The translations under genes and the position numbers were made by a program. A DNA stretch of 64,000 nt, from assembly GCA_037200445.1 (NCBI GenBank), contig JBBCGH010000001.1, positions 1,054,001-1,118,000 on the forward strand. Reading direction: 5' to 3'. Positions 1 through 64,000 of this stretch are shown piece by piece (position 1 is the first letter of the stretch; each line of letters starts with the position of its first letter). The stretch is from Alphaproteobacteria bacterium. Lineage in GTDB: Bacteria; Pseudomonadota; Alphaproteobacteria; Rhizobiales; Xanthobacteraceae. Below the pieces are notes generated by a model. The model was not told the DNA's origin, ran no database searches, and was given only the letters and a program-made list of their open reading frames with translations.

Positions 1-1091
1 TCCCCGACGCGGAAAGCGAGTGCGCAGGCCGAGGGCCCATGCAGCAGGAAAAACGAGTGCGCGAAGGAATCCTTCTCGGCGTTGAGGATCAGGTTCACGT
101 CGCCCTGACGGTGCAGGGTCACATCCTTGGAGCGATGCGTTCCGACATGCGCGAAGCCCATCGCGTCGAACATGCTCGTGAGCCGCGGCCGTGCCTCGGC
201 GTCGACCGCAAACTCGATGAACTCGAAGCCATGGCAGACCGGCGCGGGCGGCGCGGCGAGCACACGCGGCGCGGCGGCTTCTCCGGCAAGCTCTTCCTCG
301 AGCAGCAACAGCGAGCGCATTGCGTCGATCGCGGTCGGGCGCGGCGGCGCGGCGCGGAATTCATCGTTGAAGATTTCGAGCGAGATCGGCCCGTTGTAAC
401 CGCTTGCCAGCACATTGCGGGTGAAGCGCGTTACCGGGAACGCGCCCTGGCCCGGGAAGAGACGGAAGTGCCGGCTCCATGAGAGCGGGTCGAGCCGCAT
501 CATCGGCGCATCGGCCAACTGGGCGAAAAAGATGCGGTCGCCGGGAATCCTGGCGATCGGCGCATCGTCGTCCTCGACCGCGAAGGTATGGAACGTGTCG
601 ACCACAAGCCCGACCGCGGGATGATCGGCCGCCTGAACGATCTTCCAGGCATGGCCGAATTTGTTCACTTGCCCGCCCCAGGCGAGCGCCTCGTAGCCGA
701 TACGGAAGCCGCGCCGAGCCGCACGTTCGCCAAGCGCGCGGAGATCCTCCGCCGCGATGCTGTCGTCCGCGATCGTATCCGGTGCGGTATTGCTGCATAC
801 CAGCATCAGGTCGGCACCGAGCTGTTCCATGACGTCGAACTTGCTCGCGGCGCGATCGAAATTCTTCGGCATGCGCGCGCGGGGTGCGGCCTCGAAATCG
901 CGGAAGGGCTGAAAAAGCAGAACGCGCAGGCCGAGATCGGCGCAGATCGTCCGCACCTCGGCGGGCGAGCCGTCGAAATACAAAAGATCGTTCTCGAAGA
1001 TCTCCACGCCGTCGAAGCCCGCAGCCGCGATCGCCTGCAGCTTTTCGACGAGCGTGCCGCCGAGCGAGACCGTGGCAATGGAGCGAAGCAT
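1..1091 (-). CDS. quiC: 3-dehydroshikimate dehydratase fused to HPPD-like domain (partial, 3' end outside window)
   Basis: The gene enters the window from the left; 363 codons are visible and no stop is reached. Residues 1-245 form a TIM-barrel sugar-phosphate-isomerase/AP-endonuclease-2 fold. E134 (YEALAWGG), D165 (VVDTFHTF), Q191 (FFAQLAD) and E239 (SLEIFND) occupy the divalent-metal ligand positions known in QuiC1/AsbF-type 3-dehydroshikimate dehydratases. Residues from about 285 start a glyoxalase-fold 4-hydroxyphenylpyruvate-dioxygenase-like domain (FEFIEFAVD, then NLILNAEKDSFA), giving the two-domain QuiC1 architecture. The reaction is 3-dehydroshikimate to protocatechuate in the cytoplasm, the last step of quinate/shikimate catabolism before the beta-ketoadipate pathway. 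It is divergent from a GntR regulator and close to a shikimate/quinate dehydrogenase. The function is inferred from architecture plus neighbours; a generic sugar-phosphate isomerase is the alternative. Confidence 0.85.
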   Translation of the reverse strand, partial: MLRSIATVSLGGTLVEKLQAIAAAGFDGVEIFENDLLYFDGSPAEVRTICADLGLRVLLFQPFRDFEAAPRARMPKNFDRAASKFDVMEQLGADLMLVCSNTAPDTIADDSIAAEDLRALGERAARRGFRIGYEALAWGGQVNKFGHAWKIVQAADHPAVGLVVDTFHTFAVEDDDAPIARIPGDRIFFAQLADAPMMRLDPLSWSRHFRLFPGQGAFPVTRFTRNVLASGYNGPISLEIFNDEFRAAPPRPTAIDAMRSLLLLEEELAGEAAAPRVLAAPPAPVCHGFEFIEFAVDAEARPRLTSMFDAMGFAHVGTHRSKDVTLHRQGDVNLILNAEKDSFAHSFFLLHGPSACALAFRVG

Positions 1092-1116
1092 CGCGACACC
1101 CTATAAAACAAGGAAC

Positions 1117-1153
1117 ATAGGAGATTATTGCAAAATCTCCTTATCCTGATAAG
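1117..1153. promoter_or_regulatory. Divergent operator region (GntR-like palindromes)
   Basis: Between quiC and the GntR gene lie AGGAGATT (1119-1126) and its exact inverted copy AATCTCCT (1134-1141), separated by 7 nt. They are followed at once by CTTATC (1140-1145) and GATAAG (1148-1153), a second perfect inverted repeat. The stretch ATAGGAGATT...AAAATCT recurs almost unchanged upstream of the dehydrogenase gene at 1921-1941. It is probably the binding site of the adjacent FCD-type GntR regulator; no binding data are available. Confidence 0.6.
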
Positions 1154-1193
1154 ACCGCTTTGGGAATGCCCTGCATGCACTCGGGAGCGGCGC

Positions 1194-1904
1194 ATGGACG
1201 CGATCACCGATCACACCGCGACGGGCGTCGCGGACGCGGCTTATAGCCGGCTGCGCACCGATATCCTCGGCGGAGAACTCCTCCCCGGCATGAAGCTCAA
1301 GCTCGACGCGCTGCGCGACCGCTACGAGGTGAGCGTCAACACGCTGCGCGAGACGCTGTCCCGGCTTGCCGCCGACGGCCTCGTCGAGGCGGAAGGACAG
1401 CGCGGCTTCACGGTCGTTCCGGCGACGCTCGCGGACCTGATCGACATCACCGAGACGCGGCGGCTGCTCGAATGCCATGCGGCGAAACTCTCAGTCGAAC
1501 GGGCGGATCTTGAATGGGAATCGCGGCTGGTCGCGGCCTACCACAAGCTCTCCAAGGCGGAGGAGCTGGTGGCGAGAGAGGGCGACAAACACGCCGAGCA
1601 GCTCGAGCGATACAACCGCGAATTCCATATTGCGCTGATTTCAGGCTGCAATTCGCGCTGGCTGCTGCACTTCCATCGCATGATGTACGACCAGAGCCTG
1701 CGTTACCGCATGCTGGCGTTCCGGGTGAAGGATTTCCCGCGCGATCAGTCGCGGCGCGAGCACAAGCAGATTCTTGTGGCGGCGCTGGCGCGCGATACCG
1801 ATACCCTTTTGGCAGTGCTCGGCACCCACATCACCAAGGGTGCCGAGATGTATGCCGAGCATGAGGCCGGCCGCGGCAAGGGCCGCCGAAAGGCGCGAAA
1901 ATGA
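1194..1904 (+). CDS. GntR family (FCD subgroup) transcriptional regulator
   Basis: This 236-residue protein has an N-terminal winged helix-turn-helix (about residues 12-75: YSRLRTDILGG, then SVNTLRETLSRLAADGLVE and QRGF) and a helical FCD effector domain. FCD metal-ligand-like histidines are visible in NREFHIAL, RREHKQI and LGTHITKGAE. The ATG at 1194 is chosen because an in-frame upstream start would extend into the operator palindromes and the HTH begins right after this ATG. It is divergent from quiC and co-oriented with the shikimate/quinate dehydrogenase and importer. It probably represses both, with a pathway intermediate as inducer; the ligand is inferred from context only. Confidence 0.88.
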   Translation: MDAITDHTATGVADAAYSRLRTDILGGELLPGMKLKLDALRDRYEVSVNTLRETLSRLAADGLVEAEGQRGFTVVPATLADLIDITETRRLLECHAAKLSVERADLEWESRLVAAYHKLSKAEELVAREGDKHAEQLERYNREFHIALISGCNSRWLLHFHRMMYDQSLRYRMLAFRVKDFPRDQSRREHKQILVAALARDTDTLLAVLGTHITKGAEMYAEHEAGRGKGRRKARK

Positions 1905-1920
1905 CGGTCTGCGATGCAGA

Positions 1921-1958
1921 ATAGGAGATTGACGAAAATCTAGGAGATAATGTAGGAG
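1921..1958 (+). promoter_or_regulatory. Second copy of the GntR-like operator
   Basis: ATAGGAGATT (1921-1930), a 4-nt gap, then AAAATCT (1935-1941), repeats the motif at 1117-1138 with one base less spacing. It is followed by two further direct GGAG half-motifs (1943-1946 and 1955-1958). It lies about 30 bp upstream of the dehydrogenase start, where a repressor would block an internal promoter. Confidence 0.55.
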
Positions 1959-1988
1959 GCCCGACAAAGGGCGAGTGGGAGAGGCGTG

Positions 1989-2891
1989 ATGGGAAAGGCG
2001 GCGCGTGCCGCGGTGGAGATGGGGCGCGCGGCCTCGAAGCCGGCGCAGCGCTTTCTGCTTGGGCTGATTGGCTCGCCGATCATGAGTTCGGCCGCACCTG
2101 CGATGCACGAGGCCGCCGCCGTTGCGCTAGGCCTAAGCGCCTACTATCGCCTGATCGACATGCCCGGCGCCGACCAGGTGAAGCTCAAGGCGATGCTGGA
2201 TGGCGTCCGGCTCCTCGGCTTCTCCGGCGTCAACGTGACCTTCCCCTACAAGGAAATGGTCATTCCGCTGCTCGATACGCTCGCGCCCGGCGCCGCAACG
2301 GTCGGCGCCGTGAACACCGTTGTGGTGCGCGACGGCAAGCTCACCGGCCACAACACCGACGCAACCGGCTTCGCGGCAGGCTTCAAGGCGGTGCTCGGCA
2401 GTCCGAGCGACAGGCCGGTCGTGCTGGTCGGTGCCGGCGGTGTCGGGCGCGCGATCGGCTTCGCGATGGCCGAGCTTGGCGCGCGCACGCTGCGTATTGT
2501 CGACACCGATGCCGGCAAGGCAAACGCGCTGGCGGCGCGCCTGTGCGATCGCATGAACACGGAAGTGTGCGACAACATCGCGCAGGCGCTCGATGGCGCA
2601 GGCGGCGTCATCAACGGAACGCCGATTGGTATGCTGCCCAACCGCGACAGCCCGGTGCCGCGCGAGCTGCTGCACGCGGACCTCTTTGTCGCCGACGCCG
2701 TCTACACGCCGCTCTGGACGCCGCTGCTGCAGGCAGCGCGCGCCAAGGGCTGCCGTGTCATGACCGGCCGCGAGCTTTGCATCCATCAGGCGGCCGACGC
2801 GTTCCGGCTGTTCACCGGCCTCGAAGGCTCACTCGAGCGCATCGGTGCGGCCTTCGACGCCGTTATCGCCAAGCGCAACGAGCCTCGTTAA
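1989..2891 (+). CDS. Shikimate/quinate dehydrogenase family protein (AroE-like, NAD-type)
   Basis: This 300-residue protein has the AroE layout: substrate domain with NVTFPYK (K88, catalytic lysine) and HNTDATGF (D124, catalytic aspartate), then a Rossmann domain with GAGGVG at 148-153. After the second Rossmann strand the sequence is RIVDTD. Biosynthetic NADP-dependent AroE has an N-R-T motif here; an acidic D172 is typical of NAD-dependent catabolic quinate/shikimate dehydrogenases. It likely oxidises quinate and/or shikimate to 3-dehydroquinate/3-dehydroshikimate for QuiC. A GTG directly before the ATG (1986) is an equally possible start; GGGAGAGG precedes both. It is the first enzyme gene of an operon continuing into the ABC importer. 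Confidence 0.85.
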   Translation: MGKAARAAVEMGRAASKPAQRFLLGLIGSPIMSSAAPAMHEAAAVALGLSAYYRLIDMPGADQVKLKAMLDGVRLLGFSGVNVTFPYKEMVIPLLDTLAPGAATVGAVNTVVVRDGKLTGHNTDATGFAAGFKAVLGSPSDRPVVLVGAGGVGRAIGFAMAELGARTLRIVDTDAGKANALAARLCDRMNTEVCDNIAQALDGAGGVINGTPIGMLPNRDSPVPRELLHADLFVADAVYTPLWTPLLQAARAKGCRVMTGRELCIHQAADAFRLFTGLEGSLERIGAAFDAVIAKRNEPR

Positions 2892-2918
2892 GCTGTTCCA
2901 ATCAAAGGGAGGAATGAA

Positions 2919-4058
2919 ATGAAAAAAAGGATGTTCATTGCGGCTGCGTTCGCGACCGCGTTTGCGGGCAGCGCGCTGGCGCAATCGGGCCCGGTGAATT
3001 TCGCCTTCATCGGCGAGCTCTCCGGCGCGGGCGCCGTGTCCTCGACCAATTTCCGCGATGGCGCGCTGATGGCGATCGATGAGATCAACGCCAAGGGCGG
3101 GCTGCTCGGCCGCAAGATCGAGTTGAAGCAATACGACACGCAGACCAACCCCGGCACCGCGCGCTCGCAGATGCAAAAAGCGATCGACGAAGAGCCGTAT
3201 GTGGTGCTCGGCCCGATCTTCTCCGGCATCGTCAAGGTCTCGATGATGCTCGCCGAGCAGGCCGAGACCCCGATGGTGATGGGCGGCGAGGCGAGCGACC
3301 TCACACAGCAAGGCGCGAAGTATTTGTTCCGCACTTCGTTCGGCCAGCAGGTCTCGATGCCGAAGATCGCGAACTACATGCGCGACGTCGTGAAGGCGAA
3401 GAACGTCGCGGTGGTGTGGGTGAACAACGACTTCGGGAAGGGCGGGCGCGACAACTTCAAGAAGGAAATGGACTCGCGCGGCATCAAGGTCGTCGCCGAC
3501 CTGTCGACCGAATCCGGCCAGACCGACTTCGCCGCGGACGTCGTCAAGGCGAAGGCCGCGAATGCGGAGGCGATCTTCGTTTACGTCAACGAGGAGGAGA
3601 GCGCGCGCTTCCTGCGCGAGGCGCGCAAGCAGGGCGTCAGCGTCCCGCTGATCGGCGAGACCACGCTGCTCGGGCAGAAGGTGATCGATCTTGCGGGCGA
3701 CGCGGCGAACGGCGCGCGCGGGCATGTCGGCCTCTCCGCGGACATTCCGGTGCCGGCGGTTGCCGAGTTCAAGAACAAGTTCAACGCGCGCTTCAAGTAC
3801 GTGCCCGACCACAACGGCATCAAGGGCTACACCGGCGTCTACGCAATCGCGTATGCGACCAAGAAGCTCGGCAAGTTCGACCGCAAGGCGCTCGCGGCTT
3901 CGCTGCACGGCATGACGATCTCGCCGAAGGACGAGCCGGGCATCCTGCTCGAGACGACGTGGGATGCGAAGGGCGACATCGATCGCATCAGCTACGTCGC
4001 CGAAGTCGTCAACGGCAAGCAGACCATCACCGGCGAGCTGCCGAAGCTGGGGAAGTGA
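2919..4058 (+). CDS. Liv/HAAT-type ABC transporter substrate-binding protein
   Basis: This 379-residue periplasmic protein has a Sec signal peptide (MKKRMFIAAAFATAFAGSALA, cleaved before Q22). The type I periplasmic-binding fold of the LivK/AmiC family follows (FAFIGELSGAGAVSS, INAKGGLLGRKIEL, GPIFSGIVKVSMMLAEQ). AGGGAGGA precedes the ATG. It lies 27 nt after the dehydrogenase and upstream of a complete livHMGF set. The family binds amino acids, amides, urea or aromatic acids. Given the operon, shikimate, quinate or a related hydroxyaromatic acid is the best guess, but the ligand cannot be read from sequence. Confidence 0.9.
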   Translation: MKKRMFIAAAFATAFAGSALAQSGPVNFAFIGELSGAGAVSSTNFRDGALMAIDEINAKGGLLGRKIELKQYDTQTNPGTARSQMQKAIDEEPYVVLGPIFSGIVKVSMMLAEQAETPMVMGGEASDLTQQGAKYLFRTSFGQQVSMPKIANYMRDVVKAKNVAVVWVNNDFGKGGRDNFKKEMDSRGIKVVADLSTESGQTDFAADVVKAKAANAEAIFVYVNEEESARFLREARKQGVSVPLIGETTLLGQKVIDLAGDAANGARGHVGLSADIPVPAVAEFKNKFNARFKYVPDHNGIKGYTGVYAIAYATKKLGKFDRKALAASLHGMTISPKDEPGILLETTWDAKGDIDRISYVAEVVNGKQTITGELPKLGK

Positions 4059-4078
4059 CAAGGCGTAGCTCTCTCCTT

Positions 4079-4186
4079 CGTCATCGCCCGCGAAGGCGGG
4101 CGATCCAGTAACCGCAAGTCGCGAGTGCGGGGCATGAGTCTCTCCGGCGGTGTCTACTGGGTGCCCCGCCTTCGCGGGGCATGACG
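4079..4186. repeat. REP/BIME-like palindromic pair
   Basis: Two inverted hairpin units lie between livK and livH. The first is CGTCAT with stem ATCGCCCGC/GCGGGCGAT (4083-4104) followed by CCAGTA (4105-4110). The second is TACTGG (4155-4160) with stem TGCCCCGC/GCGGGGCA (4162-4181) ending ATGACG. The two units are mirror images, as in bacterial interspersed mosaic elements. A related pair lies at 22716-22790. Its position between binding-protein and membrane genes may help uncouple their expression. Confidence 0.8.
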
Positions 4187-4204
4187 AAAGCGGGGCGACG
4201 TACC

Positions 4205-5080
4205 ATGGCCGACTTCATCCAGCTTCTCGTGGCCGGGCTCGCGACCGGCGGCATTTACGCCCTGGTCGCGATCGGCTTCACGCTGCTGTGGCAGACCTCG
4301 CAGACCATCAATTTCGCGCAGGGCGAATTCGTCATGCTCCCTGCGTTCTTCGTCCTGATCGCGATGGGGGCGGGCGTGCCGTTCTGGGGCGCGGTTACCA
4401 TCGGCATTCTGGCATCCGCGATCGTGCTCGGCGTTCTGTTCAAGCGCCTGCTGGTCGATCCGATGATCCGGCATGGCGTGCTGCCGCTCGCGATCGCCAC
4501 CATGGCGCTTGCGCTGTTTCTGAGGGAGGCCGTGAAGGACTTCTACGGCGCGGAGGCGCAGCCGTTTCCGCCGCTCGCGGCCGACATCAATGTGTCGTTT
4601 CTCGGCGCGACGGTCGCGGTGCAGAGCCTGATCGTGCTGGCGATCGCGCTCGGCGCGGTTATCGCGCTGCAGCTCTTCCTCAACCGCACACGCAACGGCC
4701 GGATGATGCAGGCGACCGCGCAGAACCCGAATGTCGCGCGCATTCTCGGCATCCCGGTCGACCGCATGATCCTCATTGCTTTCATCATCAACGCGGTACT
4801 GGCGGCGCTTGCCTCCACGCTGGTCACGCCGATCTATCTGGCGAAATTTTCCAACGGTGAATATCTCGGCATCGCGGCCTTCATCGCGGCGATCGTCGGC
4901 GGTTTCAACCAGGTGCGCGGCGCGATCGTCGGCGGTCTGCTGCTCGGCGTGGTCGACAACTTCGCGGCGGCTTATCTTTCAGCCCAGTACCGTGCCGCAA
5001 TCCCGCTCCTGCTGCTGATCCTGGTGATCCTGTTCCGTCCGCAGGGCCTGCTCGGCCGGATCGAGGAACGCACGGTATGA
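4205..5080 (+). CDS. Liv-type ABC transporter permease LivH
   Basis: This 291-residue hydrophobic protein (MADFIQLLVAGLATGGIYALV) has the LivH signatures QTINFAQGEFVML and the cytoplasmic coupling loop (RNGRMMQATAQNPNVARILGI). About eight membrane segments are expected. The ATG at 4205 is preferred; an in-frame ATG at 4181 lies inside the REP palindrome. It pairs with LivM (ATGA overlap at 5077-5080) as the heterodimeric inner-membrane channel of the first importer. Confidence 0.92.
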   Translation: MADFIQLLVAGLATGGIYALVAIGFTLLWQTSQTINFAQGEFVMLPAFFVLIAMGAGVPFWGAVTIGILASAIVLGVLFKRLLVDPMIRHGVLPLAIATMALALFLREAVKDFYGAEAQPFPPLAADINVSFLGATVAVQSLIVLAIALGAVIALQLFLNRTRNGRMMQATAQNPNVARILGIPVDRMILIAFIINAVLAALASTLVTPIYLAKFSNGEYLGIAAFIAAIVGGFNQVRGAIVGGLLLGVVDNFAAAYLSAQYRAAIPLLLLILVILFRPQGLLGRIEERTV

Positions 5081-6054
5081 ACCGCCGCGTTCTCGGCGTG
5101 CTCGCGGGCCTCGTCGTCGTGGCGGGGCTGATTGCAGCCCCGTTCGGGCTCAAGCCATACGGCATTTACATCCTCACGCTCTGGGCCGTGACGACCATCG
5201 CGGCGATCGGGCTGAACCTCACGCTCGGCTATGCGGGCCAGATCTCGCTCGCGCAGGGCGCCTTCGTGGGCATCGGCGCCTATGCGGCCGCGCTGCTCAC
5301 CACGCGCGGGTGGCCGCTCGGTTCGGCTTACGTGATCGCCGCCGTCGCATGCTTCGCGATCGGCTGGCTGCTCGGCTACCCGGCGCTGCGCGTACAGCAC
5401 CACTACCTCGCCTTCGTCACGCTCGCGTTCTCGACGCTCGTCTACCTCGTGTTCCGCAACGAGGAATGGATCACCGGCGGCATCTACGGTATCAGCAACA
5501 TTCCGCGGCCGAGCCTGTTCGGCTATCTCTTACGCACGCCGCGCGACTTCTATTATTTCTGTCTCGCCAACCTGGCGCTCGTTTCGCTCGCCGCCTGGTG
5601 GCTGATCCGTTCGCCCTGGGGCCGTGCCTTCGTGGCGCTACGCGAAAATCCGCTGCGCGCGCTGTCGCTCGGCGTCGACACGCGACGCTATACGTTGATG
5701 GCCTTCGCGCTCGGCGCAGGGCTCGGCGGGATTTCCGGCGTGCTCTATGCGCCGCTCGTCCAATACATCGATCCGACGCCGTTTTCGCTTTTGCTCTCGC
5801 TCAACCTGCTGCTGATGGTGATCGTCGGCGGCTCCGGTTATTTCTTCGGTCCGTTTGTCGGCGCGATTATCGCCGTCCTGTTGCCCGAATGGCTGCAGGC
5901 CGCGTCGAAGTACTATCTTTTCTATTATGCCGCCTTTGTGATGGTGCTGCTGATTGTCAGCCCGAGCGGCATCATCGGTTTCTTCGAGAAACGCTTCACA
6001 ACAGCGCGCAAAACCGAGCCGCCCGCGACTGCCACGGAACCGAAGGTGGCGTGA
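5077..6054 (+). CDS. Liv-type ABC transporter permease LivM
   Basis: This 325-residue inner-membrane protein has the LivM hallmarks [25 protein letters not shown] and the coupling-helix region [21 protein letters not shown]. The C-terminal tail (about residues 310-325) is charged and cytoplasmic. Translational coupling is evident on both sides: ATGA overlap with livH and a one-base overlap (TGATG) with livG. It forms the translocation pore with LivH. Confidence 0.92.
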
Positions 6055-6791
6055 TGGCGGTCCTCGAAGTCCGCGACCTCTCCAAGCAATTCGGCGGCAT
6101 CCACGCGGTCGAAGGCGTCTCGTTCGACGTGAACGAGGGTGAGATCCTCGGCATCATCGGGCCGAACGGCTCCGGCAAGTCGACGCTGTTCAACTGTATT
6201 CTCGGCCAGCTTCAGCCGAGTGCGGGCGAGGTGCGGCTCGACGGCCAAGCCGTCACCGGCATGCGGCCGTGCGATCTCAACCGGCTCGGCGTCAGCCGCA
6301 CGTTCCAGCTGCTGCAGGTTTTTCCCGAACTCACGGTTCGGGAAAACCTCATCCTTGCCGCTCAGGAGCACAAAGGCTCGATGGTCACGCGCCTGTTCGG
6401 CGCACGTGACGTCGGCCTCACCGCCGATGCCGACCGCATGATCGAATTTTTCCGGCTGGGTCACCTCGCCGACGCCAAGGCCGGGGGCCTGAGCTACGGG
6501 CAGCAGAAGCTGCTCGATGCCGCGATGGCGTTCATGGCGGGACCGCGCCTCGTGCTGCTCGACGAGCCGGCCGGCGGCGTGAACCTCACGATGCTGGCGA
6601 ACCTGCGCGACCGGCTCGAGGCGATCAACCGCGAGGGCGCGACCTTCGTGGTGATCGAGCACAACATGGAATTCGTGATGTCGCTCTGCTCGCGCATCGT
6701 GGTGCTGGCCGAAGGCCGCATCATCGCGGAAGGCAAGCCCGAAACCGTGCGGCAGGATCCCAAAGTCATCGAGGCGTACCTTGGCCACTGA
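6054..6791 (+). CDS. Liv-type ABC transporter ATP-binding protein LivG
   Basis: This 245-residue ABC ATPase has Walker [10 protein letters not shown], the LivG-specific segment [22 protein letters not shown], signature LSYGQQK, Walker [13 protein letters not shown] and the H-loop histidine (VVIEHNMEF). It carries the BCA_ABC_TP C-terminal extension typical of LivG ([16 protein letters not shown]). Its start overlaps the livM stop by one base and its end overlaps the TTG start of livF. It powers the first importer. Confidence 0.93.
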
Positions 6792-7518
6792 CATCCTCAC
6801 GCTCGACGAGGTCGTCGCCGGTTACGGCAAGATGACCATCCTGCATGGCACGACGTGCTCGGTCGCGCGTGGTGCGATCACCACCGTGATCGGCCCGAAC
6901 GGCGCCGGGAAGTCCACCATGTTCAAGACCGTGTTCGGCATGCTGCCGGCGCGCTCGGGGCGCGTTCTGTTCGAAGGCGCCGAGATCACGAATTTGCCGC
7001 CGCGCGATCTGCTCGCGCGCGGCATCTCCTACGTGCCGCAGGGCCGCAACATCTTTCCTGAGCTATCGGTGCGCCACAATCTGGAGCTTGGTGCCGTGAT
7101 GGCGCCGGCGGGCTTCGATCTCGCAGGCCGCATGGAGGCCGCAATGGGGCGCTTCCCGGTGCTGCGCCGCAAGGCCGATCATCAGGCGTCCACGCTTTCC
7201 GGCGGCGAGCAGAAGATACTGGAGATCGCGCGCTCGCTCCTGCTCGAGCCGAAGCTGATGCTGATCGACGAGCCCTCGATCGGTCTCTCGCCGATCATGG
7301 TCAACGAGCTGTTCGCCTTGCTCACCGAGATGCGCGACCGCGGTATCACGGTGCTGCTGATCGAGCAGAACGCGAAGCGCGCGCTCGATTCCTCCGACTA
7401 CGGCATCGTGCTCGAGCTTGGCCGCACGCGCATCGCCGACACCGCGAAGAGCATCCTCAGCGACCCGCGCATCGGTCAGCTGTTCCTCGGCGGCGGGCTG
7501 CAGGAGAAGGCGGGGTAA
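6781..7518 (+). CDS. Liv-type ABC transporter ATP-binding protein LivF
   Basis: This 245-residue ATPase has Walker A GPNGAGKST, LivF-typical GISYVPQGRNIFPELSVRHNLELG, signature LSGGEQK, Walker B LMLIDEPSIGLSP and H-loop region VLLIEQNAKRAL (Gln-Asn at the usual Glu-His/Gln position, as in many LivF proteins). TTG at 6781, inside the end of livG, is the most upstream start keeping the first beta-strand (ILTLDEVVAGYG); no ATG occurs before the Walker A strand except one at 6832. It is the last gene of the first operon. Confidence 0.9.
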   Translation: MATDILTLDEVVAGYGKMTILHGTTCSVARGAITTVIGPNGAGKSTMFKTVFGMLPARSGRVLFEGAEITNLPPRDLLARGISYVPQGRNIFPELSVRHNLELGAVMAPAGFDLAGRMEAAMGRFPVLRRKADHQASTLSGGEQKILEIARSLLLEPKLMLIDEPSIGLSPIMVNELFALLTEMRDRGITVLLIEQNAKRALDSSDYGIVLELGRTRIADTAKSILSDPRIGQLFLGGGLQEKAG

Positions 7519-7524
7519 CCGTAG

Positions 7525-7631
7525 CCTCATGCTGAGGAGCGAGCGCGGCGAGCGTCTCGAAGGATGGCAACACGCTCGGAGCTTTTGGCCGTCCTTCGAG
7601 ACGCACCCTTCGGGCGCTCCTCAGGACGAGG
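7525..7631. repeat. Long imperfect inverted repeat (CCTCAT...CGAGG family)
   Basis: CCTCATGCTGAGGAGC at the left is mirrored by GCTCCTCAGGACGAGG at the right, with GCGTCTCGAAGGAT facing GTCCTTCGAGACGC inside. This is an about 105-bp palindromic intergenic element directly after livF. A decayed copy is seen at 24515-24572. This repeat type is familiar from rhizobial genomes; no coding content. Confidence 0.75.
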
Positions 7632-7638
7632 TCTTCCC

Positions 7639-7679
7639 AAAAAAGTGTGACCCGCTCCGACGGGGACTGTCGGAGCGGG
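7639..7679 (-). terminator. Rho-independent terminator of the small secreted-protein gene
   Basis: A perfect 11-bp stem, CCCGCTCCGAC (7651-7661) and GTCGGAGCGGG (7669-7679), lies 75 bp beyond the stop of the minus-strand gene at 7755. On that strand it is followed after 6 nt by six thymines (plus-strand AAAAAA at 7639-7644). Confidence 0.6.
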
Positions 7680-7754
7680 CCATTTCAACCGGCGCGGGGG
7701 TGGAAGGGGGGCGGACGCGCCGATCGAGCTTTGAAACTCCTTGCCCCGGTAAAC

Positions 7755-8030
7755 TCAGTAGAGGTCGCAGACCTTCACGGAACCGCGGTAGTTGCCCCAG
7801 TTGTCGTACCGGGCAACCCAGCGGCAACCCGCCGGTGCGCCAACATAGCCGTAGCCGGGAGCGGTGGCCGCGTAGGCCGCGCCTGCGACGACACCCGCCG
7901 CAATCCCGAGGCCGATCGCCGGGCCCCAGCCGCCTTTCCAGGCCTTTGCTTCGCTCGGAGCGGCGAGAACGCCCGCGGTCAGCGTCAGAGCGGCAAGCGT
8001 ACCCGCCGCGAGCTTGGTGAACTTAGTCAT
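7755..8030 (-). CDS. Small secreted Gly/Ala-rich hypothetical protein
   Basis: This 91-residue protein begins with a clear Sec signal peptide (MTKFTKLAAGTLAALTLTAGVLA, cut near APSEAKA). It continues with a short hydrophobic Gly/Ala stretch (IGLGIAAGVVAGAAYAA) and an aromatic/cysteine tail with C69 (CRWVARYDNWGNYRGS) and C88 (VCDLY), which could form a disulphide. Such proteins are common and uncharacterised in Hyphomicrobiales; it is probably periplasmic or surface associated. It is a single gene with its own terminator at 7639-7679. No function is assigned. Confidence 0.75.
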   Translation of the reverse strand: MTKFTKLAAGTLAALTLTAGVLAAPSEAKAWKGGWGPAIGLGIAAGVVAGAAYAATAPGYGYVGAPAGCRWVARYDNWGNYRGSVKVCDLY

Positions 8031-8167
8031 GTCGTCCCATCCCTGGGTTTTTGATGTGAGGGCCGTTGGGCCCGGTCATGCCAGTTAGTCGCGCGCCCCG
8101 GTGGCCCGGTTCACGGGATTCGGCAAAGAATCAGTTCTGGTGCAAATTCAGCGGGTTAGCGGGTCGA

Positions 8168-8944
8168 TCACGGCAGCATCTGGGTGTCGCCGCAGATCGA
8201 AATCGCCTGCCCCGAAATGGTCCGCCCGCGCTGGCTGCAGATGAACACGATCTGGTCGGCGATCTGCCGCGGCGTGACGGTCGTGCGCATCGATACGACC
8301 GAGAGCGCCTCCTTGAGCATCTCGTCCGGGCTGATGCCGCGTGCCTTCGCCTTGTTCTCCATCACGCGGCGGATGCGCTCGCCTTCGACGATACCGGGCT
8401 GGATCGCGTTGACGCGGATTCCCTCGGGCCCGAGCTCCGCGGAGAGCGCCTTGGTGAAACCGACCACGCCCCATTTCGCCGCCGAATAGGGCGTGCGCAG
8501 CGGAAAGCCGAGCCGGCCTGCCGCGGAGGACAAGTTCACGATCGAGGCGTTCTTGCTCTTGCGCAGATGCGGCACCGCAAGCCGCGTGCAGTTGAACTGG
8601 CCGGTGATGTCGATCGCGAGGCAACGGTCCCAATCCTCCGGCGCGATCTCGTCCACCTTGCCGGTCGGCCCGGCGATGCCCGCGTTGTTCACCAGCACAT
8701 CGAGGCCTTTCAGCGCAGCGAGCGCTTCCTTGAACAGCCTGGCGACCTGTTTGCGGTCGGAGACGTCGCATGTGCTGCGCGTGATCTTCGGATCGGACTT
8801 GGCGAGCGCACGCAGCGCCTTCGCGTCGACGTCGCATACGTGCACTCGCGCGCCTTCCGCAACAAATGACCGCGCGATTTCAAGCCCGATGCCGCCCGCG
8901 CCGGCCGTGACCAGGACTTTCAGGTTCTTGATGCCGAGATTCAT
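8168..8944 (-). CDS. Short-chain dehydrogenase/reductase
   Basis: This 258-residue classical SDR has a cofactor motif (TAGAGGIG, with Ala in place of the usual first Gly), CDVDAKAL after the second strand (an Asp favouring NAD), the NNAG motif, a catalytic Ser in IVNLSSAAG, and YSAAK (Tyr/Lys). The C-terminal GDTQMLP replaces the common GG-x-x pattern. It is probably the second gene of a two-gene operon after the HiPIP gene (6-nt gap), divergent from the second Liv importer. The substrate is likely a hydroxy acid or sugar acid taken up by that importer, but that is inference. Confidence 0.88.
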   Translation of the reverse strand: MNLGIKNLKVLVTAGAGGIGLEIARSFVAEGARVHVCDVDAKALRALAKSDPKITRSTCDVSDRKQVARLFKEALAALKGLDVLVNNAGIAGPTGKVDEIAPEDWDRCLAIDITGQFNCTRLAVPHLRKSKNASIVNLSSAAGRLGFPLRTPYSAAKWGVVGFTKALSAELGPEGIRVNAIQPGIVEGERIRRVMENKAKARGISPDEMLKEALSVVSMRTTVTPRQIADQIVFICSQRGRTISGQAISICGDTQMLP

Positions 8945-8950
8945 GTTGCC

Positions 8951-9211
8951 TCAATCTGCCAGATCGAATGCGTTGCACCAGCCGGTGACGGCGACGTAGC
9001 CCTCGACAACCTTGCACGCGGCCGGCGGCAGGAACAGCGAGCAGGTCCCGCACATCAGGATGCCCTTCGGCTCGTCCTGGTACTGCGCCCGCTCCCTGGT
9101 CATTTTCGCCTGCGCTATCGTGTCGCGCGCACCGAGCGCGAGCAAGGCAGCGCCCGAGAGCGTCGTGAGTACGAGCTTGCGCCGCTCACTGCAGATCGGG
9201 GGCCCAGCCAT
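8951..9211 (-). CDS. High-potential iron-sulfur protein (HiPIP) family
   Basis: This 86-residue exported protein has a twin-arginine-type leader (SERRKLVLTTLSGAALLALG), as expected for a protein exported with a pre-folded cluster. The mature part starts near A29. It holds the HiPIP cysteine spacing C54-x2-C57-x8-C66-x12-C79 in YQDEPKGILMCGTC, PAACKVVEG and TGWCNAF, the last being the conserved Gly-Trp-Cys. It would bind one [4Fe-4S] cluster and act as a periplasmic electron carrier. The ATG at 9211 is preferred over a GTG at 9229 because GGGGAAGG lies just upstream of it. The pairing with an SDR gene is unusual. Confidence 0.85.
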   Translation of the reverse strand: MAGPPICSERRKLVLTTLSGAALLALGARDTIAQAKMTRERAQYQDEPKGILMCGTCSLFLPPAACKVVEGYVAVTGWCNAFDLAD

Positions 9212-9319
9212 GCCTTCCCCGGAAGCCACTTGCGTTTCTCACAACCTCGCGCGACCGTAATCGCCATCCAAAAGGCCGGCAAGCTGTGTTCGCGGCCGAA
9301 AAAATCACGGGAGGACTTC

Positions 9320-10558
9320 ATGCTTCTCAAATCCACGCTGTCGCGCCGCACGCTGCTCAAGAGCACGGCCGGCTCGGCGGTTGTGCTCGGCATGCCGGCG
9401 ATCTCGTACGGGCAGGGCGACTCGATCAAGATCGGCCATCTCACGCCGCGCACCGGCTTTCTCGGACCGCTCGGCGACTACGCCGTGATGGGCATCCAGC
9501 TCGCCGCGGACGAGATCAATGCGGCTGGCGGCGTGAATGGGCGCAAGATCGAGCTGGTACTGGAGGACTCGGTCAATCCGCAGACCGCCTCGGCCAAGGC
9601 CGAGCGGCTGATCGAGCGCGACAAGGTCGCGATGCTGATCGGCGAGATTTCGTCCGCATCCGGCCTTGCCATCGGCCAGGTCGCCAAGCGCACCAAGACC
9701 GTGTTCATCAACACCGGCTGTAATTCGGACGCGCTGCGCGGCTCCGACTGCAATCAGTACATGTTCCACATCGAGGGCGCGAACTCGATGTACGTGCAGG
9801 CGGTCGGCACCTACCTGCTCAAGGAGAACCAGGTCAAGGGCAAGAAGTGGTACTCGCTCACGGCCGACTACGCGTTCGGCCATGACCTGCTCAAGGTCGC
9901 AAAGGCTTTCATGGAGAAGAACGGCGGCCAGTTCGCAGCCGACGAATTGATCCCGACCGACATCTCGGACTTCTCGCCGTTCCTGTTGAAGATCCGTCAG
10001 GCGCGGCCCGACATCGTGATCTCCAATCTCGCCGGCAACCAGATCACCAACTTCCTCAAGCAGTATTCCGAGTACGGTTTGCCGTTCCCGGTGGTCGGCT
10101 TCGCGTTCGACACCGCGGTCGCCTGGGGCCTCGGCAAGGGCAACTTCTCGGGCGTGTGGCCGCTGGTGTGGCACCACCTCGTCGATACGCCGACCTCGAA
10201 GAAATACATCGGGGCCTTCAGCAAGAAATACGGCAAGCCGCCGGAGAACCAGTCGTGGGGCGACTACTTCTCGCTCCGCATCGTCGCGCAGTCGATGACC
10301 GAGATGAAGTCGACCGATCCGATCAAGCTCGCCGAGCATCTGCGCACGGGCGCCAAGTTCGATATCGGCAAGTCGCGCGAGGGCTATTTCCGCGCCTACG
10401 ACAACCAGATGGTGATGGAGATGTATGCGGTGCGCGCCAAGAAGGCCGCCGACATGAAGGACCAGTGGGACATCTACGAGGCGCTGGGCACCGTGCCGGC
10501 GGCGGGCGAGGATCTCGAGAGCATCGCGCCGCCGAAGGGTGCGTGCAACATGGCGTGA
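9320..10558 (+). CDS. Liv/HAAT-type substrate-binding protein (second system), Tat-exported
   Basis: This 412-residue type I periplasmic-binding protein starts MLLKSTLSRRTLLKSTAG, a twin-arginine signal rather than the Sec signal of the first system. Family features are IKIGHLTPRTGFLGPLGDY, DEINAAGGVNGRKIELV and a pair of cysteines in FINTGCNSDALRGSDC. GGGAGGA precedes the ATG at 9320; the frame is open further upstream to 9230 but lacks a better start. It heads the second importer operon. Its ligand is unknown; the neighbouring SDR and 3-hydroxyacyl-CoA-dehydrogenase-like enzyme suggest a hydroxylated acid. Confidence 0.9.
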   Translation: MLLKSTLSRRTLLKSTAGSAVVLGMPAISYGQGDSIKIGHLTPRTGFLGPLGDYAVMGIQLAADEINAAGGVNGRKIELVLEDSVNPQTASAKAERLIERDKVAMLIGEISSASGLAIGQVAKRTKTVFINTGCNSDALRGSDCNQYMFHIEGANSMYVQAVGTYLLKENQVKGKKWYSLTADYAFGHDLLKVAKAFMEKNGGQFAADELIPTDISDFSPFLLKIRQARPDIVISNLAGNQITNFLKQYSEYGLPFPVVGFAFDTAVAWGLGKGNFSGVWPLVWHHLVDTPTSKKYIGAFSKKYGKPPENQSWGDYFSLRIVAQSMTEMKSTDPIKLAEHLRTGAKFDIGKSREGYFRAYDNQMVMEMYAVRAKKAADMKDQWDIYEALGTVPAAGEDLESIAPPKGACNMA

Positions 10559-10581
10559 TCTAAGACCACCGAGGTCCCGCC

Positions 10582-11457
10582 TTGGAACTCATCTTCATCC
10601 TCGAGCAGGTCCTCAATGGCCTGCTCTCCGGCGTCTACTTCCTGCTGATCGCGCTCGGGTTGTCGCTGATCTTCTCGCTCGGCGGCATCGTCAACCTCGC
10701 GCACGGCGCCTTCTACGCGATCGGCGCGTATCTGACCGTCGTCCTGGTGCCGCGCATCGGCTTTCCTGCCACCTTCGTGGCCGCGCCGGTGCTGGTCGGA
10801 CTCCTTGGCATTGTGATCGAGCGATTTCTCTTTCGCCGCTTCTATCGTGCGGACCCGATCCTCTCGCTGCTGCTCACTTTCGGCCTCGCGATGGTTGCCG
10901 AGCAGGGCTTGCGCATGATCTTCGGCGCCTCGCCGCTGCCTTACGCGATGCCAGACTTCCTGCGCGGCCAGCTTTTCCTCGGCGACTTCATCTATCCATA
11001 TTACCGGCTGATGATGCTCGCGGTCGCGACCGTCGCCGTCACGCTCATCTGGCTCCTCATCTACCGCACGCCGTTCGGCCGGGTGGTGCGCGCCGGCGTA
11101 CAGAATCCCGAAATGGTCGGCGCGCTCGGCATTTCGCTCGAGCCCTACATGGTGGCGATCGCGGCGCTCGGCGTCGGCCTTGCCGGGCTCGCCGGCGTGC
11201 TGCTCGCCTCGATCGTCACGATCCATCCGGCGATGGGGCAGGAGATCCTCACCGCCGCCTTCGTGGTCGTGGTGATCGGCGGGCTCGGCTCGTTCTGGGG
11301 CGTGGTCGCGGCCGCGCTTTTGGTCGGCGTTGTGCGCGGGCTCACGATCTACTTCGAGCCGGCGGCGAGCGAAGCCTCGATGTATCTCTTGATGGTGCTG
11401 GTGCTCTTGTTCCGCCCGCGCGGCTTGTTCGGCGAACGCATCCAGAAGTTCGAGTGA
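10582..11457 (+). CDS. Liv-type ABC transporter permease LivH (second system)
   Basis: This 291-residue membrane protein has LivH signatures: GVYFLLIALGLSLIFSLGG, VNLAHGAFYAIGAYL and coupling loop RTPFGRVVRAGVQNPEMVGALG. The apparent start is TTG at 10582 (ELIFILEQVLNG); no ATG occurs before the first membrane helix, and GAGGT lies upstream. The stop overlaps the start of the next gene by one base, coupling it to the fused LivM-LivG-LivF protein. Confidence 0.9.
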   Translation: MELIFILEQVLNGLLSGVYFLLIALGLSLIFSLGGIVNLAHGAFYAIGAYLTVVLVPRIGFPATFVAAPVLVGLLGIVIERFLFRRFYRADPILSLLLTFGLAMVAEQGLRMIFGASPLPYAMPDFLRGQLFLGDFIYPYYRLMMLAVATVAVTLIWLLIYRTPFGRVVRAGVQNPEMVGALGISLEPYMVAIAALGVGLAGLAGVLLASIVTIHPAMGQEILTAAFVVVVIGGLGSFWGVVAAALLVGVVRGLTIYFEPAASEASMYLLMVLVLLFRPRGLFGERIQKFE

Positions 11458-13982
11458 TGATGGTCGTGCCGCCGAAATACCGGCCGTTGCTGATCGCACT
11501 GGCGGCGCTCGTGGCTCTGCCGTTCGTCCTGCTCGCGGTCGGGCTCACGCTCACCACCGCGACCGACGTCGTGATCTTCGCGATCGCCTGCATGGGGCTG
11601 AACATCCTGGTCGGCCACACCGGGCTTGTTTCATTTGGCCACGGTGCATTCTTCGGGCTTGCCGCCTATGCGGCGGCGCTCGCGCAACGCCACTGGTTGC
11701 CGGGCGATATCGTGATCTCGACGCTCTTCGCGATTTTCTCCGTCGCGGTATTCGCGTGGCTCGCGGGCTTTCTCATCCTGCGGCGGCGCGGCGTCTACTT
11801 CTCGCTGCTCACGCTCGCGCTCTCCGCCATGCTGTTCGCCATCGCGTTCCGCTGGACCGCGGTGACCGGCGGCGAAAGCGGTCTCGGTGGCGTGGTGCGT
11901 CCGCGCGTGCTCGGCATCGATCTCGCCCGCCCGTGGACCTACTACTGGGCGGTCGCCGCGCTCGGCTTTGCGGCGGTCTACCTGCTCTGGCGCTTCCATC
12001 GCTCGCCGGTCGGCCATGTGCTGGTCGCGATCCGCGAGAACGAGCAGCGCGCGCGCTTCATCGGCTATCCGGCCGACCGCTACAAGCTGCTCGCGTTCAC
12101 GGCGTCGGCCGCCATCACGGCGCTGGCGGGCGCGCTCTCGGTGTTTAATCACCGTTTCGCCTCGGCTGAGCCGATCTCGGTACAGTTCTCCGGCGAGCTG
12201 CTCGCCATGGTCGTCATCGGGGGCATGCGCTCGTTCCTCGGGCCGGCGCTCGGTGCGTTGTTCTTCATCCTCTTCCGTGAGTTCCTCTCCATCTGGACCG
12301 CCAACTGGCTGCTCTACTTCGGCCTGCTGTTCGCAGGTTTCATCGTGTTCTCGCCGACCGGCCTTGTCGGCGTTGCCGAGCGCCTGGCTGCGCCGTTCCG
12401 CAAGCGGCAGATCGAGGCCGCCGCGATGGCGGGGCGCGAGGTGTCGAAGGATGCGCCACCGCCGGCCGCGCTCATGCGCACGGCGGCCGAGGGGCCGGTG
12501 CTGATCGCGCGCGAGCTGTCGAAGAGCTTCGGGGGCATTCATGCGGTCGCCAATACCGAGATCATCGTGCGCGACCGCACGCTGCACGCCCTGATCGGCC
12601 CCAACGGTGCCGGCAAAACCACGGCCTTCAACCTGCTCTCCGGCATGTTCCCGCCCGACACGGGCTTCATCACGGTCGCCGGCAAGGCTGTGGGCGGGAT
12701 GAAGCCCGAGGACATCACGCGCGCCGGGGTCGGGCGCTCGTTCCAGATCACCAACCTTTTCGGAGGCCTGTCGGTCGAGGAAAACATGCGCCTCGCCGTG
12801 CAGGCGCGATCGCCGAAGCGCTTCGCCTGGTGGTCGTCCGCCGAAGGCCTTGCCGATGTGAACACCGAAACCACGGCGTTCATCAGCTACCTCGGCCTCA
12901 CCGGCATGGAGCGCGCGGAAGCCGCCTCGCTCTCCTATGGCGGGCAGCGCCTGCTCGATATGGGCCTCGCGCTTGCGACTGCGCCGCATATCCTGTTGCT
13001 CGACGAGCCGCTCGCCGGCCTCGCCGCCGCCGAGCGCACGCGCGTTGCGGCGCTCGTGAAAACCATCTCCCACCAGATCCCCGTGCTGCTGGTCGAGCAC
13101 GACATCGACCGCGTGTTCCAGATCGCCGACGTCGTCACCGTCATGAACGAAGGCGCCGTGCTGGTGCACGGCGGCGTGGATGATGCGCGCGGCAACGCCA
13201 AGGTGCGCGAAATCTACATCGGCTCCGGCACCGCGCATGTGGCGGCGCAGGCGCCGCCGTCCGCCGCGGGCGCCGCGACCCTGCTTGCGGTCGACAAGAT
13301 CGACACTTTCTACGGCAAAAGCCACATCCTCAATTCGGTCTCGCTCGACGTCTCGGAGAACGAGATCGTCGCGCTGCTCGGCCGGAACGGCGCCGGAAAA
13401 TCCACGCTGCTCAAGGCGCTGATCGGCATCGCACCGCCCGAAACCGGCTCGATCGTGCTTGCCGGCGAGGAGATCGCACGGCTTCCCTCCGCGCCGATCG
13501 CGCGGCGCGGCATCGGCTATGTGCCGCAGGGCAGGGGGCTGTTCGCCGGCATGACGGTCGCCGACAACCTCGCGCTCGGACGCCTCAAGCGCCAGACCGG
13601 CAAGGGCGTCCACTGGGACGACGAGCGCATCGTGTGGGTCTTCCCGCGGCTGGCCCAGCGCTGGTACACGCCAGCCGACTATCTGTCGGGCGGCGAGCAG
13701 CAGATGGTGGCGGTGGCGCGGGCGCTCGCCGGCGACGTGCGGCTGCTGCTGCTTGATGAGCCGTTCGAGGGCTTGTCCCCCGCGATCACCGAGGAATTGT
13801 TCGAGGCGTTCAACCGCTTGCGCTACGAGGTCGCGATGGTGATCGTCGATCATCACCTCGATCTCGCGCTTGCGCTCTCCGACCGTACCGTGATCCTGGA
13901 GCGCGGCAGCGTGACCTGGACCGGCGCGTCGAGGCTGCTGCGCGACGATCTCGAGCTGCGAAGACAGAAATTGTGGATGTGA
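11457..13982 (+). CDS. Fused Liv-type permease and two ATPases (LivM-LivG-LivF)
   Basis: One 841-residue open frame carries three ABC subunits. Residues 1-315 are a LivM permease (GLNILVGHTGLVSFGHGAFFG, coupling loop GHVLVAIRENEQRARFIGY). After a 30-residue linker, residues about 345-590 are LivG (Walker A GPNGAGKTT near 380, LSYGGQR, LLLDEPLAG, VEHDIDRVF). After a second Ala/Pro-rich linker, residues about 606-841 are LivF (GRNGAGKST near 641, YVPQGRGLFAGMTV, LSGGEQQ, LLLDEPFEGLSP, VDHHLD). No frameshift is needed and the linkers are in frame. The product would pair with LivH so that one chain supplies half the channel and both motor domains. Permease-ATPase fusions of this family exist in related bacteria. 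Confidence 0.92.
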   Translation: MMVVPPKYRPLLIALAALVALPFVLLAVGLTLTTATDVVIFAIACMGLNILVGHTGLVSFGHGAFFGLAAYAAALAQRHWLPGDIVISTLFAIFSVAVFAWLAGFLILRRRGVYFSLLTLALSAMLFAIAFRWTAVTGGESGLGGVVRPRVLGIDLARPWTYYWAVAALGFAAVYLLWRFHRSPVGHVLVAIRENEQRARFIGYPADRYKLLAFTASAAITALAGALSVFNHRFASAEPISVQFSGELLAMVVIGGMRSFLGPALGALFFILFREFLSIWTANWLLYFGLLFAGFIVFSPTGLVGVAERLAAPFRKRQIEAAAMAGREVSKDAPPPAALMRTAAEGPVLIARELSKSFGGIHAVANTEIIVRDRTLHALIGPNGAGKTTAFNLLSGMFPPDTGFITVAGKAVGGMKPEDITRAGVGRSFQITNLFGGLSVEENMRLAVQARSPKRFAWWSSAEGLADVNTETTAFISYLGLTGMERAEAASLSYGGQRLLDMGLALATAPHILLLDEPLAGLAAAERTRVAALVKTISHQIPVLLVEHDIDRVFQIADVVTVMNEGAVLVHGGVDDARGNAKVREIYIGSGTAHVAAQAPPSAAGAATLLAVDKIDTFYGKSHILNSVSLDVSENEIVALLGRNGAGKSTLLKALIGIAPPETGSIVLAGEEIARLPSAPIARRGIGYVPQGRGLFAGMTVADNLALGRLKRQTGKGVHWDDERIVWVFPRLAQRWYTPADYLSGGEQQMVAVARALAGDVRLLLLDEPFEGLSPAITEELFEAFNRLRYEVAMVIVDHHLDLALALSDRTVILERGSVTWTGASRLLRDDLELRRQKLWM

Positions 13983-13991
13983 GGAGTGACC

Positions 13992-14924
13992 ATGCCCCGC
14001 GTTGCTGTCATCGGATCGGGCCTGATCGGCCGCGCCTGGGCCGTGGTGTTCGCGCGTGCCGGCTGGGACGCCGCCATGTATGACGCGGTCGACGGCGTGG
14101 CGGAGAAGGCGCTCGGCCTCGTTGCCGAAGGGCTGGAGGAATTGGCCGAGCACGGGCTCGTCGACGATTCGAAGGGTGCGGCCGCGCGCGTGCGCGCTGC
14201 GAAGAGCGTCGCGGATGCGCTCGACGGCGCGAGCTACGTGCAGGAGAACGTGCCAGAAACCGTGGAGGCGAAGCGCGCGATCTTTGCTGAAATGGACGCG
14301 CTCGCGGCGCCCGATGCGATCCTCGCCTCGTCAAGCTCGGCCATCGTGCCGAGCCTGTTCAGCGAGAATCTCACAGGCCGGGCGCGTTGCCTCGTCGCCC
14401 ATCCGGTGAATCCGCCGCATCTCGTGCCCATCGTCGAGCTTCTCGGCGCGCCGTGGACAGCGCCGGAGACGATCGCGCGTGCCAAGCAGGTCTACGAGTC
14501 GATCAATCAGGTGCCGATCGTCGTGCGCCGCGAGATCGAGGGCTTCATCCTCAACCGCCTGCAAGGCGCGCTGCTGGCCGAAGCGTTCCGGCTGGTCGGC
14601 GAGGGCTACGTTTCGCCGCAGGATCTCGACAAGACCATCAAGGACGGACTCGGCCTGCGCTGGTCGTTCATGGGGCCGTTCGCGACGATCGAGCTGAACG
14701 CGCCCGGCGGCATCTCGGACTACTGCGCGCGTTACACCGGCTTCTACAAGCGGCTGCAGGCGAAGCCCGCCGGCCCCGAGGTGTACGACGACGCCAATAT
14801 CGCGAATATCCTGAAGGAGTGGGGCAAGCAGGCGACGCACCAGCAGCTCACCGAACTCACGCGCTGGCGCGACCAGCGCCTCGCGGCGCTGGCGGCGCAT
14901 AAGAGGACGCAGCCCAATCGTTGA
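13992..14924 (+). CDS. 3-hydroxyacyl-CoA dehydrogenase family protein (lambda-crystallin/L-gulonate dehydrogenase-like)
   Basis: This 310-residue protein has an N-terminal Rossmann motif GSGLIGRAW (NAD, with YDAVDG after strand 2) and SSSSAIVPS. The catalytic histidine lies in VAHPVNPPHLVPIVE (H-P-x-N-P-P motif), followed by a helical C-terminal HCDH domain (FILNRLQGALLAEAFRL). Short stand-alone proteins of this family include L-gulonate 3-dehydrogenase, L-carnitine dehydrogenase and lambda-crystallin. The ATG at 13992 follows GAGGAG, 10 nt after the transporter fusion, so it is probably in the same operon and acts on the imported hydroxy acid. Confidence 0.87.
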   Translation: MPRVAVIGSGLIGRAWAVVFARAGWDAAMYDAVDGVAEKALGLVAEGLEELAEHGLVDDSKGAAARVRAAKSVADALDGASYVQENVPETVEAKRAIFAEMDALAAPDAILASSSSAIVPSLFSENLTGRARCLVAHPVNPPHLVPIVELLGAPWTAPETIARAKQVYESINQVPIVVRREIEGFILNRLQGALLAEAFRLVGEGYVSPQDLDKTIKDGLGLRWSFMGPFATIELNAPGGISDYCARYTGFYKRLQAKPAGPEVYDDANIANILKEWGKQATHQQLTELTRWRDQRLAALAAHKRTQPNR

Positions 14925-14925
14925 C

Positions 14926-15035
14926 TGTCATCCCGGGCGAGCGAAGCGAGACCCGGGATCCATTTCTCATGCCGCGCAGGCCGAGAGATGGGTCCCCCGG
15001 CTCGCGCCCGCTTCGCGGGCTTGGCCGGGATGACG
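14926..15035. repeat. REP-like imperfect palindrome
   Basis: TGTCATCCCGGGC at the left is mirrored by GGCCGGGATGACG at the right, with internal hairpins AGCGAAGCG and CCCGCTTCGCGGG. It separates two convergent genes and probably serves as a bidirectional transcription end. Confidence 0.75.
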
Positions 15036-15036
15036 A

Positions 15037-16332
15037 CTACGCGTCGGGCACTCTCGGCCCATAACTCGCCGCATCGACCTCGCCCGGCCGCCCGGGCAAA
15101 TCGAGCCGCGTCACCGCCCGCGCGCTTTCGGCGATGACCTTGCCGCGTCGTACGACAAATAGCCTGCGCGCCTTCAGCCGGATCGCCTCGATCGGGTCCG
15201 CGGCCTGCAGCACCACGAGATCGCCATTGTGGCCGACATCGAGCCCGTAGTCTTCGAGGCCCATGATCGTTGCGGCATTCGTCGTCACCGCATCGAAGCA
15301 ATAACGCATCGCCTCGCGCGAGGTCATTTGCCCGACATGCAACGCCATGTGTGCGACATCCAGCATGTCGGCAGAGCCGAGCGAGTACCACGGGTCCATC
15401 ACGCAGTCGTGGCCGAATGCTACGTTGATGCCCTGTGCGCGCATTTCCGGCACGCGCGTCTGGCCGCGCCGCTTCGGGTAGGTGTCGTGACGGCCCTGCA
15501 GCACGATGTTGATCAGCGGATTGGCGACCGCGTGCACTTGTGCTTCCGCCATCAGCGGCAGCAGCTTCGACACATAGTAGTTGTCCATGCTGTGCATGGA
15601 GGTGAGATGCGAGCCGGTGACAAGGCCATGCAGGCCAAGCCGTTGTGTCTCGGCCGCGAGCGTCTCGATGTGCCGCGAGAGCGGATCGTCGGTCTCATCG
15701 CAGTGCATATCGACCATCAGCCCGCGCTCGGCCGCGATATCGCACAGCACCTCGATCGAGCGCGCGCCCTCTTCCATCGTGCGCTCGAAGTGCGGAATGC
15801 CGCCGACGATATCCACGCCCTTGTCGAGCGCGCGCGTCAGATTCGCCGCCGCATTGGGAGAGCGGAAGTAGCCGTCCTGCGGAAACGCGACGAGCTGCAG
15901 GTCGATATACGGCGCAATCTTTCGTTTCACGTCGAGGAGCGCATCGACCGCAACGAGCCGGTCGTCGCAAATGTCGACATGGCTGCGGATCGCGAGCAGG
16001 CCCTGACTCACCGCGAGATCGCAGTAGCGCAGCGCGCGCTCGGCGACCGCCTCGGGCGTGAGCAGCGGTTTCAATTCGCCCCAGAGCGCAATCCCTTCGA
16101 GCAGTGTGCCGGACTGATTGAGCCGCGGCATTCCGAGCGAGAGCGTCGCATCCATGTGGAAATGGATGTCGACGAACGGCGCGGACACAAGGCAGCCCTG
16201 CGCGCCGATGATGCGCGCGGCTTCGCCTGAAATGGCGCGCTCGATGGCTGCGATCCTGCCGCCGCGGATGGCGATATCGAGACCGCTGCGCCCGTCGGGC
16301 AGCGTGGCGTTGCGGACGATGAGGTCGAACAT
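15037..16332 (-). CDS. CodA-like amidohydrolase (cytosine/isoguanine deaminase family)
   Basis: This 431-residue metal-dependent amidohydrolase matches E. coli cytosine deaminase motif by motif with a constant offset of four residues: H57-x-H59 (DIHFHMD), Q152 (AFPQDG), H210 and E213 (MHCDETDD), H242 (GSHLTSM) and D309 (GHDCVMDPWYSLG). The second Asp of the CodA GHDDV motif (D314 in E. coli, which contacts the pyrimidine pocket) is a cysteine here, C310, so the substrate is probably not plain cytosine. It may deaminate or hydrolyse another heterocycle. It is downstream of, and co-oriented with, the chelate-importer ATPase and permease genes (9-nt gap). Confidence 0.85.
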   Translation of the reverse strand: MFDLIVRNATLPDGRSGLDIAIRGGRIAAIERAISGEAARIIGAQGCLVSAPFVDIHFHMDATLSLGMPRLNQSGTLLEGIALWGELKPLLTPEAVAERALRYCDLAVSQGLLAIRSHVDICDDRLVAVDALLDVKRKIAPYIDLQLVAFPQDGYFRSPNAAANLTRALDKGVDIVGGIPHFERTMEEGARSIEVLCDIAAERGLMVDMHCDETDDPLSRHIETLAAETQRLGLHGLVTGSHLTSMHSMDNYYVSKLLPLMAEAQVHAVANPLINIVLQGRHDTYPKRRGQTRVPEMRAQGINVAFGHDCVMDPWYSLGSADMLDVAHMALHVGQMTSREAMRYCFDAVTTNAATIMGLEDYGLDVGHNGDLVVLQAADPIEAIRLKARRLFVVRRGKVIAESARAVTRLDLPGRPGEVDAASYGPRVPDA

Positions 16333-16341
16333 GGCGTCAGC

Positions 16342-17112
16342 CTACAATGCGCGCCCGGCGATTGGCACGTGCTTGCCGCCGACTTCGACGGTTGCGGCCT
16401 CGATGCCGAACACGGCGGCGAGCCGTTCGGTCGCGAGTGCTTGCGCTGGCGGGCCGTCGGCGACGATCCTTCCCTCGTTCATCACCAGCACGCGATCCGC
16501 GAACCGCGCCGCGAGTGTCAGATCGTGCATGATGGCAAGAATCGCGCCGCCCGAATCGGCCGCGCGGCGCAGCATCGCCATGACGGTGAGCTGATGACGC
16601 GGATCGAGCGCAGCCGTCGGCTCGTCCGCCAGCAGGACTGGCGCCTGCGTCGCCAGCGCGCGGGCGAGTGCGACGCGCGCCTTCTCGCCGCCGGAGAGCG
16701 TTGTGACGGCGCGTTGCGCGAAGACCTCCGTCTCGGTGACCGCCAGCGCTTGCGCCACGGCGGCGCGATCGTCCGGTGCCGCAGCCGAGAACGTATCGCC
16801 ATGCGGCGCGCGCCCAAGCATCACGATCTCCTCGACGCTCATCGGCCAGTGAAAGATGTGGCCTTGCGGCAAATACGACACCGCGCGCGCGCGCTCACGC
16901 GGGCTCAGGGTGCCGAGCGGCTTGCCGGCAAGCGTGATCGTGCCTTGGGCCGGAACGAGCCCGGACAGCGCGCGCATCAGCGTGGTCTTTCCGGCGCCGT
17001 TTGGGCCGACCAACGCGACCAGCTCGCCCGCGCTGAGCGAAAGGCTCGCCTCAAGAACGATCGCCTTCGTGCCGATGCTCACCGTGATATTGCGGGCGGA
17101 GAGCGTGCTCAC
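16342..17112 (-). CDS. FecE/BtuD-type metal-chelate ABC transporter ATPase
   Basis: This 256-residue ABC ATPase has Walker A GPNGAGKTT, Q-loop YLPQGHIFHWPM, signature LSGGEKARVALARAL, Walker B VLLADEPTAALDP and switch histidine IMHDL. The family energises uptake of siderophores, haem or vitamin B12. It overlaps the 3' end of the permease gene by four bases. It is followed by the CodA-like gene, which may be co-transcribed. Confidence 0.9.
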   Translation of the reverse strand: MSTLSARNITVSIGTKAIVLEASLSLSAGELVALVGPNGAGKTTLMRALSGLVPAQGTITLAGKPLGTLSPRERARAVSYLPQGHIFHWPMSVEEIVMLGRAPHGDTFSAAAPDDRAAVAQALAVTETEVFAQRAVTTLSGGEKARVALARALATQAPVLLADEPTAALDPRHQLTVMAMLRRAADSGGAILAIMHDLTLAARFADRVLVMNEGRIVADGPPAQALATERLAAVFGIEAATVEVGGKHVPIAGRAL

Positions 17113-18107
17113 GACAGTGCTCCTTCGAGCAGGCGCCGCTCGCGAAAGATCATCGACAGGAAGATGGGCACGCCGATCAGCGCCGTGACCACGCCGAGCT
17201 TGATCTCGATCGCCGAGGGCCCGAGCCGGATCGCGATGTCGGCGGCGAGCACCAGCGCGGCGCCGGCAAACGCCGCGGGCAGCATCACGCGCGCCGGATC
17301 CGAGCCGACGGCGCGTCGCACCAGATGCGGCGCGACCAGTCCGACGAAGCCGACCGCGCCGGCGACCGCCACCGCGGCGCCGACCCCGAGCGCGACGCCG
17401 ATCACGACCATGATGCGCGTGCGCGCAACGTCGACGCCGAGCGAGGTGGCGGCATCTTCCCCGAGTGTGAGCGCGCGAAAGGCGCGCGCCTGGCTCGCGA
17501 GCACGACCCAGCTCGCCACCATGAATGGCGCCGCGATGATGAGATGATCGCTGGAGCGGTCTTCCAGCGAGCCCAAGAGCCAGAAGGCGATTTCGAGCGC
17601 AATGAACGGGTTCGGCGCGAGGTTGAGGATCAGGGCGGTCATTGCGCCGGCAAAGCTCGCGAGCGCGAGGCCCGCGAGCAGCGTCACGGTCAGGCTTGCG
17701 CGGCGGCCCGCAATGGCGACGAGCCCGGCGATCGATAGCGTTGCGCCCAGGATGCCGGCGACCGGCACCGCGAAGGAGGTCACCGGCGCAAGGCCGAACG
17801 CGATGACCAGCGCGGCGGCCGCCGCGGCGGCCTGAGGGGCGCCAAATAGCGCGGGTTCTGCCAACGGATTGCGCAGCAGGCCCTGCAAGGCCGCGCCAGA
17901 CAAGCCCAATGTCGCGCCGATCAGCGCGGCGAGCAGCGTGCGCGGTAACCGGATGTCCCGCACGATGATGCCGGCGGGGCCTTCGCCCGAAAACAGCCCC
18001 GCGATCGCGGCGCGCGGCGAAAGGCCTGCCGGCCCGACCATCAGCGAGATGATCGCCAGCGCGAGGATCAGAGCGGCCAGGGCGATTTCGATGCGAAAGC
18101 GTGCCAC
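17109..18107 (-). CDS. FecCD/BtuC-type metal-chelate ABC permease
   Basis: This 332-residue protein has about ten hydrophobic helices and FecCD landmarks: RLPRTLLAALIGATLGLSGA, QGLLRNPLAEPALFG, GAVGFVGLVAPHLVRRAVG and the C-terminal LGVVTALIGVPIFL. It would homodimerise in the inner membrane with two copies of the ATPase encoded directly downstream. Its start faces a binding-protein gene 52 bp away on the other strand, so a compact divergent promoter must lie at 18108-18159. Confidence 0.92.
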   Translation of the reverse strand: MARFRIEIALAALILALAIISLMVGPAGLSPRAAIAGLFSGEGPAGIIVRDIRLPRTLLAALIGATLGLSGAALQGLLRNPLAEPALFGAPQAAAAAAALVIAFGLAPVTSFAVPVAGILGATLSIAGLVAIAGRRASLTVTLLAGLALASFAGAMTALILNLAPNPFIALEIAFWLLGSLEDRSSDHLIIAAPFMVASWVVLASQARAFRALTLGEDAATSLGVDVARTRIMVVIGVALGVGAAVAVAGAVGFVGLVAPHLVRRAVGSDPARVMLPAAFAGAALVLAADIAIRLGPSAIEIKLGVVTALIGVPIFLSMIFRERRLLEGALS

Positions 18108-18159
18108 GACGCCTTCCTACAGGCTCGCGGCGCGCCCTCCAATGGGATACCAGTGCGCC

Positions 18160-19005
18160 ATGCGGCGAGCGTTAATCGCACTGTGTCTCGGGTTGAGCGT
18201 CAGCCCTGCGGCTGCCGACCTGCCGCGCCGGGTCGTGTCGTTCAACCAATGCGGCGACCAGCTGGTGCTGGCGCTGGCCGATCCCGAACAGATCGCCGGC
18301 CTTTCGCCGTATGCGGCCGATCCGTCTCTCTCCGCGGTCGCCGAGAAGGCGAAGGCGTTTCCCCGGCTCGACTGGCAGGCAGAGTCCACCATCGCGCTGC
18401 AGCCGGACCTCGTGCTGATCGGGCAGAACGACCGGCCGGTGACCAAGCACATCCTGCGTGCCCAGGGATTGCGGCTCTATGAGATCGCGTTGATCTCCGA
18501 TCTCGACGCCGCGCGGCGCCAGATCGTCGAGGTCGCCGCACTGCTCGGACACCCCGAGCGCGGCGAGAAGCTGCTCGCCGAGCTCGACGCGGCGCGCGCA
18601 CACCTGCGTGCCGCGCCGAAACCGCCGTTCCATACCGCGCTGCTGGTCAATCGCGGCGGCTACACGGCGGGCGACAGAAGCCTCGCGGCGGCACTGCTCG
18701 CCGAAGCCGGCCTGACCCCGCCGCCCGGCGGACCGCCCGGCTATGGCGGCTACGTGCCGCTTGAAAAGCTGCTGATGCTGCGCCCCGACGTGATCGTGCT
18801 GAACAATCTGCCGCGCGAGTCCGACCAGGGCAGCTATAATCTCAGCCACCCGGCGCTCGTCGCGCTCTATCCGCCGCAGCGCCGCATCGTGCTGCCGCCG
18901 CGCTATACGATCTGCGGCGGCGCCGCGCTGATCGAGGCGTTCGGTTACCTCGCAGACCTGCTGGCGCGGCTCGCAGCCCAGCCGCTGATGATGCGCACCA
19001 ACTGA
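18160..19005 (+). CDS. Periplasmic metal-chelate/cobalamin-type substrate-binding protein
   Basis: This 281-residue BtuF/FecB-fold protein (MRRALIALCLGLSVSPAAA signal peptide) has RRVVSFNQCGDQLVLALADPEQIAGLS, DLVLIGQND, and the C-terminal lobe from YVPLEKLLMLRPDVIVL. It is divergent from its permease and ATPase, an arrangement seen in iron/B12 uptake loci. The last 61 bp overlap the 3' end of the convergent binding-protein gene. An in-frame ATG at 18142 is possible but would put extra residues before the signal peptide. The ligand (siderophore, haem or corrinoid) is undetermined. Confidence 0.85.
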   Translation: MRRALIALCLGLSVSPAAADLPRRVVSFNQCGDQLVLALADPEQIAGLSPYAADPSLSAVAEKAKAFPRLDWQAESTIALQPDLVLIGQNDRPVTKHILRAQGLRLYEIALISDLDAARRQIVEVAALLGHPERGEKLLAELDAARAHLRAAPKPPFHTALLVNRGGYTAGDRSLAAALLAEAGLTPPPGGPPGYGGYVPLEKLLMLRPDVIVLNNLPRESDQGSYNLSHPALVALYPPQRRIVLPPRYTICGGAALIEAFGYLADLLARLAAQPLMMRTN

Positions 19006-19754
19006 TCGAGCCCATCGGTCAGCGCCGCCGGGCCCGGCTGGAGGATCAGCGCCGACTTGATCTCGTGCAGCGCGCCGTCGCGCACTGCCGGGATTTGTGT
19101 GAAACCCGGCCGTGCCGCGATCTTCGCGGGCACGAACTTCTTGCCGCACCACGAGCCGATGATGATATCCGGCGCGGCGGCGATGACCTCATCGGCCGAC
19201 ACGATGCGGTCCTTCGCATTCTTGTTCACGGCAAGCTTGGGAAACGCCTCGATGCCGCCCGCGGTCTCGATCAGCTCCGACACCCACTGGATGCCGGAGA
19301 TCATCGGCTCGTCCCATTCCTCGAAATAAACGCACGGCCGGCGCGGCAGCATAGCCGCCTGCTCGCGCACTGCATCGAGCCGGTCTTCGAGTGAGACCGC
19401 GAGTGCTTCGGCTTTCTCGACTGCCCCGACCAGCGCGCCGAGCGTGCGGATCATGTCGAAAATGCCGGCGATGTCTCGCTGGTTGAATGCGTGCACCGCG
19501 ATGTTGCGCCGGATCAGCTCGGCCGCGATATCGGCCTGCAGGTCCGAGAAGGTCAGCACTAGGTCCGGCTCGAGCGCGACGATCTTCTCGAAGTCCGCCG
19601 AGATGAACGCCGAAACGCGCGGCTTCTCGCGCCGCACCCGTGGCGGGCGCACCGCATAGCCCGACACGCCGACGATGCGGTGCTCCTCGCCGAGCAAATA
19701 GAGTGTCTCGACGGTCTCTTCGGTGAGGCAGACAATGCGCGAGGGCGGGAACAT
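18945..19754 (-). CDS. BtuF-like cobalamin/metal-chelate-binding protein without signal peptide
   Basis: This 269-residue protein has the helical-backbone periplasmic-binding fold: RIVCLTEETVETLYLLGEEHRIVGVSGY, FEKIVALEPDLVLTFSD, YFEEWDEPMISGIQWVSELIETAGG. It starts MFPPSRIVCL with no signal peptide, as do many proteins annotated cobalamin-binding. It may therefore be cytoplasmic, or act in corrinoid handling rather than uptake. It overlaps tail-to-tail with the first binding-protein gene. WDEPM and WVSEL are strongly conserved in this subfamily. Confidence 0.82.
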   Translation of the reverse strand: MFPPSRIVCLTEETVETLYLLGEEHRIVGVSGYAVRPPRVRREKPRVSAFISADFEKIVALEPDLVLTFSDLQADIAAELIRRNIAVHAFNQRDIAGIFDMIRTLGALVGAVEKAEALAVSLEDRLDAVREQAAMLPRRPCVYFEEWDEPMISGIQWVSELIETAGGIEAFPKLAVNKNAKDRIVSADEVIAAAPDIIIGSWCGKKFVPAKIAARPGFTQIPAVRDGALHEIKSALILQPGPAALTDGLDQLVRIISGWAASRASRSAR

Positions 19755-19766
19755 CGCCCGATCATA

Positions 19767-21251
19767 TCAGTCGGACAGGCCAATCGGGCGGCTGAACTCG
19801 GATGTCGCGCCATCGGTCGTCGTCACCGTGGCGGTGAAGCCGGTCGGCACGCTCCCTATGGGCGCATCCACCGTGATCGTGAAGGTCGACTGGCTATTCG
19901 CGCTAACTCGCGTCTCGCCGAGAAATACCTCGCCTTCGGTATCGCCCGTGTTGCGGTTGCCGAATAGCTCGACCGTCGCGCCAAGCGGGACACTGGTCTG
20001 GACGCGGCCGGTTGCCGTCAGCTTCGTACCGTCGCGCACAACCTTTTCGATGACCGGCGGTGCGATGCCGTGGTTGGGCGGACCTTGGCACTCCGGCTCT
20101 CCATCGGGGCAGATTCGCGTGAGTTTCGATGGATCGACCGGTACGCCACCGCCGCGCTCGCCGACATAGGCCGCGTGCTCCTGCGCCGGGATGCCGAAGA
20201 TGATGCCGCCGCGGCGCAGCTTGGGGTCACAGCTTCCGCCGGACCAGCAGCGCAAAACGTCCTTGCCGTTGGAATGGATCACGTTGTGCGTAATCCGCGT
20301 GATCCCCATCCGCGCCGCGGGCCGCAACGCCACGCCGACCGCATTGCCGGTGATGGTATTGCCGTGCACGACATTGCCTTCGCCGGTCATGCTGAGGGCC
20401 AGCGCGTTGTCGGTGAAGACGTTGCCGCCAATGTAGTTGCGGTTGCCGCCGTTGACCTGGATTCCGTCCGAATAACCTTCGAAGCGGTTGCCCACGATCG
20501 TGTTGTCGTGGCCGAGGAGGATCTCGATGCCCTGCGAGGGCTCCGGGTTCGCGTCGGTCGAACGGAAGATGTTGTTGGCGACGAGATTGAACGCGGCGCC
20601 GCGCGTGAGTTCGAGGCCGTCGCCATTGTCGACGAACTCGTTGCGCTGGACCTTGTTGTGCATCGTCGTCGTTGCGGTCGAGCCTCCATTGCCGTCATCG
20701 CCGGTCAGCATCACGCCGGCCCCGCCGCGGCTTGCCACGATGCGGGTGTCCTCGACGGTATTGCCGGAGGCGCGGTGAATGAGCACACCGATGCAGAAAT
20801 TACGGATCTCGAGCCCGCGAATTTCAACGCCCTGCGTGTCGACGGCGGCAAGCCCGGGGTTGGTGGTCGTGCGGACATTGGCGCCGTACTGACCGGGCGA
20901 CGCGCCTGCGCAGGTGCGCTGGCCCTTGTCCTCGATGAAGCCCGCGCCGTCGATCGCCACGAAGGCGCCCGTGCGCCGCCACGGCGTGCCTTCGATCCGT
21001 ACCGGACCCTTGATGGCAGGCAGCGGCGATGACGGCTTGATGACATGCGGTCCAGCGCCCTCGGGGTCGATCTCGATGCGGAAGCGTCCGGGTGCGGTGT
21101 TGTTGCGTTCGATCGCCCAGCGAAGCGAGCCTTCACCATTGTCCGCGATTTTGGTGACGCGCAGCACCTCGATCTGCGGCGCACTTTGTGCGGCCGCCGC
21201 CAGCGGCAGCAAGGCGAATGCGGCAGCAATTGCGGCGCGAACGGCATGCAT
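19767..21251 (-). CDS. Secreted parallel beta-helix repeat protein
   Basis: This 494-residue protein has a signal peptide (MHAVRAAIAAAFALLPLAAAAQS) and the N-terminal motif TKIADNGEGSLRWAIERNN typical of secreted beta-helix proteins. A right-handed parallel beta-helix follows, with repeated N-x-hydrophobic-x-x-N rungs (NTVEDTRIVAS, NKVQRNEFVDNGDGLEL, NYIGGNVFTDNALAL, NVVHGNTITGNAVGVAL), over residues about 140-360. A beta-sandwich-like C-terminus (about 400-494) ends in DGATSEFSRPIGLSD. It is exported, probably to the surface, and could be a polysaccharide-binding or -cleaving protein. No catalytic site was identified. Confidence 0.8.
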   Translation of the reverse strand: MHAVRAAIAAAFALLPLAAAAQSAPQIEVLRVTKIADNGEGSLRWAIERNNTAPGRFRIEIDPEGAGPHVIKPSSPLPAIKGPVRIEGTPWRRTGAFVAIDGAGFIEDKGQRTCAGASPGQYGANVRTTTNPGLAAVDTQGVEIRGLEIRNFCIGVLIHRASGNTVEDTRIVASRGGAGVMLTGDDGNGGSTATTTMHNKVQRNEFVDNGDGLELTRGAAFNLVANNIFRSTDANPEPSQGIEILLGHDNTIVGNRFEGYSDGIQVNGGNRNYIGGNVFTDNALALSMTGEGNVVHGNTITGNAVGVALRPAARMGITRITHNVIHSNGKDVLRCWSGGSCDPKLRRGGIIFGIPAQEHAAYVGERGGGVPVDPSKLTRICPDGEPECQGPPNHGIAPPVIEKVVRDGTKLTATGRVQTSVPLGATVELFGNRNTGDTEGEVFLGETRVSANSQSTFTITVDAPIGSVPTGFTATVTTTDGATSEFSRPIGLSD

Positions 21252-21315
21252 CTACGGCGCTCTCCCGGGCTTTGCCGGGGAGGGTGCACGGATCGGTCGA
21301 GGGCAGCAAGCCGCT

Positions 21316-22002
21316 TCAAGCGAGCGCGTCGGCATCCGCAGTGTCGAGAAGTTCCGCCCTGCCAATCCCGCTGACCCGTCCGCCCTCGATCCGCACGACC
21401 GTTGTTGCGATGCGCCGCACTTCCGCGGGCTGGTGACTGACATAGATCATCGGCACGGCGGTCTCGTCGCGCAGGCGCAGCAGGTAAGGGAAGATCTCGC
21501 GCTTGCGCGCGGTATCGAGCGAGGCAAGCGGCTCGTCGAGCAGCAGGAGACGCGGCCGCATCAGCAGCGCGCGCCCGATCGCGACACGCTGCCGCTCGCC
21601 GCCCGACAGGTTCCCCGGCCGCCGGTCGAGCAGCCGTCCGATGTCCAGCATGTCGACGATGCGCCTGCGCTCGGCGGCATCGAGCGGCAAGCGATACATG
21701 CGCCGCCCGTAGTCGAGATTCTGCGCGACCGTCATGTGCGGAAACAGGCGCCCGTCCTGGAACACGTAGCCGATGCCACGGCGGTGCGGCGGCACGTTCA
21801 CGCTTGCGCCGGAGTCGAAAAGCAGCGTCTCGCTGCTGCGGATGCGGCCGCGATCCGGCGTGACGAGCCCGGCGACCATGCTGACGATCGACGTCTTCCC
21901 CGATCCCGACGGGCCGAACAGCGCGGTCACGCCGCCCGCGGCTTCGAATTTCGCTGCGACGGTGAAGTCGCCCAGCCGTTTCTCGACATCGACCGCCAGC
22001 AT
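21316..22002 (-). CDS. modC: Molybdate ABC transporter ATPase ModC, lacking the TOBE/Mop domain
   Basis: This 228-residue ATPase has Walker A GPSGSGKTS, GYVFQDGRLFPHMTV (ModC/CysA-type Q-loop), signature LSGGERQRVAIGRAL, Walker B LLLLDEPLASLD and switch YVSHQPAEV. Typical ModC is about 350 residues with a C-terminal Mop/TOBE regulatory domain. This one stops right after the ATPase fold (GRAELLDTADADALA). A separate Mop gene at the head of the same operon may take that role. The start at 22002 leaves one base after the modB stop; the longer open frame to 22119 is antisense-like within modB. Confidence 0.9.
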   Translation of the reverse strand: MLAVDVEKRLGDFTVAAKFEAAGGVTALFGPSGSGKTSIVSMVAGLVTPDRGRIRSSETLLFDSGASVNVPPHRRGIGYVFQDGRLFPHMTVAQNLDYGRRMYRLPLDAAERRRIVDMLDIGRLLDRRPGNLSGGERQRVAIGRALLMRPRLLLLDEPLASLDTARKREIFPYLLRLRDETAVPMIYVSHQPAEVRRIATTVVRIEGGRVSGIGRAELLDTADADALA

Positions 22003-22003
22003 C

Positions 22004-22708
22004 TCACTCCCCGTGGAAGCGCGTGCCGGCGCGCCGCGCGAGCCACTCGGAGGCGATGAGCGCGATGAGCGAGATGATGATGGCGACGACGACCAGCCGC
22101 GCGGCTGCCTCGTCTGCATTTGGGATTTGCGTGTAGGTGTAGATCGCGGCCGAGATGGTCTGCGTCTCGCCCGGAATGTTCGACACGAATGTGATGGTGG
22201 CGCCGAACTCGCCCAGCGCCTTGGCGAAGCACAGCACCATGCCGGCGATGATGCCGGGAAAGGCGAGCGGCAGCGTCACGGTCGCGAACACGAGGAAGCG
22301 GTTGGCGCCGAGCGTGGAGGCGGCGGCCTCCAGCTTCATATCCACGGCCTCGAACGAGAGCCGGATCGCCCGCACCAGAAGCGGAAAGCCCATGACGCCG
22401 CAGGCCAGCGCCGCGCCGGTCCAGCGGAAGGAGAACACGATGCCGAACCAGTCGGCGAGAAACGCGCCGATCACGCCGCGCTTGCCGAACCAGATCAGCA
22501 ACAAGTAGCCGGTGACGACCGGCGGCAGCACCAGCGGCAGGTGCACCACGCCGTCAAGGATCGACTTGCCCCAGAAGTTCTTGCGCGCGAGCAGCCACGC
22601 GATCGCGATGCCGAACGGCAACGCCACGATGGTTGCGACCACCGCGATCCTCAGTGACAGGAGGATCGCAGTCCATTCGTCGGGTGTGAGGCTGCCGAGC
22701 GAGAACAT
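22004..22708 (-). CDS. modB: Molybdate ABC transporter permease ModB
   Basis: This 234-residue inner-membrane protein has five or six helices and the ModB/CysTW EAA-loop (AAASTLGANRFLVFATVTLPLAFPGIIAG). The N-terminus MFSLGSLTPDEWTAILLSLRIA is usual for ModB. It lies between modA (with a REP pair in the gap) and modC (one-base gap). It forms the molybdate/tungstate channel as a homodimer. Confidence 0.92.
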   Translation of the reverse strand: MFSLGSLTPDEWTAILLSLRIAVVATIVALPFGIAIAWLLARKNFWGKSILDGVVHLPLVLPPVVTGYLLLIWFGKRGVIGAFLADWFGIVFSFRWTGAALACGVMGFPLLVRAIRLSFEAVDMKLEAAASTLGANRFLVFATVTLPLAFPGIIAGMVLCFAKALGEFGATITFVSNIPGETQTISAAIYTYTQIPNADEAAARLVVVAIIISLIALIASEWLARRAGTRFHGE

Positions 22709-22715
22709 GCCTACG

Positions 22716-22790
22716 CGTCATGCCCCGCGAAGGCGGGGCATCCAGCAGACGCGGGGTTTACTGGATCGCCCGCCTGCGCGGGCGATGACG
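22716..22790. repeat. REP/BIME-like palindromic pair inside the mod operon
   Basis: CGTCATGCCCCGCGAAGGCGGGGCATCCAG and a mirrored unit ACTGGATCGCCCGC...GCGGGCGATGACG use the same two stem types as the element at 4079-4186, in swapped order. The pair sits between modA and modB and could stabilise the upstream modA message. Confidence 0.8.
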
Positions 22791-22802
22791 ATGAGGCGTG
22801 CA

Positions 22803-23591
22803 TCAGGAAGTGGGCCGCACCAGGAAGGTGAAGCCGTATTGCTCGAACACGGTCTTCGCGGTGTTGCTGCGCAGGAAATTCAGATAGGCGGCGGCCTCGG
22901 GCTTGGCGCTCACCGTGGCGGCGACCGGATAGGTGATCGCCGGATGCGAGTCGGCCGGGAACGCGCCGACGATCTTCACGTTCGGATCGACCTTGGCGTC
23001 GGTCTCGTACACGATGCCGAGCACCGCTTCGCCGCGCGACACCAGCGCCAGCGCGGCGCGCACGTTATCGGCCATCGCGATTTTGTTCTGCACCGAAGAC
23101 CAGATACCGAGCTTCTCCAGCGCGCTCTTGGCGTACTTGCCGACCGGCACCGAATTCACCTCGCCGGTGGTGATGCGCCCGTCGCCGATCAGCTTGGCCA
23201 GGTCGAAGCCGGGGCCGATCTCCACCTTGTCGATCCTGGAGTCCTTGGGTGCGATCAGCACCAGCTTGTTGCCAAGCAGGTTGACGCGCGTGTCGTCCTT
23301 GATGGACTTCTTCTGGCTCGAATAATCCATCCATTCGAGGTCGGCGGAAGCGAAAATGTCAGCCGGCGCGCCTTGCTCGAGCTGCTTGGCGAGCGCGGAG
23401 CTCGCCGCGTAGCTCGCCGTCACCTTGGTGCCGGTCGCCTTGAGGAACGCCGCGTTGATGTCGTCGAGCGCGTTCTTCATCGAGGCGGCGGCGAAGACGG
23501 TGAGTGTCTTGTCCTGCGCGAGCGCAGGCGAGGTGAGGGCGCTAACCCCTGCGATGAGACCGAGTGCCAGAACGTTCCGTCGCAACATCAT
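22803..23591 (-). CDS. modA: Molybdate-binding periplasmic protein ModA
   Basis: This 262-residue protein has a signal peptide (MMLRRNVLALGLIAGVSALTS, cut near PALAQ) and ModA motifs. The motifs are LTVFAAASMKNALDDI (oxyanion-contacting Ser), YAASSALAKQLEQGAPADIFASAD, YAKSALEKLGIW, VSRGEAVLGIVYETDA and the C-terminal FLRSNTAKTVFEQYGF. It is the periplasmic receptor for molybdate/tungstate, encoded between a hypothetical exported protein and modB in the mop-hyp-modABC operon. Confidence 0.95.
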   Translation of the reverse strand: MMLRRNVLALGLIAGVSALTSPALAQDKTLTVFAAASMKNALDDINAAFLKATGTKVTASYAASSALAKQLEQGAPADIFASADLEWMDYSSQKKSIKDDTRVNLLGNKLVLIAPKDSRIDKVEIGPGFDLAKLIGDGRITTGEVNSVPVGKYAKSALEKLGIWSSVQNKIAMADNVRAALALVSRGEAVLGIVYETDAKVDPNVKIVGAFPADSHPAITYPVAATVSAKPEAAAYLNFLRSNTAKTVFEQYGFTFLVRPTS

Positions 23592-23619
23592 TGCCTTCTC
23601 CAGAATGATAGGGACCGCG

Positions 23620-24132
23620 TCATTCGCCCGCAGGCGTGACCGTCATTTTGATCGTCTCTGCGGTCACGCCGCTCAGCTGAACCGCAAACGGACCGGGCGC
23701 GAGTTGGAACTTCACGCTCTTGCGCATAGTGGGGCACTCGTAAAGGCTGTTGAATGCGGCAGACTTCACGTAGCGGCCGCTTTGCACCACGTCGATCCAG
23801 GCTTCCTCCGAGAGCGTGACCAGAACGGTCTGGTTCCGCGGCGAACCTGCGAAGCGGACGAACCCCGAATAGCTGTTCGGTGCCTTGGGAGCACGTTCCG
23901 GCGGCATCACCATCCTGGCGGATGCCGCAGGCTCGAGCTTGAGGTCGAGTGCGGTTGCCGGCAGTGCGCTCTGGCCGGCGCCGCTGGCCGTCTTCACGGC
24001 CGACCGCGCCTTGAGCAACTCATGCTCGTTGTCGAGCGGCCATTTGGCCTTGCAGGGATCCTGCGCAAGCGCGGGTGTCGTGGCGGCGGCAAGGATGGCT
24101 GCAACGACAAACCGCAACATGGCTGGCTTCAT
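23620..24132 (-). CDS. Hypothetical periplasmic protein in the molybdate operon
   Basis: This 170-residue protein has a signal peptide (MKPAMLRFVVAAILAAATTPALAQ). The mature part starts DPCKAKWPLDNEHELLKA and holds a second cysteine in SLYECPTMRKSVKF, so one disulphide is likely. It is predicted mostly beta (VLVTLSEEAWIDVVQSGRYVKSAAF, FQLAPGPFAVQLSGV). Its ATG overlaps the stop of mop by four bases and modA follows 28 nt later, so it is co-translated with the molybdate genes. Its role is unknown: it could be an oxyanion-handling accessory or bystander. Confidence 0.75.
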   Translation of the reverse strand: MKPAMLRFVVAAILAAATTPALAQDPCKAKWPLDNEHELLKARSAVKTASGAGQSALPATALDLKLEPAASARMVMPPERAPKAPNSYSGFVRFAGSPRNQTVLVTLSEEAWIDVVQSGRYVKSAAFNSLYECPTMRKSVKFQLAPGPFAVQLSGVTAETIKMTVTPAGE

Positions 24133-24338
24133 GGCGTCGCGATCATCACATCGGAAGCCTTCACGACCACGATGACCTCCGAGCCGCTCTTGAGGCCCAG
24201 GTCAGCGACTGCCTCGTTGGTGATCGATGAGGTGATGATTTGCCCGCCCGCAATCTCGACGCGGACGTGTGCGGTGGTCGCGCCGGTCTTGACCTCGACG
24301 ACCTTGCCCCTGATTTGATTGCGTGCGCTGATTTTCAT
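24129..24338 (-). CDS. mop: Molybdenum-pterin/molybdate-binding protein (molbindin, single Mop domain)
   Basis: This 69-residue protein is a single TOBE/Mop domain: MKISARNQIRGKVVEVKTGATTAHVRVEIAGG, then ITSSITNEAVADLGLKSGSEVIVVVKASDVMIA, matching the Mop hallmarks (SARNQ-x-x-G, I-T-x-x-S, G-x-V-x-x-x-I/V-K). Such proteins oligomerise and store or sense molybdate in the cytoplasm. It is the first gene of the operon; the modC of this operon lacks its own Mop domain. GGAGGCTCGAC precedes the ATG. Confidence 0.9.
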   Translation of the reverse strand: MKISARNQIRGKVVEVKTGATTAHVRVEIAGGQIITSSITNEAVADLGLKSGSEVIVVVKASDVMIATP

Positions 24339-24717
24339 GTCGAGCCTCCATGACGTGCCGTGCACGCGGATAGGTTCCGCGCGCGAATGCGTGGTTCTTG
24401 GCGGCAAGTCCGGAAGCGCATTCCGGGTCGGACAAGGCGCGGTGACGCGCGCCGAGCGTCGCACCCCCATCCTAGTGATCTGCCGCACCGCGTCAAACCG
24501 CACATCTGCGCAAACCTCATCCCGAGGAGCGGCCGAAGGCCGCGTCGCCACAGTCCTCATGGTGAGGAGCCCTGCCGTAAGCGCTTTTACGTGCGTCTGC
24601 GACACGCTCCGGCATGGCTTCTCGAACCGTGGCTTCGTGACGGGTGCTTCGCGTCTCCATCAGGTTGAAAATTCGTGCACGCTAAAGTTACATGGAAGGG
24701 TTGAAGGAATCGGACGG
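24339..24717. other. 379-bp intergenic region between mop and the TIR gene (divergent promoters, decayed repeat)
   Basis: No credible gene is present. The left part must hold the mod-operon promoter; I could not find a ModE-type palindrome. The centre (24515-24572) holds a decayed copy of the repeat seen at 7525-7631 (CCTCATCCCGAGGAGCGGCC and CCTCATGGTGAGGAGC). The right part is noticeably AT-richer and leads into the TIR gene. The repeat may mark one junction of the inserted defence-type gene. Confidence 0.5.
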
Positions 24718-26607
24718 ATGAACGATGAGCACAAACGTGCCTTCTTCGGGACAGATTTGCTCGCCGGCGAGGAAGCGCTAGAGGCGATTGCAAAGGATGG
24801 ACCGGACGTCATTAGGGAGTTTCTTGGCCCAGGGCGGCCGGAGCCGGCGTGGAATACGCGCCCGCGACTGGCTCGACTCTGCAGCATGTTGGGCCCTGAC
24901 GTTGTCCCCCATCTAATTCACGCGATCGAGACCGCCGAATGGCACACGAAGCTCATTGCAACACCATGTTTCGCGGCCTTCCGAGGAAACAGGTCAGTCG
25001 GGGAGCGGCTCTATCGTTTACTGGACTCTGATGACATCGATGTGCAGCGCCTCGCAATCGAAGCACTCGGCTACGCAGCCTATAGCGAGGGGTGGGGTAT
25101 TCGCGACACGACTCGATATGGGTCTCCCGATCGGTCAAGCGATTTTGTCACTATCGACAAGGACACATTCGGGAAGCTGCTCTACTACGCGCTGGTCGCG
25201 CTGATCCGGCTGTTCGCCCATCACGGAAGTGCCAAGTATCTTGAGCAATGTGAGGCCCTGCTGGAGGATGCCAAGGAGGTGCGGAAAGGGGATGACTATT
25301 CCTGGGACATCGATCGGTGCTTGGCAGAGCTTCAGCCGGGCGCAGCAGATGCTTTGATAGCGCGGTGGCTCCGTCATGCCGATGTTTATTTTCGGCGGCA
25401 TGCACTCGTTGGGCTGGCGGCGTTGCGTTTGCGTCGAACCGCACGCGTATTGAGCGAAGCCCTTCGCGAATCCGACGCCAGCGAGATTGCGGCTACCGCA
25501 GGCATTGCCCTCGGCGGCATCTTGACGGCGGAAGCTGCAACATATCTTGCGGACTTGATCTCCAAAGGCCACCAGGGCAATGGCGTGCAGTGGGCCTTCA
25601 GCTTGCTATATGGCCTCGGAATCGGTTGGCCCGACCACAAACCGTTGATGGCGCGCATCGTTGCGAGGAACGACGAAGTCACGACTCAATTTCGCTATAG
25701 CGCCGCCTGCCGCGGGGACCGGTCCGTCATGCATTCCATTGTTGAGCGGCTCGATGCGGAGGACCCCTTCGTCAGAGGGGCAAGTGCGCTTTCTCTCGTG
25801 CGGCTTTCGCCTCAGGATGCGCGAGTGGCGCTCGCGGGACGCGAGCGGGAGATTTCGAAACCCATCGAGGGCTTACTTCTGCTCAGCGCCAAAATCCATT
25901 TGGGAGAACATCGTCTTGTTTCCAACCTTGATCGGTATGCGCAAGAGTTTGAGAGTCTTCCGATGTTACGGCCAATCTGGAAGCGCGAAGTTCTCGGCGC
26001 GTTCGCCGTTGCGGAGAACGACGGTCGGCGAGCAGCGCTTTGGGCTGAAGTCGCAAACGAATCAATGGAGAAGGTCGTCGGTGACCTGCAGTCCATCGGA
26101 GTGGTCATCGAGCAAGGTGCGGCCGAAGCAAATCTGGCGCCAGCGGCTTCAGCCAAAATGTCATCAGCGACGGTCTTCGTAAGCTATAGCCACAAGGACA
26201 AGAGCGTTCTGGAGGAGTTTCAGATCGCGCTGAGGCCGCTGACAAGAAAAGGAGTCATCGACCTCTGGGATGATACGAAATTGCAGCCTGGCAGCAGATG
26301 GAAGGAAGAAATCGATCAGGCCATGCGACAGGCCGGAGTAGCCCTGTTTCTCGTAAGCCGGAACTTTCTGAATTCGGAATTTATCACGCGGCACGAGCTT
26401 AGCACCTTGCTGGAGGCGGCGAGGACTCGCGGAGTTCGGGTCATCTGGGTTGCGGTTGATCATTGCCTGTACGAAGACACGGAGCTTGCCGGCTTTCAGG
26501 CGGCGAACAATCCGACCCGTCCGCTATCGGATCTGGCGGGAAACGACAGAGATCGCGAGATCGTCGAGATCTGCCGCAAGGTACGAGACGTGCTCACAAA
26601 ATCCTGA
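24718..26607 (+). CDS. HEAT-repeat protein with C-terminal TIR domain (candidate anti-phage effector)
   Basis: This 629-residue cytoplasmic protein has two parts. Residues about 20-470 are alpha-helical HEAT/PBS-like repeats (AIEALGYAAYSEG, ALVGLAALRLRRTARVLSEALRESDASEIAATAGIALGGI, FVRGASALSLVRLS). Residues 484-629 are a TIR_2-type domain (ATVFVSYSHKDKSVLEEF, IDLWDDTKLQPGSRW, VALFLVSRNFLNSEFITRHEL). E560 sits where the catalytic glutamate of NADase TIR domains lies (S-x-x-F-L-x-S-x-F-I-x-x-x-E). Codon use and GC are visibly lower than the neighbours, which suggests horizontal acquisition. No partner gene flanks it. The start at 24718 (AAGGAA upstream) is chosen over an open extension to 24319 that runs through mop. 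Function as an NAD-depleting immune effector is inference. Confidence 0.85.
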   Translation: MNDEHKRAFFGTDLLAGEEALEAIAKDGPDVIREFLGPGRPEPAWNTRPRLARLCSMLGPDVVPHLIHAIETAEWHTKLIATPCFAAFRGNRSVGERLYRLLDSDDIDVQRLAIEALGYAAYSEGWGIRDTTRYGSPDRSSDFVTIDKDTFGKLLYYALVALIRLFAHHGSAKYLEQCEALLEDAKEVRKGDDYSWDIDRCLAELQPGAADALIARWLRHADVYFRRHALVGLAALRLRRTARVLSEALRESDASEIAATAGIALGGILTAEAATYLADLISKGHQGNGVQWAFSLLYGLGIGWPDHKPLMARIVARNDEVTTQFRYSAACRGDRSVMHSIVERLDAEDPFVRGASALSLVRLSPQDARVALAGREREISKPIEGLLLLSAKIHLGEHRLVSNLDRYAQEFESLPMLRPIWKREVLGAFAVAENDGRRAALWAEVANESMEKVVGDLQSIGVVIEQGAAEANLAPAASAKMSSATVFVSYSHKDKSVLEEFQIALRPLTRKGVIDLWDDTKLQPGSRWKEEIDQAMRQAGVALFLVSRNFLNSEFITRHELSTLLEAARTRGVRVIWVAVDHCLYEDTELAGFQAANNPTRPLSDLAGNDRDREIVEICRKVRDVLTKS

Positions 26608-26690
26608 CTCGGACCGAACCTTCGCCGGGCAATGCCGGGTTGTCAGATGCATCGCGCTCGGCATTAACTTGGGCGTTCAGGGGGGAGCGC

Positions 26691-28322
26691 ATGCCCAGCG
26701 CCGAACGCATCGAAGGCGAATTCGACTACATCATCGTCGGCGCGGGCTCGGCCGGCTGCGTGCTCGCCAATCGGCTCTCCGCCGACCCCACAAACCGCGT
26801 GCTGCTGCTGGAAGCCGGCGGCAACGACAACTGGATCTGGTTCCACATTCCGGTCGGCTACCTGTTTGCGATCGGCAATCCGCGCTCCGACTGGATGTTC
26901 AAGACGGAACCAGAGCCGGGCCTGAACGGGCGCGCGCTGAATTACCCGCGCGGCAAGGTGCTCGGAGGCTCCTCGGCGATCAACGCCATGATCTACATGC
27001 GCGGCCAGGCCGCCGACTACGATCACTGGCGCCAGCTCGGGCTCACCGGCTGGGGCTGGAGCGATGTGCTGCCGCTGTTCCGGAAGCAGACTGATCATTT
27101 TCTCGGCGAAAGCGAGCACCACGGGACGGGGGGTGAATGGCGCATCGAGGCGCCGCGCGTGAGCTGGGCGCTGCTCGATGCGTTTCGCGCGGCCGCCGAG
27201 CAATACGGCGTCAAGCCGATCGACGATTTCAATCGCGGCGACAACGAAGGCTCCTGCTATTTCCACGTCAACCAGATGCGCGGACGGCGCTGGTCGGCGG
27301 CGCGCGGCTTTCTCAAGCCCGTGATGAACCGCGCAAACCTGCGGGTCGAGACCGGATGTCTCGCCGAGCGCATCGAGTTCGACGGCTGGCGCGCGACGGG
27401 CGTCACCTGGCGGCAGGGCGGCGTGAGCAGGAGCGCACGGGCGAAAGGCGAGGTCATCCTGTCGGCCGGCTCGATCGGCTCCGCGCAGCTTCTGCTCCTC
27501 TCGGGCGTTGGCCCGGGGCGCGACCTGCTCGACCTGGGCATCCCGGTGGTGCTCGACCGCCCGGGCGTCGGGCAGAACCTGCAGGATCATCTGCAGCTCC
27601 GCATGATCTACAGGGTGTCGGGCGTAAAAACCCTGAACGAGACCTATCACTCGCTCGTCGGCCGCGCCCTGATGGGGCTCGACTATGCGCTGCGCCGGCG
27701 CGGGCCGCTGACGATGGCCCCTTCACAGTTGGGGTTGTTTACCCGGTCCGATCCTTCGCGCGAGCGCGCCAACATCCAGTTTCATGTGCAGCCGCTCTCG
27801 CTCGACAAGTTCGGCGATCCGCTGCATGCGTACCCCGCCTTCACCACGAGTGTGTGCAATCTCCAGCCGGAAAGCCGCGGCTTCGTGCGGCTGCGCTCGA
27901 CCGACCCGGCCGACAAGCCGGTGATCCAGCCGCGCTATCTCACGGCCGATGCCGACCGGCGGGTTGCCGCCGACTCGATCCGCGTCGCGCGCGCGATCGT
28001 CGCACAGCCCGCACTGCAGAAGTTCAAGCCGGTCGAGACGCTGCCGGGTGAAGAGATACACAGCGACGACGAGGCGGCGCTCGCGAAAGCCGCCGGCGAC
28101 ATCGGCACCACGATCTTCCACCCGGTCGGTACCGCCAAGATGGGGCTGCCGAGCGACCCGAATGCCGTCACCGACGCGCGGCTGCGCGTGCTCGGCATCG
28201 AGGGGCTGCGGGTGATCGATGCCTCGGTGATGCCGACCATCACGTCGGGCAACACCAATTCGCCCACGATGATGATTGCCGAGAAGGGCGCGGCGATGGT
28301 GCTGGCCGATCAAAGCGGTTGA
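26691..28322 (+). CDS. GMC-family FAD oxidoreductase (choline/alcohol dehydrogenase-like)
   Basis: This 543-residue flavoprotein has the N-terminal FAD motif FDYIIVGAGSAGCVLANRLS, LLLEAG, GMC signature 1 (YPRGKVLGGSSAINAMIYMRG), signature 2 (GEVILSAGSIGSAQLLLLSGVGP) and the catalytic His/Asn region (IFHPVGTAKMG, then SGNTNSPTMMIAEKGA). GGGGGGAG precedes the ATG at 26691. Members oxidise choline, aliphatic alcohols or polyethylene glycol; no betaine-aldehyde dehydrogenase is nearby, so the substrate stays open. It is a single gene, apparently unrelated to the TIR gene 83 bp upstream. Confidence 0.9.
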   Translation: MPSAERIEGEFDYIIVGAGSAGCVLANRLSADPTNRVLLLEAGGNDNWIWFHIPVGYLFAIGNPRSDWMFKTEPEPGLNGRALNYPRGKVLGGSSAINAMIYMRGQAADYDHWRQLGLTGWGWSDVLPLFRKQTDHFLGESEHHGTGGEWRIEAPRVSWALLDAFRAAAEQYGVKPIDDFNRGDNEGSCYFHVNQMRGRRWSAARGFLKPVMNRANLRVETGCLAERIEFDGWRATGVTWRQGGVSRSARAKGEVILSAGSIGSAQLLLLSGVGPGRDLLDLGIPVVLDRPGVGQNLQDHLQLRMIYRVSGVKTLNETYHSLVGRALMGLDYALRRRGPLTMAPSQLGLFTRSDPSRERANIQFHVQPLSLDKFGDPLHAYPAFTTSVCNLQPESRGFVRLRSTDPADKPVIQPRYLTADADRRVAADSIRVARAIVAQPALQKFKPVETLPGEEIHSDDEAALAKAAGDIGTTIFHPVGTAKMGLPSDPNAVTDARLRVLGIEGLRVIDASVMPTITSGNTNSPTMMIAEKGAAMVLADQSG

Positions 28323-28398
28323 TAGCGCGCTTTGCCCCCGTGACATCGCCGCCCCGAACCGGAACAATCACCCTTTGCGAAAACGTGGAGGGGCGCCC

Positions 28399-28962
28399 AT
28401 GGATCTCGTCAACCGCGTGAAGAACATCCTGCTCGATCCGCAGAACGAATGGCGCGTGATCGACGGCGAGCCGGACAAGCCGATCGACATTCTGAAGAAT
28501 TATGTGGCGATCGTCGCGGCGATCCCTGTCGTCTGCGGTTTCATCGGTGCGTCGATCATCGGTGTGGCAGGCTTTCGGACCGGCATTTTTATCGGACTGA
28601 TGAGCGCGATTATCCACTATGTGCTGGCGCTCATCGGCGTCTACGTGATCGCCTTTATCATCGATGCGCTGGCGCCGACCTTCGGCGGTCGGAAGGACTT
28701 CAACAGCGCGTTCAAGGTCGCGGCCTATTCGCCGACGGCCGCCTGGATCGCCGGCGTGTTCGCGCTGCTGCCGATCCTCTCGGTGTTGACGATCCTCGGG
28801 CTCTACAGCCTCTATCTTTTGTACATCGGGCTGCCGATCCTGATGCGCACGCCGCCCGAGCGGTCCGTGCCCTATATCCTGGCGGTCATCGTCTGCGCGG
28901 TGATCGTGTGGGTCCTGATCTTCGCGCTGCCGTTCATGCTGCTCGGCATGCGGATGATGTGA
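28399..28962 (+). CDS. Yip1-domain membrane protein
   Basis: This 187-residue integral membrane protein starts MDLVNRVKNILLDPQNEWRVIDGEP, the cytoplasmic helix typical of bacterial Yip1 (PF04893) proteins. Five hydrophobic helices follow (AIVAAIPVVCGFIGASII, IFIGLMSAIIHYVLALIGVYVI, AAWIAGVFALLPILSVLTI, LYSLYLLYIGLPILM, YILAVIVCAVIVWVLI). GGAGGGG lies upstream of the ATG. The stop abuts the stop of the convergent transketolase gene with no gap. Function in bacteria is unknown. Confidence 0.85.
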   Translation: MDLVNRVKNILLDPQNEWRVIDGEPDKPIDILKNYVAIVAAIPVVCGFIGASIIGVAGFRTGIFIGLMSAIIHYVLALIGVYVIAFIIDALAPTFGGRKDFNSAFKVAAYSPTAAWIAGVFALLPILSVLTILGLYSLYLLYIGLPILMRTPPERSVPYILAVIVCAVIVWVLIFALPFMLLGMRMM

Positions 28963-31380
28963 TCAGGGCAGCGCCTTGAGATAACGGATCGGCCGCCCGG
29001 GCGCGATCGCTTCCGCGGCCGCAACGATCGCATTCGTATCGATGCCATAGTGGCGGTAGAGCTCCGGGATCGAGCCGGTTTGTCCGAAGTGCTCGACGCC
29101 GAGCGCTCGGGTGCGGTGGCCATGGATCGCGCCAAGCCAGCCGAGCGCCGCGGGATGCGCATCGCACACGGTGACGATGCCGCAGTGTGGGGCTAAGTCC
29201 GCCATCAACCGCTCGATGTGCGAGCGCGCATGGATGAGGCCTCTTTCGCGCGCGCGCTGCGCGGCGGTCCAGCCGGCATTGAGCCGGTCGGCCGAGGTAA
29301 CCGCCAGCAGCCCGACGTCACGCCGGTCCTCGCCCATCAGGCCGACGGCCTCGATGGCTTCGGGCGCGACCGCGCCCGCGTAGGCGACGACCACCTGGCA
29401 GTTCGGCCCGGGTTTGCGCATCCAGTAGGCGCCGTCGATGATCGCCTGCCGCAGTTCGGGCGTGACGGTGCGCTTGATCTGCTCGATCGGGCGCGTGGAG
29501 AGCCTGAGATAAACCGAGCCGCCGGTCTCGTCGCGCAGCCAGTTGCGCTCGGATGGCGCACCCTCGCCGTCCTTCTGGATGTAGTCGAACGACCACGCCA
29601 TGATGGCGGCAAGTTCGTCCACATAGGCTGGCTCGAACGCCGCAAGCCCGTCTTGCGCCATGCCGATCAGCGGCGTACCGATCGACTGATGCGCGCCGCC
29701 TTCGCCCGCGAGCGTGATCCCTGAGGGCGTCGCGACCAGAATGAAGCGCGCCTCCTGGTAACAGGCGTAGTTCAGCGCGTCGAGGCCGCGCGCGATGAAC
29801 GGATCGTAGAGCGTGCCGATCGGGAACAGCCGCTCGCCGTTGATCGAGTGCGACAGCCCGAGCGCCGAGAGTGCGATGAACAGGTTGTTCTCAGCGATGC
29901 CGAGCTCGATGTGCTGACCGGTTGGCGCGAACTCCCAGTTGAAGGTCGAGGCGATGCGTTCGCTCTTGAACGTGTCGGCCATCTTCTCGCGCGCGAACAG
30001 GTTGCGCCGGTTCACCCACGGGCCGAGATTGGTCGAGACTGTGACGTCCGGCGACGTCGTGACGATGCGTTTGACGAAATCCGAATCGCCGCGGCCGAGC
30101 TCATTGAGCAACGCGCCGAATCCGAATTGCGTCGACATCGTGGGCTGGATCGAGATCGACAGTTCGCTCGGGACGTCGACGTGGGGCGCGACATAGCGGC
30201 GCGGCGCCTTGGTGGCGAACGGCACGCGATCGAGAAAGGCCTGCAGTTCACGCTCGGGCGTCGCGAGCCCCTCGAACTTGTCCCACTCGTGGCCTGCGCG
30301 GATGCCCATCTTTTCGCGCAGCTGGTCCATTTGCGCCGGCGTCATCATGCCGGCGTGATTGTCCTTGTGGCCGGCGAGCGCGAGGCCGGAGCCCTTGATG
30401 GTGTAGCAGATGAAGCAGGTCGGCCGGTCGTGCTTCGCCGCGGCATCGAATGCCTCGATCAGCGAGGGCAGGTCGTGCCCGCCGAGATTGCCCATCAGCC
30501 GCGCGAGTTCTTCGTCGGAGCGCTTGTCGAGTAACTTCGATACTGCGCCCTGATCGCCAAGATCGTTCATCAGCCGCTTGCGCCACGCGGCGCCGCCCTG
30601 GAACGTGAGCGCCGAGTAGAGCTGGTTCGGGCAGTTGTTGATCCAGGTGCGCAGCGCCTCGCCGCCCGGCTCCTTGAATGCGGCCTCCTGCAACTCGCCG
30701 TGCTTGACGATGACGACGTCCCAGCCGAACGCCTTGAACAGCGCCTCGTAGCGCGCCCACAGGCCCTCGCGGATTACCGCGTCGAGGCTCTGGCGATTGT
30801 AGTCGATCACCCACCAGCAATTGCGCAGACCCTGCTTCCAGCCTTCGAGCATCGCCTCGAAGATATTGCCCTCGTCCATCTCGGCGTCGCCGACCAGCGC
30901 GATGAAGCGCCCCTCGGGATTGTCCGATTTGAAATGTGCGCGCACGTAGTCCTGCACCAGCGAGGAGAACAGTGTTTGCGCGACGCCGAGGCCGACCGAG
31001 CCGGTCGAGAAGTCGACATCGTCGGTATCCTTGGTGCGCGAGGGGTAGCTCTGCGCGCCCTTGTAGCCGCGGAAGGCCTCGAGCTTCTCGCGCGTCTGCT
31101 TGCCGAGGAGGTACTGGATCGCATGGAAGTTCGGCGACGCGTGTGGTTTCACGGCGACGCGATCCTGCGGCCGCAGCGCGTGGAAATAGAGCGCCGTCAT
31201 GATGGCGGCGAGCGATGCGGAGGAGGCTTGATGGCCGCCGACCTTCAGCCCGTCCGTGCTTTCGCGAACATGATTGGCGTGATGGATCGTCCAGCTCGAC
31301 AGCCAGAGAACTTTTTTCTCAAGTTCGCCGAGAATGCGCAGCTCTGCGTTATCGATCGGTTTGCGGGAGGCGTTCGCCAT
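28963..31380 (-). CDS. Transketolase-like / homodimeric pyruvate dehydrogenase E1-like enzyme
   Basis: This 805-residue thiamine-diphosphate enzyme is built like AceE. The N-terminal PP domain has SSWTIHHANHVRES, HASPNFHAIQYLLG and the ThDP motif GDAEMDEGNIFEAML...WWVIDYNRQSLD (G-D-x, then N after about 27 residues). A central Pyr domain starts near residue 410 (TQFGFGALLNELG, EFAPTGQHIELGIAENNLFIALSALGLS). A transketolase C-domain starts near 640 (VVAYAGAVAPEAIEAV). AceE proper is about 890 residues and sits with aceF; no E2 or E3 gene is adjacent here. It may be an alternative 2-oxoacid dehydrogenase E1 or a true transketolase variant. Transcription is divergent from the TSUP gene. Confidence 0.85.
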   Translation of the reverse strand: MANASRKPIDNAELRILGELEKKVLWLSSWTIHHANHVRESTDGLKVGGHQASSASLAAIMTALYFHALRPQDRVAVKPHASPNFHAIQYLLGKQTREKLEAFRGYKGAQSYPSRTKDTDDVDFSTGSVGLGVAQTLFSSLVQDYVRAHFKSDNPEGRFIALVGDAEMDEGNIFEAMLEGWKQGLRNCWWVIDYNRQSLDAVIREGLWARYEALFKAFGWDVVIVKHGELQEAAFKEPGGEALRTWINNCPNQLYSALTFQGGAAWRKRLMNDLGDQGAVSKLLDKRSDEELARLMGNLGGHDLPSLIEAFDAAAKHDRPTCFICYTIKGSGLALAGHKDNHAGMMTPAQMDQLREKMGIRAGHEWDKFEGLATPERELQAFLDRVPFATKAPRRYVAPHVDVPSELSISIQPTMSTQFGFGALLNELGRGDSDFVKRIVTTSPDVTVSTNLGPWVNRRNLFAREKMADTFKSERIASTFNWEFAPTGQHIELGIAENNLFIALSALGLSHSINGERLFPIGTLYDPFIARGLDALNYACYQEARFILVATPSGITLAGEGGAHQSIGTPLIGMAQDGLAAFEPAYVDELAAIMAWSFDYIQKDGEGAPSERNWLRDETGGSVYLRLSTRPIEQIKRTVTPELRQAIIDGAYWMRKPGPNCQVVVAYAGAVAPEAIEAVGLMGEDRRDVGLLAVTSADRLNAGWTAAQRARERGLIHARSHIERLMADLAPHCGIVTVCDAHPAALGWLGAIHGHRTRALGVEHFGQTGSIPELYRHYGIDTNAIVAAAEAIAPGRPIRYLKALP

Positions 31381-31529
31381 GAAGTTCCGTTATCCTGTGT
31401 CCGTCGGCGCATTATGAACGGAAGCGGGCGCGCTCGTAAGTCGCGTTGACGCGGCTCCCTAAAAAATCGTTCGATGGGCTCGTTCGGCATGCGGATCGCC
31501 GAAACGCTCGCAGCAACGGAGGCGGCCCG

Positions 31530-32279
31530 GTGCTGATCGACTACATCCTGATTGGGCTGATTGGTTTTGTGGCGCAACTCGTCGATGGCGCGCTCGGCAT
31601 GGCGTTCGGCGTGATCTCGACCACCGCCATGCTGTCGATGGGACTGCCGCCCGCGCAGGCGAGCGCCTTGGTGCACACGGCCGAGATCTTCACCACAGCC
31701 GGCTCCGCCGCCTCGCACATCTGGCATCGCAACGTCGACTGGCGGCTGGTCTCGCGGCTCGGCGTTGCCGGCGTGCTCGGTGCGGTGCTCGGCGCCTGGA
31801 TCCTCTCCAACCTCGATGCCGGCGTGGTGCGGCCTTTCATCTCGGCCTACCTGCTCGTGGTCGGCGGGTTCATCCTGTTCAAGGCCTGGCGCGGCGTACC
31901 GGCGCGCGATGCCCCGGCGCCGTGGGTTCCGCCGATCGGATTTGTGGCCGGCTTCCTCGATGCGAGCGGCGGGGGCGGCTGGGGACCGGTCGCGACCACG
32001 ACGCTGATCGGCTCGGGTCACGCGCCACGCATGACCGTCGGCTCGGTCAACACCACCGAGTTCTTCGTCACCATCGCCGCCGCCACGACTTTCTTCATCG
32101 AGCTCGGCGCTTCCCCGTGGCGCGAGCTGCTCGCGTTGATCATCGGGGGGCTGCTTGCCGCGCCGCTCGGCGGCTGGGCCGTGCAGCGCATTCAGGCACG
32201 GACCCTGATGGTCGCGGTCGGCTGCCTGGTGATCGCGCTTTCGGCCTGGCAGATCGCGCGGGCGATGAAGCTCGTTTGA
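31530..32279 (+). CDS. TSUP (TauE/SafE) family sulfite/sulfoacetate-type exporter
   Basis: This 249-residue membrane protein has duplicated TSUP halves: YILIGLIGFVAQLVDGALGMAFGV (G-x-x-D-G-x-x-G-M) and GFVAGFLDASGGGGWGPVATTTLIGSG. Seven or eight helices are expected. GTG at 31530 follows GGAGG at 31519-31523 and is preferred over a TTG at 31446 that adds a charged, non-hydrophobic extension. The family exports sulfite, sulfoacetate or related organosulfur anions; the substrate is not evident from the neighbours. Confidence 0.87.
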   Translation: MLIDYILIGLIGFVAQLVDGALGMAFGVISTTAMLSMGLPPAQASALVHTAEIFTTAGSAASHIWHRNVDWRLVSRLGVAGVLGAVLGAWILSNLDAGVVRPFISAYLLVVGGFILFKAWRGVPARDAPAPWVPPIGFVAGFLDASGGGGWGPVATTTLIGSGHAPRMTVGSVNTTEFFVTIAAATTFFIELGASPWRELLALIIGGLLAAPLGGWAVQRIQARTLMVAVGCLVIALSAWQIARAMKLV

Positions 32280-32280
32280 C

Positions 32281-32399
32281 TCGTCATGCCCGGCCTTGTG
32301 CCGGGCATCCACGTCTTTGCTGAAAGGTGAAGTCGTGGATGGCCGGGCATCAGGGCGTTTACGCCCGTCTTCGACGGGCTATGCCCGGCCATGACGGAA
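32281..32399. repeat. REP-like palindromes
   Basis: Two units lie between convergent genes: CATGCCCGGC/GCCGGGCATC near 32285-32309 and ATGGCCGGGCAT (32339-32350) paired with ATGCCCGGCCAT (32381-32392). Inside the second, GGGCGTTTACGCCC forms a small hairpin. The TCGTCATGCCC flank resembles the elements at 4079 and 22716. Confidence 0.75.
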
Positions 32400-32401
32400 T
32401 A

Positions 32402-33733
32402 TCAATCCACGATCGACTGATACACCAGCGCGTTGATTACCTGCCGGTAGTGCCAGCGGATCGGGCCTGGCGAGTGCGCCATGAACACCACCGCAAGCTC
32501 CTCCTTCGGGTCGGCCCACCAGTTGGTGCCGCTCGCGCCCGGCCACGAGAAATCGCCGACCGAGCCCATCACGCGCCCGCGCCCCGCTTCCGTGCGCACC
32601 GACAGGCCGAGCCCGAAGCCGTAGCCTTCGCGCGTCGGATCGGCATTCGCGATCAGGCTCTTCACATCCGGCCCCATCTGGTTTGTCAGCATGTACTCGG
32701 CGGTCTTGCGGCCGAGGATGCGCGTTTCGCCATAGGCGCCCTTGTTAAGCAGTGCGAGCGCGAAGCGCATGTAGTCGGAGACGGTCGACGACAGGCACCC
32801 GCCGCCGCATTCGAACTTCAGCGGCTGCGTTAGCACCGGCGCGATGGTCTGCGCCTGCCCCGTGTCGGGATCCTTGTCGAGCGCCTTCGCGTAACGCGCC
32901 GCCTTCTCGGGCGGGATGAAGAAGCCGGTGTCGTTCATGCCGAGGGGCTTGAAGATGTTCGCTTCAAAATACTGCCCGAGCTTCTGGCCCGACACCCTCT
33001 CGACCACCTGCCCAAGCAGGTCGAGCCCGAAACCGTAGTCCCACACGGCGCCCGGATGATTGAGCAGCGGCAGCTTCGCGAGCGCGTCCATAAACTGCGC
33101 GCCGTCCATCGTCGTGCCGGCAACGCCGCTGCCGCCCGGATAGAGTTTGTGCACGGCGGTATTGCCGCGCCCGCCGTAAATGAGACCGGAGGTGTGCATC
33201 ATCAGGTGGCGGAGCGTGATCGGCTGTTTTGCCGGGACCTTGCCGGTGATCGCGTCGCCGCTTTCGTTCAGCTCGGCGACCTCCATTTTGGCGAACTGCG
33301 GGAAATATTTTGACAGCGGGTCGTCGACCAGAAGCTTGCCGCGCTCCTGCAATTGCAGTGCCGCGAGCGCGACCATCGGCTTGGTCATGGACGCGATATT
33401 GAAGATCGTGTCCTTGGTCATCGCGACGCCGGCTGCCTTGTCGCGGAAGCCGAACGCCTCGTAGTAGACGAGTTTGCCGCGCCGCGCGACCGCGATCACG
33501 GCGCCGGGCAGGCGTCCTTGTTCGATGTCGGCATTGATGACGCGGGCGATCTCGCCGAGCCGCTCGGACGACATGCCGACGTCTTCGGCCTTGCCGCGCG
33601 GCAGCGGATCGCCATTCTGCGCCGCAGAGGCTGCGGCATTCGCGAGCGTGTTCATGTTCGACACCGTTTGAGCGTGGAGCGGAAAAGACAGAAGCGTCGC
33701 GGTCGCTGCCGCGAGTGTGGCGCGGATGAGCAT
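32402..33733 (-). CDS. Serine hydrolase, beta-lactamase/class C (EstB-like) family
   Basis: This 443-residue exported protein (MLIRATLAAATATLLSFPLHAQ signal peptide) has the catalytic S-x-x-K in FNIASMTKPMVA and the Tyr motif in AVWDYGFGLDLLGQVVE. The third motif region is near FSWPGASGTNWWADP, where EstB-like esterases lack the KTG of true lactamases. RLPGAVIAVARRGKLVYYEAFGFRDKA is the usual family opening. It is probably a periplasmic esterase or D-aminopeptidase-like enzyme rather than a resistance determinant. The start at 33733 is chosen because the signal peptide begins there; the frame extends to 33805. Confidence 0.88.
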   Translation of the reverse strand: MLIRATLAAATATLLSFPLHAQTVSNMNTLANAAASAAQNGDPLPRGKAEDVGMSSERLGEIARVINADIEQGRLPGAVIAVARRGKLVYYEAFGFRDKAAGVAMTKDTIFNIASMTKPMVALAALQLQERGKLLVDDPLSKYFPQFAKMEVAELNESGDAITGKVPAKQPITLRHLMMHTSGLIYGGRGNTAVHKLYPGGSGVAGTTMDGAQFMDALAKLPLLNHPGAVWDYGFGLDLLGQVVERVSGQKLGQYFEANIFKPLGMNDTGFFIPPEKAARYAKALDKDPDTGQAQTIAPVLTQPLKFECGGGCLSSTVSDYMRFALALLNKGAYGETRILGRKTAEYMLTNQMGPDVKSLIANADPTREGYGFGLGLSVRTEAGRGRVMGSVGDFSWPGASGTNWWADPKEELAVVFMAHSPGPIRWHYRQVINALVYQSIVD

Positions 33734-33874
33734 GGTCGCCTCCCTGCTGGCGCCTGTTCGGGCGGCGCCTGATGGGGAAGAGGTTACATTAATTTGGGCT
33801 GCCAATTCACCCTCTGAGCAAACAGGCGCGCCAGAGGCACTTCGGCCACGCGCCGGATTGCCTGGCCGAGCGAG

Positions 33875-34033
33875 TTATTCCCCGATGGTCCCACCGAGCA
33901 GACGAACAGCCAGGCTTCGTAACTTCAGCATCATCCAAAGCAGCATCGCCAATACGCTGCCAAACAACACCAGAAGAGCGGCGATCGACACGAAGTACAA
34001 AAGGGCGAGCGCTAGCAGTTGAAACAGTGACAT
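33875..34033 (-). CDS. Possible small membrane protein (52 aa)
   Basis: An open frame reads MSLFQLLALALLYFVSIAALLVLFG, then LAMLLWMMLKLRSLAVRLLGG: one or two hydrophobic helices followed by a basic tail. The frame is open further upstream to 34156, but that extension is hydrophilic and Cys/His-containing. No good ribosome-binding site is visible. Low-complexity hydrophobicity makes this plausible as a small inner-membrane protein, but it may be chance. Confidence 0.35.
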   Translation of the reverse strand: MSLFQLLALALLYFVSIAALLVLFGSVLAMLLWMMLKLRSLAVRLLGGTIGE

Positions 34034-34195
34034 GAGGCGGGCGGAAGGTGGCAGACAGCTCGGGGCAAGACCTGCATGGCGCCGCATCGACGGCGCCACG
34101 CGTATGACAGATTTGTGACAATAGACCGAAAATGCAGATTTGAAAGCGATTTGCACGTTCCCCGCTGGCAGCCGAGAGCCGCTCTGCGTCTCTCT

Positions 34196-35194
34196 TCAGA
34201 GTCCGCTCAGCAGATAGAATATCGCGGCAACGATGCCGGATGCCGGAAGCGTGATGATCCACGCGACGACGATGTTGTTCGCGACGTTCCAGCGCACCGC
34301 CGACACCTTACGCGCTGCACCGACACCCACGATCGCTCCGGTGATCGTGTGCGTGGTCGAAACCGGAATGCCGAGCCACGTTGCGCCGAATAGCGTCAGC
34401 GCTCCGCCGGTCTCGGCGCAAAATCCCTGCATCGGCGTGAGCCGCGTTATTTTCGACCCCATGGTGTGCACGATGCGCCAGCCGCCGAACAAAGTGCCGA
34501 GGGCCATCGCGACCTGACAGCTCAACACAACCCACAACGGCACATGGAATTCGGGTCCCGTGTGGCCTTGCGAGTAGAGCAGCACCGCGATGATGCCCAT
34601 GGTTTTCTGTGCGTCGTTGCCTCCATGTCCAAGCGAATAGAGCGAGGCGGAAACGAATTGAAGGTGACGGAACCAGTTCTCGACCGAGGCCGGCAGCGCG
34701 CGAACCAGGATCCATGACACCGCGAGCACGAGAAACAGCGCGAGGAAAAATCCGGTCATCGGCGAAAGCACGATTGCCGCCGCAGTCTTGCTCAAGCCGC
34801 TCCAAACCACCGCGCCGGTCCCCGCCTTTGTCATGCCGGCGCCGACCAGCCCGCCGATGAGCGCATGCGAGCTGCTCGACGGGATGCCGGCCCACCAGGT
34901 GATCACGTTCCAGCTGATGGCGCCCATCAGCGCGCCGAAGATGACGCGCGCGTCGATCACCTCCGCGGCCACGATGCCGACGCCCACGGTCTGCGCCACG
35001 TGCAGGCCGAAGAACAGGAACGCGATGAAATTGAAGAACGCAGCCCAGGCGACGGCATAGCGGGGGCGCAGCACGCGGGTCGACACGATCGTCGCAATTG
35101 AATTGGCCGCATCGTGCAGCCCGTTGAGAAAGTCGAACGCGAGGGCGGTGACGATCAGCCCGATCAGGACCGGCAGGCTGAGGGCGAGGTCCAT
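34196..35194 (-). CDS. pit: Low-affinity inorganic phosphate transporter (Pit family)
   Basis: This 332-residue membrane protein has the duplicated PiT signatures: FDFLNGLHDAANSIATIVSTRVL near the N-terminus and VSTTHTITGAIVGVGAARK near residue 290, plus WWAGIPSSSSHALIGGLVGA and SLGHGGNDAQKTMGI. It is a proton- or metal-phosphate symporter. It lies 13 nt downstream of a DUF47/PhoU-like gene, the standard Pit-accessory arrangement. Confidence 0.94.
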   Translation of the reverse strand: MDLALSLPVLIGLIVTALAFDFLNGLHDAANSIATIVSTRVLRPRYAVAWAAFFNFIAFLFFGLHVAQTVGVGIVAAEVIDARVIFGALMGAISWNVITWWAGIPSSSSHALIGGLVGAGMTKAGTGAVVWSGLSKTAAAIVLSPMTGFFLALFLVLAVSWILVRALPASVENWFRHLQFVSASLYSLGHGGNDAQKTMGIIAVLLYSQGHTGPEFHVPLWVVLSCQVAMALGTLFGGWRIVHTMGSKITRLTPMQGFCAETGGALTLFGATWLGIPVSTTHTITGAIVGVGAARKVSAVRWNVANNIVVAWIITLPASGIVAAIFYLLSGL

Positions 35195-35207
35195 CGGTCA
35201 GCGTCCG

Positions 35208-35858
35208 TTACAGGTGGTCGACAACGAGTGCGTTGATCTCGTTCGCGACATCCTCGAGGCGATCGACGACTTTCTCGAGGTGATCGTAGACCTCGGTGCC
35301 GATGGTGAAGTTCATTCCGCTGGCCGGGTTGGCCCGGTTGGCGAGGAACAGCGCCTTGCGCCCGTCGTCGTGCAACTCGTCGGCGCGCTCCTCGACACGC
35401 ACGATCTGCTCGGTGATCAGGTTGAGCTCGCCCGCATTCTTGCCGATGTTGCGCAGGAGCGGCATCGCGCGTTGCACCAGTTTTGCGGCGGCGAGCGCGT
35501 CGTCACCCATCTGCTGCATCTGCCGCTCGAAGCTTGTTACCTCGAACAGCGCGATCGTCTTGGCGGTCTTGTTCATCTGATCGATCGCGTCATCCAGCGA
35601 GCCAATCAGGTCCTGGATGTCGGTGCGGTCGAACGGCGTGATGAAGGTGCGGCGCACGGCGGTCAGCACCTGGCGGGCAACCTCGTCGGCCTGATTCTCC
35701 AGCGAAAGGATTTGCGCGCGGCAATTCTCTACTGCCTCGCCGCCCTTCAACAGACTGCGCAACGCCTCCGCCCCCGCAACGACGAGCGCGGCATGCTGCT
35801 CAAAGAGGTCAAAGAACTTGTCCTCCTTGGGCATGATCGCCTGGAACCAGCCGAGCAT
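35208..35858 (-). CDS. DUF47 (PhoU-like) Pit accessory protein
   Basis: This 216-residue all-helical protein has EDKFFDLFEQHAALVVAGAEALRSLL, ENQADEVARQVLTAVRRTFITPFDRTDIQDLIGSLDDAIDQM and a C-terminal KVVDRLEDVANEINALVVDHL. The FITPFDRTDI-x-x-L motif defines the TIGR00153/DUF47 family. It is first in a two-gene operon with pit and probably modulates that transporter. Confidence 0.93.
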   Translation of the reverse strand: MLGWFQAIMPKEDKFFDLFEQHAALVVAGAEALRSLLKGGEAVENCRAQILSLENQADEVARQVLTAVRRTFITPFDRTDIQDLIGSLDDAIDQMNKTAKTIALFEVTSFERQMQQMGDDALAAAKLVQRAMPLLRNIGKNAGELNLITEQIVRVEERADELHDDGRKALFLANRANPASGMNFTIGTEVYDHLEKVVDRLEDVANEINALVVDHL

Positions 35859-35983
35859 GATCGTCTCGCTCCGCGAATCGAGGTACTCAGACTAACACGG
35901 CGAAAAGCCTGGAGGTCCCGAGTCTCCAGCGCACTTGAGTCGCGCTGCCGCCGCCATGCCTCGTTGTGAGGCGTCGCCCGCTC

Positions 35984-36904
35984 TCATGGCGCCAGCAGCA
36001 CCTGCTTACACGCGGCCGGCAGGTCCGCCATCGTGAGCGGCGGGCGCGGCTTTACCGGCTCCTTCGGCGGCTCGGGATGGATCACCGAGTCGCGGAACCA
36101 CCAGTCGAGGTCCTTGCCGCAGCCTTCCGCCTCGCCCGCGGGGTCCTGCGCTTTGCATTCGGGGCTGTCCGCCTGGCAGACCATGCGTACATGGAAGTGG
36201 TAGTCGTGGCCCCACCACGGCCGCACCTTGTGCAGGAAGGCGCGATCCTTGCCGGCCTCGCGGCACAGCGCCTTCTTGATCGCGGCGTTGACGAACACGC
36301 GCTGGACCTTGGGGTCCTCGGCGGCCGCCTTGATCACAGCGAAATGGCCGTGCGTCCACACCTTCGGGTCGACGTCGGTGCGGCTCTCCGCCACCACCAT
36401 GGTGGCGGACATCTCCTCGCGCTCCTCGCGCGAGAGCTGGTTCTTCGGCATCGGTGTGAGCCAGATATCGGCATCGAGACCGACCTGATGGCTCGCGTGC
36501 CCGGTGAGCATCGGCCCGCCGCGTGGCTGCGACATGTCGCCGACCAGGAGGCCGGACCAGTTCGAGATTTTCGGCACCTTGTTGGCTAGCCGCTCGAGAA
36601 ACGCGATGAGCTCGGGATGGCCCCAGTTGCGGTTGCGCGAGAGCCGCATCACCTGCCAGGTCTTCCCGTTGATCGGCAGCGCGACACCGCCGGCGAGGCA
36701 GCCGTGCGCATAAAAGCCGATCGAGCGCGCCTGCATGTCGGTGGGCTTTGTCCGCCGCGCGAACAGCTCCTTGGCGGGATTCTTCGGATCGTCCGGATGG
36801 GCGAGGGGAGGCAGCGGCTTCGGATCGACCGTGCCTTTGTCCTGCGCGCCGGCGGGCGCGGCCGCGAACAACGCCAGAAGAAAGAGGAGCGCGCGTGCGG
36901 TCAT
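35984..36904 (-). CDS. mepA: Penicillin-insensitive murein endopeptidase MepA
   Basis: This 306-residue periplasmic protein has a signal peptide (MTARALLFLLALFAAAPAGAQ) and the LAS metallopeptidase motifs of MepA: GHASHQVGLDADIW (H-x6-D zinc ligands) and RPWWGHDYHFHVRM (C-terminal H-x-H). Several conserved cysteines (GCLAGG, CREAGKD, MVCQADSPECKAQ, EGCGKD) suggest disulphides. It cleaves D-Ala-meso-DAP cross-links in peptidoglycan. The start at 36904 sits at the signal peptide; the open frame runs on to 37543 antisense to an L,D-transpeptidase gene, which is not real. It is divergent from that gene. Confidence 0.93.
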   Translation of the reverse strand: MTARALLFLLALFAAAPAGAQDKGTVDPKPLPPLAHPDDPKNPAKELFARRTKPTDMQARSIGFYAHGCLAGGVALPINGKTWQVMRLSRNRNWGHPELIAFLERLANKVPKISNWSGLLVGDMSQPRGGPMLTGHASHQVGLDADIWLTPMPKNQLSREEREEMSATMVVAESRTDVDPKVWTHGHFAVIKAAAEDPKVQRVFVNAAIKKALCREAGKDRAFLHKVRPWWGHDYHFHVRMVCQADSPECKAQDPAGEAEGCGKDLDWWFRDSVIHPEPPKEPVKPRPPLTMADLPAACKQVLLAP

Positions 36905-37045
36905 CGATCTGTTCCATGCCCCGCGTGAATCGCCCGTACTCAGGTAGTCAGCTTTTCGGGCAAATTTCCAGCCGCTAACGGCTCCTCCTTTACCAAGAAA
37001 ACGTGAAGCTGCTGCGGGAAGCGTCGCGGCAGGGCAAAAGAGGCC

Positions 37046-37510
37046 ATGCGTTACGTTGCGTTCGTCCTCGCCGCTGCCCTTGCCGTGTTGACCTGCGCCG
37101 ACGCCGCGTCGGCCGGCGTCATGGTGCACATCGACAAGTCCTCGCAGCGCATGATGGTCGCCGTCGATGGACGGCCGGCTTACGTCTGGCCGGTCTCGAC
37201 CGGCGCCGGCGGCTTTGGCACGCCCACCGGGCACTTCCGCCCGCGCTGGATGGCGCGCAGTTGGTTCTCCACCCGCTACTACGGCTCGCCGATGCCGTAC
37301 TCGATCTTCTTCCACAAGGGCTACGCGATCCACGGTACGAACTACATCTCCCGCCTCGGCGGCCCCGCCTCGCACGGCTGCGTGCGGCTGCATCCCGGCA
37401 ACGCGCGCACGCTGTTCATGCTGGTGCAGCGGTACGGCATGGGCAACACCACGATTGCGATTTCCGGCGGCAATCCGGGCTATCGCATGAGCCGCGCCCG
37501 CGCGTTCTGA
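37046..37510 (+). CDS. L,D-transpeptidase (YkuD domain)
   Basis: This 154-residue exported protein (MRYVAFVLAAALAVLTCADAASA signal) consists of a YkuD domain: VMVHIDKSSQRMMVAVDGRPAYVWPVSTG, then FHKGYAIHGT and SHGCVRL with the catalytic C112 (S109-H110-G111-C112). It makes 3-3 peptidoglycan cross-links or attaches proteins to peptidoglycan, fitting its divergent neighbour MepA. No substrate-binding repeat domain is present. Confidence 0.92.
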   Translation: MRYVAFVLAAALAVLTCADAASAGVMVHIDKSSQRMMVAVDGRPAYVWPVSTGAGGFGTPTGHFRPRWMARSWFSTRYYGSPMPYSIFFHKGYAIHGTNYISRLGGPASHGCVRLHPGNARTLFMLVQRYGMGNTTIAISGGNPGYRMSRARAF

Positions 37511-37604
37511 CCGCAGGCCGTCGCGGCTGCCGCGGCGGAACATCCGGACGATTGTGCCGTTGTTCTCCTACAGGCGGAAACCAGTTCCGAGGAGGAGAAC
37601 AGCC

Positions 37605-37979
37605 ATGGCCATGGCGGCAGAACAACGCGAAACCTCATCGCTTATCGGCAGCGACAAGGTCGAGGGCACCAATGTCTACCGCTCGAACGGCGACAGCATC
37701 GGCTCGATCGAGCGCATCATGATCGACAAGCAGTCCGGCAAAGTCGCCTATGCGGTGATGAGCTTTGGCGGCTTTCTCGGCATCGGGCACGATCATTACC
37801 CGGTGCCGTGGTCGCTGCTCACCTACAGCACAAAGCTCGGCGGCTACGAGGTGAATATCTCCGAGCAGCAGCTCAAGGGCGCGCCGAGCTACGCCAACGA
37901 CAACGACTGGGACTGGGAAGACCGCAAGCGCGCCCAGCAGGTCTACGACTACTACCGCGTGCCGCCGTATTGGATGTAG
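37605..37979 (+). CDS. PRC-barrel domain protein
   Basis: This 124-residue soluble protein has a PRC-barrel (about residues 10-90: SSLIGSDKVEGTNVYRSNGDSIGSIERIMIDKQSGKVAYAVMSFGGFLGIGHDHYPVPWSLL). The tail is acidic/aromatic (NDNDWDWEDRKRAQQVYDYY). A strong AGGAGG lies 10 nt before the ATG at 37605. These stand-alone PRC-barrel proteins are frequent, often stress-induced, and of unknown function in rhizobia-like bacteria. A terminator hairpin follows at 37986. Confidence 0.9.
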   Translation: MAMAAEQRETSSLIGSDKVEGTNVYRSNGDSIGSIERIMIDKQSGKVAYAVMSFGGFLGIGHDHYPVPWSLLTYSTKLGGYEVNISEQQLKGAPSYANDNDWDWEDRKRAQQVYDYYRVPPYWM

Positions 37980-37985
37980 TCGCGC

Positions 37986-38008
37986 ACGAGACGCGATGAG
38001 CGTCTCGT
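37986..38008 (+). terminator. Hairpin after the PRC-barrel gene
   Basis: Perfect 9-bp stem ACGAGACGC (37986-37994) and GCGTCTCGT (38000-38008), 5-nt loop, 6 bp after the stop. No long T-tract follows. It may serve both convergent genes. Confidence 0.5.
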
Positions 38009-38041
38009 TCGGTTAGCCGAGCGGGGCGATTTCACATCTTG

Positions 38042-38821
38042 CTATCGCGCTGCAAGCGGCTTCAGCCCGGCCTTCGTGATGACGCTCGCCGCGTCCGCCG
38101 ACGACAGGAAGCGCAGCAGCGCGGTCGCGGCATCCGGGTGCTGCGAATTCTTCGGCAGCGCGCCGACGAAGTAGGTCGGCGGCTGAATCTCGGACGGCAC
38201 CGTGCCGACGAAATCGATGCCCGGCACATGGATCAGCTCGGCGACCTGCTGGAAGCCGACCTCCGCCTCGCCGCGGGCGACGACGGCGGCCACCGGCTCA
38301 CCCGAGGGCGGTCCGCGCACCTTGCGCGTCTTGCCGGCGATCTCCTCGGCAATGCCGAGCTTCTTGAATCCGACGGTCGACAGATAGGTGCCGCTCGAAC
38401 TGTCCGAAGAGGCGATCGACTTCGCCGCGAGCAGCGCCTTGCGCAGCGCCTCGACCGTGCTGATGTCCGGCTTCGGCTGGCCTGCGCGCACCACCATGCC
38501 GATGAAGGACTCTGCGAGCGGTATACGGCTGCTCGGGCGGGAGAGGCCGCGCTGATCGAGAATATCGACGCCGGCCCCGTCCATGATCACGACGTCGGCG
38601 TCCTCACCGCGCGTCAGGCGCGTCGGGATCGCCTCCGGTGAATCGCCGACCGAGGGCCCGCGCGTGGTGACGAGCTTGTGGCCGGTCGATTTTTCGAACG
38701 CGGGGCCAAGCTGCGAATACACCTGAAAGAAGCCGGCGGAGATCATCACGCGGATGTCGGCGGCGGTGGCGGCGCCGGTTGAAAGAATAGCCACCAGCAA
38801 AGCGAGGAGCGCCGATCTCAT
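38042..38821 (-). CDS. Orphan ModA-like (PBP2) substrate-binding protein
   Basis: This 259-residue exported protein (MRSALLALLVAILSTGAATA signal) has the ModA/sulfate-type PBP2 fold: DIRVMISAGFFQVYSQLGPAFEKSTGHKL, GEDADVVIMDGAGVDIL, SIASSDSSSGTYLSTVGFKKLGI, VARGEAEVGFQQVAELIHVPGIDFVGTVPSEIQ. ModA normally has FAAASL at the first motif; this has ISAGF, so molybdate is doubtful. No permease or ATPase is adjacent. It follows the DUF2283 gene by 4 nt on the same strand and may be co-transcribed with lepA and the DUF4258/DUF2283 pair. Confidence 0.82.
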   Translation of the reverse strand: MRSALLALLVAILSTGAATAADIRVMISAGFFQVYSQLGPAFEKSTGHKLVTTRGPSVGDSPEAIPTRLTRGEDADVVIMDGAGVDILDQRGLSRPSSRIPLAESFIGMVVRAGQPKPDISTVEALRKALLAAKSIASSDSSSGTYLSTVGFKKLGIAEEIAGKTRKVRGPPSGEPVAAVVARGEAEVGFQQVAELIHVPGIDFVGTVPSEIQPPTYFVGALPKNSQHPDAATALLRFLSSADAASVITKAGLKPLAAR

Positions 38822-38825
38822 CTAT

Positions 38826-39047
38826 CTACTCCGCAGCGTCGACACGGGCTTGGCCTGGTCGCCGAGCATTCTGCCAGGCGCCTGGCGCAAGTGTTTTGCT
38901 CGCGGCCAGGACTTCGATCCCGAGGACGCGGCCTTCCGCATCCACGTCATAGATGAACGGCCCGGCTTCTTCGGTGTGATCGACCTTGCCGCGGCCGATA
39001 GTGAGATAGACGGCATCGGCCTCTGGATCGTAGGTCACATCCATCAT
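38826..39047 (-). CDS. DUF2283 protein, probable antitoxin partner
   Basis: This 73-residue protein has the DUF2283 pattern VTYDPEADAVYLTI, then GPFIYDVDAEGRVLGIEVLAASKTLA. Its start overlaps the end of the DUF4258 gene by four bases (ATGA), the coupling usual for toxin-antitoxin modules. In such pairs DUF2283 is assumed to be the antitoxin. Its function is not experimentally clear. Confidence 0.78.
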   Translation of the reverse strand: MMDVTYDPEADAVYLTIGRGKVDHTEEAGPFIYDVDAEGRVLGIEVLAASKTLAPGAWQNARRPGQARVDAAE

Positions 39048-39301
39048 GGCTTTCGCCTCGCGTTCCGATCGAACATCACACTTATAACGCGGATGGCATC
39101 ATCCGTCTCGCCGCAAACAACGCGCAGGATTCGGCCGCCAAAGTCCTCAATTCGTCGAAACCGCCGCTCAAGCCGCACGTCCTTCGGATCTGGCTCTGTC
39201 CAATCAGGATTGCGCGCGGTGTCGTCGATCCACTCAAGCCTGAGCTTTCGAGTCCGCGTCCTGATCTCCGCGTGCGCTGTCAGTAGCAGCGGCTTCGGCA
39301 T
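39044..39301 (-). CDS. DUF4258 protein, probable toxin of a toxin-antitoxin-like pair
   Basis: This 85-residue protein (LLLTAHAEIRTRTRKLRLEWID, RRIEDFGGRILRVVCGETDDAIRVISVMFDR) fits DUF4258, a RelE/BrnT-like small fold with an N-terminal H-x3-R and a C-terminal V-I-x-V strand. It lies 6 nt downstream of lepA on the same strand and overlaps a DUF2283 gene. Toxin activity is inferred from the pairing only. Confidence 0.75.
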   Translation of the reverse strand: MPKPLLLTAHAEIRTRTRKLRLEWIDDTARNPDWTEPDPKDVRLERRFRRIEDFGGRILRVVCGETDDAIRVISVMFDRNARRKP

Positions 39302-39307
39302 TGACGA

Positions 39308-41119
39308 CTAAACATCCACCTTCAGCGCCGCAATGAACGCCTCCTGCGGGATATCGACCTTCCCGTACTGGCGCATCTTCTTCTTGCCTTCCTTCTGCTT
39401 CTCCAGAAGCTTGCGTTTGCGCGTCACGTCGCCGCCGTAGCATTTCGCGGTCACGTCCTTGCGCAGCGCGCGCACGGTTTCGCGCGCGATGATCTTGCCG
39501 CCGATCGCGGCCTGGATCGGCACCTGGAACATGTGCGGCGGGATCAGTTCTTTCAGCTTCTCCACCATGGCGCGGCCGCGTTGCTCGGCGCGGGTGCGAT
39601 GCACCAGCATGGCGAGCGCATCGACCGGCTCGGCATTCACCAGGATCTGCATCTTCACGAGATCGGCGGGGTGAAAGTCGGTGAGGTGATAGTCGAACGA
39701 TGCGTAGCCCTTCGACACCGATTTCAGCCGGTCATAGAAATCGAACACCACCTCGTTGAGCGGCAGGTCGTATTTCACCATGGCGCGCGCGCCGACGTAG
39801 GTGAGTTCCTTCTGCGTGCCGCGCCGGTCCTGGCAGAGCTTGAGGACCGAGCCGAGGTATTCGTCGGGCGTGAGGATCGTCGCCTCGATCCAGGGCTCCT
39901 CGATCTCGAGGACCTGCATCGGGTCCGGCATGTCGACCGGATTATGGATCTGGATCTCCGTGCCGTTGCGCAGCTTGACCTTGTAGATGACCGAGGGCGC
40001 TGTCGCGATCAGTTCGAGATTGAACTCGCGCTCCAGCCGCTCCTGGATGATTTCCAGATGCAACAGGCCGAGGAAGCCGCAGCGGAAGCCGAAGCCGAGC
40101 GCCGCTGAGGTCTCCATCTCGTAGGAAAAGCTCGCGTCATTGAGGCGCAGCTTGCCCATCGCGGCGCGCAGGTCCTCGAACTGCGCGGCATCGACCGGAA
40201 AGAGGCCGCAGAACACGACCGGAATGGCCGGCTTGAAGCCCGGCAGCATCGCGTCGACCGGCTTGCGGTCGTCCGTGATGGTGTCGCCGACGCGCGTGTC
40301 GGCCACTTCCTTGATCGAGGCGGTGAGAAAGCCGATCTCGCCGGGGCCAAGCTCGTCGGCGGCGACCAGCTTGGGCGTGAACACGCCGACGCGGTCGACG
40401 TCGTAGGCAGCGCCCGTTCCCATCATGCGGATGCGTTGATTTTTGCGCAGCACGCCGTCGACGATGCGCACCAGCACGACGACGCCGAGGTAGAGGTCGT
40501 ACCAGCTATCCACCAGCAGCGCCTTGAGCGTCGCGCCGCGGTCACCCTTGGGCGGGGGGAGCCGGGTGACGATCGCCTCCAGCACCGCCTCGACGTTCTG
40601 CCCGGTCTTCGCCGAAATCTCGATCGCGTCCGAGGCATCGAGGCCGATCACGTCCTCGATCTGCTGCTTCACCTTGGCGGGCTCGGCCGCCGGCAAGTCG
40701 ACCTTGTTGAGCACCGGCACGATCTCGTGGCCGGCATCGATCGCGTGATAAACGTTGGCGAGCGTCTGCGCCTCGACGCCTTGGGAAGCGTCCACCACCA
40801 AAAGCGAGCCCTCGCAGGCGGCAAGCGAGCGGTTCACCTCGTAGGCGAAATCGACATGCCCGGGCGTGTCGATCAGGTTCAGGATATAGGTCTTGCCGTC
40901 CTTCGCCGGGTAGGTGAGCCGCACGGTCTGCGCCTTGATCGTGATGCCGCGCTCGCGCTCGATGTCCATCGAGTCGAGGATCTGCTCCCTACCGGCCATC
41001 TCGCGCGCGTCGAGCGCGCCGGTGAGCCCGATCAGCCGGTCCGCGAGCGTCGACTTGCCGTGGTCGATGTGCGCGACGATCGAGAAATTGCGGATATTGT
41101 TGATTGCGTGAGCCGTCAT
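39308..41119 (-). CDS. lepA: Elongation factor 4 (LepA)
   Basis: This 603-residue translational GTPase has G1 [10 protein letters not shown]2 [16 protein letters not shown]3 DTPGHVDF, G4 NKVD. The EF-4-specific C-terminal domain includes the basic region [30 protein letters not shown] and ends [13 protein letters not shown]. Length matches the family (about 600). It acts on ribosomes during stress and initiation/elongation. It is followed without a clear terminator by the DUF4258/DUF2283 pair. Confidence 0.98.
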
Positions 41120-41326
41120 GCGCGGCAGATAACACCCGGGTCCGGGGGCGGCAAGCGACAGCCGGATGCGCGAATTTCGCGCGCCGCAGGCGCCGCAACC
41201 TCAGTGCTATCTCCCCCCTCCAGGGGAGGGTCTTGGAGCGCACGGCTCGCCCGGCGTTCACGGAGCCATGCTATAAAACCCCATGTGTGCAGGCAGCGAC
41301 ACAAACGGAACTGCCGGGCCAAAGCG

Positions 41327-43192
41327 ATGATGAATGTCTTGACCGGCCGGAAGCACCCGTCCTCGCATGTGGCAAGGACGGCGCTTTTTTTGGTGACGGC
41401 GGCCGCCGTCATCGGCCTGGCGACGTTCGTGTCCCAGCACTTCTGGCGTGAAAACGGCCTTCGGACGCTTCAGGCCATCACCGAGTCGCGCATCGAGCTG
41501 ATCGCGAGTGCGGTCCGGGCTGAAATCAACCGCCAGGACCACCTGCCGATCGTTCTTGCGCTCGATGCCGACGTGCGGCGCGCACTCGCCAATCCACAGG
41601 ATCGCGCGCAGCTCGACCAGATCAATCACAAGCTCCAGCGCATCATCACGGAGGCCGATACCCGCGCCCTCTACATCATCGGCCGGGACGGGATCGTGCT
41701 GGCGGCGGCGAGCTCCGATCCCGCCGAGGTGATTGTGGGTCGCAACGTGAAGGATCGGTCGTATTTCCTCAAGGCGATCGAATCCGGCCGCAGCACGTAT
41801 CTCGGCGTCGATCCCGTGAGCGGGCGCGTGCGTTACTACATCACCGAGGCGGTCAACGATGGCTCGCTGCTCGGCGTTGCACTGGTGCGCATCGAATTCG
41901 ACACGCTGGAGCAAGCCTGGGAGCACAGCACCGAACGGGTGCTGATCACCGATCCGGACGGCATCGCGTTCCTGACCAGCGATCCTGCATTCAAATACCG
42001 GGCGATTCGCGGGGTGACGCTGCCGCACCCGGCAACCGAATCGGCAGCCCCGAACTATCTGGGCGCCGCGAGCGAGCCGCTCGACCTTACGATCACCGAA
42101 CAACGTGGCGAAAGTTCGCTGGTGCGGCTGCGCAGTGGCGGCGAAGACGCCACATATCTCTATCAAACCCTGGCGCTGCCGGAATTCGGCTGGACGATTC
42201 ACAGCCTCGCCGATCTTGCGGTAGTGAGCGCCGATCAGCGCGACGGCGCAATCATCGGCGCGGCGATCTCGGCTTTGATCATTGCGCTTGTGCTGTACCT
42301 GCTGCAGCGCCAGCGCGCCTATCTGGCGGCGCGCGAGGCGGGTGCGAGACTGCAGTCGCAGGTCGAGGAGCGCACCCGCGAACTGCGCGACGCGAACGCC
42401 TCGCTGCAAACCGAAGTCGACGAACGCCGCCGCACCGAAGTGCGGCTGCGCGCGGCACAAAACGAGCTTGTTCAGGCCGGCAAGCTTGCGGCACTCGGGC
42501 AAATGTCCGCCGCGATCGCCCACGAGGTGAACCAGCCGCTGGCCGCCATGCGTACCTTCATGGCGAGCGCGAAGGTCTACCTGCAGCGCAACGATTCCGG
42601 ACAGGTCGTGAAGAATATCGACCTGATCGACGGTCTCGCCGAGCGAATGGCAAAGATCACCAGCCACCTGAAATCGTTCGCGCGCAAGAGTGAGCCCGGC
42701 CGACCCGAGCCGATCCAGGTCGCCCGCGCCGTCGAGGGTGCGCTGTTCCTCACCGAGAGCCAGATCAAGTCGGCTGGCGTGCGGGTGGCACGTCATGTCG
42801 ATCCCGATCTCTGGGTTTCGGGCTATGCGGTCCAGCTTGAACAAGTCCTGGTCAACCTGATCCGCAATGCACTCGATGCGGTGGCCGATGTGAAGCGTCC
42901 GGCAATCGAGATATCGGCGACTGGCTCGCCGCAAGCCGTGCGCATCGTCGTCGCCGACAATGGACCGGGTATCGCGCCCGAGCTGATCCAGCAGATCTTC
43001 GATCCTTTCGTCACCTCCAAGCCCGTTGGCAAGGGGCTTGGCCTCGGCCTTTCGATCTCTTACGGCATCGTCCAGGACTTTCGCGGCCGCATCTATGCGG
43101 CCAATCGTGAACAAGGCGGAGCCGAGCTGGTGATCGAGCTTCCGCGCTTGATGCCCGAGACCGTGCTGGCGGAGAAAGCCGCTCATGCCTGA
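41327..43192 (+). CDS. DctB-like sensor histidine kinase
   Basis: This 621-residue membrane kinase has an N-terminal helix (ALFLVTAAAVIGLATFVSQHFW) and a periplasmic double-PDC/Cache sensor (residues about 45-295; DTRALYIIGRDGIVLAAASSDPAEVIVGRNVKDRSYF). A second helix (AAISALIIALVLYLLQ), a coiled-coil linker, an H-box (MSAAIAHEVNQPLAAMRTF) and ATPase N/G boxes (NLIRNALDA, DNGPGI, GLGLGLSIS) follow. Architecture and H-box match DctB. The adjacent target is an RND efflux operon and no dctA lies in the window, so the ligand may not be a C4-dicarboxylate. The stop overlaps the response-regulator start by 8 bp. Confidence 0.88.
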   Translation: MMNVLTGRKHPSSHVARTALFLVTAAAVIGLATFVSQHFWRENGLRTLQAITESRIELIASAVRAEINRQDHLPIVLALDADVRRALANPQDRAQLDQINHKLQRIITEADTRALYIIGRDGIVLAAASSDPAEVIVGRNVKDRSYFLKAIESGRSTYLGVDPVSGRVRYYITEAVNDGSLLGVALVRIEFDTLEQAWEHSTERVLITDPDGIAFLTSDPAFKYRAIRGVTLPHPATESAAPNYLGAASEPLDLTITEQRGESSLVRLRSGGEDATYLYQTLALPEFGWTIHSLADLAVVSADQRDGAIIGAAISALIIALVLYLLQRQRAYLAAREAGARLQSQVEERTRELRDANASLQTEVDERRRTEVRLRAAQNELVQAGKLAALGQMSAAIAHEVNQPLAAMRTFMASAKVYLQRNDSGQVVKNIDLIDGLAERMAKITSHLKSFARKSEPGRPEPIQVARAVEGALFLTESQIKSAGVRVARHVDPDLWVSGYAVQLEQVLVNLIRNALDAVADVKRPAIEISATGSPQAVRIVVADNGPGIAPELIQQIFDPFVTSKPVGKGLGLGLSISYGIVQDFRGRIYAANREQGGAELVIELPRLMPETVLAEKAAHA

Positions 43193-44582
43193 GCGCGTGC
43201 CGATTCTTTTCGTCGATGACGAAGCTCCGATGCGCCAGGCCGTGACGCAGTGGCTCGAACTCGCGGGCTTCGAACTGATGGTTCACGAGGATGCGGGCTC
43301 GGCCGCGGCCAAGCTCAGTGCCGGCTTTCCCGGCATCGTGGTGACCGATCTGAAGATGGAAGGCATGGACGGGCTCGCGCTGTTGCGCCGCGCGCAGGAG
43401 ACCGATCCGGAGCTTCCCGTGGTGGTCATCACCGGTCATGGCGATGTCCAGACCGCCGTCGAAGCGATGCGGCTTGGTGCCTATGATTTCATCGAAAAGC
43501 CGTTCGCTCCGGAGCGATTTCTTGAAGTGGTGCGCCACGCGAGCGAAAAGCGGCAGCTCGTCATCGAAAACCGGCGGCTGCGCCGCGCCGTCAATGACCA
43601 GACGCTTACGTCACGCATCGTCGGGACATCGAAGGCTGCCGAAAGCCTGCGCGCTGCGGTCGCCGATCTCGCGGGCACCGATGTGAGCGTCATCCTTTAT
43701 GGCGAAACGGGCGTCGGCAAGGATCTGGTCGCGCGTTGCCTGCACGATTTCGGCAAGCGCCAGAAAGGCAACTACGTCGCGATCAATTGCGCGGCTATCC
43801 CGGAGACGATGGTCGAGAGCGAGCTCTTCGGCCACGAGGCGGGCGCGTTCACCAGCGCAGTGAAGTCGCGGGCGGGCAAAATCGAACATGCGAGCGGCGG
43901 CACTTTGTTTCTCGACGAAATCGACAGCATGCCGATGAGCATGCAAGGCAAATTGCTGCGGGTATTGCAGGAGCGTGTCGTGGAGCGCCTCGGCTCCAAT
44001 CACAGCATCGCGGTCGATCTGCGTGCGATCGCGGCAAGCAAGATCGATCTGCGCAAGGCGAGCGAGAACGGGCGGTTTCGCAGCGATCTCTATTTCCGGC
44101 TCTCCGTGGTCGAGCTCGTGGTGCCGCCGTTGCGGGAGCGCAAGGAGGATATCCCGCTGCTGTTCGAATACTTTGCCGGACTGTCGGCCGCCGCGCACCA
44201 GCGCGAGCTGCGGCCCCTCTCGGCCGCCACGGTGAATCTGCTGATGGCGCAGGACTGGCCCGGCAATGTGCGCGAGCTGCGCAACACCGCGGAACGTTAC
44301 GCGCTTGGGCTCGGCGGATTTGCGCCGCGGGCGCAGCCCGAGGAAACGAACCTCTCGCTTTCCGAACAGGTCGAGGCCTTCGAGCGCGCCGTGATCGAGC
44401 GCTCGCTTGCCGAGAGCGGCGGCAAGATTTCGAGCGTGATGGAGCGACTCGACATTCCACGCCGTACGCTGAGCGAGAAGATGACGCGGCTCGGTCTCGA
44501 CCGGCAGCGTTTTGTCGAGGGTGATCGGCAGAATTCCGCCAACGAATCCGAGGCAGTCGGCGGAAAGTCGCCGAAGCAGTAA
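43185..44582 (+). CDS. DctD-like sigma-54-dependent response regulator
   Basis: This 465-residue NtrC-family activator has a receiver domain (phosphoacceptor D55 in VTDLKM, K105) and an AAA+ domain (Walker A GETGVGKD at 173-180, Walker B GTLFLDEID). The sigma-54 contact loop reads GAFTSA at 220-225 rather than GAFTGA. R-fingers and the VPPLRERKEDIPLL segment are followed by a C-terminal Fis-type HTH (SSVMERLDIPRRTLSEKMTRLGL). It is encoded with its kinase. A sigma-54 promoter and a palindrome lie immediately downstream, before the efflux operon, which is its probable target. Confidence 0.92.
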   Translation: MPERVPILFVDDEAPMRQAVTQWLELAGFELMVHEDAGSAAAKLSAGFPGIVVTDLKMEGMDGLALLRRAQETDPELPVVVITGHGDVQTAVEAMRLGAYDFIEKPFAPERFLEVVRHASEKRQLVIENRRLRRAVNDQTLTSRIVGTSKAAESLRAAVADLAGTDVSVILYGETGVGKDLVARCLHDFGKRQKGNYVAINCAAIPETMVESELFGHEAGAFTSAVKSRAGKIEHASGGTLFLDEIDSMPMSMQGKLLRVLQERVVERLGSNHSIAVDLRAIAASKIDLRKASENGRFRSDLYFRLSVVELVVPPLRERKEDIPLLFEYFAGLSAAAHQRELRPLSAATVNLLMAQDWPGNVRELRNTAERYALGLGGFAPRAQPEETNLSLSEQVEAFERAVIERSLAESGGKISSVMERLDIPRRTLSEKMTRLGLDRQRFVEGDRQNSANESEAVGGKSPKQ

Positions 44583-44603
44583 CTGGTATCCGGCGCCTCT
44601 CCC

Positions 44604-44630
44604 AATAATCTGTTGATATCGCAGATAATT
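44604..44630 (+). promoter_or_regulatory. Probable enhancer (UAS) for the sigma-54 activator
   Basis: AATAATCTG (44604-44612) faces CAGATAATT (44622-44630) with 9 nt between; one mismatch in nine. It lies about 40 bp upstream of the -24 box, in a short AT-rich island, where an NtrC-family dimer could bind. It is unusually close to the promoter for such an enhancer. Confidence 0.5.
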
Positions 44631-44653
44631 CTGCCTGAGCCGTGCGACCCTGT

Positions 44654-44670
44654 TTGGCATAAAGGTTGCG
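44654..44670 (+). promoter_or_regulatory. Sigma-54 (RpoN) -24/-12 promoter of the RND operon
   Basis: TTGGCATAAAGGTTGCG: the invariant GG (44656-44657) and GC (44668-44669) are 10 nt apart, and the boxes match the consensus TGGCAC-N5-TTGCW with only two deviations. Transcription should start near 44681, about 120 nt before the outer-membrane gene. The preceding gene encodes a sigma-54 activator. Confidence 0.85.
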
Positions 44671-44803
44671 AACAGGAGCGCGGGCGGTGAGGGAGAACGC
44701 CACCCAAAGACATTGTTGGGTTGGGGCATCAGCGTTGGATGCGGATCATGCCACGCGGCCAAAGCCGTCTGGAGTCTTGTGCAAATGCGCGCGTGCGCCG
44801 CGA

Positions 44804-46246
44804 GTGCGGACGATTGCGCTGGGGATCGTCACGTTGACCATGCTCACGAGCTGCGCAGTGGGTCCTGAGTTTCAGGTGCCGGTGCCGCCGGCGCTCAAGG
44901 GCTTTCTGCCCGGCGCACGCGAAAGCGTGCCGGGGAGCACCGTCGCGCGCGGCGCCGATATTTCGGCGCGCTGGTGGGAGGTGTTCCACTCGCGGTCCCT
45001 CAACAAGCTGATCCAGGACGGCGTCGACAACAATCAGGATCTGCGTGCAGCCGAGGCCGCCGTGCGCATCGCGCAGGCGAACGCCAATGCGCTGCGCGGG
45101 ACGCTGTTTCCCGTGATCAACGCGTCGTTCGACGCGAGCCGCCAGCAGACGCCGAACGCAACGCTGACCTCGAACGTTCCGTCCGGTGCCGATACCTACA
45201 GTCTGCACACCCCGCAGGTGAGCGTCGCGTTCGCGCCCGACGTGTTCGGCGGCACGCGGCGCGCGATCGAATCCGCGGACGCGCAATCGGAGGCACAGGC
45301 GTTCCAGCGCGAGGCGGTTTATCTCACGCTCTCGTCGAACATCGCGCTGGCGGCCATTCAGGAAGCCTCGCTGCGCGGCCAGATCGCCGCGACCCGGCGG
45401 CTGATCGACATCCAGACGCAACTGCTCGGCATCCTGCGGCGGCAGAACGAGCGCGGCCAGATCGCGCTCCCGGACGTCGTTGCGCAAGAGACTGCGGCGG
45501 CACAGGCGCGCCTGTTGCTGCCACCCCTCGAAAAACAGCTCGCGCAAACGCGCAATCTGCTTGCGACGCTCACTGGGCGCTTCGCGAGCGAGGGTCTGCC
45601 GGCGGCTTTTGAGCTGCACACCTTCCGTCTCCCTCGAAGGTTGCCTCTGAGCCTGCCGGCAGACCTCGTCCGTCAACGTCCGGACGTGCGTGTCGCCGAA
45701 GCCAATCTGCATGCCGCGAACGCACAGATAGGGGTCGCCATCGCGAACCGCCTGCCGCAGATCACGCTCACCGCGAATGCCGGCAGCACGGCGGACTCGA
45801 TCGGACGGTTGTTCGGGCCGGGCACGCTGTTCTGGACCATCGCGGGCAATGCGACGCAGACTGTCTTCGATGCCGGCAGCCGCTGGTACAAGCAGCAGGC
45901 CGCCGAGGAGACGACCACGCAAGCCGCGGCGCAGTATCGTCAGACCGTGCTTGTTGCATTCCAGAACGTCGCCGACGTACTGCGTGCGCTGCAAGCTGAC
46001 GCGCGGACGGTCACGGCCGCTGTTGCGGCGGAGGAGTCCGCGAACCGCAGCATCGATCTCGTGCGCCGTCAGGTCGAGCAGGGCCAGGTGTCGAGCCCGG
46101 TGCTGCTCAATGCGCAACAGGCCTATCTGCAAACCTCGCTCGCGCGGGTACAGGCGGAGGCCGCCCGGCTCGCCGACACGGTCGCGCTGTTCCAGGCGCT
46201 CGGCGGCGGCTGGTGGAACCGGCGTCCTGAGCCGGTTCTCCAATGA
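44804..46246 (+). CDS. NodT-family outer-membrane efflux lipoprotein
   Basis: This 480-residue TolC-like factor has a lipoprotein signal ending LTSC (lipidated C17), then VGPEFQVPVPPALKGF as in NodT/OprM proteins. Two OEP repeats follow (LNKLIQDGVDNNQDLRAAEAAVRIAQANANALRGTLFPVI, ADLVRQRPDVRVAEANLHAANAQIGVAIANRLPQITLTANAG). GTG at 44804 is chosen because it gives a compact lipoprotein signal; no ATG is in frame upstream. It overlaps the adaptor gene by four bases. It is the outer-membrane channel of the tripartite pump. Confidence 0.88.
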   Translation: MRTIALGIVTLTMLTSCAVGPEFQVPVPPALKGFLPGARESVPGSTVARGADISARWWEVFHSRSLNKLIQDGVDNNQDLRAAEAAVRIAQANANALRGTLFPVINASFDASRQQTPNATLTSNVPSGADTYSLHTPQVSVAFAPDVFGGTRRAIESADAQSEAQAFQREAVYLTLSSNIALAAIQEASLRGQIAATRRLIDIQTQLLGILRRQNERGQIALPDVVAQETAAAQARLLLPPLEKQLAQTRNLLATLTGRFASEGLPAAFELHTFRLPRRLPLSLPADLVRQRPDVRVAEANLHAANAQIGVAIANRLPQITLTANAGSTADSIGRLFGPGTLFWTIAGNATQTVFDAGSRWYKQQAAEETTTQAAAQYRQTVLVAFQNVADVLRALQADARTVTAAVAAEESANRSIDLVRRQVEQGQVSSPVLLNAQQAYLQTSLARVQAEAARLADTVALFQALGGGWWNRRPEPVLQ

Positions 46247-47475
46247 GCGCGATTTTCAGGGCGCGCGTCCTGGTCGGTGCCGGCACCGTCGGCATCGTCG
46301 CGGCGTGCGCGTTGTTGCTTGCGGCGCCGCGCCTTGTGGCAACCGACATCGCGACCGCCGATGTGGCGTCGGGCAAGGCGCTCGGGAAGAACCCGGACAT
46401 CGTGCGCGTCAACGGCGACCAGTTGCATCAGCTCAATGTCGTGCCGGTCACCACCGACCGGTTCAGCATCCAGAAGCTTGCGGTCGGGCAGATCGCGTTC
46501 AACGAAGATATGAGCACCGTCGTGCTCACTCCGTTTTCGGGCCGCGTCACCCGGCTGATCGCCAAGATCGGCGATGAGGTGAAGCGCGGCGACCCGCTGT
46601 TCGAGATCGACAGCCCGGAGGTCGTACAGGCGCAGACCGATCTGATCGCCGCACTCCACGGGGTCGAAAAATCCAAATCGCTGCTCGCGCTCGCCAAGCG
46701 CGTGATGGATCGCCAGACCGGCCTGATGAGCGACAAGGCGACATCGCAGCGCGAACTCGACTCCGCCCGCAACGATTTCGCCGCAGCCGAGTCCGATCTG
46801 GCCACCGCCAACGGGACCCTGATGGCGGCGCGCAACCGGCTGCGCGTGATCGTCGGACGCGACAAGGCCGAGGTCGAGCGGGTCGAGCGCGAGCGTAGCG
46901 TCAACCCGCTGATCACCATCAACGCACCGATCGATGGCACGGTGGTCGGCCGCAAGGTCGGTCCCGGCCAGTATGTCCGCAGCGACGCTGCCGATGCGCT
47001 CTATTCGATCTCCGACCTGTCCACGATGTGGCTGAAGGCAAATGTGCCGGAGACGGAAATCGCCCATGTGCGGGTCGGCCAGGAGATCGAGGTTCGCGTG
47101 ACCGCGCTGCCCGATCGCGTGTTCAACGCGAAGATCAGCGCCATCGGGGCCGCATCGGACACCGCGACGCGGCGCATCGTGGTGCGCTCGGAAATTCCCA
47201 ATCCGGATCGCCTGCTGCGGTCCGACATGTTCGCGAACTTCAAGATCACGGTAGGCGGCGGCGAGCCTTCTCCGATCGTGCCGGTCGAGGCCGTGATCCG
47301 GGACGGGAACGAGGCGGCCGTGTGGGTCGTGGGCGAGCCGATGCTGTTCCATCGCCGCAAGGTGAAGCTCGGAATGGAACGCGAGGGGCGCGTGCAGGTC
47401 CTCGAAGGTCTTGCGGCCGGCGAACAGGTTGTCGGCCGCGGCGCGGTCTTCGTCGACAACGAGTCGCGCAGCTGA
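46243..47475 (+). CDS. RND efflux periplasmic adaptor (CusB/CzcB-like)
   Basis: This 410-residue membrane-fusion protein has an N-terminal signal/anchor (VLVGAGTVGIVAACALLLAAP) and a lipoyl half (PFSGRVTRLIAKIGDEVKRGDPLFEIDSPEVVQAQTDLIAAL). A helical hairpin (SDKATSQRELDSARNDFAAAESDLATAN), the second lipoyl half (INAPIDGTVVGRKVGPGQYV) and a beta-barrel/MPD (DTATRRIVVRSEIPNPDRLLRSDMFANF) follow. It bridges the pump and the outer-membrane channel. It is coupled to the OMF gene and 3 nt before the pump gene. Confidence 0.92.
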   Translation: MSAIFRARVLVGAGTVGIVAACALLLAAPRLVATDIATADVASGKALGKNPDIVRVNGDQLHQLNVVPVTTDRFSIQKLAVGQIAFNEDMSTVVLTPFSGRVTRLIAKIGDEVKRGDPLFEIDSPEVVQAQTDLIAALHGVEKSKSLLALAKRVMDRQTGLMSDKATSQRELDSARNDFAAAESDLATANGTLMAARNRLRVIVGRDKAEVERVERERSVNPLITINAPIDGTVVGRKVGPGQYVRSDAADALYSISDLSTMWLKANVPETEIAHVRVGQEIEVRVTALPDRVFNAKISAIGAASDTATRRIVVRSEIPNPDRLLRSDMFANFKITVGGGEPSPIVPVEAVIRDGNEAAVWVVGEPMLFHRRKVKLGMEREGRVQVLEGLAAGEQVVGRGAVFVDNESRS

Positions 47476-47478
47476 TCG

Positions 47479-50400
47479 ATGCTCCGGCGGCTCATCGCTT
47501 TCTGTTTGGCGCGGCGGCCGCTCGTGCTGGTCGCGTTCGCGGCCTTCCTTGGCCTCGGCTATGCAGCCTTCACCACGCTCAACATCGAGGCCTATCCGGA
47601 CCCTGCGCCGCCGATCATTGAGCTGATCGCGCAGTGGCCGGGGCAGTCGCCCGAGGAGGTCGAGCGCTACGTCACGATCCCGATCGAGATCGCCGTGTCC
47701 TCGACTCCGGGGCTGAAATACCTGCGCTCCAACACCGTCTATGCGCTCGGCTTCATCCGCCTGCAGTTCGAATATGGGCGCGACTATCATTTCGTGCGCC
47801 AGCAGACGCTCAACCGGTTGAAGGACGCGACGCTGCCGAACGGAGTGACGCCGGTCATCTCGCCCGCGGGCGGCATCAGCGAGATCATGCGCTATCAGCT
47901 TAGAGGTCCGCCAAATATCTCGCTGACCGAGCTCAAAACCCTGCAGGACTGGGTGGTGGAGCGCCGCCTGCGTCTTGTGCCCGGGATCGCCGATGTCTCT
48001 GTGCTCGGGGGCAAGACCAAGGAATTCCAGGCCGAGATCGATCTCAACAAGATGATGGCCTACGGCCTCACTCTGCCGCAGATCATCACCGCCATTTCGG
48101 CCGGCAATTCGAACGTCGGCGGCCGCACCATCGCGATGGGCGAGCAGTCGGTGAACGTGCGCGGGCTCGGCGTCATCGGCTCGCTCGACGACATCGGCAA
48201 CATCGTGCTCACCCAGCAGGGCGGGGTTCCGGTTCTCCTGTCCGATGTGGCGAAAGTGCAGGTCGGATTCACGCCCCGGCTCGGCATCGCGGGGCGCGAC
48301 GAGACGACCGACATCATCTTCGGCATCGTGCTGATGCAGAAGCTCGAACGCACGATGGATGTGGTGCAGCGCCTGCGCGCCGCGGTCGAGAAGCTCAACA
48401 CCGACGGCAGCCTGCCGCCGGGCGTCAAGGTCGAGGCGTTCTACGACCGCGGCGACCTGGTGGCGATCACGGTCCGCACCGTGCTGCACAATCTCGCCTT
48501 CGGCATCGCGCTGATCTTCCTCATCCAGTGGGTGTTCCTCGGCAATCTGCGCTGCGCCATCATCGTATCGGCGACGATTCCCGTGGCGCTGTTCCTCGCC
48601 GTGATCATCACGGTGCTGCGCGGGGAATCCGCCAATCTGCTCTCCGTCGGCGCGATCGATCTTGGCATCATCGTCGACGCGACTGTGATCATGGTGGAGA
48701 ACATCTTCCGCCATCTGTCGCATCCCGCGCATCACCACCCTGATCACGACAGCGCGGTGAGCACCAAGCTCAACCGCGTGCTGATCGGCGCCGTCGAAGT
48801 CGACAAGGCGATCCTGTTCTCGGTGATCATCACCATCGCGGCGTTCCTGCCGCTGTTCACCATGCAGGGCGTCGAAGGCCAGATTTTCGGGCCGATGGCG
48901 CGCACCTATGCGTACGCGCTGCTCGGCGCCGTCATTGCAACCTTCACCATCACGCCGGTGCTCGCCTCGATCCTGCTGCCGGAGCATGTCAGCGAGGTGG
49001 AGACCCACGTGGTACGCGGAATCCGCGCGGTTTACATGCGCGTCTTGCCGCGGGCCGTAGCTCATTACCGGGTCGCTGCCGCGGCTGCCGTCGTTTTTCT
49101 CGTGATCTGCGGCGTGCTCGGAGCGCGGCTCGGCAGCGAGTTCCTGCCCAAGCTCGAAGAAGGCAACATGTGGATCCGCGCGTTGCTGCCGCCCACGATC
49201 ACGCTGGAAGGCGGCATGGCGACCGTCGCGCGCATCCGCGACGTGATCCGTGGCTATCCGGTGGTGCGCACCGTCGTCTCCGAGCAGGGCCGCGGCGAGG
49301 ATGCGACCGATCCCGACGGCTCTTTCGTCGCCGAGTTCTTCGTGCCGCTCAAGCCGCTCGACGAATGGCCCGCGGGGCTGACCAAGCAGAAACTGGTCAG
49401 CGAACTCTCCGAGCGGCTGGAGCGTGAATTCGTCGGCGTCGATTTCAACTTCTCCCAATACATCCAGGACAACATCGAGGAGGCGGTCTCCGGCGTGAAG
49501 GGCGAGAACTCGGTCAAGATCTTCGGCCGCGACCTCGCCGAACTGGAGAAGCTCTCCAAGGCGGTGAAATCGGAAATTTCGGCCGTGCCAGGTGTGAGCG
49601 ATCCCGGCGTGTTCAGCCTCCTCGGCCAGCCCAATCTGGTGGTGCGCATCGACCGCGCCAAGGCGGCGCGCTACGGCTTCTCGGTCGGCGACATCAACGC
49701 GGTCGTGCAGGCGGCGATCGGCGGTCAGGAAATAACCCGCGTGTACGAGGGTGAATACAATTTCGCGCTCACCATCCGGTTCGCGCCGGAATACCGCGGG
49801 AATGTCGAGGCGATCCGGTCGATTCCCGTGGCGCTGCCGAGCAACGACCCCAAGGCGCCCACCGCCTACATCGCGCTCGGCGATCTCGGCGAGGTGAAGC
49901 TGGAATCCGGTGCCTCTTACATTTATCGCGAGAACAGCCAGCGCTTCGTGCCGCTGAAGTACAGCGTGCGCGGCCGCGATCTCGGCTCCACAGTCGCAGA
50001 GGCGCAAAAGCGCGTCGCCGAAAACGTGAAACTGCCGCAAAGCTACAAGCTCGACTGGGCCGGCGAGTTCGGCGCGCTGGTCGAAGCGCAAAAACGGCTT
50101 GCCGTGATCGTGCCACTCAGCCTGCTGCTCATCTTCATGCTGCTCTACAGCCTGTTCAATTCGGTGCGCGACAGCCTGCTTGCGCTGTCCGGCATTCCGT
50201 TTGCGGTCGCGGGCGGCATTCTCGGGCTTACCGTCGCGGGGCTGAATTTCTCCATCTCGGCGGCCATCGGATTCATTTCGCTGTTCGGCGTCTCGGCGAT
50301 GGACGGGATCCTGCTCATCTCCTACATCCGCCGCAATCTCGACCACGGGCAGCGCATCGACGCCGCGGTGATCACGGCGGGCGACACGCGCATGCGCCAG

Positions 50401-50632
50401 ATCTTCATGACCGGCTTCTCGGCCTGCATCGGCCTCGTGCCGGCCGCGATTCTCGACCGGCATCGGCTCGCAGGTGCAGCAGCCGCTCGCCTGCGTGATC
50501 GTCGGCGGCATGCTGCTGTCGCCGATCTGCAGCCTCATGGTCATTCCGGTCTTCGCGCGCCTGTTCACGGGCCGCGACGCGCGGGTGCGAGAGGGCGATC
50601 CAGTGCCGGAAGAGAACAAGGCGCCGGCCTGA
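47479..50632 (+). CDS. Heavy-metal-type RND efflux pump (CusA/CzcA family), frameshifted near the 3' end
   Basis: The intended product is about 1,050 residues. HME-RND features are AYPDPAPPIIELIAQWPGQSPEEVERYVTIPIE near the N-terminus and transmembrane-4 acidic residues D394, D400 and E407 with the same 6/7 spacing as CzcA. A histidine-rich loop (HPAHHHPDHD, from residue 415) follows TM4. One extra T at 50450/50451 (GCGATTCTCG where GCGATCTCG is expected) shifts the frame after GLVPAAI. Removing it restores STGIGSQVQQPLACVIVGGMLL, the last helix, and a stop at 50632, one base before the convergent gene ends. Uncorrected, the frame runs to 50751 into that gene. It is either a sequencing error or a recent inactivating mutation. 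Confidence 0.88.
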
Positions 50633-52018
50633 TCAGTATCGCCAGATCGAGCGCACGCCGACGACCGTGGCGAAGCGATTGCTCGGCTGGTCGCCGACGG
50701 TCGGATGCCAGATGTATTGGAAGTCCGGCTGGATCGTCCATCCGGGGATGATCTGTGCGACATAAGTGAGCTCGAGATTGATCTCGTAGTCTCGAACGGC
50801 GAGCGGCAGGCCCGTGAACGCGACCTGGTCCGCATCGAAGCCGCGCACGCTGTCGGAGAAGCGCGCATAGATGACGCTCGCACCGAATTTGTCGTCGGGC
50901 CGCCCCGGCACCATTCCGGCGAACACGATGCCACCGCTCGCATAGAGATCGACGAGATTGCGATCCGACGGCGACACCGAACCCAATGCGAAGACCGTAA
51001 TGCCGCTGTCCGCCGCGCCGCCTGCCGGCCGATAGAGCTGCTGGTCGAGGACGCCGTAGACTCCGCTATTTCCGATGTGCCTCAGCGGAATTCCGAGGCT
51101 TGCTGGAGCGGCGAGCGGCAAGCCGTCGATCCCGAAGCGCTTGTCGTCGAATGTTCCGGTGTGCACCCAGGCGCCGAGCTTCAGCGTCGTGGCGAGGCCT
51201 TTGGCCTCCTTCTCGCGGTTGTTCTTGAACTGCACTTCCCCGACGATGAAAGGCGGGTCGGTGACGCGGAAATTGAGCCCATAGCGGTTGCGCAGCTGCT
51301 CGTCGCCGGGGCCGGGGCCGGCGGGATCGCCGTTGAGCATCGCGAGCAGCACCGAGATGTTCTGGTTCGGATCGAACTTCAGGCGCACGCCCGGCGTCGA
51401 CAACGGATAGGCCGCTCCGCCGCTCGGCAGGTTGACCGCGGTGATCGTCGGCCAGTCGGTCTGCAGGAAGATCTGGCTGGCATCGCTGTAGAAGAACTCG
51501 CTGTCGGCGGCGAGCTGTCCGAACCGGAAGCTCGCCTTGCCGTCCCAGAACTTTTGCTCGAACCACATTTCCGACAGGCGCGTCGCCGGCACCGCCTCGA
51601 TCGCCGCGATCGTGTTCATGCCGCCCACATAATCGCGGCGGATGCGGCCGGTGTTGTGAATCTGAAAGCCGTTTGCGTAGAAGGTCAGCCCCTTCCAGTC
51701 GGCAAGCTTTTCCAGATCGATGGTGAGCTGCGCTTCGAGCTTGCCCTGATCGATCGTGCCGCGCCTGAGGCCGCCCGCCACGTTGCTGAGGATGTCATTG
51801 GTGTAGATCAGATTGTAGGTCACGCCGTGCTCGGCGAGCCGCTTGCGCGTGCCGTAGTAATCGCCGTTGTAGGGAAGGCTTGTCGCAATCGACGGGCTCG
51901 TGATGCCGTTCGCATCCGGGGTCGCGTCCTGCGCCTGCGCGCAGGACGCCCCGAGCAGAAGCGATGTGGCAATCCAGGCGGCCCTCCGCATCAGGGCCGT
52001 CGCATCCACCGAATTCAT
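50633..52018 (-). CDS. OprB-family carbohydrate-selective porin
   Basis: This 461-residue outer-membrane protein has a signal peptide (MRRAAWIATSLLLGASCAQA) and OprB-type strands: YYGTRKRLAEHGVTYNLIYTNDILSNVAGG, EAQLTIDLEKLADWKGLTFYANGFQIHN, MWFEQKFWDGKASFRFGQLAADSEFF, YEINLELTYVAQIIPGWTIQPDFQYIWHP. It ends with an aromatic residue (SIWRY) as beta-barrels do. The start at 52018 (MNSVDATALMRR) is preferred; a far longer open frame to 53140 is antisense to the next gene. Its last codon abuts the restored stop of the RND pump gene. Confidence 0.88.
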   Translation of the reverse strand: MNSVDATALMRRAAWIATSLLLGASCAQAQDATPDANGITSPSIATSLPYNGDYYGTRKRLAEHGVTYNLIYTNDILSNVAGGLRRGTIDQGKLEAQLTIDLEKLADWKGLTFYANGFQIHNTGRIRRDYVGGMNTIAAIEAVPATRLSEMWFEQKFWDGKASFRFGQLAADSEFFYSDASQIFLQTDWPTITAVNLPSGGAAYPLSTPGVRLKFDPNQNISVLLAMLNGDPAGPGPGDEQLRNRYGLNFRVTDPPFIVGEVQFKNNREKEAKGLATTLKLGAWVHTGTFDDKRFGIDGLPLAAPASLGIPLRHIGNSGVYGVLDQQLYRPAGGAADSGITVFALGSVSPSDRNLVDLYASGGIVFAGMVPGRPDDKFGASVIYARFSDSVRGFDADQVAFTGLPLAVRDYEINLELTYVAQIIPGWTIQPDFQYIWHPTVGDQPSNRFATVVGVRSIWRY

Positions 52019-52258
52019 GCCCGCCCCGATCGGCCCCGTCTCAACACGCCTGCGTTGGACAAGCCACCTTCGCCTAGTTGCGAATAATTCGCAATTGAGG
52101 TGACGCGCGCTGTGGCAGATTGGAGCGGGGCTGTGACAAGCCTGCAACGTTCGAGCCGCGCCGGCACGCGGCCGCGCCTTCCCGCTTGCGGAGCCTCCAC
52201 CCCCGGGTGCCAGAATGCCGCAGGGCGGTCGGCTGTGAGTCGGCCGACGGGGGCACCG

Positions 52259-53005
52259 ATGGGAATGCGCGTGATGCTGTGCGCGGCGTCCCTTGCGCTC
52301 GCCGCGGGCGACGCACAGGCGGCGGGCGGCGCCTTCTTCACCGATGCGGCCGACGTCGGCGAGGTCGGCAATTGCAAGGTCGAGTCCTGGGCCTCGTTTG
52401 CCAGCAACCAGGATTTCCTCGCTGTCGCGAACCCCTCCTGCGTCGTCGACCTGACCCGCCCGGTCGAGCTCAGCACGCAAATCCTGCGCGGGCGCACCGA
52501 CGGAGAGTGGGACACGCTCGTCTCCCCGAAGTTCAAGACCAACCTGATCCCGACCGCGATCGGCAAATGGGGCGTCGCGCTCGAGGGCGGCGCCATCTAC
52601 GACGCGAACGCAAACGATCTCGCCGGGTTGTTCGTCACCGTGCCGGCGACGATGCGGCTCTCCAACGTGATGCGCATCAACGTGAACGCCGGCTGGCTGT
52701 GGGATCGCCTCGCCGACGTTCACTACGCGACCTACGCGGCGGGCATCGACTGGCGCACGCCCGACAATGTCTGGACCTTGACGGGCGAAATCTTCGGCGT
52801 CGTCGGCGACGCCGACAGCGTTAGCGGCAAGCAGCCGCGCTTCCAGGTCGGCATGCGCTGGCGGCCGATCGACCGCTTCTCGATGGACCTGATCTATGGC
52901 CGCAACATTCTCGGCGAGAACGCGAACTGGATCACGTTCGGGACCAGCATTCGCTTCCCGGCAGAGGGAAAGTCGGACACGGGCGCGGGCTGGCGCGGGG
53001 AGTGA
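52259..53005 (+). CDS. Exported outer-membrane-like hypothetical protein
   Basis: This 248-residue protein has a signal peptide (MRVMLCAASLALAAGDAQA). The mature sequence has alternating beta-barrel-like strands (KWGVALEGGAIYDANANDLAGLFVTVPATMRLSNVMRINVNAGWLWD, YAAGIDWRTPDNVWTLTGEIFGVVG, GMRWRPIDRFSMDLIYGRNI, WITFGTSIRF) and two cysteines near the start (GNCKVESW, NPSCVVD). It resembles short outer-membrane proteins of unknown function found beside metal-resistance operons. ATG at 52259; a second ATG at 52265 is equally close to the signal. Confidence 0.75.
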   Translation: MGMRVMLCAASLALAAGDAQAAGGAFFTDAADVGEVGNCKVESWASFASNQDFLAVANPSCVVDLTRPVELSTQILRGRTDGEWDTLVSPKFKTNLIPTAIGKWGVALEGGAIYDANANDLAGLFVTVPATMRLSNVMRINVNAGWLWDRLADVHYATYAAGIDWRTPDNVWTLTGEIFGVVGDADSVSGKQPRFQVGMRWRPIDRFSMDLIYGRNILGENANWITFGTSIRFPAEGKSDTGAGWRGE

Positions 53006-53081
53006 GGGGCGTTCGGTTTTCAGGCAAAGCTCCGCCGCCCGCTTGTCTCGGCGCGCGGGCAGCGCCTCGTTTCTTTCCTCG

Positions 53082-53431
53082 CCCTCACCAAAAATGAGGG
53101 GAGCAGAGCGCCGACAGGCGCTGGTGCGGAAGCGCCGCACCCGGTGGTCCGTCTCGCGAGCGGACCGATCTTCGGATCGCCGAAGATCACCGGCCCATGA
53201 CGCGGGCCGGCGCGCCTCGCGGCGCCCTGCTGCGGCTCTGGCGAATGCCTTTCGGCATTCGCCCAGCTCCGGGCCGCGCTTGCGTATCCCCGCGATGAAC
53301 CGGGGCCGTCAGCGAGCTCCTCGCGCAGGGGCCGTAGTGCCCCCAGGGCGGGTTCCGAAGCCGCCCGGGAGGCCGGTTGCGAGCCGGCCGCGCGGGCGCC
53401 GCACCAGCGGGCTAACGGATTGCTCCGCTGG
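53082..53431. repeat. Tandem array of perfect stem-loops
   Basis: Stems seen (left arm/right arm): 53082-53087/53095-53100; 53107-53112/53117-53122; 53123-53129/53135-53141; 53146-53151/53161-53166; 53167-53175/53180-53188; 53240-53249/53254-53263; 53288-53292/53301-53305; 53346-53351/53361-53366; 53371-53376/53384-53389; 53404-53410/53425-53431. CCGGT (53141-53145) and ACCGG (53189-53193) close a three-way junction around the fourth and fifth stems. This could be a structured RNA, a palindrome-rich repeat family or both. Confidence 0.55.
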
Positions 53432-53552
53432 CCTGCCGCCGGATTTGGGCGCGCATCTCCACGCCCGCCTCCGGCCTGCTCCGCCATCAAGACGCCTCAT
53501 GATGGCGCCCCTCTGCGAGCAGGGTGCGGACAAGATAAGTGCGGATTCAGCG

Positions 53553-53588
53553 GCGGGGATAACTTTTTTTCGGGGAAGTTATCCCCGC
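53553..53588. repeat. 13-bp perfect hairpin
   Basis: GCGGGGATAACTT (53553-53565) pairs exactly with AAGTTATCCCCGC (53576-53588) around a TTTTTCGGGG loop. It is too stable to be chance. No T-tract follows on either strand, so a simple terminator is unlikely; it could be a protein-binding palindrome. Confidence 0.6.
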
Positions 53589-53598
53589 GACTCGGACG

Positions 53599-53693
53599 CG
53601 TAGGGTGGCTGAGCACAGCGAAGCCCACGCGGCCATCGATGTTCGGCGGGGTCGTGGCGGGCACGTCGCTGCGCTCCTTTGCCCCACCCTACG
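53599..53693. repeat. Inverted-repeat-bounded intergenic element
   Basis: CGTAGGGTGG (53599-53608) and CCACCCTACG (53684-53693) flank about 75 bp containing AGCACAGCGAAGCCCACG. Repeats opening GTAGGGTGG...CCCAC are common short interspersed elements in Bradyrhizobium-like genomes; this appears to be one copy. Confidence 0.6.
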
Positions 53694-53699
53694 GCTCTC

Positions 53700-54569
53700 C
53701 TACGATGCTGGTTTCGGATACAGCGTCACAACCGCGCTCGCATCGAGCTCGGACTTGCCGGCGGCGACGAGCAGCCGGTAGAGGGTCAGCGCCTGGCTCG
53801 CCATCGGCATCGCCAGATGTTTCTCGCGGGCGGCGCCTTGCAGCATCTCCAGGTCTTTGAGCACCTGCCGCGCAAAACCGAGCGGTGTGAAGTCCTCCGC
53901 GATCATGCGCGGGAAGAGCGCGTTGAGCAGGTTGGAGCCCGCATGACCGGGGCCAAGCGCCTGCGGGATTTTCGCCGCATCGACGCCATAGGCCTGCGCG
54001 AGCCGCAAGGCTTCCGCGAGCACGCAATAGTTGGTCAGCACCAGCGTCTGGTTGACGAGCTTGGTCGCCTGTCCGGTGCCCACCGCGCCCATGTGCGTCA
54101 TGAGCCCAAGGTCGCGCATCAGCGGCATAATTTTCGCGATCGCCGCATCGGCACCGCCCGCCATGATGGCGAGCGTTCCTGCCTTGGCGGCGCCGGGGCC
54201 GCCGGACACCGGCGCATCGACGAACATCGCGCCTTTCTCTGCAAGCGCCGCCGCGATGCGGTTCGTCGCGTCGAACTCCGTGGTCGAATGATCGACGACG
54301 ACCTTGCCGGTGATTTCCACGCTGGCGACGCCGCGCGGGCCCAGCGTCACATCCTCGACCGCGGCGGTGTTGATCACGCAGACGAGCACGATGTCGCTTG
54401 CTTGCGCGACCTGCGCCGCGCTCGCAGCGGGCTGCACGCCCCAGGCGGATGCGGCGCGCGTCTTGCTCTCGTCGATGTCGAAGCCGACGACCGTGTGATC
54501 CGTCTCGATGAGCCGGCGCGTGAAGCCTTCGCCCATCAGGCCAAGCCCGACAAACCCGACCGTGCCCAT
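53700..54569 (-). CDS. 3-hydroxyisobutyrate dehydrogenase-family NAD(P)-dependent oxidoreductase
   Basis: This 289-residue beta-hydroxyacid dehydrogenase has TVGFVGLGLMGEGFTRRLI (Rossmann), FDIDES after strand 2, VDAPVSGGPGAAKAGTLAIM (substrate-binding motif) and catalytic lysine in GTGQATKLVNQTLVLTNYC (G-x-x-x-x-x-K-x-x-N). C-terminal helices follow, including FARQVLKDLEMLQGAAREK. The start at 54569 matches the Rossmann strand; a longer frame to 54647 is not needed. The substrate could be 3-hydroxyisobutyrate, tartronate semialdehyde or succinic semialdehyde; neighbours do not decide. Confidence 0.9.
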   Translation of the reverse strand: MGTVGFVGLGLMGEGFTRRLIETDHTVVGFDIDESKTRAASAWGVQPAASAAQVAQASDIVLVCVINTAAVEDVTLGPRGVASVEITGKVVVDHSTTEFDATNRIAAALAEKGAMFVDAPVSGGPGAAKAGTLAIMAGGADAAIAKIMPLMRDLGLMTHMGAVGTGQATKLVNQTLVLTNYCVLAEALRLAQAYGVDAAKIPQALGPGHAGSNLLNALFPRMIAEDFTPLGFARQVLKDLEMLQGAAREKHLAMPMASQALTLYRLLVAAGKSELDASAVVTLYPKPAS

Positions 54570-54643
54570 TGGCTTTCCCCCCGCGCCCGTCCCGCTCGAT
54601 ATCATCCGCCGGAGCGGCGCGCAGGTGCAATGCCGGTCGCTCG

Positions 54644-55837
54644 TCACACCGAGTAGGGAAACCGCAGTGTCGTCAGCGTGCCCTTCGGCACATCATCGCG
54701 GGTGAGTGTTCCGCCGAGCTGGCCCGCGAGGCTCTCGACCAGGCGCAGGCCGAAAGCGCCCGGCCGCGCACCGCCCATGCCGCGGCCATTGTCGCGCACC
54801 GAGATCTCGGCCTCTCCGATGCTCGCGTCCACCCGAAACACGACATTGATGACGCCGCCTTCCTTGTCGAACGCATACTTGATGGAGTTCGTCACCAGCT
54901 CGTTCACGATCAGCCCGACCGGAACGGCGCGATCGAGCGGAATGCTGGCGATGTCGACGTCAACCTCGATCAGGATTTCCGGACGGTGCGGGTCGATGTT
55001 TGCACACAGCGCCTTGAGATAGTCGTGCATGGTGACGCTGCTGGCGCTGTCCTTGAACGAGAGCTGATCGTGCGCGAGCCCGATCGCCAGCACGCGGTCC
55101 ATCACGGCGGCGATCCGCTCGCGCGCCTCCTCGCTGGTCGATTGGCGGCGCTGCAGCGAGAGGAAGCTAACGATGACCTGAAGGTTGTTCTTCATCCGGT
55201 GCTGCAGCTCGCGCAGCAGAACCTCGCTCTGCGTCCGGCTGACCGAGGTGTCGCTCGCGGCTTGCAGCGCGTCGGCTTGCGCAAAGCGGTTCGCGAGGGA
55301 GAGGCCGATGATGTCGGCGAAGATCGCAAGCGAATGGATGTCGAAATCGTCGAACGTGGTCTTCTCCTCGGTGTCGACCTCGAGCACGCCCCAGTGCTTG
55401 CCGTCGACGAAGATCGGCACGTTGCAGACCGAGATGATGCCGTGCTGGCGCAGCACGTCGGCGTAGCGGAATTCCGGGTCGTTCCTGATGTCGGCGAGCA
55501 CCACCGGTGCGCCGGTCTGCAGCGAGCGGCCCGGCGCGGAATGCCGGTCGGCACCGAAGCTGACATGCCCGACCACGCCGGGATGCCAGCCGACGCCCGC
55601 TTCGATCAGCAGGTCGCCCTGATCGGGGCGGTAGCGCAGCACCTTGACGTGCTTGATATGCGTGATGCGTGCGACCTGTGCGGCGGCGTTCTGCAACAAG
55701 CGCGGCGTGTCGTCGGCTTCGCCGACGATCCGCGTGAACGTCGAGAGCGCCTGCTGATAGACCAACGCTTTGTGGGAATCGACCAAACGAGCCTCGTCAC
55801 GCCGGCTGCCTGACAATGCATGCCATCCGCACGGCAT
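54644..55837 (-). CDS. GAF-domain sensor histidine kinase (HisKA_2 type)
   Basis: This 397-residue cytoplasmic kinase has a GAF domain at about residues 35-185 (LLQNAAAQVARITHIKHVKVLRY, SVCNVPIFVDGKHWGVLEVDTEE). The HisKA_2 dimerisation/phosphoacceptor motif is RELQHRMKNNLQVIVSFLSLQ, and the HATPase_c domain has NELVTNSIKYAF, DNGRGMGG and GAFGLRLVESLAGQLGG. The family often works with PhyR-type general stress signalling or single response regulators in alphaproteobacteria. No response regulator is adjacent. The ATG at 55837 is chosen; the frame stays open to 56200 but overlaps the next gene there. Confidence 0.87.
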   Translation of the reverse strand: MPCGWHALSGSRRDEARLVDSHKALVYQQALSTFTRIVGEADDTPRLLQNAAAQVARITHIKHVKVLRYRPDQGDLLIEAGVGWHPGVVGHVSFGADRHSAPGRSLQTGAPVVLADIRNDPEFRYADVLRQHGIISVCNVPIFVDGKHWGVLEVDTEEKTTFDDFDIHSLAIFADIIGLSLANRFAQADALQAASDTSVSRTQSEVLLRELQHRMKNNLQVIVSFLSLQRRQSTSEEARERIAAVMDRVLAIGLAHDQLSFKDSASSVTMHDYLKALCANIDPHRPEILIEVDVDIASIPLDRAVPVGLIVNELVTNSIKYAFDKEGGVINVVFRVDASIGEAEISVRDNGRGMGGARPGAFGLRLVESLAGQLGGTLTRDDVPKGTLTTLRFPYSV

Positions 55838-55917
55838 GCTGGGCGCGCCAGAGGCGCAACGTTTGAGTCCGATCTGGGTTCCAATTGCCGAGGGCACAGC
55901 TACGGCAGCGTGAAGCC

Positions 55918-56118
55918 TCAGGCAACCTGCGTGCGCTTGTGGCGCTCGTGGAGGAATTTGGCGAGCTGCTCGCGGAGCGATTCGTCGCGCTCGCCGCGAT
56001 GGCCGATGACGACCGCGTGCTCGAACAGATTCTCCTGCATGTCGCGCGGCAGATCGGCCCAGAGGTGAATCGCCGCACGTCCCAGCAGCGGCGCAAAGCG
56101 GCCTTCGTTGTCCATCAA
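55918..56118 (-). CDS. Small conserved hypothetical protein (66 aa)
   Basis: The protein reads MMDNEGRFAPLLGRAAIHLW, then ADLPRDMQENLFEHAVVIG and a basic helical tail (SLREQLAKFLHERHKRTQ). It looks like a family of short helical proteins common in rhizobia-like genomes, function unknown. A second ATG is at codon 2 (56115). It lies 80 bp upstream of the histidine kinase on the same strand and may share its transcript. Confidence 0.65.
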   Translation of the reverse strand: MMDNEGRFAPLLGRAAIHLWADLPRDMQENLFEHAVVIGHRGERDESLREQLAKFLHERHKRTQVA

Positions 56119-56182
56119 AAACCCCTCGCGTGAACCGGTGGAGAATGCCGCGCGGCGGCGAAAGTTCCATCGGACGAGGCTG

Positions 56183-56222
56183 TTGACTTCTGCGCGGCAT
56201 CGGCGTATTAAACCGAACGGTT
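56183..56222 (+). promoter_or_regulatory. Sigma-70-type promoter with overlapping ArsR operator
   Basis: -35 TTGACT (56183-56188), a 17-bp spacer and -10 TATTAA (56206-56211) form a near-consensus promoter. AACCG (56211-56215) and CGGTT (56218-56222) form an inverted repeat over the expected start site. Nearby TTAtgTAA-type repeats (56220-56229) extend the AT-rich operator. The leader to the ATG at 56246 is under 30 nt and has no clear Shine-Dalgarno sequence. Confidence 0.65.
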
Positions 56223-56245
56223 ATGTAACTAACTGGTTATTCAGC

Positions 56246-56611
56246 ATGGACCACCTCAGTGCCACCTTCGCGGCGCTCGCCGATCCGACCCGGCGGGCGA
56301 TCCTTGCGCGGCTTTCGCTCGGCGAGACCTCGGTGACCGAGCTTGCCGCGCCGTTCGAGATGTCGATGCCGGCGGTGTCGAAACATCTCAAGGTGCTGGA
56401 GCGCGCCGGACTGATCTCGCGCGGCCGCGAGGCGCAGTGGCGCCCCTGCCGCATCGAGGCGGCCGCGCTGAAGGACGTCGACGAGTGGCTCGAGCGCTAC
56501 CGCGCCTTCTGGGAGGCGAGCTTCGACCGCCTCGACGAATACTTGCGTGAGGTGCAGGCGAAGGAAACACGCAAGACGGCGCGCAAGAAGAAGTCCCAAA
56601 ACACGGAGTGA
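56246..56611 (+). CDS. ArsR-family transcriptional repressor
   Basis: This 121-residue winged-helix protein has TFAALADPTRRAILARLSLGETSVTELAAPFEMSMPAVSKHLKVLERAGLISRGREAQWRPCRIEAAAL, the pattern of ArsR proteins that precede SRPBCC/AHSA1 genes. It has no metal-binding C-x-C motif; the one cysteine is in WRPCRIE. A lysine-rich tail ends the protein. It heads an operon with VOC and SRPBCC genes and probably represses its own promoter. The inducer is unknown. Confidence 0.92.
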   Translation: MDHLSATFAALADPTRRAILARLSLGETSVTELAAPFEMSMPAVSKHLKVLERAGLISRGREAQWRPCRIEAAALKDVDEWLERYRAFWEASFDRLDEYLREVQAKETRKTARKKKSQNTE

Positions 56612-56614
56612 CCG

Positions 56615-57100
56615 ATGAGCATTTCGGCCAAGAAGATTTCCCCCTGCCTCTGGTTCGACAACCGGATCGAGGAGGCGGTGAATTTCTACGTATCGCTGTT
56701 CGGCGGCAAGATTCTCGACACCAGCACCTACAACGACGCGGGCCCGATGCCGAAGGGCACCGTGCTGACCATGACCTTTACGCTGCACGACGAGGAGTTC
56801 ATGGCGCTCAACGGCGGCCCGCAATTCCAGTTCACCGAAGCCGTGTCGTTCCTGGTGAAGTGCAAGGATCAGGCCGAGGTCGACAAATACTGGAATGCGC
56901 TCACTGCCGACGGCGGGCAGGAATCGCAGTGCGGCTGGCTCAAGGACAAGTATGGGCTCTCCTGGCAGATCGCGCCGGAGACACTGCTCAACTACGTCAC
57001 CGGCAAGGATGCCGAGCGCGCCAAGCGCGTCATGCAGGCAATGTTCACGATGAAGAAGATCGACGTCGCGGCGATCGAGAAAGCCGCGGGTGCCGCATGA
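56615..57100 (+). CDS. VOC/PhnB-like glyoxalase-fold protein
   Basis: This 161-residue protein (KKISPCLWFDNRIEEAVNFYVSLFGGKILDT, LTMTFTLHDEEFMALNGGPQFQFTEAVSFLVKC, CGWLKDKYGLSWQIAPETLLNYV) belongs to the PhnB/'3-demethylubiquinone-9 methyltransferase' VOC group. Despite that name these proteins are not methyltransferases. It starts 3 nt after the ArsR stop and overlaps the SRPBCC gene by four bases. Its substrate is unknown. Confidence 0.9.
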   Translation: MSISAKKISPCLWFDNRIEEAVNFYVSLFGGKILDTSTYNDAGPMPKGTVLTMTFTLHDEEFMALNGGPQFQFTEAVSFLVKCKDQAEVDKYWNALTADGGQESQCGWLKDKYGLSWQIAPETLLNYVTGKDAERAKRVMQAMFTMKKIDVAAIEKAAGAA

Positions 57101-57549
57101 CCGATACACGGACCGACGGCCTCGTGCTGACGCGCGTGTTCGACGCGCCGGTCGATCTGCTGTGGCGCTGCTTCACCGAGCAGGAACATCTCGCCAAGTG
57201 GTCGGCGCCGCGCGGCTACACGCTTCCCGTTGGCGAAGGCGATCTGCGCGCCGGCGGCACATGGCGCTGCTGCATGCGCGATCCGGATGGCGGGGAGCAT
57301 TGGCTCGGCGGCACCTATCGCGAGATCGTGCCGCACCGGCGTCTCGTGATGACCCATGCCTGGGAGGAGAACGGCAAGCGAGGCCCGGAAACGCTGGTCA
57401 CGGTTCGCTTCGAGGACCTCGGCGGACGAACCAAGGTCACGCTCGAGCAGACCGGCTTTATCTCGGATGCGTCGCGCGACGGACATTGCGGCGGCTGGAG
57501 CGAGTGCTTCGATCTGCTCGCCGAACATCTTGCAACAATGCGCCGCTGA
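57097..57549 (+). CDS. SRPBCC/AHSA1-domain protein (first)
   Basis: This 150-residue protein has the AHSA1 pattern LVLTRVFDAPVDLLWRCFTEQEHLAKWSAP, DLRAGGTWRCCMRDPDGGEHWLGGTYREIVPHRRLVMTHAW, then TLVTVRFEDLGGRTKVTLEQTGF and GWSECFDLLAEHLA. It is a hydrophobic-cavity helix-grip fold, possibly binding a lipid or aromatic ligand. Translationally coupled to the VOC gene (ATGA) in the ArsR operon. Confidence 0.9.
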   Translation: MTDTRTDGLVLTRVFDAPVDLLWRCFTEQEHLAKWSAPRGYTLPVGEGDLRAGGTWRCCMRDPDGGEHWLGGTYREIVPHRRLVMTHAWEENGKRGPETLVTVRFEDLGGRTKVTLEQTGFISDASRDGHCGGWSECFDLLAEHLATMRR

Positions 57550-57562
57550 CGGAGATTTTTTC

Positions 57563-58069
57563 ATGGACCTTTCGACCACGCAGGATTTTGTTTTCGTGCG
57601 CACCTTCGCGGCGCCGCGCAATCTGGTGTGGAAGGCGTGGACCAGCGCGGAAGCGTTCGGCCAATGGTGGGGGCCGAAAGGCACCACGCTACGCGTGCTC
57701 AAGTTCGATCTGCGGCCCGGCGGCCTGTTCCACTATGCGTTCGCGTTCCAGCCGGGGCACGAGATGTACGGCCGCTTCGTCTATCGCGAGATCGTCGCGC
57801 CTGAGCGCCTCGCGTTCGTGATTTCGTTCTCCGATGCGGAAGGCGGGATCACGCGCGCGCCGTTCCCGCAGCTCAAGGACCGGTGGCCGCTGGAAGTGCT
57901 CAACGTCATGCGGCTGACCGAGCTCGACGGCGAGACCACGCTCACCCTGCGCGCCAGTCCGCTCAACGCCGGCGAGGAGGAGCGCGCGATGTTTGCGAGC
58001 AACATCGACTCGATGCGTCAGGGCTTCGGCGGCACGTTCGACAAGCTGTCGCATTACCTGGCCGGCTGA
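57563..58069 (+). CDS. SRPBCC/AHSA1-domain protein (second)
   Basis: This 168-residue AHSA1 protein has FVFVRTFAAPRNLVWKAWTSAEAFGQWWGPKG, FDLRPGGLFHYAFAF, MYGRFVYREIVAPERLAFVISFSDAEGG and a C-terminal NIDSMRQGFGGTFDKLSHYLAG. The ATG follows GGAGATTTTTTC, 13 nt after the previous gene. It ends the ArsR operon; a strong hairpin (58094-58119) follows. Confidence 0.9.
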   Translation: MDLSTTQDFVFVRTFAAPRNLVWKAWTSAEAFGQWWGPKGTTLRVLKFDLRPGGLFHYAFAFQPGHEMYGRFVYREIVAPERLAFVISFSDAEGGITRAPFPQLKDRWPLEVLNVMRLTELDGETTLTLRASPLNAGEEERAMFASNIDSMRQGFGGTFDKLSHYLAG

Positions 58070-58093
58070 AAGCCGAGCAATTGCAATTGGTTG

Positions 58094-58119
58094 GCGGGCC
58101 GGAAAAATTATCGGCCCGC
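58094..58119 (+). terminator. Hairpin ending the ArsR operon
   Basis: GCGGGCCG (58094-58101) and CGGCCCGC (58112-58119) form a perfect 8-bp stem with an A-rich loop, 25 bp after the stop. The loop A-tract coincides with the conserved A-tract upstream of the next promoter, so one sequence may serve both purposes. Confidence 0.5.
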
Positions 58120-58120
58120 T

Positions 58121-58150
58121 TGTCGATCGGCCGCCGCCTCGTTCGTCGTC
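58121..58150 (+). promoter_or_regulatory. ECF42-type promoter A
   Basis: -35 TGTCGA (58121-58126), a 17-nt spacer, -10 CGTCGTC (58144-58150). Identical boxes and spacing recur at 61828 and 63518. An A-tract (GGAAAAATTATC) lies about 20 bp upstream. TGTCGA/CGTC is the reported preference of ECF42 sigma factors linked to DGPF proteins. It should drive the four-gene run starting at 58199. Confidence 0.75.
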
Positions 58151-58198
58151 TTTGTGAGAGGGGCCCGGGGCACGGCGCCCGCCTGACGGGAGAAGGTC

Positions 58199-58732
58199 AT
58201 GCTCAAGATCGTTGGCATTGTGGTTGTGGTGCTGATCGTCGCGGTGCTCGCCGTCGTCGCCTACGCGTCGACGCGGCCGGATGCGTTCCAGGTGCAGCGT
58301 TCCGCCAGGATCAAGGCGCCGCCCGACAGGATTTTCCCGCTGATCGCCGACTATAAAAACTGGCCGCAGTGGTCGCCCTACGAAGGCCGCGATCCCGACA
58401 TGAAGCGCAGCTTCAGCGGCGCGGCGTCCGGCAAGGGCGCGAAGTACGCCTGGGAGGGCAACAAGAATGTCGGCTCGGGCGAGATGGAGATCATCGACAC
58501 GACGCCGAACAAGATTTTGATCAAGCTCGACTTCATCAAGCCGTTCGAGGGCCACAACATCGCGGAGTTCACGCTCGAGCCGCAGGGCGACACGACCAAC
58601 GTGACCTGGGCAATGGATGGGCCGGTGCCGCTGATCGGCAAGGTCATGCATATGGTGATGGATATGGACAAGATGATCGGCAACGACTTTGCGGCCGGCC
58701 TCGACAAGATGAAAGCCGCCGCCGAGAAATAG
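58199..58732 (+). CDS. Membrane-anchored SRPBCC-family protein
   Basis: This 177-residue protein has one N-terminal transmembrane helix (IVGIVVVVLIVAVLAVVAYAS). A polyketide-cyclase-like SRPBCC domain follows (FQVQRSARIKAPPDRIFPLIADYKNWPQWSPYEGRDPDMKRSF, GEMEIIDTTPNKILIKLDFIKPFEG, TWAMDGPVPLIGKVMHMV). The domain probably faces the periplasm or is membrane-tethered. It is the first gene after the TGTCGA/CGTCGTC promoter and is followed by three co-oriented genes. Confidence 0.9.
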   Translation: MLKIVGIVVVVLIVAVLAVVAYASTRPDAFQVQRSARIKAPPDRIFPLIADYKNWPQWSPYEGRDPDMKRSFSGAASGKGAKYAWEGNKNVGSGEMEIIDTTPNKILIKLDFIKPFEGHNIAEFTLEPQGDTTNVTWAMDGPVPLIGKVMHMVMDMDKMIGNDFAAGLDKMKAAAEK

Positions 58733-58743
58733 GGAGTTTCGCG

Positions 58744-59226
58744 ATGACCGCCGCCGCCAGGGCCGCAAAGCCGATCGCCGAGAGCGAGGTCTTGCTGAGC
58801 CGCATGTTCGATGCGCCGCGCGCGCTGGTCTTCCGGACGTGGACCGACCCGCATCATCTGGCGCAATGGTGGGGTCCGCGCGGCTTCACCAACCCGGTGT
58901 GCGAACTGGACCTGCGGGTCGGCGGCCGGATCCTGATCCACATGTGCGCGCCGGACGGCACCGTCTATCCGATGACCGGCACGTTTTGCGAGATCGTGGC
59001 GCCGGAGCGGCTCGTGTTCACCGCCATCGCCGAGGACGTGAGAGGCCGCGCGCTGCTCGAGGGTCTGGTCACCGTGACGTTCGAGGATCGGGACGGCAAG
59101 ACGAAGGTCACCGTCCGCGAGAAAGCGGTCGCGCTCGTGCCGGTCGCGGGTCCGATGCTTGCCGGCATGGAGAACGGCTGGGCGCAAAGCCTGACCAGGC
59201 TCGACGTGCTGGTCGCAAAGGCGTGA
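58744..59226 (+). CDS. SRPBCC/AHSA1-domain protein (third)
   Basis: This 160-residue protein has VLLSRMFDAPRALVFRTWTDPHHLAQWWGPRGFTNPVCELDLRVGGRILIHM, YPMTGTFCEIVAPERLVFTAIA and GLVTVTFEDRDGKTKVTVREKA. The C-terminal MENGWAQSLTRLDVLVA closes the helix-grip cavity. It starts 11 nt after the previous gene with GGAG before the ATG, so it is in the same operon under promoter A. Confidence 0.9.
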   Translation: MTAAARAAKPIAESEVLLSRMFDAPRALVFRTWTDPHHLAQWWGPRGFTNPVCELDLRVGGRILIHMCAPDGTVYPMTGTFCEIVAPERLVFTAIAEDVRGRALLEGLVTVTFEDRDGKTKVTVREKAVALVPVAGPMLAGMENGWAQSLTRLDVLVAKA

Positions 59227-59258
59227 CTGCGCGCCGCCGATATCGAAGGAGCATCAGC

Positions 59259-59984
59259 ATGCAGCCGAAAATCGTCTCCCATGAGGAATGGATCGCCGCG
59301 CGCGAGGCACATCTGAAGAACGAGAAGGCGCTGACCCGGATGCGCGATCTGGTCAGCGCCGAGCGGCGCGCGCTGCCCTGGGTCAGGGTGGAGAAGCGCT
59401 ATGTCTTCGACACGACGCGCGGCAAGAGGACGCTTGGCGAGCTGTTCGGCCGCAACAGCCAGCTGATCGTGCATCATTTCATGTGGCGGCACGATCTCGA
59501 TTCAGGCTGCCCGAGCTGCTCGCTCGAGGCGGATCATGCCGAAGGCGCGATCGTGCATCTGGAGAATCACGATGTGAGCTATGTGCACGTCTCGCGCGCG
59601 CCGCTTGCCAAGCTTGCCGCCTACAAGAAGCGGATGGGCTGGACCGCCGAATGGGTGTCGTCCTGGGAAAGCGACTTCAACTACGACTATCACGTGTCGT
59701 TCACCAAGGAGGAGCTCGCGACCGGCGAGGTCTACTACAACTACCGCATGACCAGAGACGGCTTCGACGAGCTTCCGGGCCTGAGCGTGTTCGTCAAGGA
59801 CGACGCCGGCCAGGTGTTCCACACCTATTCGAGTTACGCGCGCGGCAACGAAGAGGCGATCGGCGCCTTCATCTATCTCGACATGACGCCGAAGGGCCGC
59901 AACGAAGGCGAAATCATGGACTGGGTGCGCCGCCACGACGAATACGACGCACCCGCGCAATCCCGTCACGCCAAGAGCGCGTGA
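59259..59984 (+). CDS. DUF899 thioredoxin-like protein
   Basis: This 241-residue protein of the DUF899 family (IVSHEEWIAAREAHLKNEKALTRMRDLVSAERRALPWVRVEK) has a thioredoxin-like region with a CPSC motif (RHDLDSGCPSCSLEADH). It continues with conserved GWTAEWVSSWESDFNYDYHVSF and FHTYSSYARGNEE. The family is a cytoplasmic dithiol/peroxiredoxin-like group without assigned activity. Its place among SRPBCC and DGPF genes under the same promoter type suggests an oxidative or xenobiotic stress role. Confidence 0.9.
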   Translation: MQPKIVSHEEWIAAREAHLKNEKALTRMRDLVSAERRALPWVRVEKRYVFDTTRGKRTLGELFGRNSQLIVHHFMWRHDLDSGCPSCSLEADHAEGAIVHLENHDVSYVHVSRAPLAKLAAYKKRMGWTAEWVSSWESDFNYDYHVSFTKEELATGEVYYNYRMTRDGFDELPGLSVFVKDDAGQVFHTYSSYARGNEEAIGAFIYLDMTPKGRNEGEIMDWVRRHDEYDAPAQSRHAKSA

Positions 59985-60016
59985 CCGTTTCAAACACACA
60001 CCGGAGGAATACTCGC

Positions 60017-60376
60017 ATGCCCTACGTCGACGGTTTCATCGTGCCGCTGCCGAAAAAGAACCTGAAGGCCTATCGCGCGATGGCGAAGAAGGCCGGCAAG
60101 GTTTGGCGCGAGCATGGCGCGCTCGACTACAAGGAATGCATCGCCGACGACGTGAAGATGGGCAAACGGACCTCGTTCCCGCGCAGCGTGAAGCAAAAGC
60201 CAAGCGAGACCGTGGTGTTCTCCTACGTCGTCTACAAGTCGCGCGCCGACCGCGACCGCTGTGTCGCCAAGGTGATGCAGGACAAGCGCCTCGCCGCGAT
60301 GATGGATCCGAAGAAGATGCCATTCGACGCGAAGCGCATGATCTACGGCGGCTTCAAAGTGTTCGTTGAGGCCTAG
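60017..60376 (+). CDS. DUF1428 protein
   Basis: This 119-residue protein has the DUF1428 opening MPYVDGFIVPLPKKNLKAYR, the central GALDYKECIADDVKMGK and the C-terminal MPFDAKRMIYGGFKVFVE. It is a dimeric alpha-beta-barrel (ferredoxin-like) family of unknown function, structurally related to YCII/EthD folds. GGAGG precedes the ATG. It is the last gene of the promoter-A operon and converges with a minus-strand gene. Confidence 0.9.
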   Translation: MPYVDGFIVPLPKKNLKAYRAMAKKAGKVWREHGALDYKECIADDVKMGKRTSFPRSVKQKPSETVVFSYVVYKSRADRDRCVAKVMQDKRLAAMMDPKKMPFDAKRMIYGGFKVFVEA

Positions 60377-60392
60377 CCGCCGTATGCCGATG

Positions 60393-60986
60393 TCAGGGCT
60401 TGATCGCCTTGAAGGGCTCCACCTGGATCCGCTTGTCGGTCTTGGGCTCGTCGCCCTTGATCGGGATGGTCTTGGCGATCTTCCGCGCCGCGATGGTCTC
60501 GGTGTCCATCGTGGAAACCTCGCCGTTCTTGGGATTCGCGCTGTAGACCGCCACGACATCGAGCTCCGAGGCGCTGTTGAGCACGAGGAACCCGTCGATC
60601 GCCGTGAAGTCCACGCAAACGCCGTTGATCGGGCAGAAAAAATTGGCAATGTCGAAGCAGTTGATGGCGACCGCCTGGTCCGGGCCGAGAACGAACGACT
60701 TGTACGGCGTGATGCTGAAGCCTCCGGCCGTGTCGCCTGGGCTGCCGGAGAGCGCGAACTTGCGCGCCACCTCGATCTTCTTTTCCGTCGGATTGTGAAT
60801 GTTGATCAGCGTGCGGTAGCGGCCCGGCGCCATCGCATCGCCGAACCCGAAGTCGCCGAGCAGCGTGCACAGCGTCTTCACGGCGTATTGATAGGACGTC
60901 TTGAGTTGCGCGTGAGCGGGAGTCGATGCCGTCAACGCCAGTATCGCGAGGAAGAACATGACGAAGAGTGAACGTAAGCTGCGCAT
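60393..60986 (-). CDS. Exported hypothetical protein
   Basis: This 197-residue protein has a signal peptide (MRSLRSLFVMFFLAILALTASTPAHAQ). The mature part is mainly beta and carries cysteines at TLCTLLGD, NCFDIANFFCPINGVCVDF, probably disulphide-bonded. RTLINIHNPTEKKIEVARKFAL and GFLVLNSASELDVVAVYSA resemble immunoglobulin-like or adhesin-type sandwich strands. It stands alone, convergent with the DUF1428 gene and interrupting the stress-gene array. Function unknown; start at 60986 fits the signal peptide. Confidence 0.75.
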   Translation of the reverse strand: MRSLRSLFVMFFLAILALTASTPAHAQLKTSYQYAVKTLCTLLGDFGFGDAMAPGRYRTLINIHNPTEKKIEVARKFALSGSPGDTAGGFSITPYKSFVLGPDQAVAINCFDIANFFCPINGVCVDFTAIDGFLVLNSASELDVVAVYSANPKNGEVSTMDTETIAARKIAKTIPIKGDEPKTDKRIQVEPFKAIKP

Positions 60987-61138
60987 GAGAAGCCCCCGGG
61001 TTTGAATGGCCATGGAGTTTCGTGCGGGCCGCAATGCCCGCTGAGCTACGCTATGGTTGCATACACCAAAAAGCCCGTTCGGGCGAGCAAAGAATCCGCT
61101 TCGTTACGCCGCACCGGTTTTCAAACGAGAGGTCCCGC

Positions 61139-61798
61139 ATGTCGCTCACGCTGCATTTCCACCCGCTCTCCTCGTTCTGCCACAAGGTGCTGATCGCGCT
61201 GTACGAGAACGGTACTCCGTTCATGCCGAAGCTGGTCAATCTGCAGGACGAGAGCGAGCGCGCAGCGTTCCACGCACTATGGCCGGTCGGAAAGTTTCCG
61301 GTGCTGCAGGACGCGGCGCGCGACCGCATGGTGCCGGAGTCGAGCATCATCATCGAATATCTCGACCAGCATTATCCGGGCGCAACGAAGCTCATCCCCG
61401 GGGACCCCGAGCAATCGCGCGTGGTGCGCTTCGGCGACCGCTTTTACGATCTGCACATTCACCTGCACATGCAGAAGATCGTCGGTGACCGGCTGCGGCC
61501 CACCGGCGCAAAAGACCCGCATGGCGTCGCGGACGCGCGCACCCGCATGGCGGCGGCACTTGCCCTCGTCGAGAAGCAGATGCCGGGCCGCACCTGGGCC
61601 GCCGGCGAGACCTTCACAATGGCTGACTGCGCCGCCGCGCCGGCGCTGTTCTATGCCGACAAGGTTGCCCCGCTCGCCGGTCCGTATCCGAACGTCGCCG
61701 CCTATCTCGAGCGCCTCAAGCAGCGGCCGTCCTATGCGCGCACGCTGAAGGAGGCCGAGCCCTACTTCAAATTCTTCCCCAAGGAGGAGGCGGCGTAG
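61139..61798 (+). CDS. Glutathione S-transferase family protein
   Basis: This 219-residue protein has a thioredoxin-fold N-terminal domain (LTLHFHPLSSFCHKVLIALYENGTPF, with S/C at the catalytic position; VGKFPVLQD with the cis-proline; VPESSIIIEYLDQHYPG with the glutathione-contacting E-S). The helical C-terminal domain is MPGRTWAAGETFTMADCAAAPALFYA. It probably conjugates or reduces electrophiles. ATG at 61139; no ECF42-type promoter was found in front of it. Confidence 0.92.
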   Translation: MSLTLHFHPLSSFCHKVLIALYENGTPFMPKLVNLQDESERAAFHALWPVGKFPVLQDAARDRMVPESSIIIEYLDQHYPGATKLIPGDPEQSRVVRFGDRFYDLHIHLHMQKIVGDRLRPTGAKDPHGVADARTRMAAALALVEKQMPGRTWAAGETFTMADCAAAPALFYADKVAPLAGPYPNVAAYLERLKQRPSYARTLKEAEPYFKFFPKEEAA

Positions 61799-61827
61799 CC
61801 GTACGCGGAAAAAGTTCTCCGCCCCCG

Positions 61828-61857
61828 TGTCGATCTGCGCCCGCCCCATTCGTCGTC
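61828..61857 (+). promoter_or_regulatory. ECF42-type promoter B
   Basis: TGTCGA (61828-61833), 17-nt spacer, CGTCGTC (61851-61857), preceded about 20 bp upstream by GGAAAAAGTTCTC. Boxes and spacing are identical to promoters A and C. It lies 37 bp before the small secreted-protein gene that leads into a DGPF gene and a VOC gene. Confidence 0.75.
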
Positions 61858-61894
61858 TTGTCGAGAGGCTGGTTCCAAGCGACGGGTGGTTCCC

Positions 61895-62119
61895 ATGATC
61901 GAATTCAAGCTGCGGTTCTTCGTTGTGCCGGCGATCGCGCTGACCGTGCTCGCCATGCTGTACGCGCCGGCCGATGGCGGCCTGGCTGCGCCCGGCCAGT
62001 GTGGGCCCGCCGTGCGCATCGCCGACCCCGGCATCCGGGCGAGCTTCGTTGCGGCCGAGCGCCACCAGTCGCGCACCGCATCGGGGATTTGCGCGGTTCA
62101 CGCCAACAATCTGCGCTGA
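61895..62119 (+). CDS. Small exported hypothetical protein (74 aa)
   Basis: MIEFKLRFFVVPAIALTVLAMLYAPADGGLA is a probable signal peptide or anchor. The remainder (APGQCGPAVRIADPGIRASF, then SGICAVHANNLR) has two cysteines that could pair. It lies between promoter B and the first DGPF gene and is too short for a confident family call. A GTG at 61886 could extend it by three codons. Confidence 0.65.
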   Translation: MIEFKLRFFVVPAIALTVLAMLYAPADGGLAAPGQCGPAVRIADPGIRASFVAAERHQSRTASGICAVHANNLR

Positions 62120-62157
62120 GCGCAGCCGTCACATTCATTCACACGAGGAGCAATACG

Positions 62158-62577
62158 ATGCGTTTCATGGTGATCGTCAAGGCGACGAAAGACTCCGAGG
62201 CCGGCGAGATGCCGTCCGAGGAGATGCTTGGCGCAATGGCGAAGTTCAACGAGGAGATGGTCAAGGCCGGCATCATGCTCGACGGGGCCGGGCTGCAATC
62301 GAGCCAGAAGGGCGCGCGCATCCGCTTCGAAGGCGGCAAGCGCTCCGTGATCGATGGGCCGTTCGCCGAGACCAAGGAGCTGATCGCCGGCTACTGGATC
62401 ATCCAGGTGAAGAGCAAGGCTGAGGCGATCGAGTGGATGAAGCGCTGCCCAAATCCCTATAACGAGGACGGCGAGATCGAAATCCGCCAGTTCTTCGAGC
62501 TGGAGGACTTCGGCGAGAGCGCGGCCGTCGATCATCACAAGGCGGTCGGCGAGCAGATGGCGGCGCAGCAGAAATAG
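62158..62577 (+). CDS. DGPF/YCII-family protein (first)
   Basis: This 139-residue protein has the YCII-related fold: MRFMVIVKATKDSEAGEMPSEEMLGAMAKFNEEMVKAG, GGKRSVIDGPFAETKELIAGYWIIQVKS with the signature DGPFAETKE, then CPNPYNEDGEIEIRQFFE. Such proteins are genomic partners of ECF42 sigma factors. GAGGAG precedes the ATG. It is transcribed after the small exported protein from promoter B. Confidence 0.93.
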   Translation: MRFMVIVKATKDSEAGEMPSEEMLGAMAKFNEEMVKAGIMLDGAGLQSSQKGARIRFEGGKRSVIDGPFAETKELIAGYWIIQVKSKAEAIEWMKRCPNPYNEDGEIEIRQFFELEDFGESAAVDHHKAVGEQMAAQQK

Positions 62578-62622
62578 CCGCAATCGGAGCAGAGATTTCG
62601 AATAGGCAAACAGGAGACATTC

Positions 62623-63039
62623 ATGCAGACGCAGATTTACCTGGTCTTTGACGGCCGTACCGAGGAAGCGCTCGATTTCTACAAGAAGACGCTCGGCGTC
62701 GAAGTGCAGATGATGATGCGCTTCAAGGACGCGCCGGGCCCGCAGGATCCCAATTGTCCGCCGCCGAAGAATCCGAACGCCGTCATGCATTCGTCGTTCA
62801 AGCTGGGCGACCAGCAGGTGATGGCGTCCGACGGCGACAGCGGCGGCAAACCGGAGTTCAAGGGCTTCTCGCTCACCCTCGCTGTGGACACGGAAGCGCA
62901 AGCCGAGAAGCTGTTCGCCGCCTTGAGCGAAGGCGGAAACGTGAAACAGCCGTTGATCCCGACGTTCTTCTCACCCAAATTCGGGATTGTGCAGGACAAG
63001 TTCGGCGTCGGCTGGATGGTGCTGGTCAACCGGCCGTAG
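62623..63039 (+). CDS. VOC/PhnB-like protein (second)
   Basis: This 138-residue glyoxalase-fold protein (TQIYLVFDGRTEEALDFYKKTLGVEVQMMMRFKD, VMHSSFKLGDQQVMASDG, GGNVKQPLIPTFFSPKFGIVQDKFGVGWMV) is the PhnB-like group seen next to DGPF genes. It follows the first DGPF gene by 45 nt, with AGGAGA before the ATG. Substrate unknown. Confidence 0.92.
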   Translation: MQTQIYLVFDGRTEEALDFYKKTLGVEVQMMMRFKDAPGPQDPNCPPPKNPNAVMHSSFKLGDQQVMASDGDSGGKPEFKGFSLTLAVDTEAQAEKLFAALSEGGNVKQPLIPTFFSPKFGIVQDKFGVGWMVLVNRP

Positions 63040-63110
63040 CGCATGATCCCGAAAAAGCCTGCCCCGCACTTGATGCGGGGTGTGAAGCGGTTTTCGGACA
63101 AGATCATGCG
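63040..63110. repeat. Rhizobial-type palindromic element (GCATGATC...GATCATGC)
   Basis: CGCATGATC (63040-63048) and GATCATGCG (63102-63110) are exact inverted arms, with CCGAAAA and TTTTCGG inside and a central hairpin CCCCGCACTTGATGCGGGG. Elements with this arm sequence are widespread in Bradyrhizobium/Mesorhizobium-type genomes. It follows the VOC stop directly and may terminate that transcript. Confidence 0.8.
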
Positions 63111-63139
63111 CAAGAATTCACCGCGCCCTGGAGGATTGA

Positions 63140-63493
63140 ATGCCCTACATGCTGCTGGTGATGGAGCCCGCGGGGCAGCGCGAGGCGCGGCCGCTGCCGG
63201 AAGGCCATGAGGCCTATGACCGCATGGTACGTTTCGGCGAAGACCTGCGCGCCAGAGGATTTCTGAAGGCCTACGACTCGCTCGGCTCAACCGCAAAAGG
63301 CACGCGCGTGCAAGTGCGCAACGGCAAGCGCAGCATGGTCGACGGGCCGTTCGCCGAGGCGAAGGAGATCGTCGGCGGATTTTTTCTGCTCGACTGCTCA
63401 CGCGAGCAGGCGCTGGAGGCGGCTGCCGTCTGTCCGGCCGCCGAATTCGCCACCATCGAGGTGCGCGAGGTCGGGCCCTGCTGGGAGAAATGA
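63140..63493 (+). CDS. DGPF/YCII-family protein (second)
   Basis: This 117-residue protein starts MPYMLLVMEPAGQREARPLP and has GKRSMVDGPFAEAKEIVGGFFLLDC (DGPFAEAKE, one change from the usual signature) and a C-terminal CPAAEFATIEVREVGPCW. GGAGG lies 7 nt before the ATG. No TGTCGA/CGTCGTC promoter precedes it, so it probably relies on readthrough past the palindrome at 63040. Confidence 0.92.
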   Translation: MPYMLLVMEPAGQREARPLPEGHEAYDRMVRFGEDLRARGFLKAYDSLGSTAKGTRVQVRNGKRSMVDGPFAEAKEIVGGFFLLDCSREQALEAAAVCPAAEFATIEVREVGPCWEK

Positions 63494-63517
63494 AGCGCGA
63501 GAAAATTTCTCGTTCGC

Positions 63518-63547
63518 TGTCGACTCCGCCGGTCCCCGTTCGTCGTC
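63518..63547 (+). promoter_or_regulatory. ECF42-type promoter C
   Basis: TGTCGA (63518-63523), 17-nt spacer, CGTCGTC (63541-63547), with GAGAAAATTTCTC about 20 bp upstream. It matches promoters A and B exactly in both boxes and spacing. It lies 45 bp before the last DGPF gene and would also cover whatever follows the window. Confidence 0.75.
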
Positions 63548-63592
63548 ACCATAGCGGCGGAATCCTCCGCCCGAAGGCACGAGGGAAACAAG

Positions 63593-63994
63593 ATGCGCTT
63601 CATGGCTATCGTCAAACCCGGCAAGGACTACGAGGCGGGAAAGCCGCCGAACCCCGAGCTGATGGCTGCGATGGGACGGCTCTCTCAGGAGCAGCAGAAG
63701 CTCGGCGTTTTCGTCATGGGCGGCGGCCTGCTGCCGAGCGCGCAGGGACACAAGGTGCGGATGTCGGGCGGCAAGATCACCGTTACCGACGGGCCGTTCG
63801 CCGAGACCAAGGAGGTGATCGGCGGCTTTGCGATCCTCAACTATGCGAGCCACGCGGAAGCGATCGAAGGCGCGCGGCGGGTGGTGCAGATCCATGCCGA
63901 GCATGGCTACACGGAGCTCGAAATCGAGTTGCGTCCCATGATGGACCCCGCCGAATGCGGGCAGGCGCCGCAGCAGCAGGCCTCGGCGGCCTGA
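63593..63994 (+). CDS. DGPF/YCII-family protein (third)
   Basis: This 133-residue protein has MRFMAIVKPGKDYEAGKPPNPELMAAMGRLSQEQQKLGVFVMGGGLLPS, then GGKITVTDGPFAETKEVIGGFAILNYASHAEAIEGARRVVQIH and a Glu/Met-rich end. The DGPFAETKE signature is intact. It lies 45 bp downstream of promoter C and stops 6 bases before the window edge. In related loci the next gene is an ECF sigma factor; that cannot be seen here. Confidence 0.93.
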   Translation: MRFMAIVKPGKDYEAGKPPNPELMAAMGRLSQEQQKLGVFVMGGGLLPSAQGHKVRMSGGKITVTDGPFAETKEVIGGFAILNYASHAEAIEGARRVVQIHAEHGYTELEIELRPMMDPAECGQAPQQQASAA

Positions 63995-64000
63995 GGCCTT

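Follow-up and report, generated by a model that had tools for sequence, protein, structure and literature searches.

We identified three sites with identical promoter boxes in the 64,000-nucleotide stretch of DNA analyzed here (the window). These are very probably promoters of one sigma factor of the ECF42 group, encoded just to the right of the window and acting through the mechanism set out below. The regulon is confirmed as real and is of a mostly known type. Beyond what was originally predicted, the genome holds a fourth, distant site and a second ECF42 paralogue whose promoter is a variant of the motif; GST targets recur in other genomes, and an A-tract lies upstream of the sites.

Promoter sites and downstream genes

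The features, all on the + strand, are as follows (sites from motif scans of the window and genome, P3 also from locus comparison; genes from Pfam profile matches unless stated).

58121..58150, +, P1, ECF42-type promoter TGTCGA-N17-CGTCGTC
58199..58732, +, SRPBCC protein (Polyketide_cyc2; PF10604, 1.7e-15), N-terminal hydrophobic segment noted by eye
58744..59226, +, SRPBCC protein (AHSA1; PF08327, 1.1e-30)
59259..59984, +, DUF899 protein (PF05988, 6.8e-91)
60017..60376, +, DUF1428 protein (PF07237, 2.2e-40; solved relative 2okq YbaA)
61828..61857, +, P2, ECF42-type promoter
61895..62119, +, 74-aa ORF, first behind P2, no Pfam family (ORF reading)
62158..62577, +, DGPF/YCII protein 1, DGPF1 (PF03795, 1.5e-19)
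62623..63039, +, VOC protein (3-dmu-9_3-mt / glyoxalase; PF06983, 4.3e-15)
63140..63493, +, DGPF/YCII protein 2, DGPF2 (PF03795, 9.8e-12)
63518..63547, +, P3, ECF42-type promoter upstream of DGPF3 and the adjacent sigma gene; autoregulation is proposed
63593..63994, +, DGPF/YCII protein 3, DGPF3 (PF03795, 1.8e-13)
64047..65294 (window-equivalent, right of the window; 8048-9295 of locus sequence L005), +, ECF42-type sigma gene, 415 aa (PF04542, PF08281, PF20239)

All three sites have identical TGTCGA and TTCGTCGTC boxes and a spacer of exactly 17 nucleotides. Each is intergenic (flanking ORF edges 58069 and 58199 for P1, 61798 and 61895 for P2, 63493 and 63593 for P3), and the next start codon follows the end of the site by 48, 37 and 45 bp, respectively. 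The original prediction of three such sites ahead of start codons is thus borne out, with measured gaps of 37-48 bp. At P2 the start codon 37 bp downstream is present but belongs to the 74-aa ORF, for which we found no counterpart in the locus of a congener; the start of DGPF1, at 62158, is 300 bp away. The predicted SRPBCC, DUF899, DUF1428, DGPF and VOC genes were all recovered behind the sites by profile matches. TGTCGA-N17-CGTC occurs three times in the window, compared to a mean of 0.30 in shuffled sequence (at least three in 1 of 100 shuffles).

In the study of Sinorhizobium meliloti RpoE10, an ECF42 factor with TGTCGG-N17-CGTC promoters, two of the three listed promoters have starts 9 nt after CGTC (PMC6180224). 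By analogy, transcription would be expected to start near 58156 (P1), 61863 (P2) and 63553 (P3). An A-tract lies 5' of the -35 box at all four sites of this genome and at 18 of 55 sites that have a family gene downstream in the genomes surveyed below; it resembles an UP element. No sigma-70 promoters were identified in positions 1800-9700 of L005, where 0.9 would be expected. The same interval has 13 terminator-like matches (6.2 expected); the four on the + strand all lie outside the junctions between the proposed units.

The adjacent sigma factor and its paralogue

Reading past position 64000 revealed an ECF sigma gene immediately beyond the right edge of the window, as had been predicted, and its product has the C-terminal extension typical of ECF42. 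The gene begins 52 bp past the end of DGPF3, and so has the DGPF/YCII neighbor expected of ECF42. Sigma2 (PF04542, 3.5e-9) and sigma4 (PF08281, 1.2e-10) domains place the protein among ECF factors, and DUF6596 (PF20239, 2.5e-36) occupies residues 184-284 of its 415 residues, in the C-terminal extension. The sites also have the promoter form of the group, TGTCG[A/G]-N17-CGTC. The fold of the extension was assessed on a Myxococcus homologue (74% identical) standing in for this sigma factor; the model of this homologue, with a mean pLDDT of 87, is helical from residue 181 onward. Its top Foldseek matches are TPR proteins, with modest TM-scores. The gene after the sigma gene encodes a PLD-like protein; the remaining neighbors were read as ORFs. 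A DGPF-type gene is present in 77 of the 83 loci searched (80 homologue loci and three of this genome).

The arrangement is similar to that of S. meliloti RpoE10, as described in the available part of that study (PMC6180224): a DGPF/YCII gene lies immediately 5' of the sigma gene, a CGTC -10 box is separated from the -35 box by 17 nt, and a hydrophobic-ligand-domain gene and glyoxalase-like genes are among the targets. In contrast, the -35 box is TGTCGA here and TGTCGG in the three RpoE10 promoters, and that part of the study does not mention DUF899, DUF1428 or GST targets. As in the ECF42 factors of Streptomyces venezuelae, which are actinobacterial, unlike the one described here, there is a C-terminal extension and a YCII-domain neighbor; in S. 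venezuelae, the extension (~200 residues) is TPR-rich and essential for activity, according to a review (PMC8999054). The same review describes ECF42 as a group of sigma factors that is widespread but for which neither signal nor interaction partner has been identified, and ties the Pseudomonas putida member ECF-10, with a gene neighborhood like that of RpoE10 (PMC6180224), to oxidative stress and antibiotic sensitivity (PMC8999054).

Our literature search found no publication pairing ECF42 with DGPF, tying DUF899 or DUF1428 to a sigma factor, or combining three of ECF, SRPBCC, YCII, DUF899, DUF1428 and AHSA1; this search missed the main ECF42 papers, so absence from print is unproven. With the same incomplete coverage, listings of literature on TGTCGA sigma-factor promoters named none for ECF42. 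For the ECF42 factors of S. venezuelae (Liu et al. 2018), the promoter motif is reportedly TGTCGA / CGA/TC. An ECF42 switch from Xanthomonas is reported to work in an S. meliloti strain free of ECF factors (PMC10880074).

The genome encodes a second DUF6596 sigma factor (G000:C1:1789315-1790535), 39% identical to the adjacent one, and its own DGPF gene is preceded by GGTCGA-N17-CGTC, near the same consensus. Cross-recognition is therefore possible, and the promoters in the window could be real and yet be read mainly or also by this paralogue or by another ECF sigma factor. We consider this unlikely, given that P3 is directly upstream of the adjacent sigma gene, that loci of close homologues of this sigma factor bear the identical TGTCGA and TTCGTCG boxes, and that the site of the second paralogue diverges in the bases flanking CGTC (AACGTCTA vs TTCGTCGT).

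Occurrence and conservation of the motif

As predicted, the motif is rare across the genome. TGTCGA-N17-CGTCGTC has four copies in 5.84 Mb and none in the backward-read control; the sole additional copy (P4) is 44 bp ahead of another, distant DGPF (YCII) gene (DGPF4). The shorter TGTCGA-N17-CGTC occurs 19 times (control, 3), from which it appears that the extra GTC supplies much of the specificity. TGTCGG-N17-CGTC was found 18 times genome-wide (control, 7; five are one repeated sequence) and never within the gene cluster. A genome-wide scan allowing one mismatch gave 103 sites against 64 in the control and was dropped due to excess noise.

DGPF1, DGPF3 and DGPF4 are paralogues (36-55% identical), so their promoters might have been duplicated alongside the genes and be leftovers of a segmental duplication or mobile repeat, rather than being selected. 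However, the four sites are dissimilar outside the boxes, where 5-10 of 15 bases agree in the spacer and 6-16 of 40 agree downstream, and P1 precedes an SRPBCC gene. Further, the congener retains P2, P3 and a P1-like site with the boxes kept and the spacers drifted (8 of 15 spacer bases common at P2 and at P3). The dissimilar flanks and this pattern of conservation argue strongly against duplication or a mobile repeat, which we regard as very improbable.

Among the 79 ECF42 loci that have enough upstream DNA, 28 have TGTCGA-N17-CGTC within 1.8 kb 5' of the sigma gene on the sigma strand, and none on the opposite strand. The same scan with spacers of 11, 14, 15, 16, 18, 19 or 23 found 0-2 sites each; a spacer of 20 gave nine, eight of which are N17 sites rematched through CGTCGTC. 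The stringent motif is present in 6 of 13 genomes that have an ECF42 factor of at least 60% identity and in 2 of the other 88 (101 relatives; Fisher p 3.3e-5), or in 5 of 12 when this genome is left out (p 1.9e-4). It is absent from seven of the 13; the sigma locus was inspected in six of these, and two have the looser TGTCGA-N17-CGTC whereas four have no site. As a wrong-spacing control, the motif with a one-base-longer spacer is present in 10 of the 101 genomes and absent from this genome.

A set of 49 genomes that carry an ECF42 gene contains 70 copies of the motif, compared to none in the backward control and seven at the in-phase wrong spacing of 20. The out-of-phase spacing of 18 gave nearly as many raw matches (58 stringent sites). 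Similarly, for TGTCGA-N-CGTC in 80 loci, spacings of 17, 14 and 20 gave raw counts of 42, 3 and 14 (eight of these 14 are rematched N17 sites), and spacings of 15, 18 and 21 gave 32, 29 and 27. We put the high counts at 15, 18 and 21, and at 18 in the 49 genomes, down to codon phase. Raw counts are misleading alone, and thus we place weight on the in-phase spacing of 20 and on the downstream genes.

The motif precedes DGPF, VOC, GST, DUF899, DUF1428, SRPBCC or sigma genes in 55 of 70 cases; wrong-spacing sites precede the same families in 0 of 30 and 0 of 10 cases (two control sets). Chance matches in G+C-rich DNA are hardly credible as an explanation for the four sites: of the 15 other genomic TGTCGA-N17-CGTC matches, the one inspected (3925014, with TTCGTC) is 128 bp ahead of a small gene outside the target families and may be a chance match, but the longer box is found four times against none in the control, and wrong-spacing sites lack the target-family genes downstream.

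GST genes are a frequent target in other genomes. Among the 49 genomes, all four DUF899 cases, all three DUF1428 cases and the AHSA1 case are located away from the sigma locus, and one SRPBCC case sits at it; other genomes add one DUF1428 and one SRPBCC case. Fifteen of the 70 sites have no profile match downstream; for eight of these, none of the ORFs read is a credible target. In addition, 18 of the 49 genomes have no stringent site. The wide target set is seen in Pseudomonadota; outside this phylum, the few genomes with sites have DGPF, VOC and DoxX targets. The proposal that the regulon also takes in SRPBCC, DUF899 and DUF1428 genes gains support from the same motif before such genes in unrelated bacteria, and on this sequence evidence their membership is well supported.

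Proposed mechanism and significance

RNA polymerase bearing the adjacent ECF42 factor would recognize TGTCGA (-35) and CGTC (-10), 17 nt apart, probably aided by the upstream A-tract. P1 would drive a unit of two SRPBCC genes, DUF899 and DUF1428; P2, the small ORF, DGPF1, VOC and DGPF2; and P3, DGPF3 together with the gene of the sigma factor, which would then feed back positively on its own expression. The remote DGPF4 would be a fourth unit. Autoregulation may not hold everywhere: in S. meliloti, the DGPF-rpoE10 unit was unresponsive to RpoE10, and its motif overlaps the mapped start (PMC6180224). Given the TPR-like C-terminal extension, and with no anti-sigma partner evident among the neighboring ORFs as read, sigma activity is probably set by the extension meeting a protein or signal. 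The products (VOC, SRPBCC, DUF899 and DGPF proteins, with GST elsewhere) suggest a role in dealing with small molecules that are reactive or foreign to the cell.

More tentatively, ECF42 factors may govern not the DGPF neighbor alone but a shared chemical-defense regulon (DGPF, VOC, GST, SRPBCC, DUF899 and DUF1428 genes, and occasionally RibD_C and DoxX) downstream of TGTCGAT and TTCGTCG, often with an A-tract. If so, DUF899, DUF1428 and DGPF proteins would gain a common physiological context, and DGPF proteins might report substrate state back to the TPR extension. A promoter recognizable by sequence alone would link DUF899, DUF1428 and DGPF/YCII to one switch and, with targets counted in many genomes, the role of ECF42 becomes testable, through a compound that induces the whole set.

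Promoter sites and the genes behind them

We recovered the three predicted TGTCGA-N17-CGTCGTC sites at the positions originally claimed. All are intergenic, with TGTCGA and TTCGTCGTC the same in each and a spacer of exactly 17. These sites, a remote fourth copy and the genes behind them are:

58121-58150, + strand: P1, with a start codon 48 bp downstream; SRPBCC protein (Polyketide_cyc2), AHSA1 protein, DUF899, DUF1428
61828-61857, + strand: P2, with a start codon 37 bp downstream; 74-aa ORF of no assigned family, followed by DGPF/YCII (DGPF1), VOC and DGPF/YCII (DGPF2)
63518-63547, + strand: P3, with a start codon 45 bp downstream; DGPF/YCII (DGPF3), then the sigma gene
3693067 (contig position), - strand: P4, 44 bp upstream of a further DGPF gene (L006:9598-10023)

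The main expectation, a sigma gene just right of the window, was correct, because a gene for a 415-aa protein with sigma2, sigma4 and DUF6596 domains begins at window-equivalent 64047, 52 bp after DGPF3. TGTCGA-N17-CGTC occurs three times in the window versus 0.30 in shuffles. The genome is a single contig of 5.84 Mb, in which the longer TGTCGA-N17-CGTCGTC has four copies (backward-read control, 0). The window covers contig positions 1054001-1118000.

The 74-aa ORF (61895-62119) lies between P2 and DGPF1; its N-terminus is signal-like by eye, and the congener's locus yielded no match to it. A row of ArsR, VOC, AHSA1 and AHSA1 genes (56246-58069), ending 51 bp upstream of P1, lacks its own TGTCGA-N17-CGTC site and holds the same kinds of protein beside an apparently different regulator. 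Five identical copies of TGTCGGTGATCATGTGGCGCTTGCGTC (G000:C1:160083, 3285344, 4677385, 5476789 and 5683999) occur in the genome and may lie within a repeated element.

The genome has another DUF6596 sigma gene (1789315-1790535), an ECF42 paralogue 39% identical to the first, which follows its own DGPF gene (locus L009:5811-6242 and following). GGTCGA-N17-CGTC was identified 51 bp upstream of that DGPF gene, flanked by AACGTCTA in place of TTCGTCGT, a difference that is a possible basis of paralogue specificity.

Conservation at ECF42 loci

The nearest congener (L143) retains the locus, with a sigma factor 85-86% identical. One P1-like site precedes DUF1428 and GST, one precedes DGPF1-VOC-DGPF2 and one DGPF3-sigma. 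The P2 and P3 boxes are conserved, with spacer agreement at just 8 of 15 bases. At the P1-like site the -10 flank is weaker (GCACGTCGT), and 103 bp separate the end of the site from its gene; no SRPBCC or DUF899 genes were found in the 19 kb covered there. The congener's DUF1428 and GST genes are 5 bp apart, with one site ahead of both. In the genome studied here, DUF1428 and GST are separated by an ORF on the minus strand (60393-61798) that has no Pfam family, and the GST gene may have lost its promoter.

Across 80 named ECF42 loci, TGTCGA-N17-CGTC occurs 42 times; spacing 14 gave 3 occurrences, spacing 20 gave 14 (8 of these being N17 sites counted again) and out-of-phase spacings up to 32. 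When three loci of this genome are included there are 46 sites, of which 35 are no more than 400 bp upstream of a DGPF, VOC or SRPBCC gene or the 74-aa ORF. The 1.8 kb upstream of the sigma gene holds a site on the sigma strand in 28 of 79 loci and on the other strand in 0 of 79.

The regulon in other genomes

We chose 50 of the 80 loci (omitting 26 actinobacterial loci and L014, L028, L076 and L083) and searched 49 genomes. There were 70 matches to TGTCGAY-N14-TTCGTCG, spread over 31 genomes, and none to the backward control; the wrong spacings 20 (in phase) and 18 (out of phase) gave 7 and 58. Profiles seeded with the window's proteins and built from ECF42 loci placed a family gene behind 55 of the 70, with ORF starts 5-142 bp downstream, distances that are rough because longest-ORF starts were used. 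The same procedure found none behind 30 spacing-18 sites (those of the 58 with loci to scan) or 10 other wrong-spacing sites.

Family genes stand at the sigma locus at 21 sites and elsewhere at 34 (DGPF 11, VOC 8, GST 7, DUF899 4, DUF1428 3, AHSA1 1). DUF899 follows the motif in two Paraburkholderia, Solimonas marina and Rhodanobacter sp. C06, and DUF1428 in two Dyella and a gammaproteobacterial MAG. Pfam, against which 18 downstream proteins were checked, confirmed DUF899 (4/4), DUF1428 (3/3) and the AHSA1 protein. The GST, DUF899, DUF1428 and SRPBCC targets are all from Pseudomonadota; outside this phylum the genes are DGPF, VOC and DoxX. Membership of SRPBCC, DUF899 and DUF1428 genes, originally offered as inference, is borne out as far as sequence can show.

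Among the 15 profile-negative sites, Pfam identified VOC at three, RibD_C at one and DoxX_2 at one, and two (L272 and L275, both Rhodanobacter sp. C06) precede related, secreted-looking proteins without a Pfam family. Eight have no credible target, judged from ORFs alone, one being at a contig end.

The base after TGTCGA is T in 55/55 family-gene sites (the pattern permitted C or T), and TTCGTCG is preceded by C (47/55) and G (41/55). At 18 of 55 sites the -35 box is preceded, at a distance of 6-26 bp, by an AAAA run that mostly starts 15-20 bp upstream, versus 1/55 in a stretch 40 bp further up and 0/30 spacing-18 sites. The run, a putative UP element, is present as GAAAA at each of the four sites in this genome.

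The stringent motif TGTCGAY-N14-TTCGTCGT was found in 8 of 101 relative genomes: 6 of 13 with ECF42 at >=60% identity (this genome counted) versus 2 of 88 others (p 3.3e-5; 1.9e-4 without this genome). In a sample of 398 genomes from the phylum, which includes this one, 17 have it. These two sets contain 30 sites outside this genome. By local profiles, 21 of the 30 have a family gene no more than 200 bp downstream (DGPF 12, VOC 4, GST 3, SRPBCC 1, DUF1428 1) and 9 have none; two of the 9 resemble RibD_C and VOC by eye. The motif sites at L177 and L178, ahead of genes resembling RND efflux operons by eye, may be chance.

Predicted function

PMC6180224 lists TGTCGG-N17-CGTC promoters (spacing recounted here) for the ECF42 factor RpoE10 of S. 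meliloti. At two of them transcription starts 9 nt after CGTC; the third, before RpoE10's own DGPF gene, overlaps the mapped start. The targets described there include glyoxalase-like genes and one whose product has a hydrophobic-ligand domain, and RpoE10's own unit is described as not responding to RpoE10. According to the review PMC8999054, ECF42 activity depends on the TPR-rich extension, and the YCII protein is suspected as the partner. A model of a 74%-identical sigma homologue is helical from residue 181 onward, and its best structural matches, which score modestly, are TPR proteins.

Because of RpoE10, that review and the homologue model, the most likely working is that a signal would act via the sigma factor's C-terminal extension, that the activated sigma factor would fire P1-P4, and that P3 would provide feedback on sigma. 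The families of the targets suggest a role in chemical defence. Judged from sequence, the original prediction is right, its inferred part included. The wider regulon may already have been published. The ECF42 regulon is an already known kind of system, of which this cluster is a further member with a better-defined target set.
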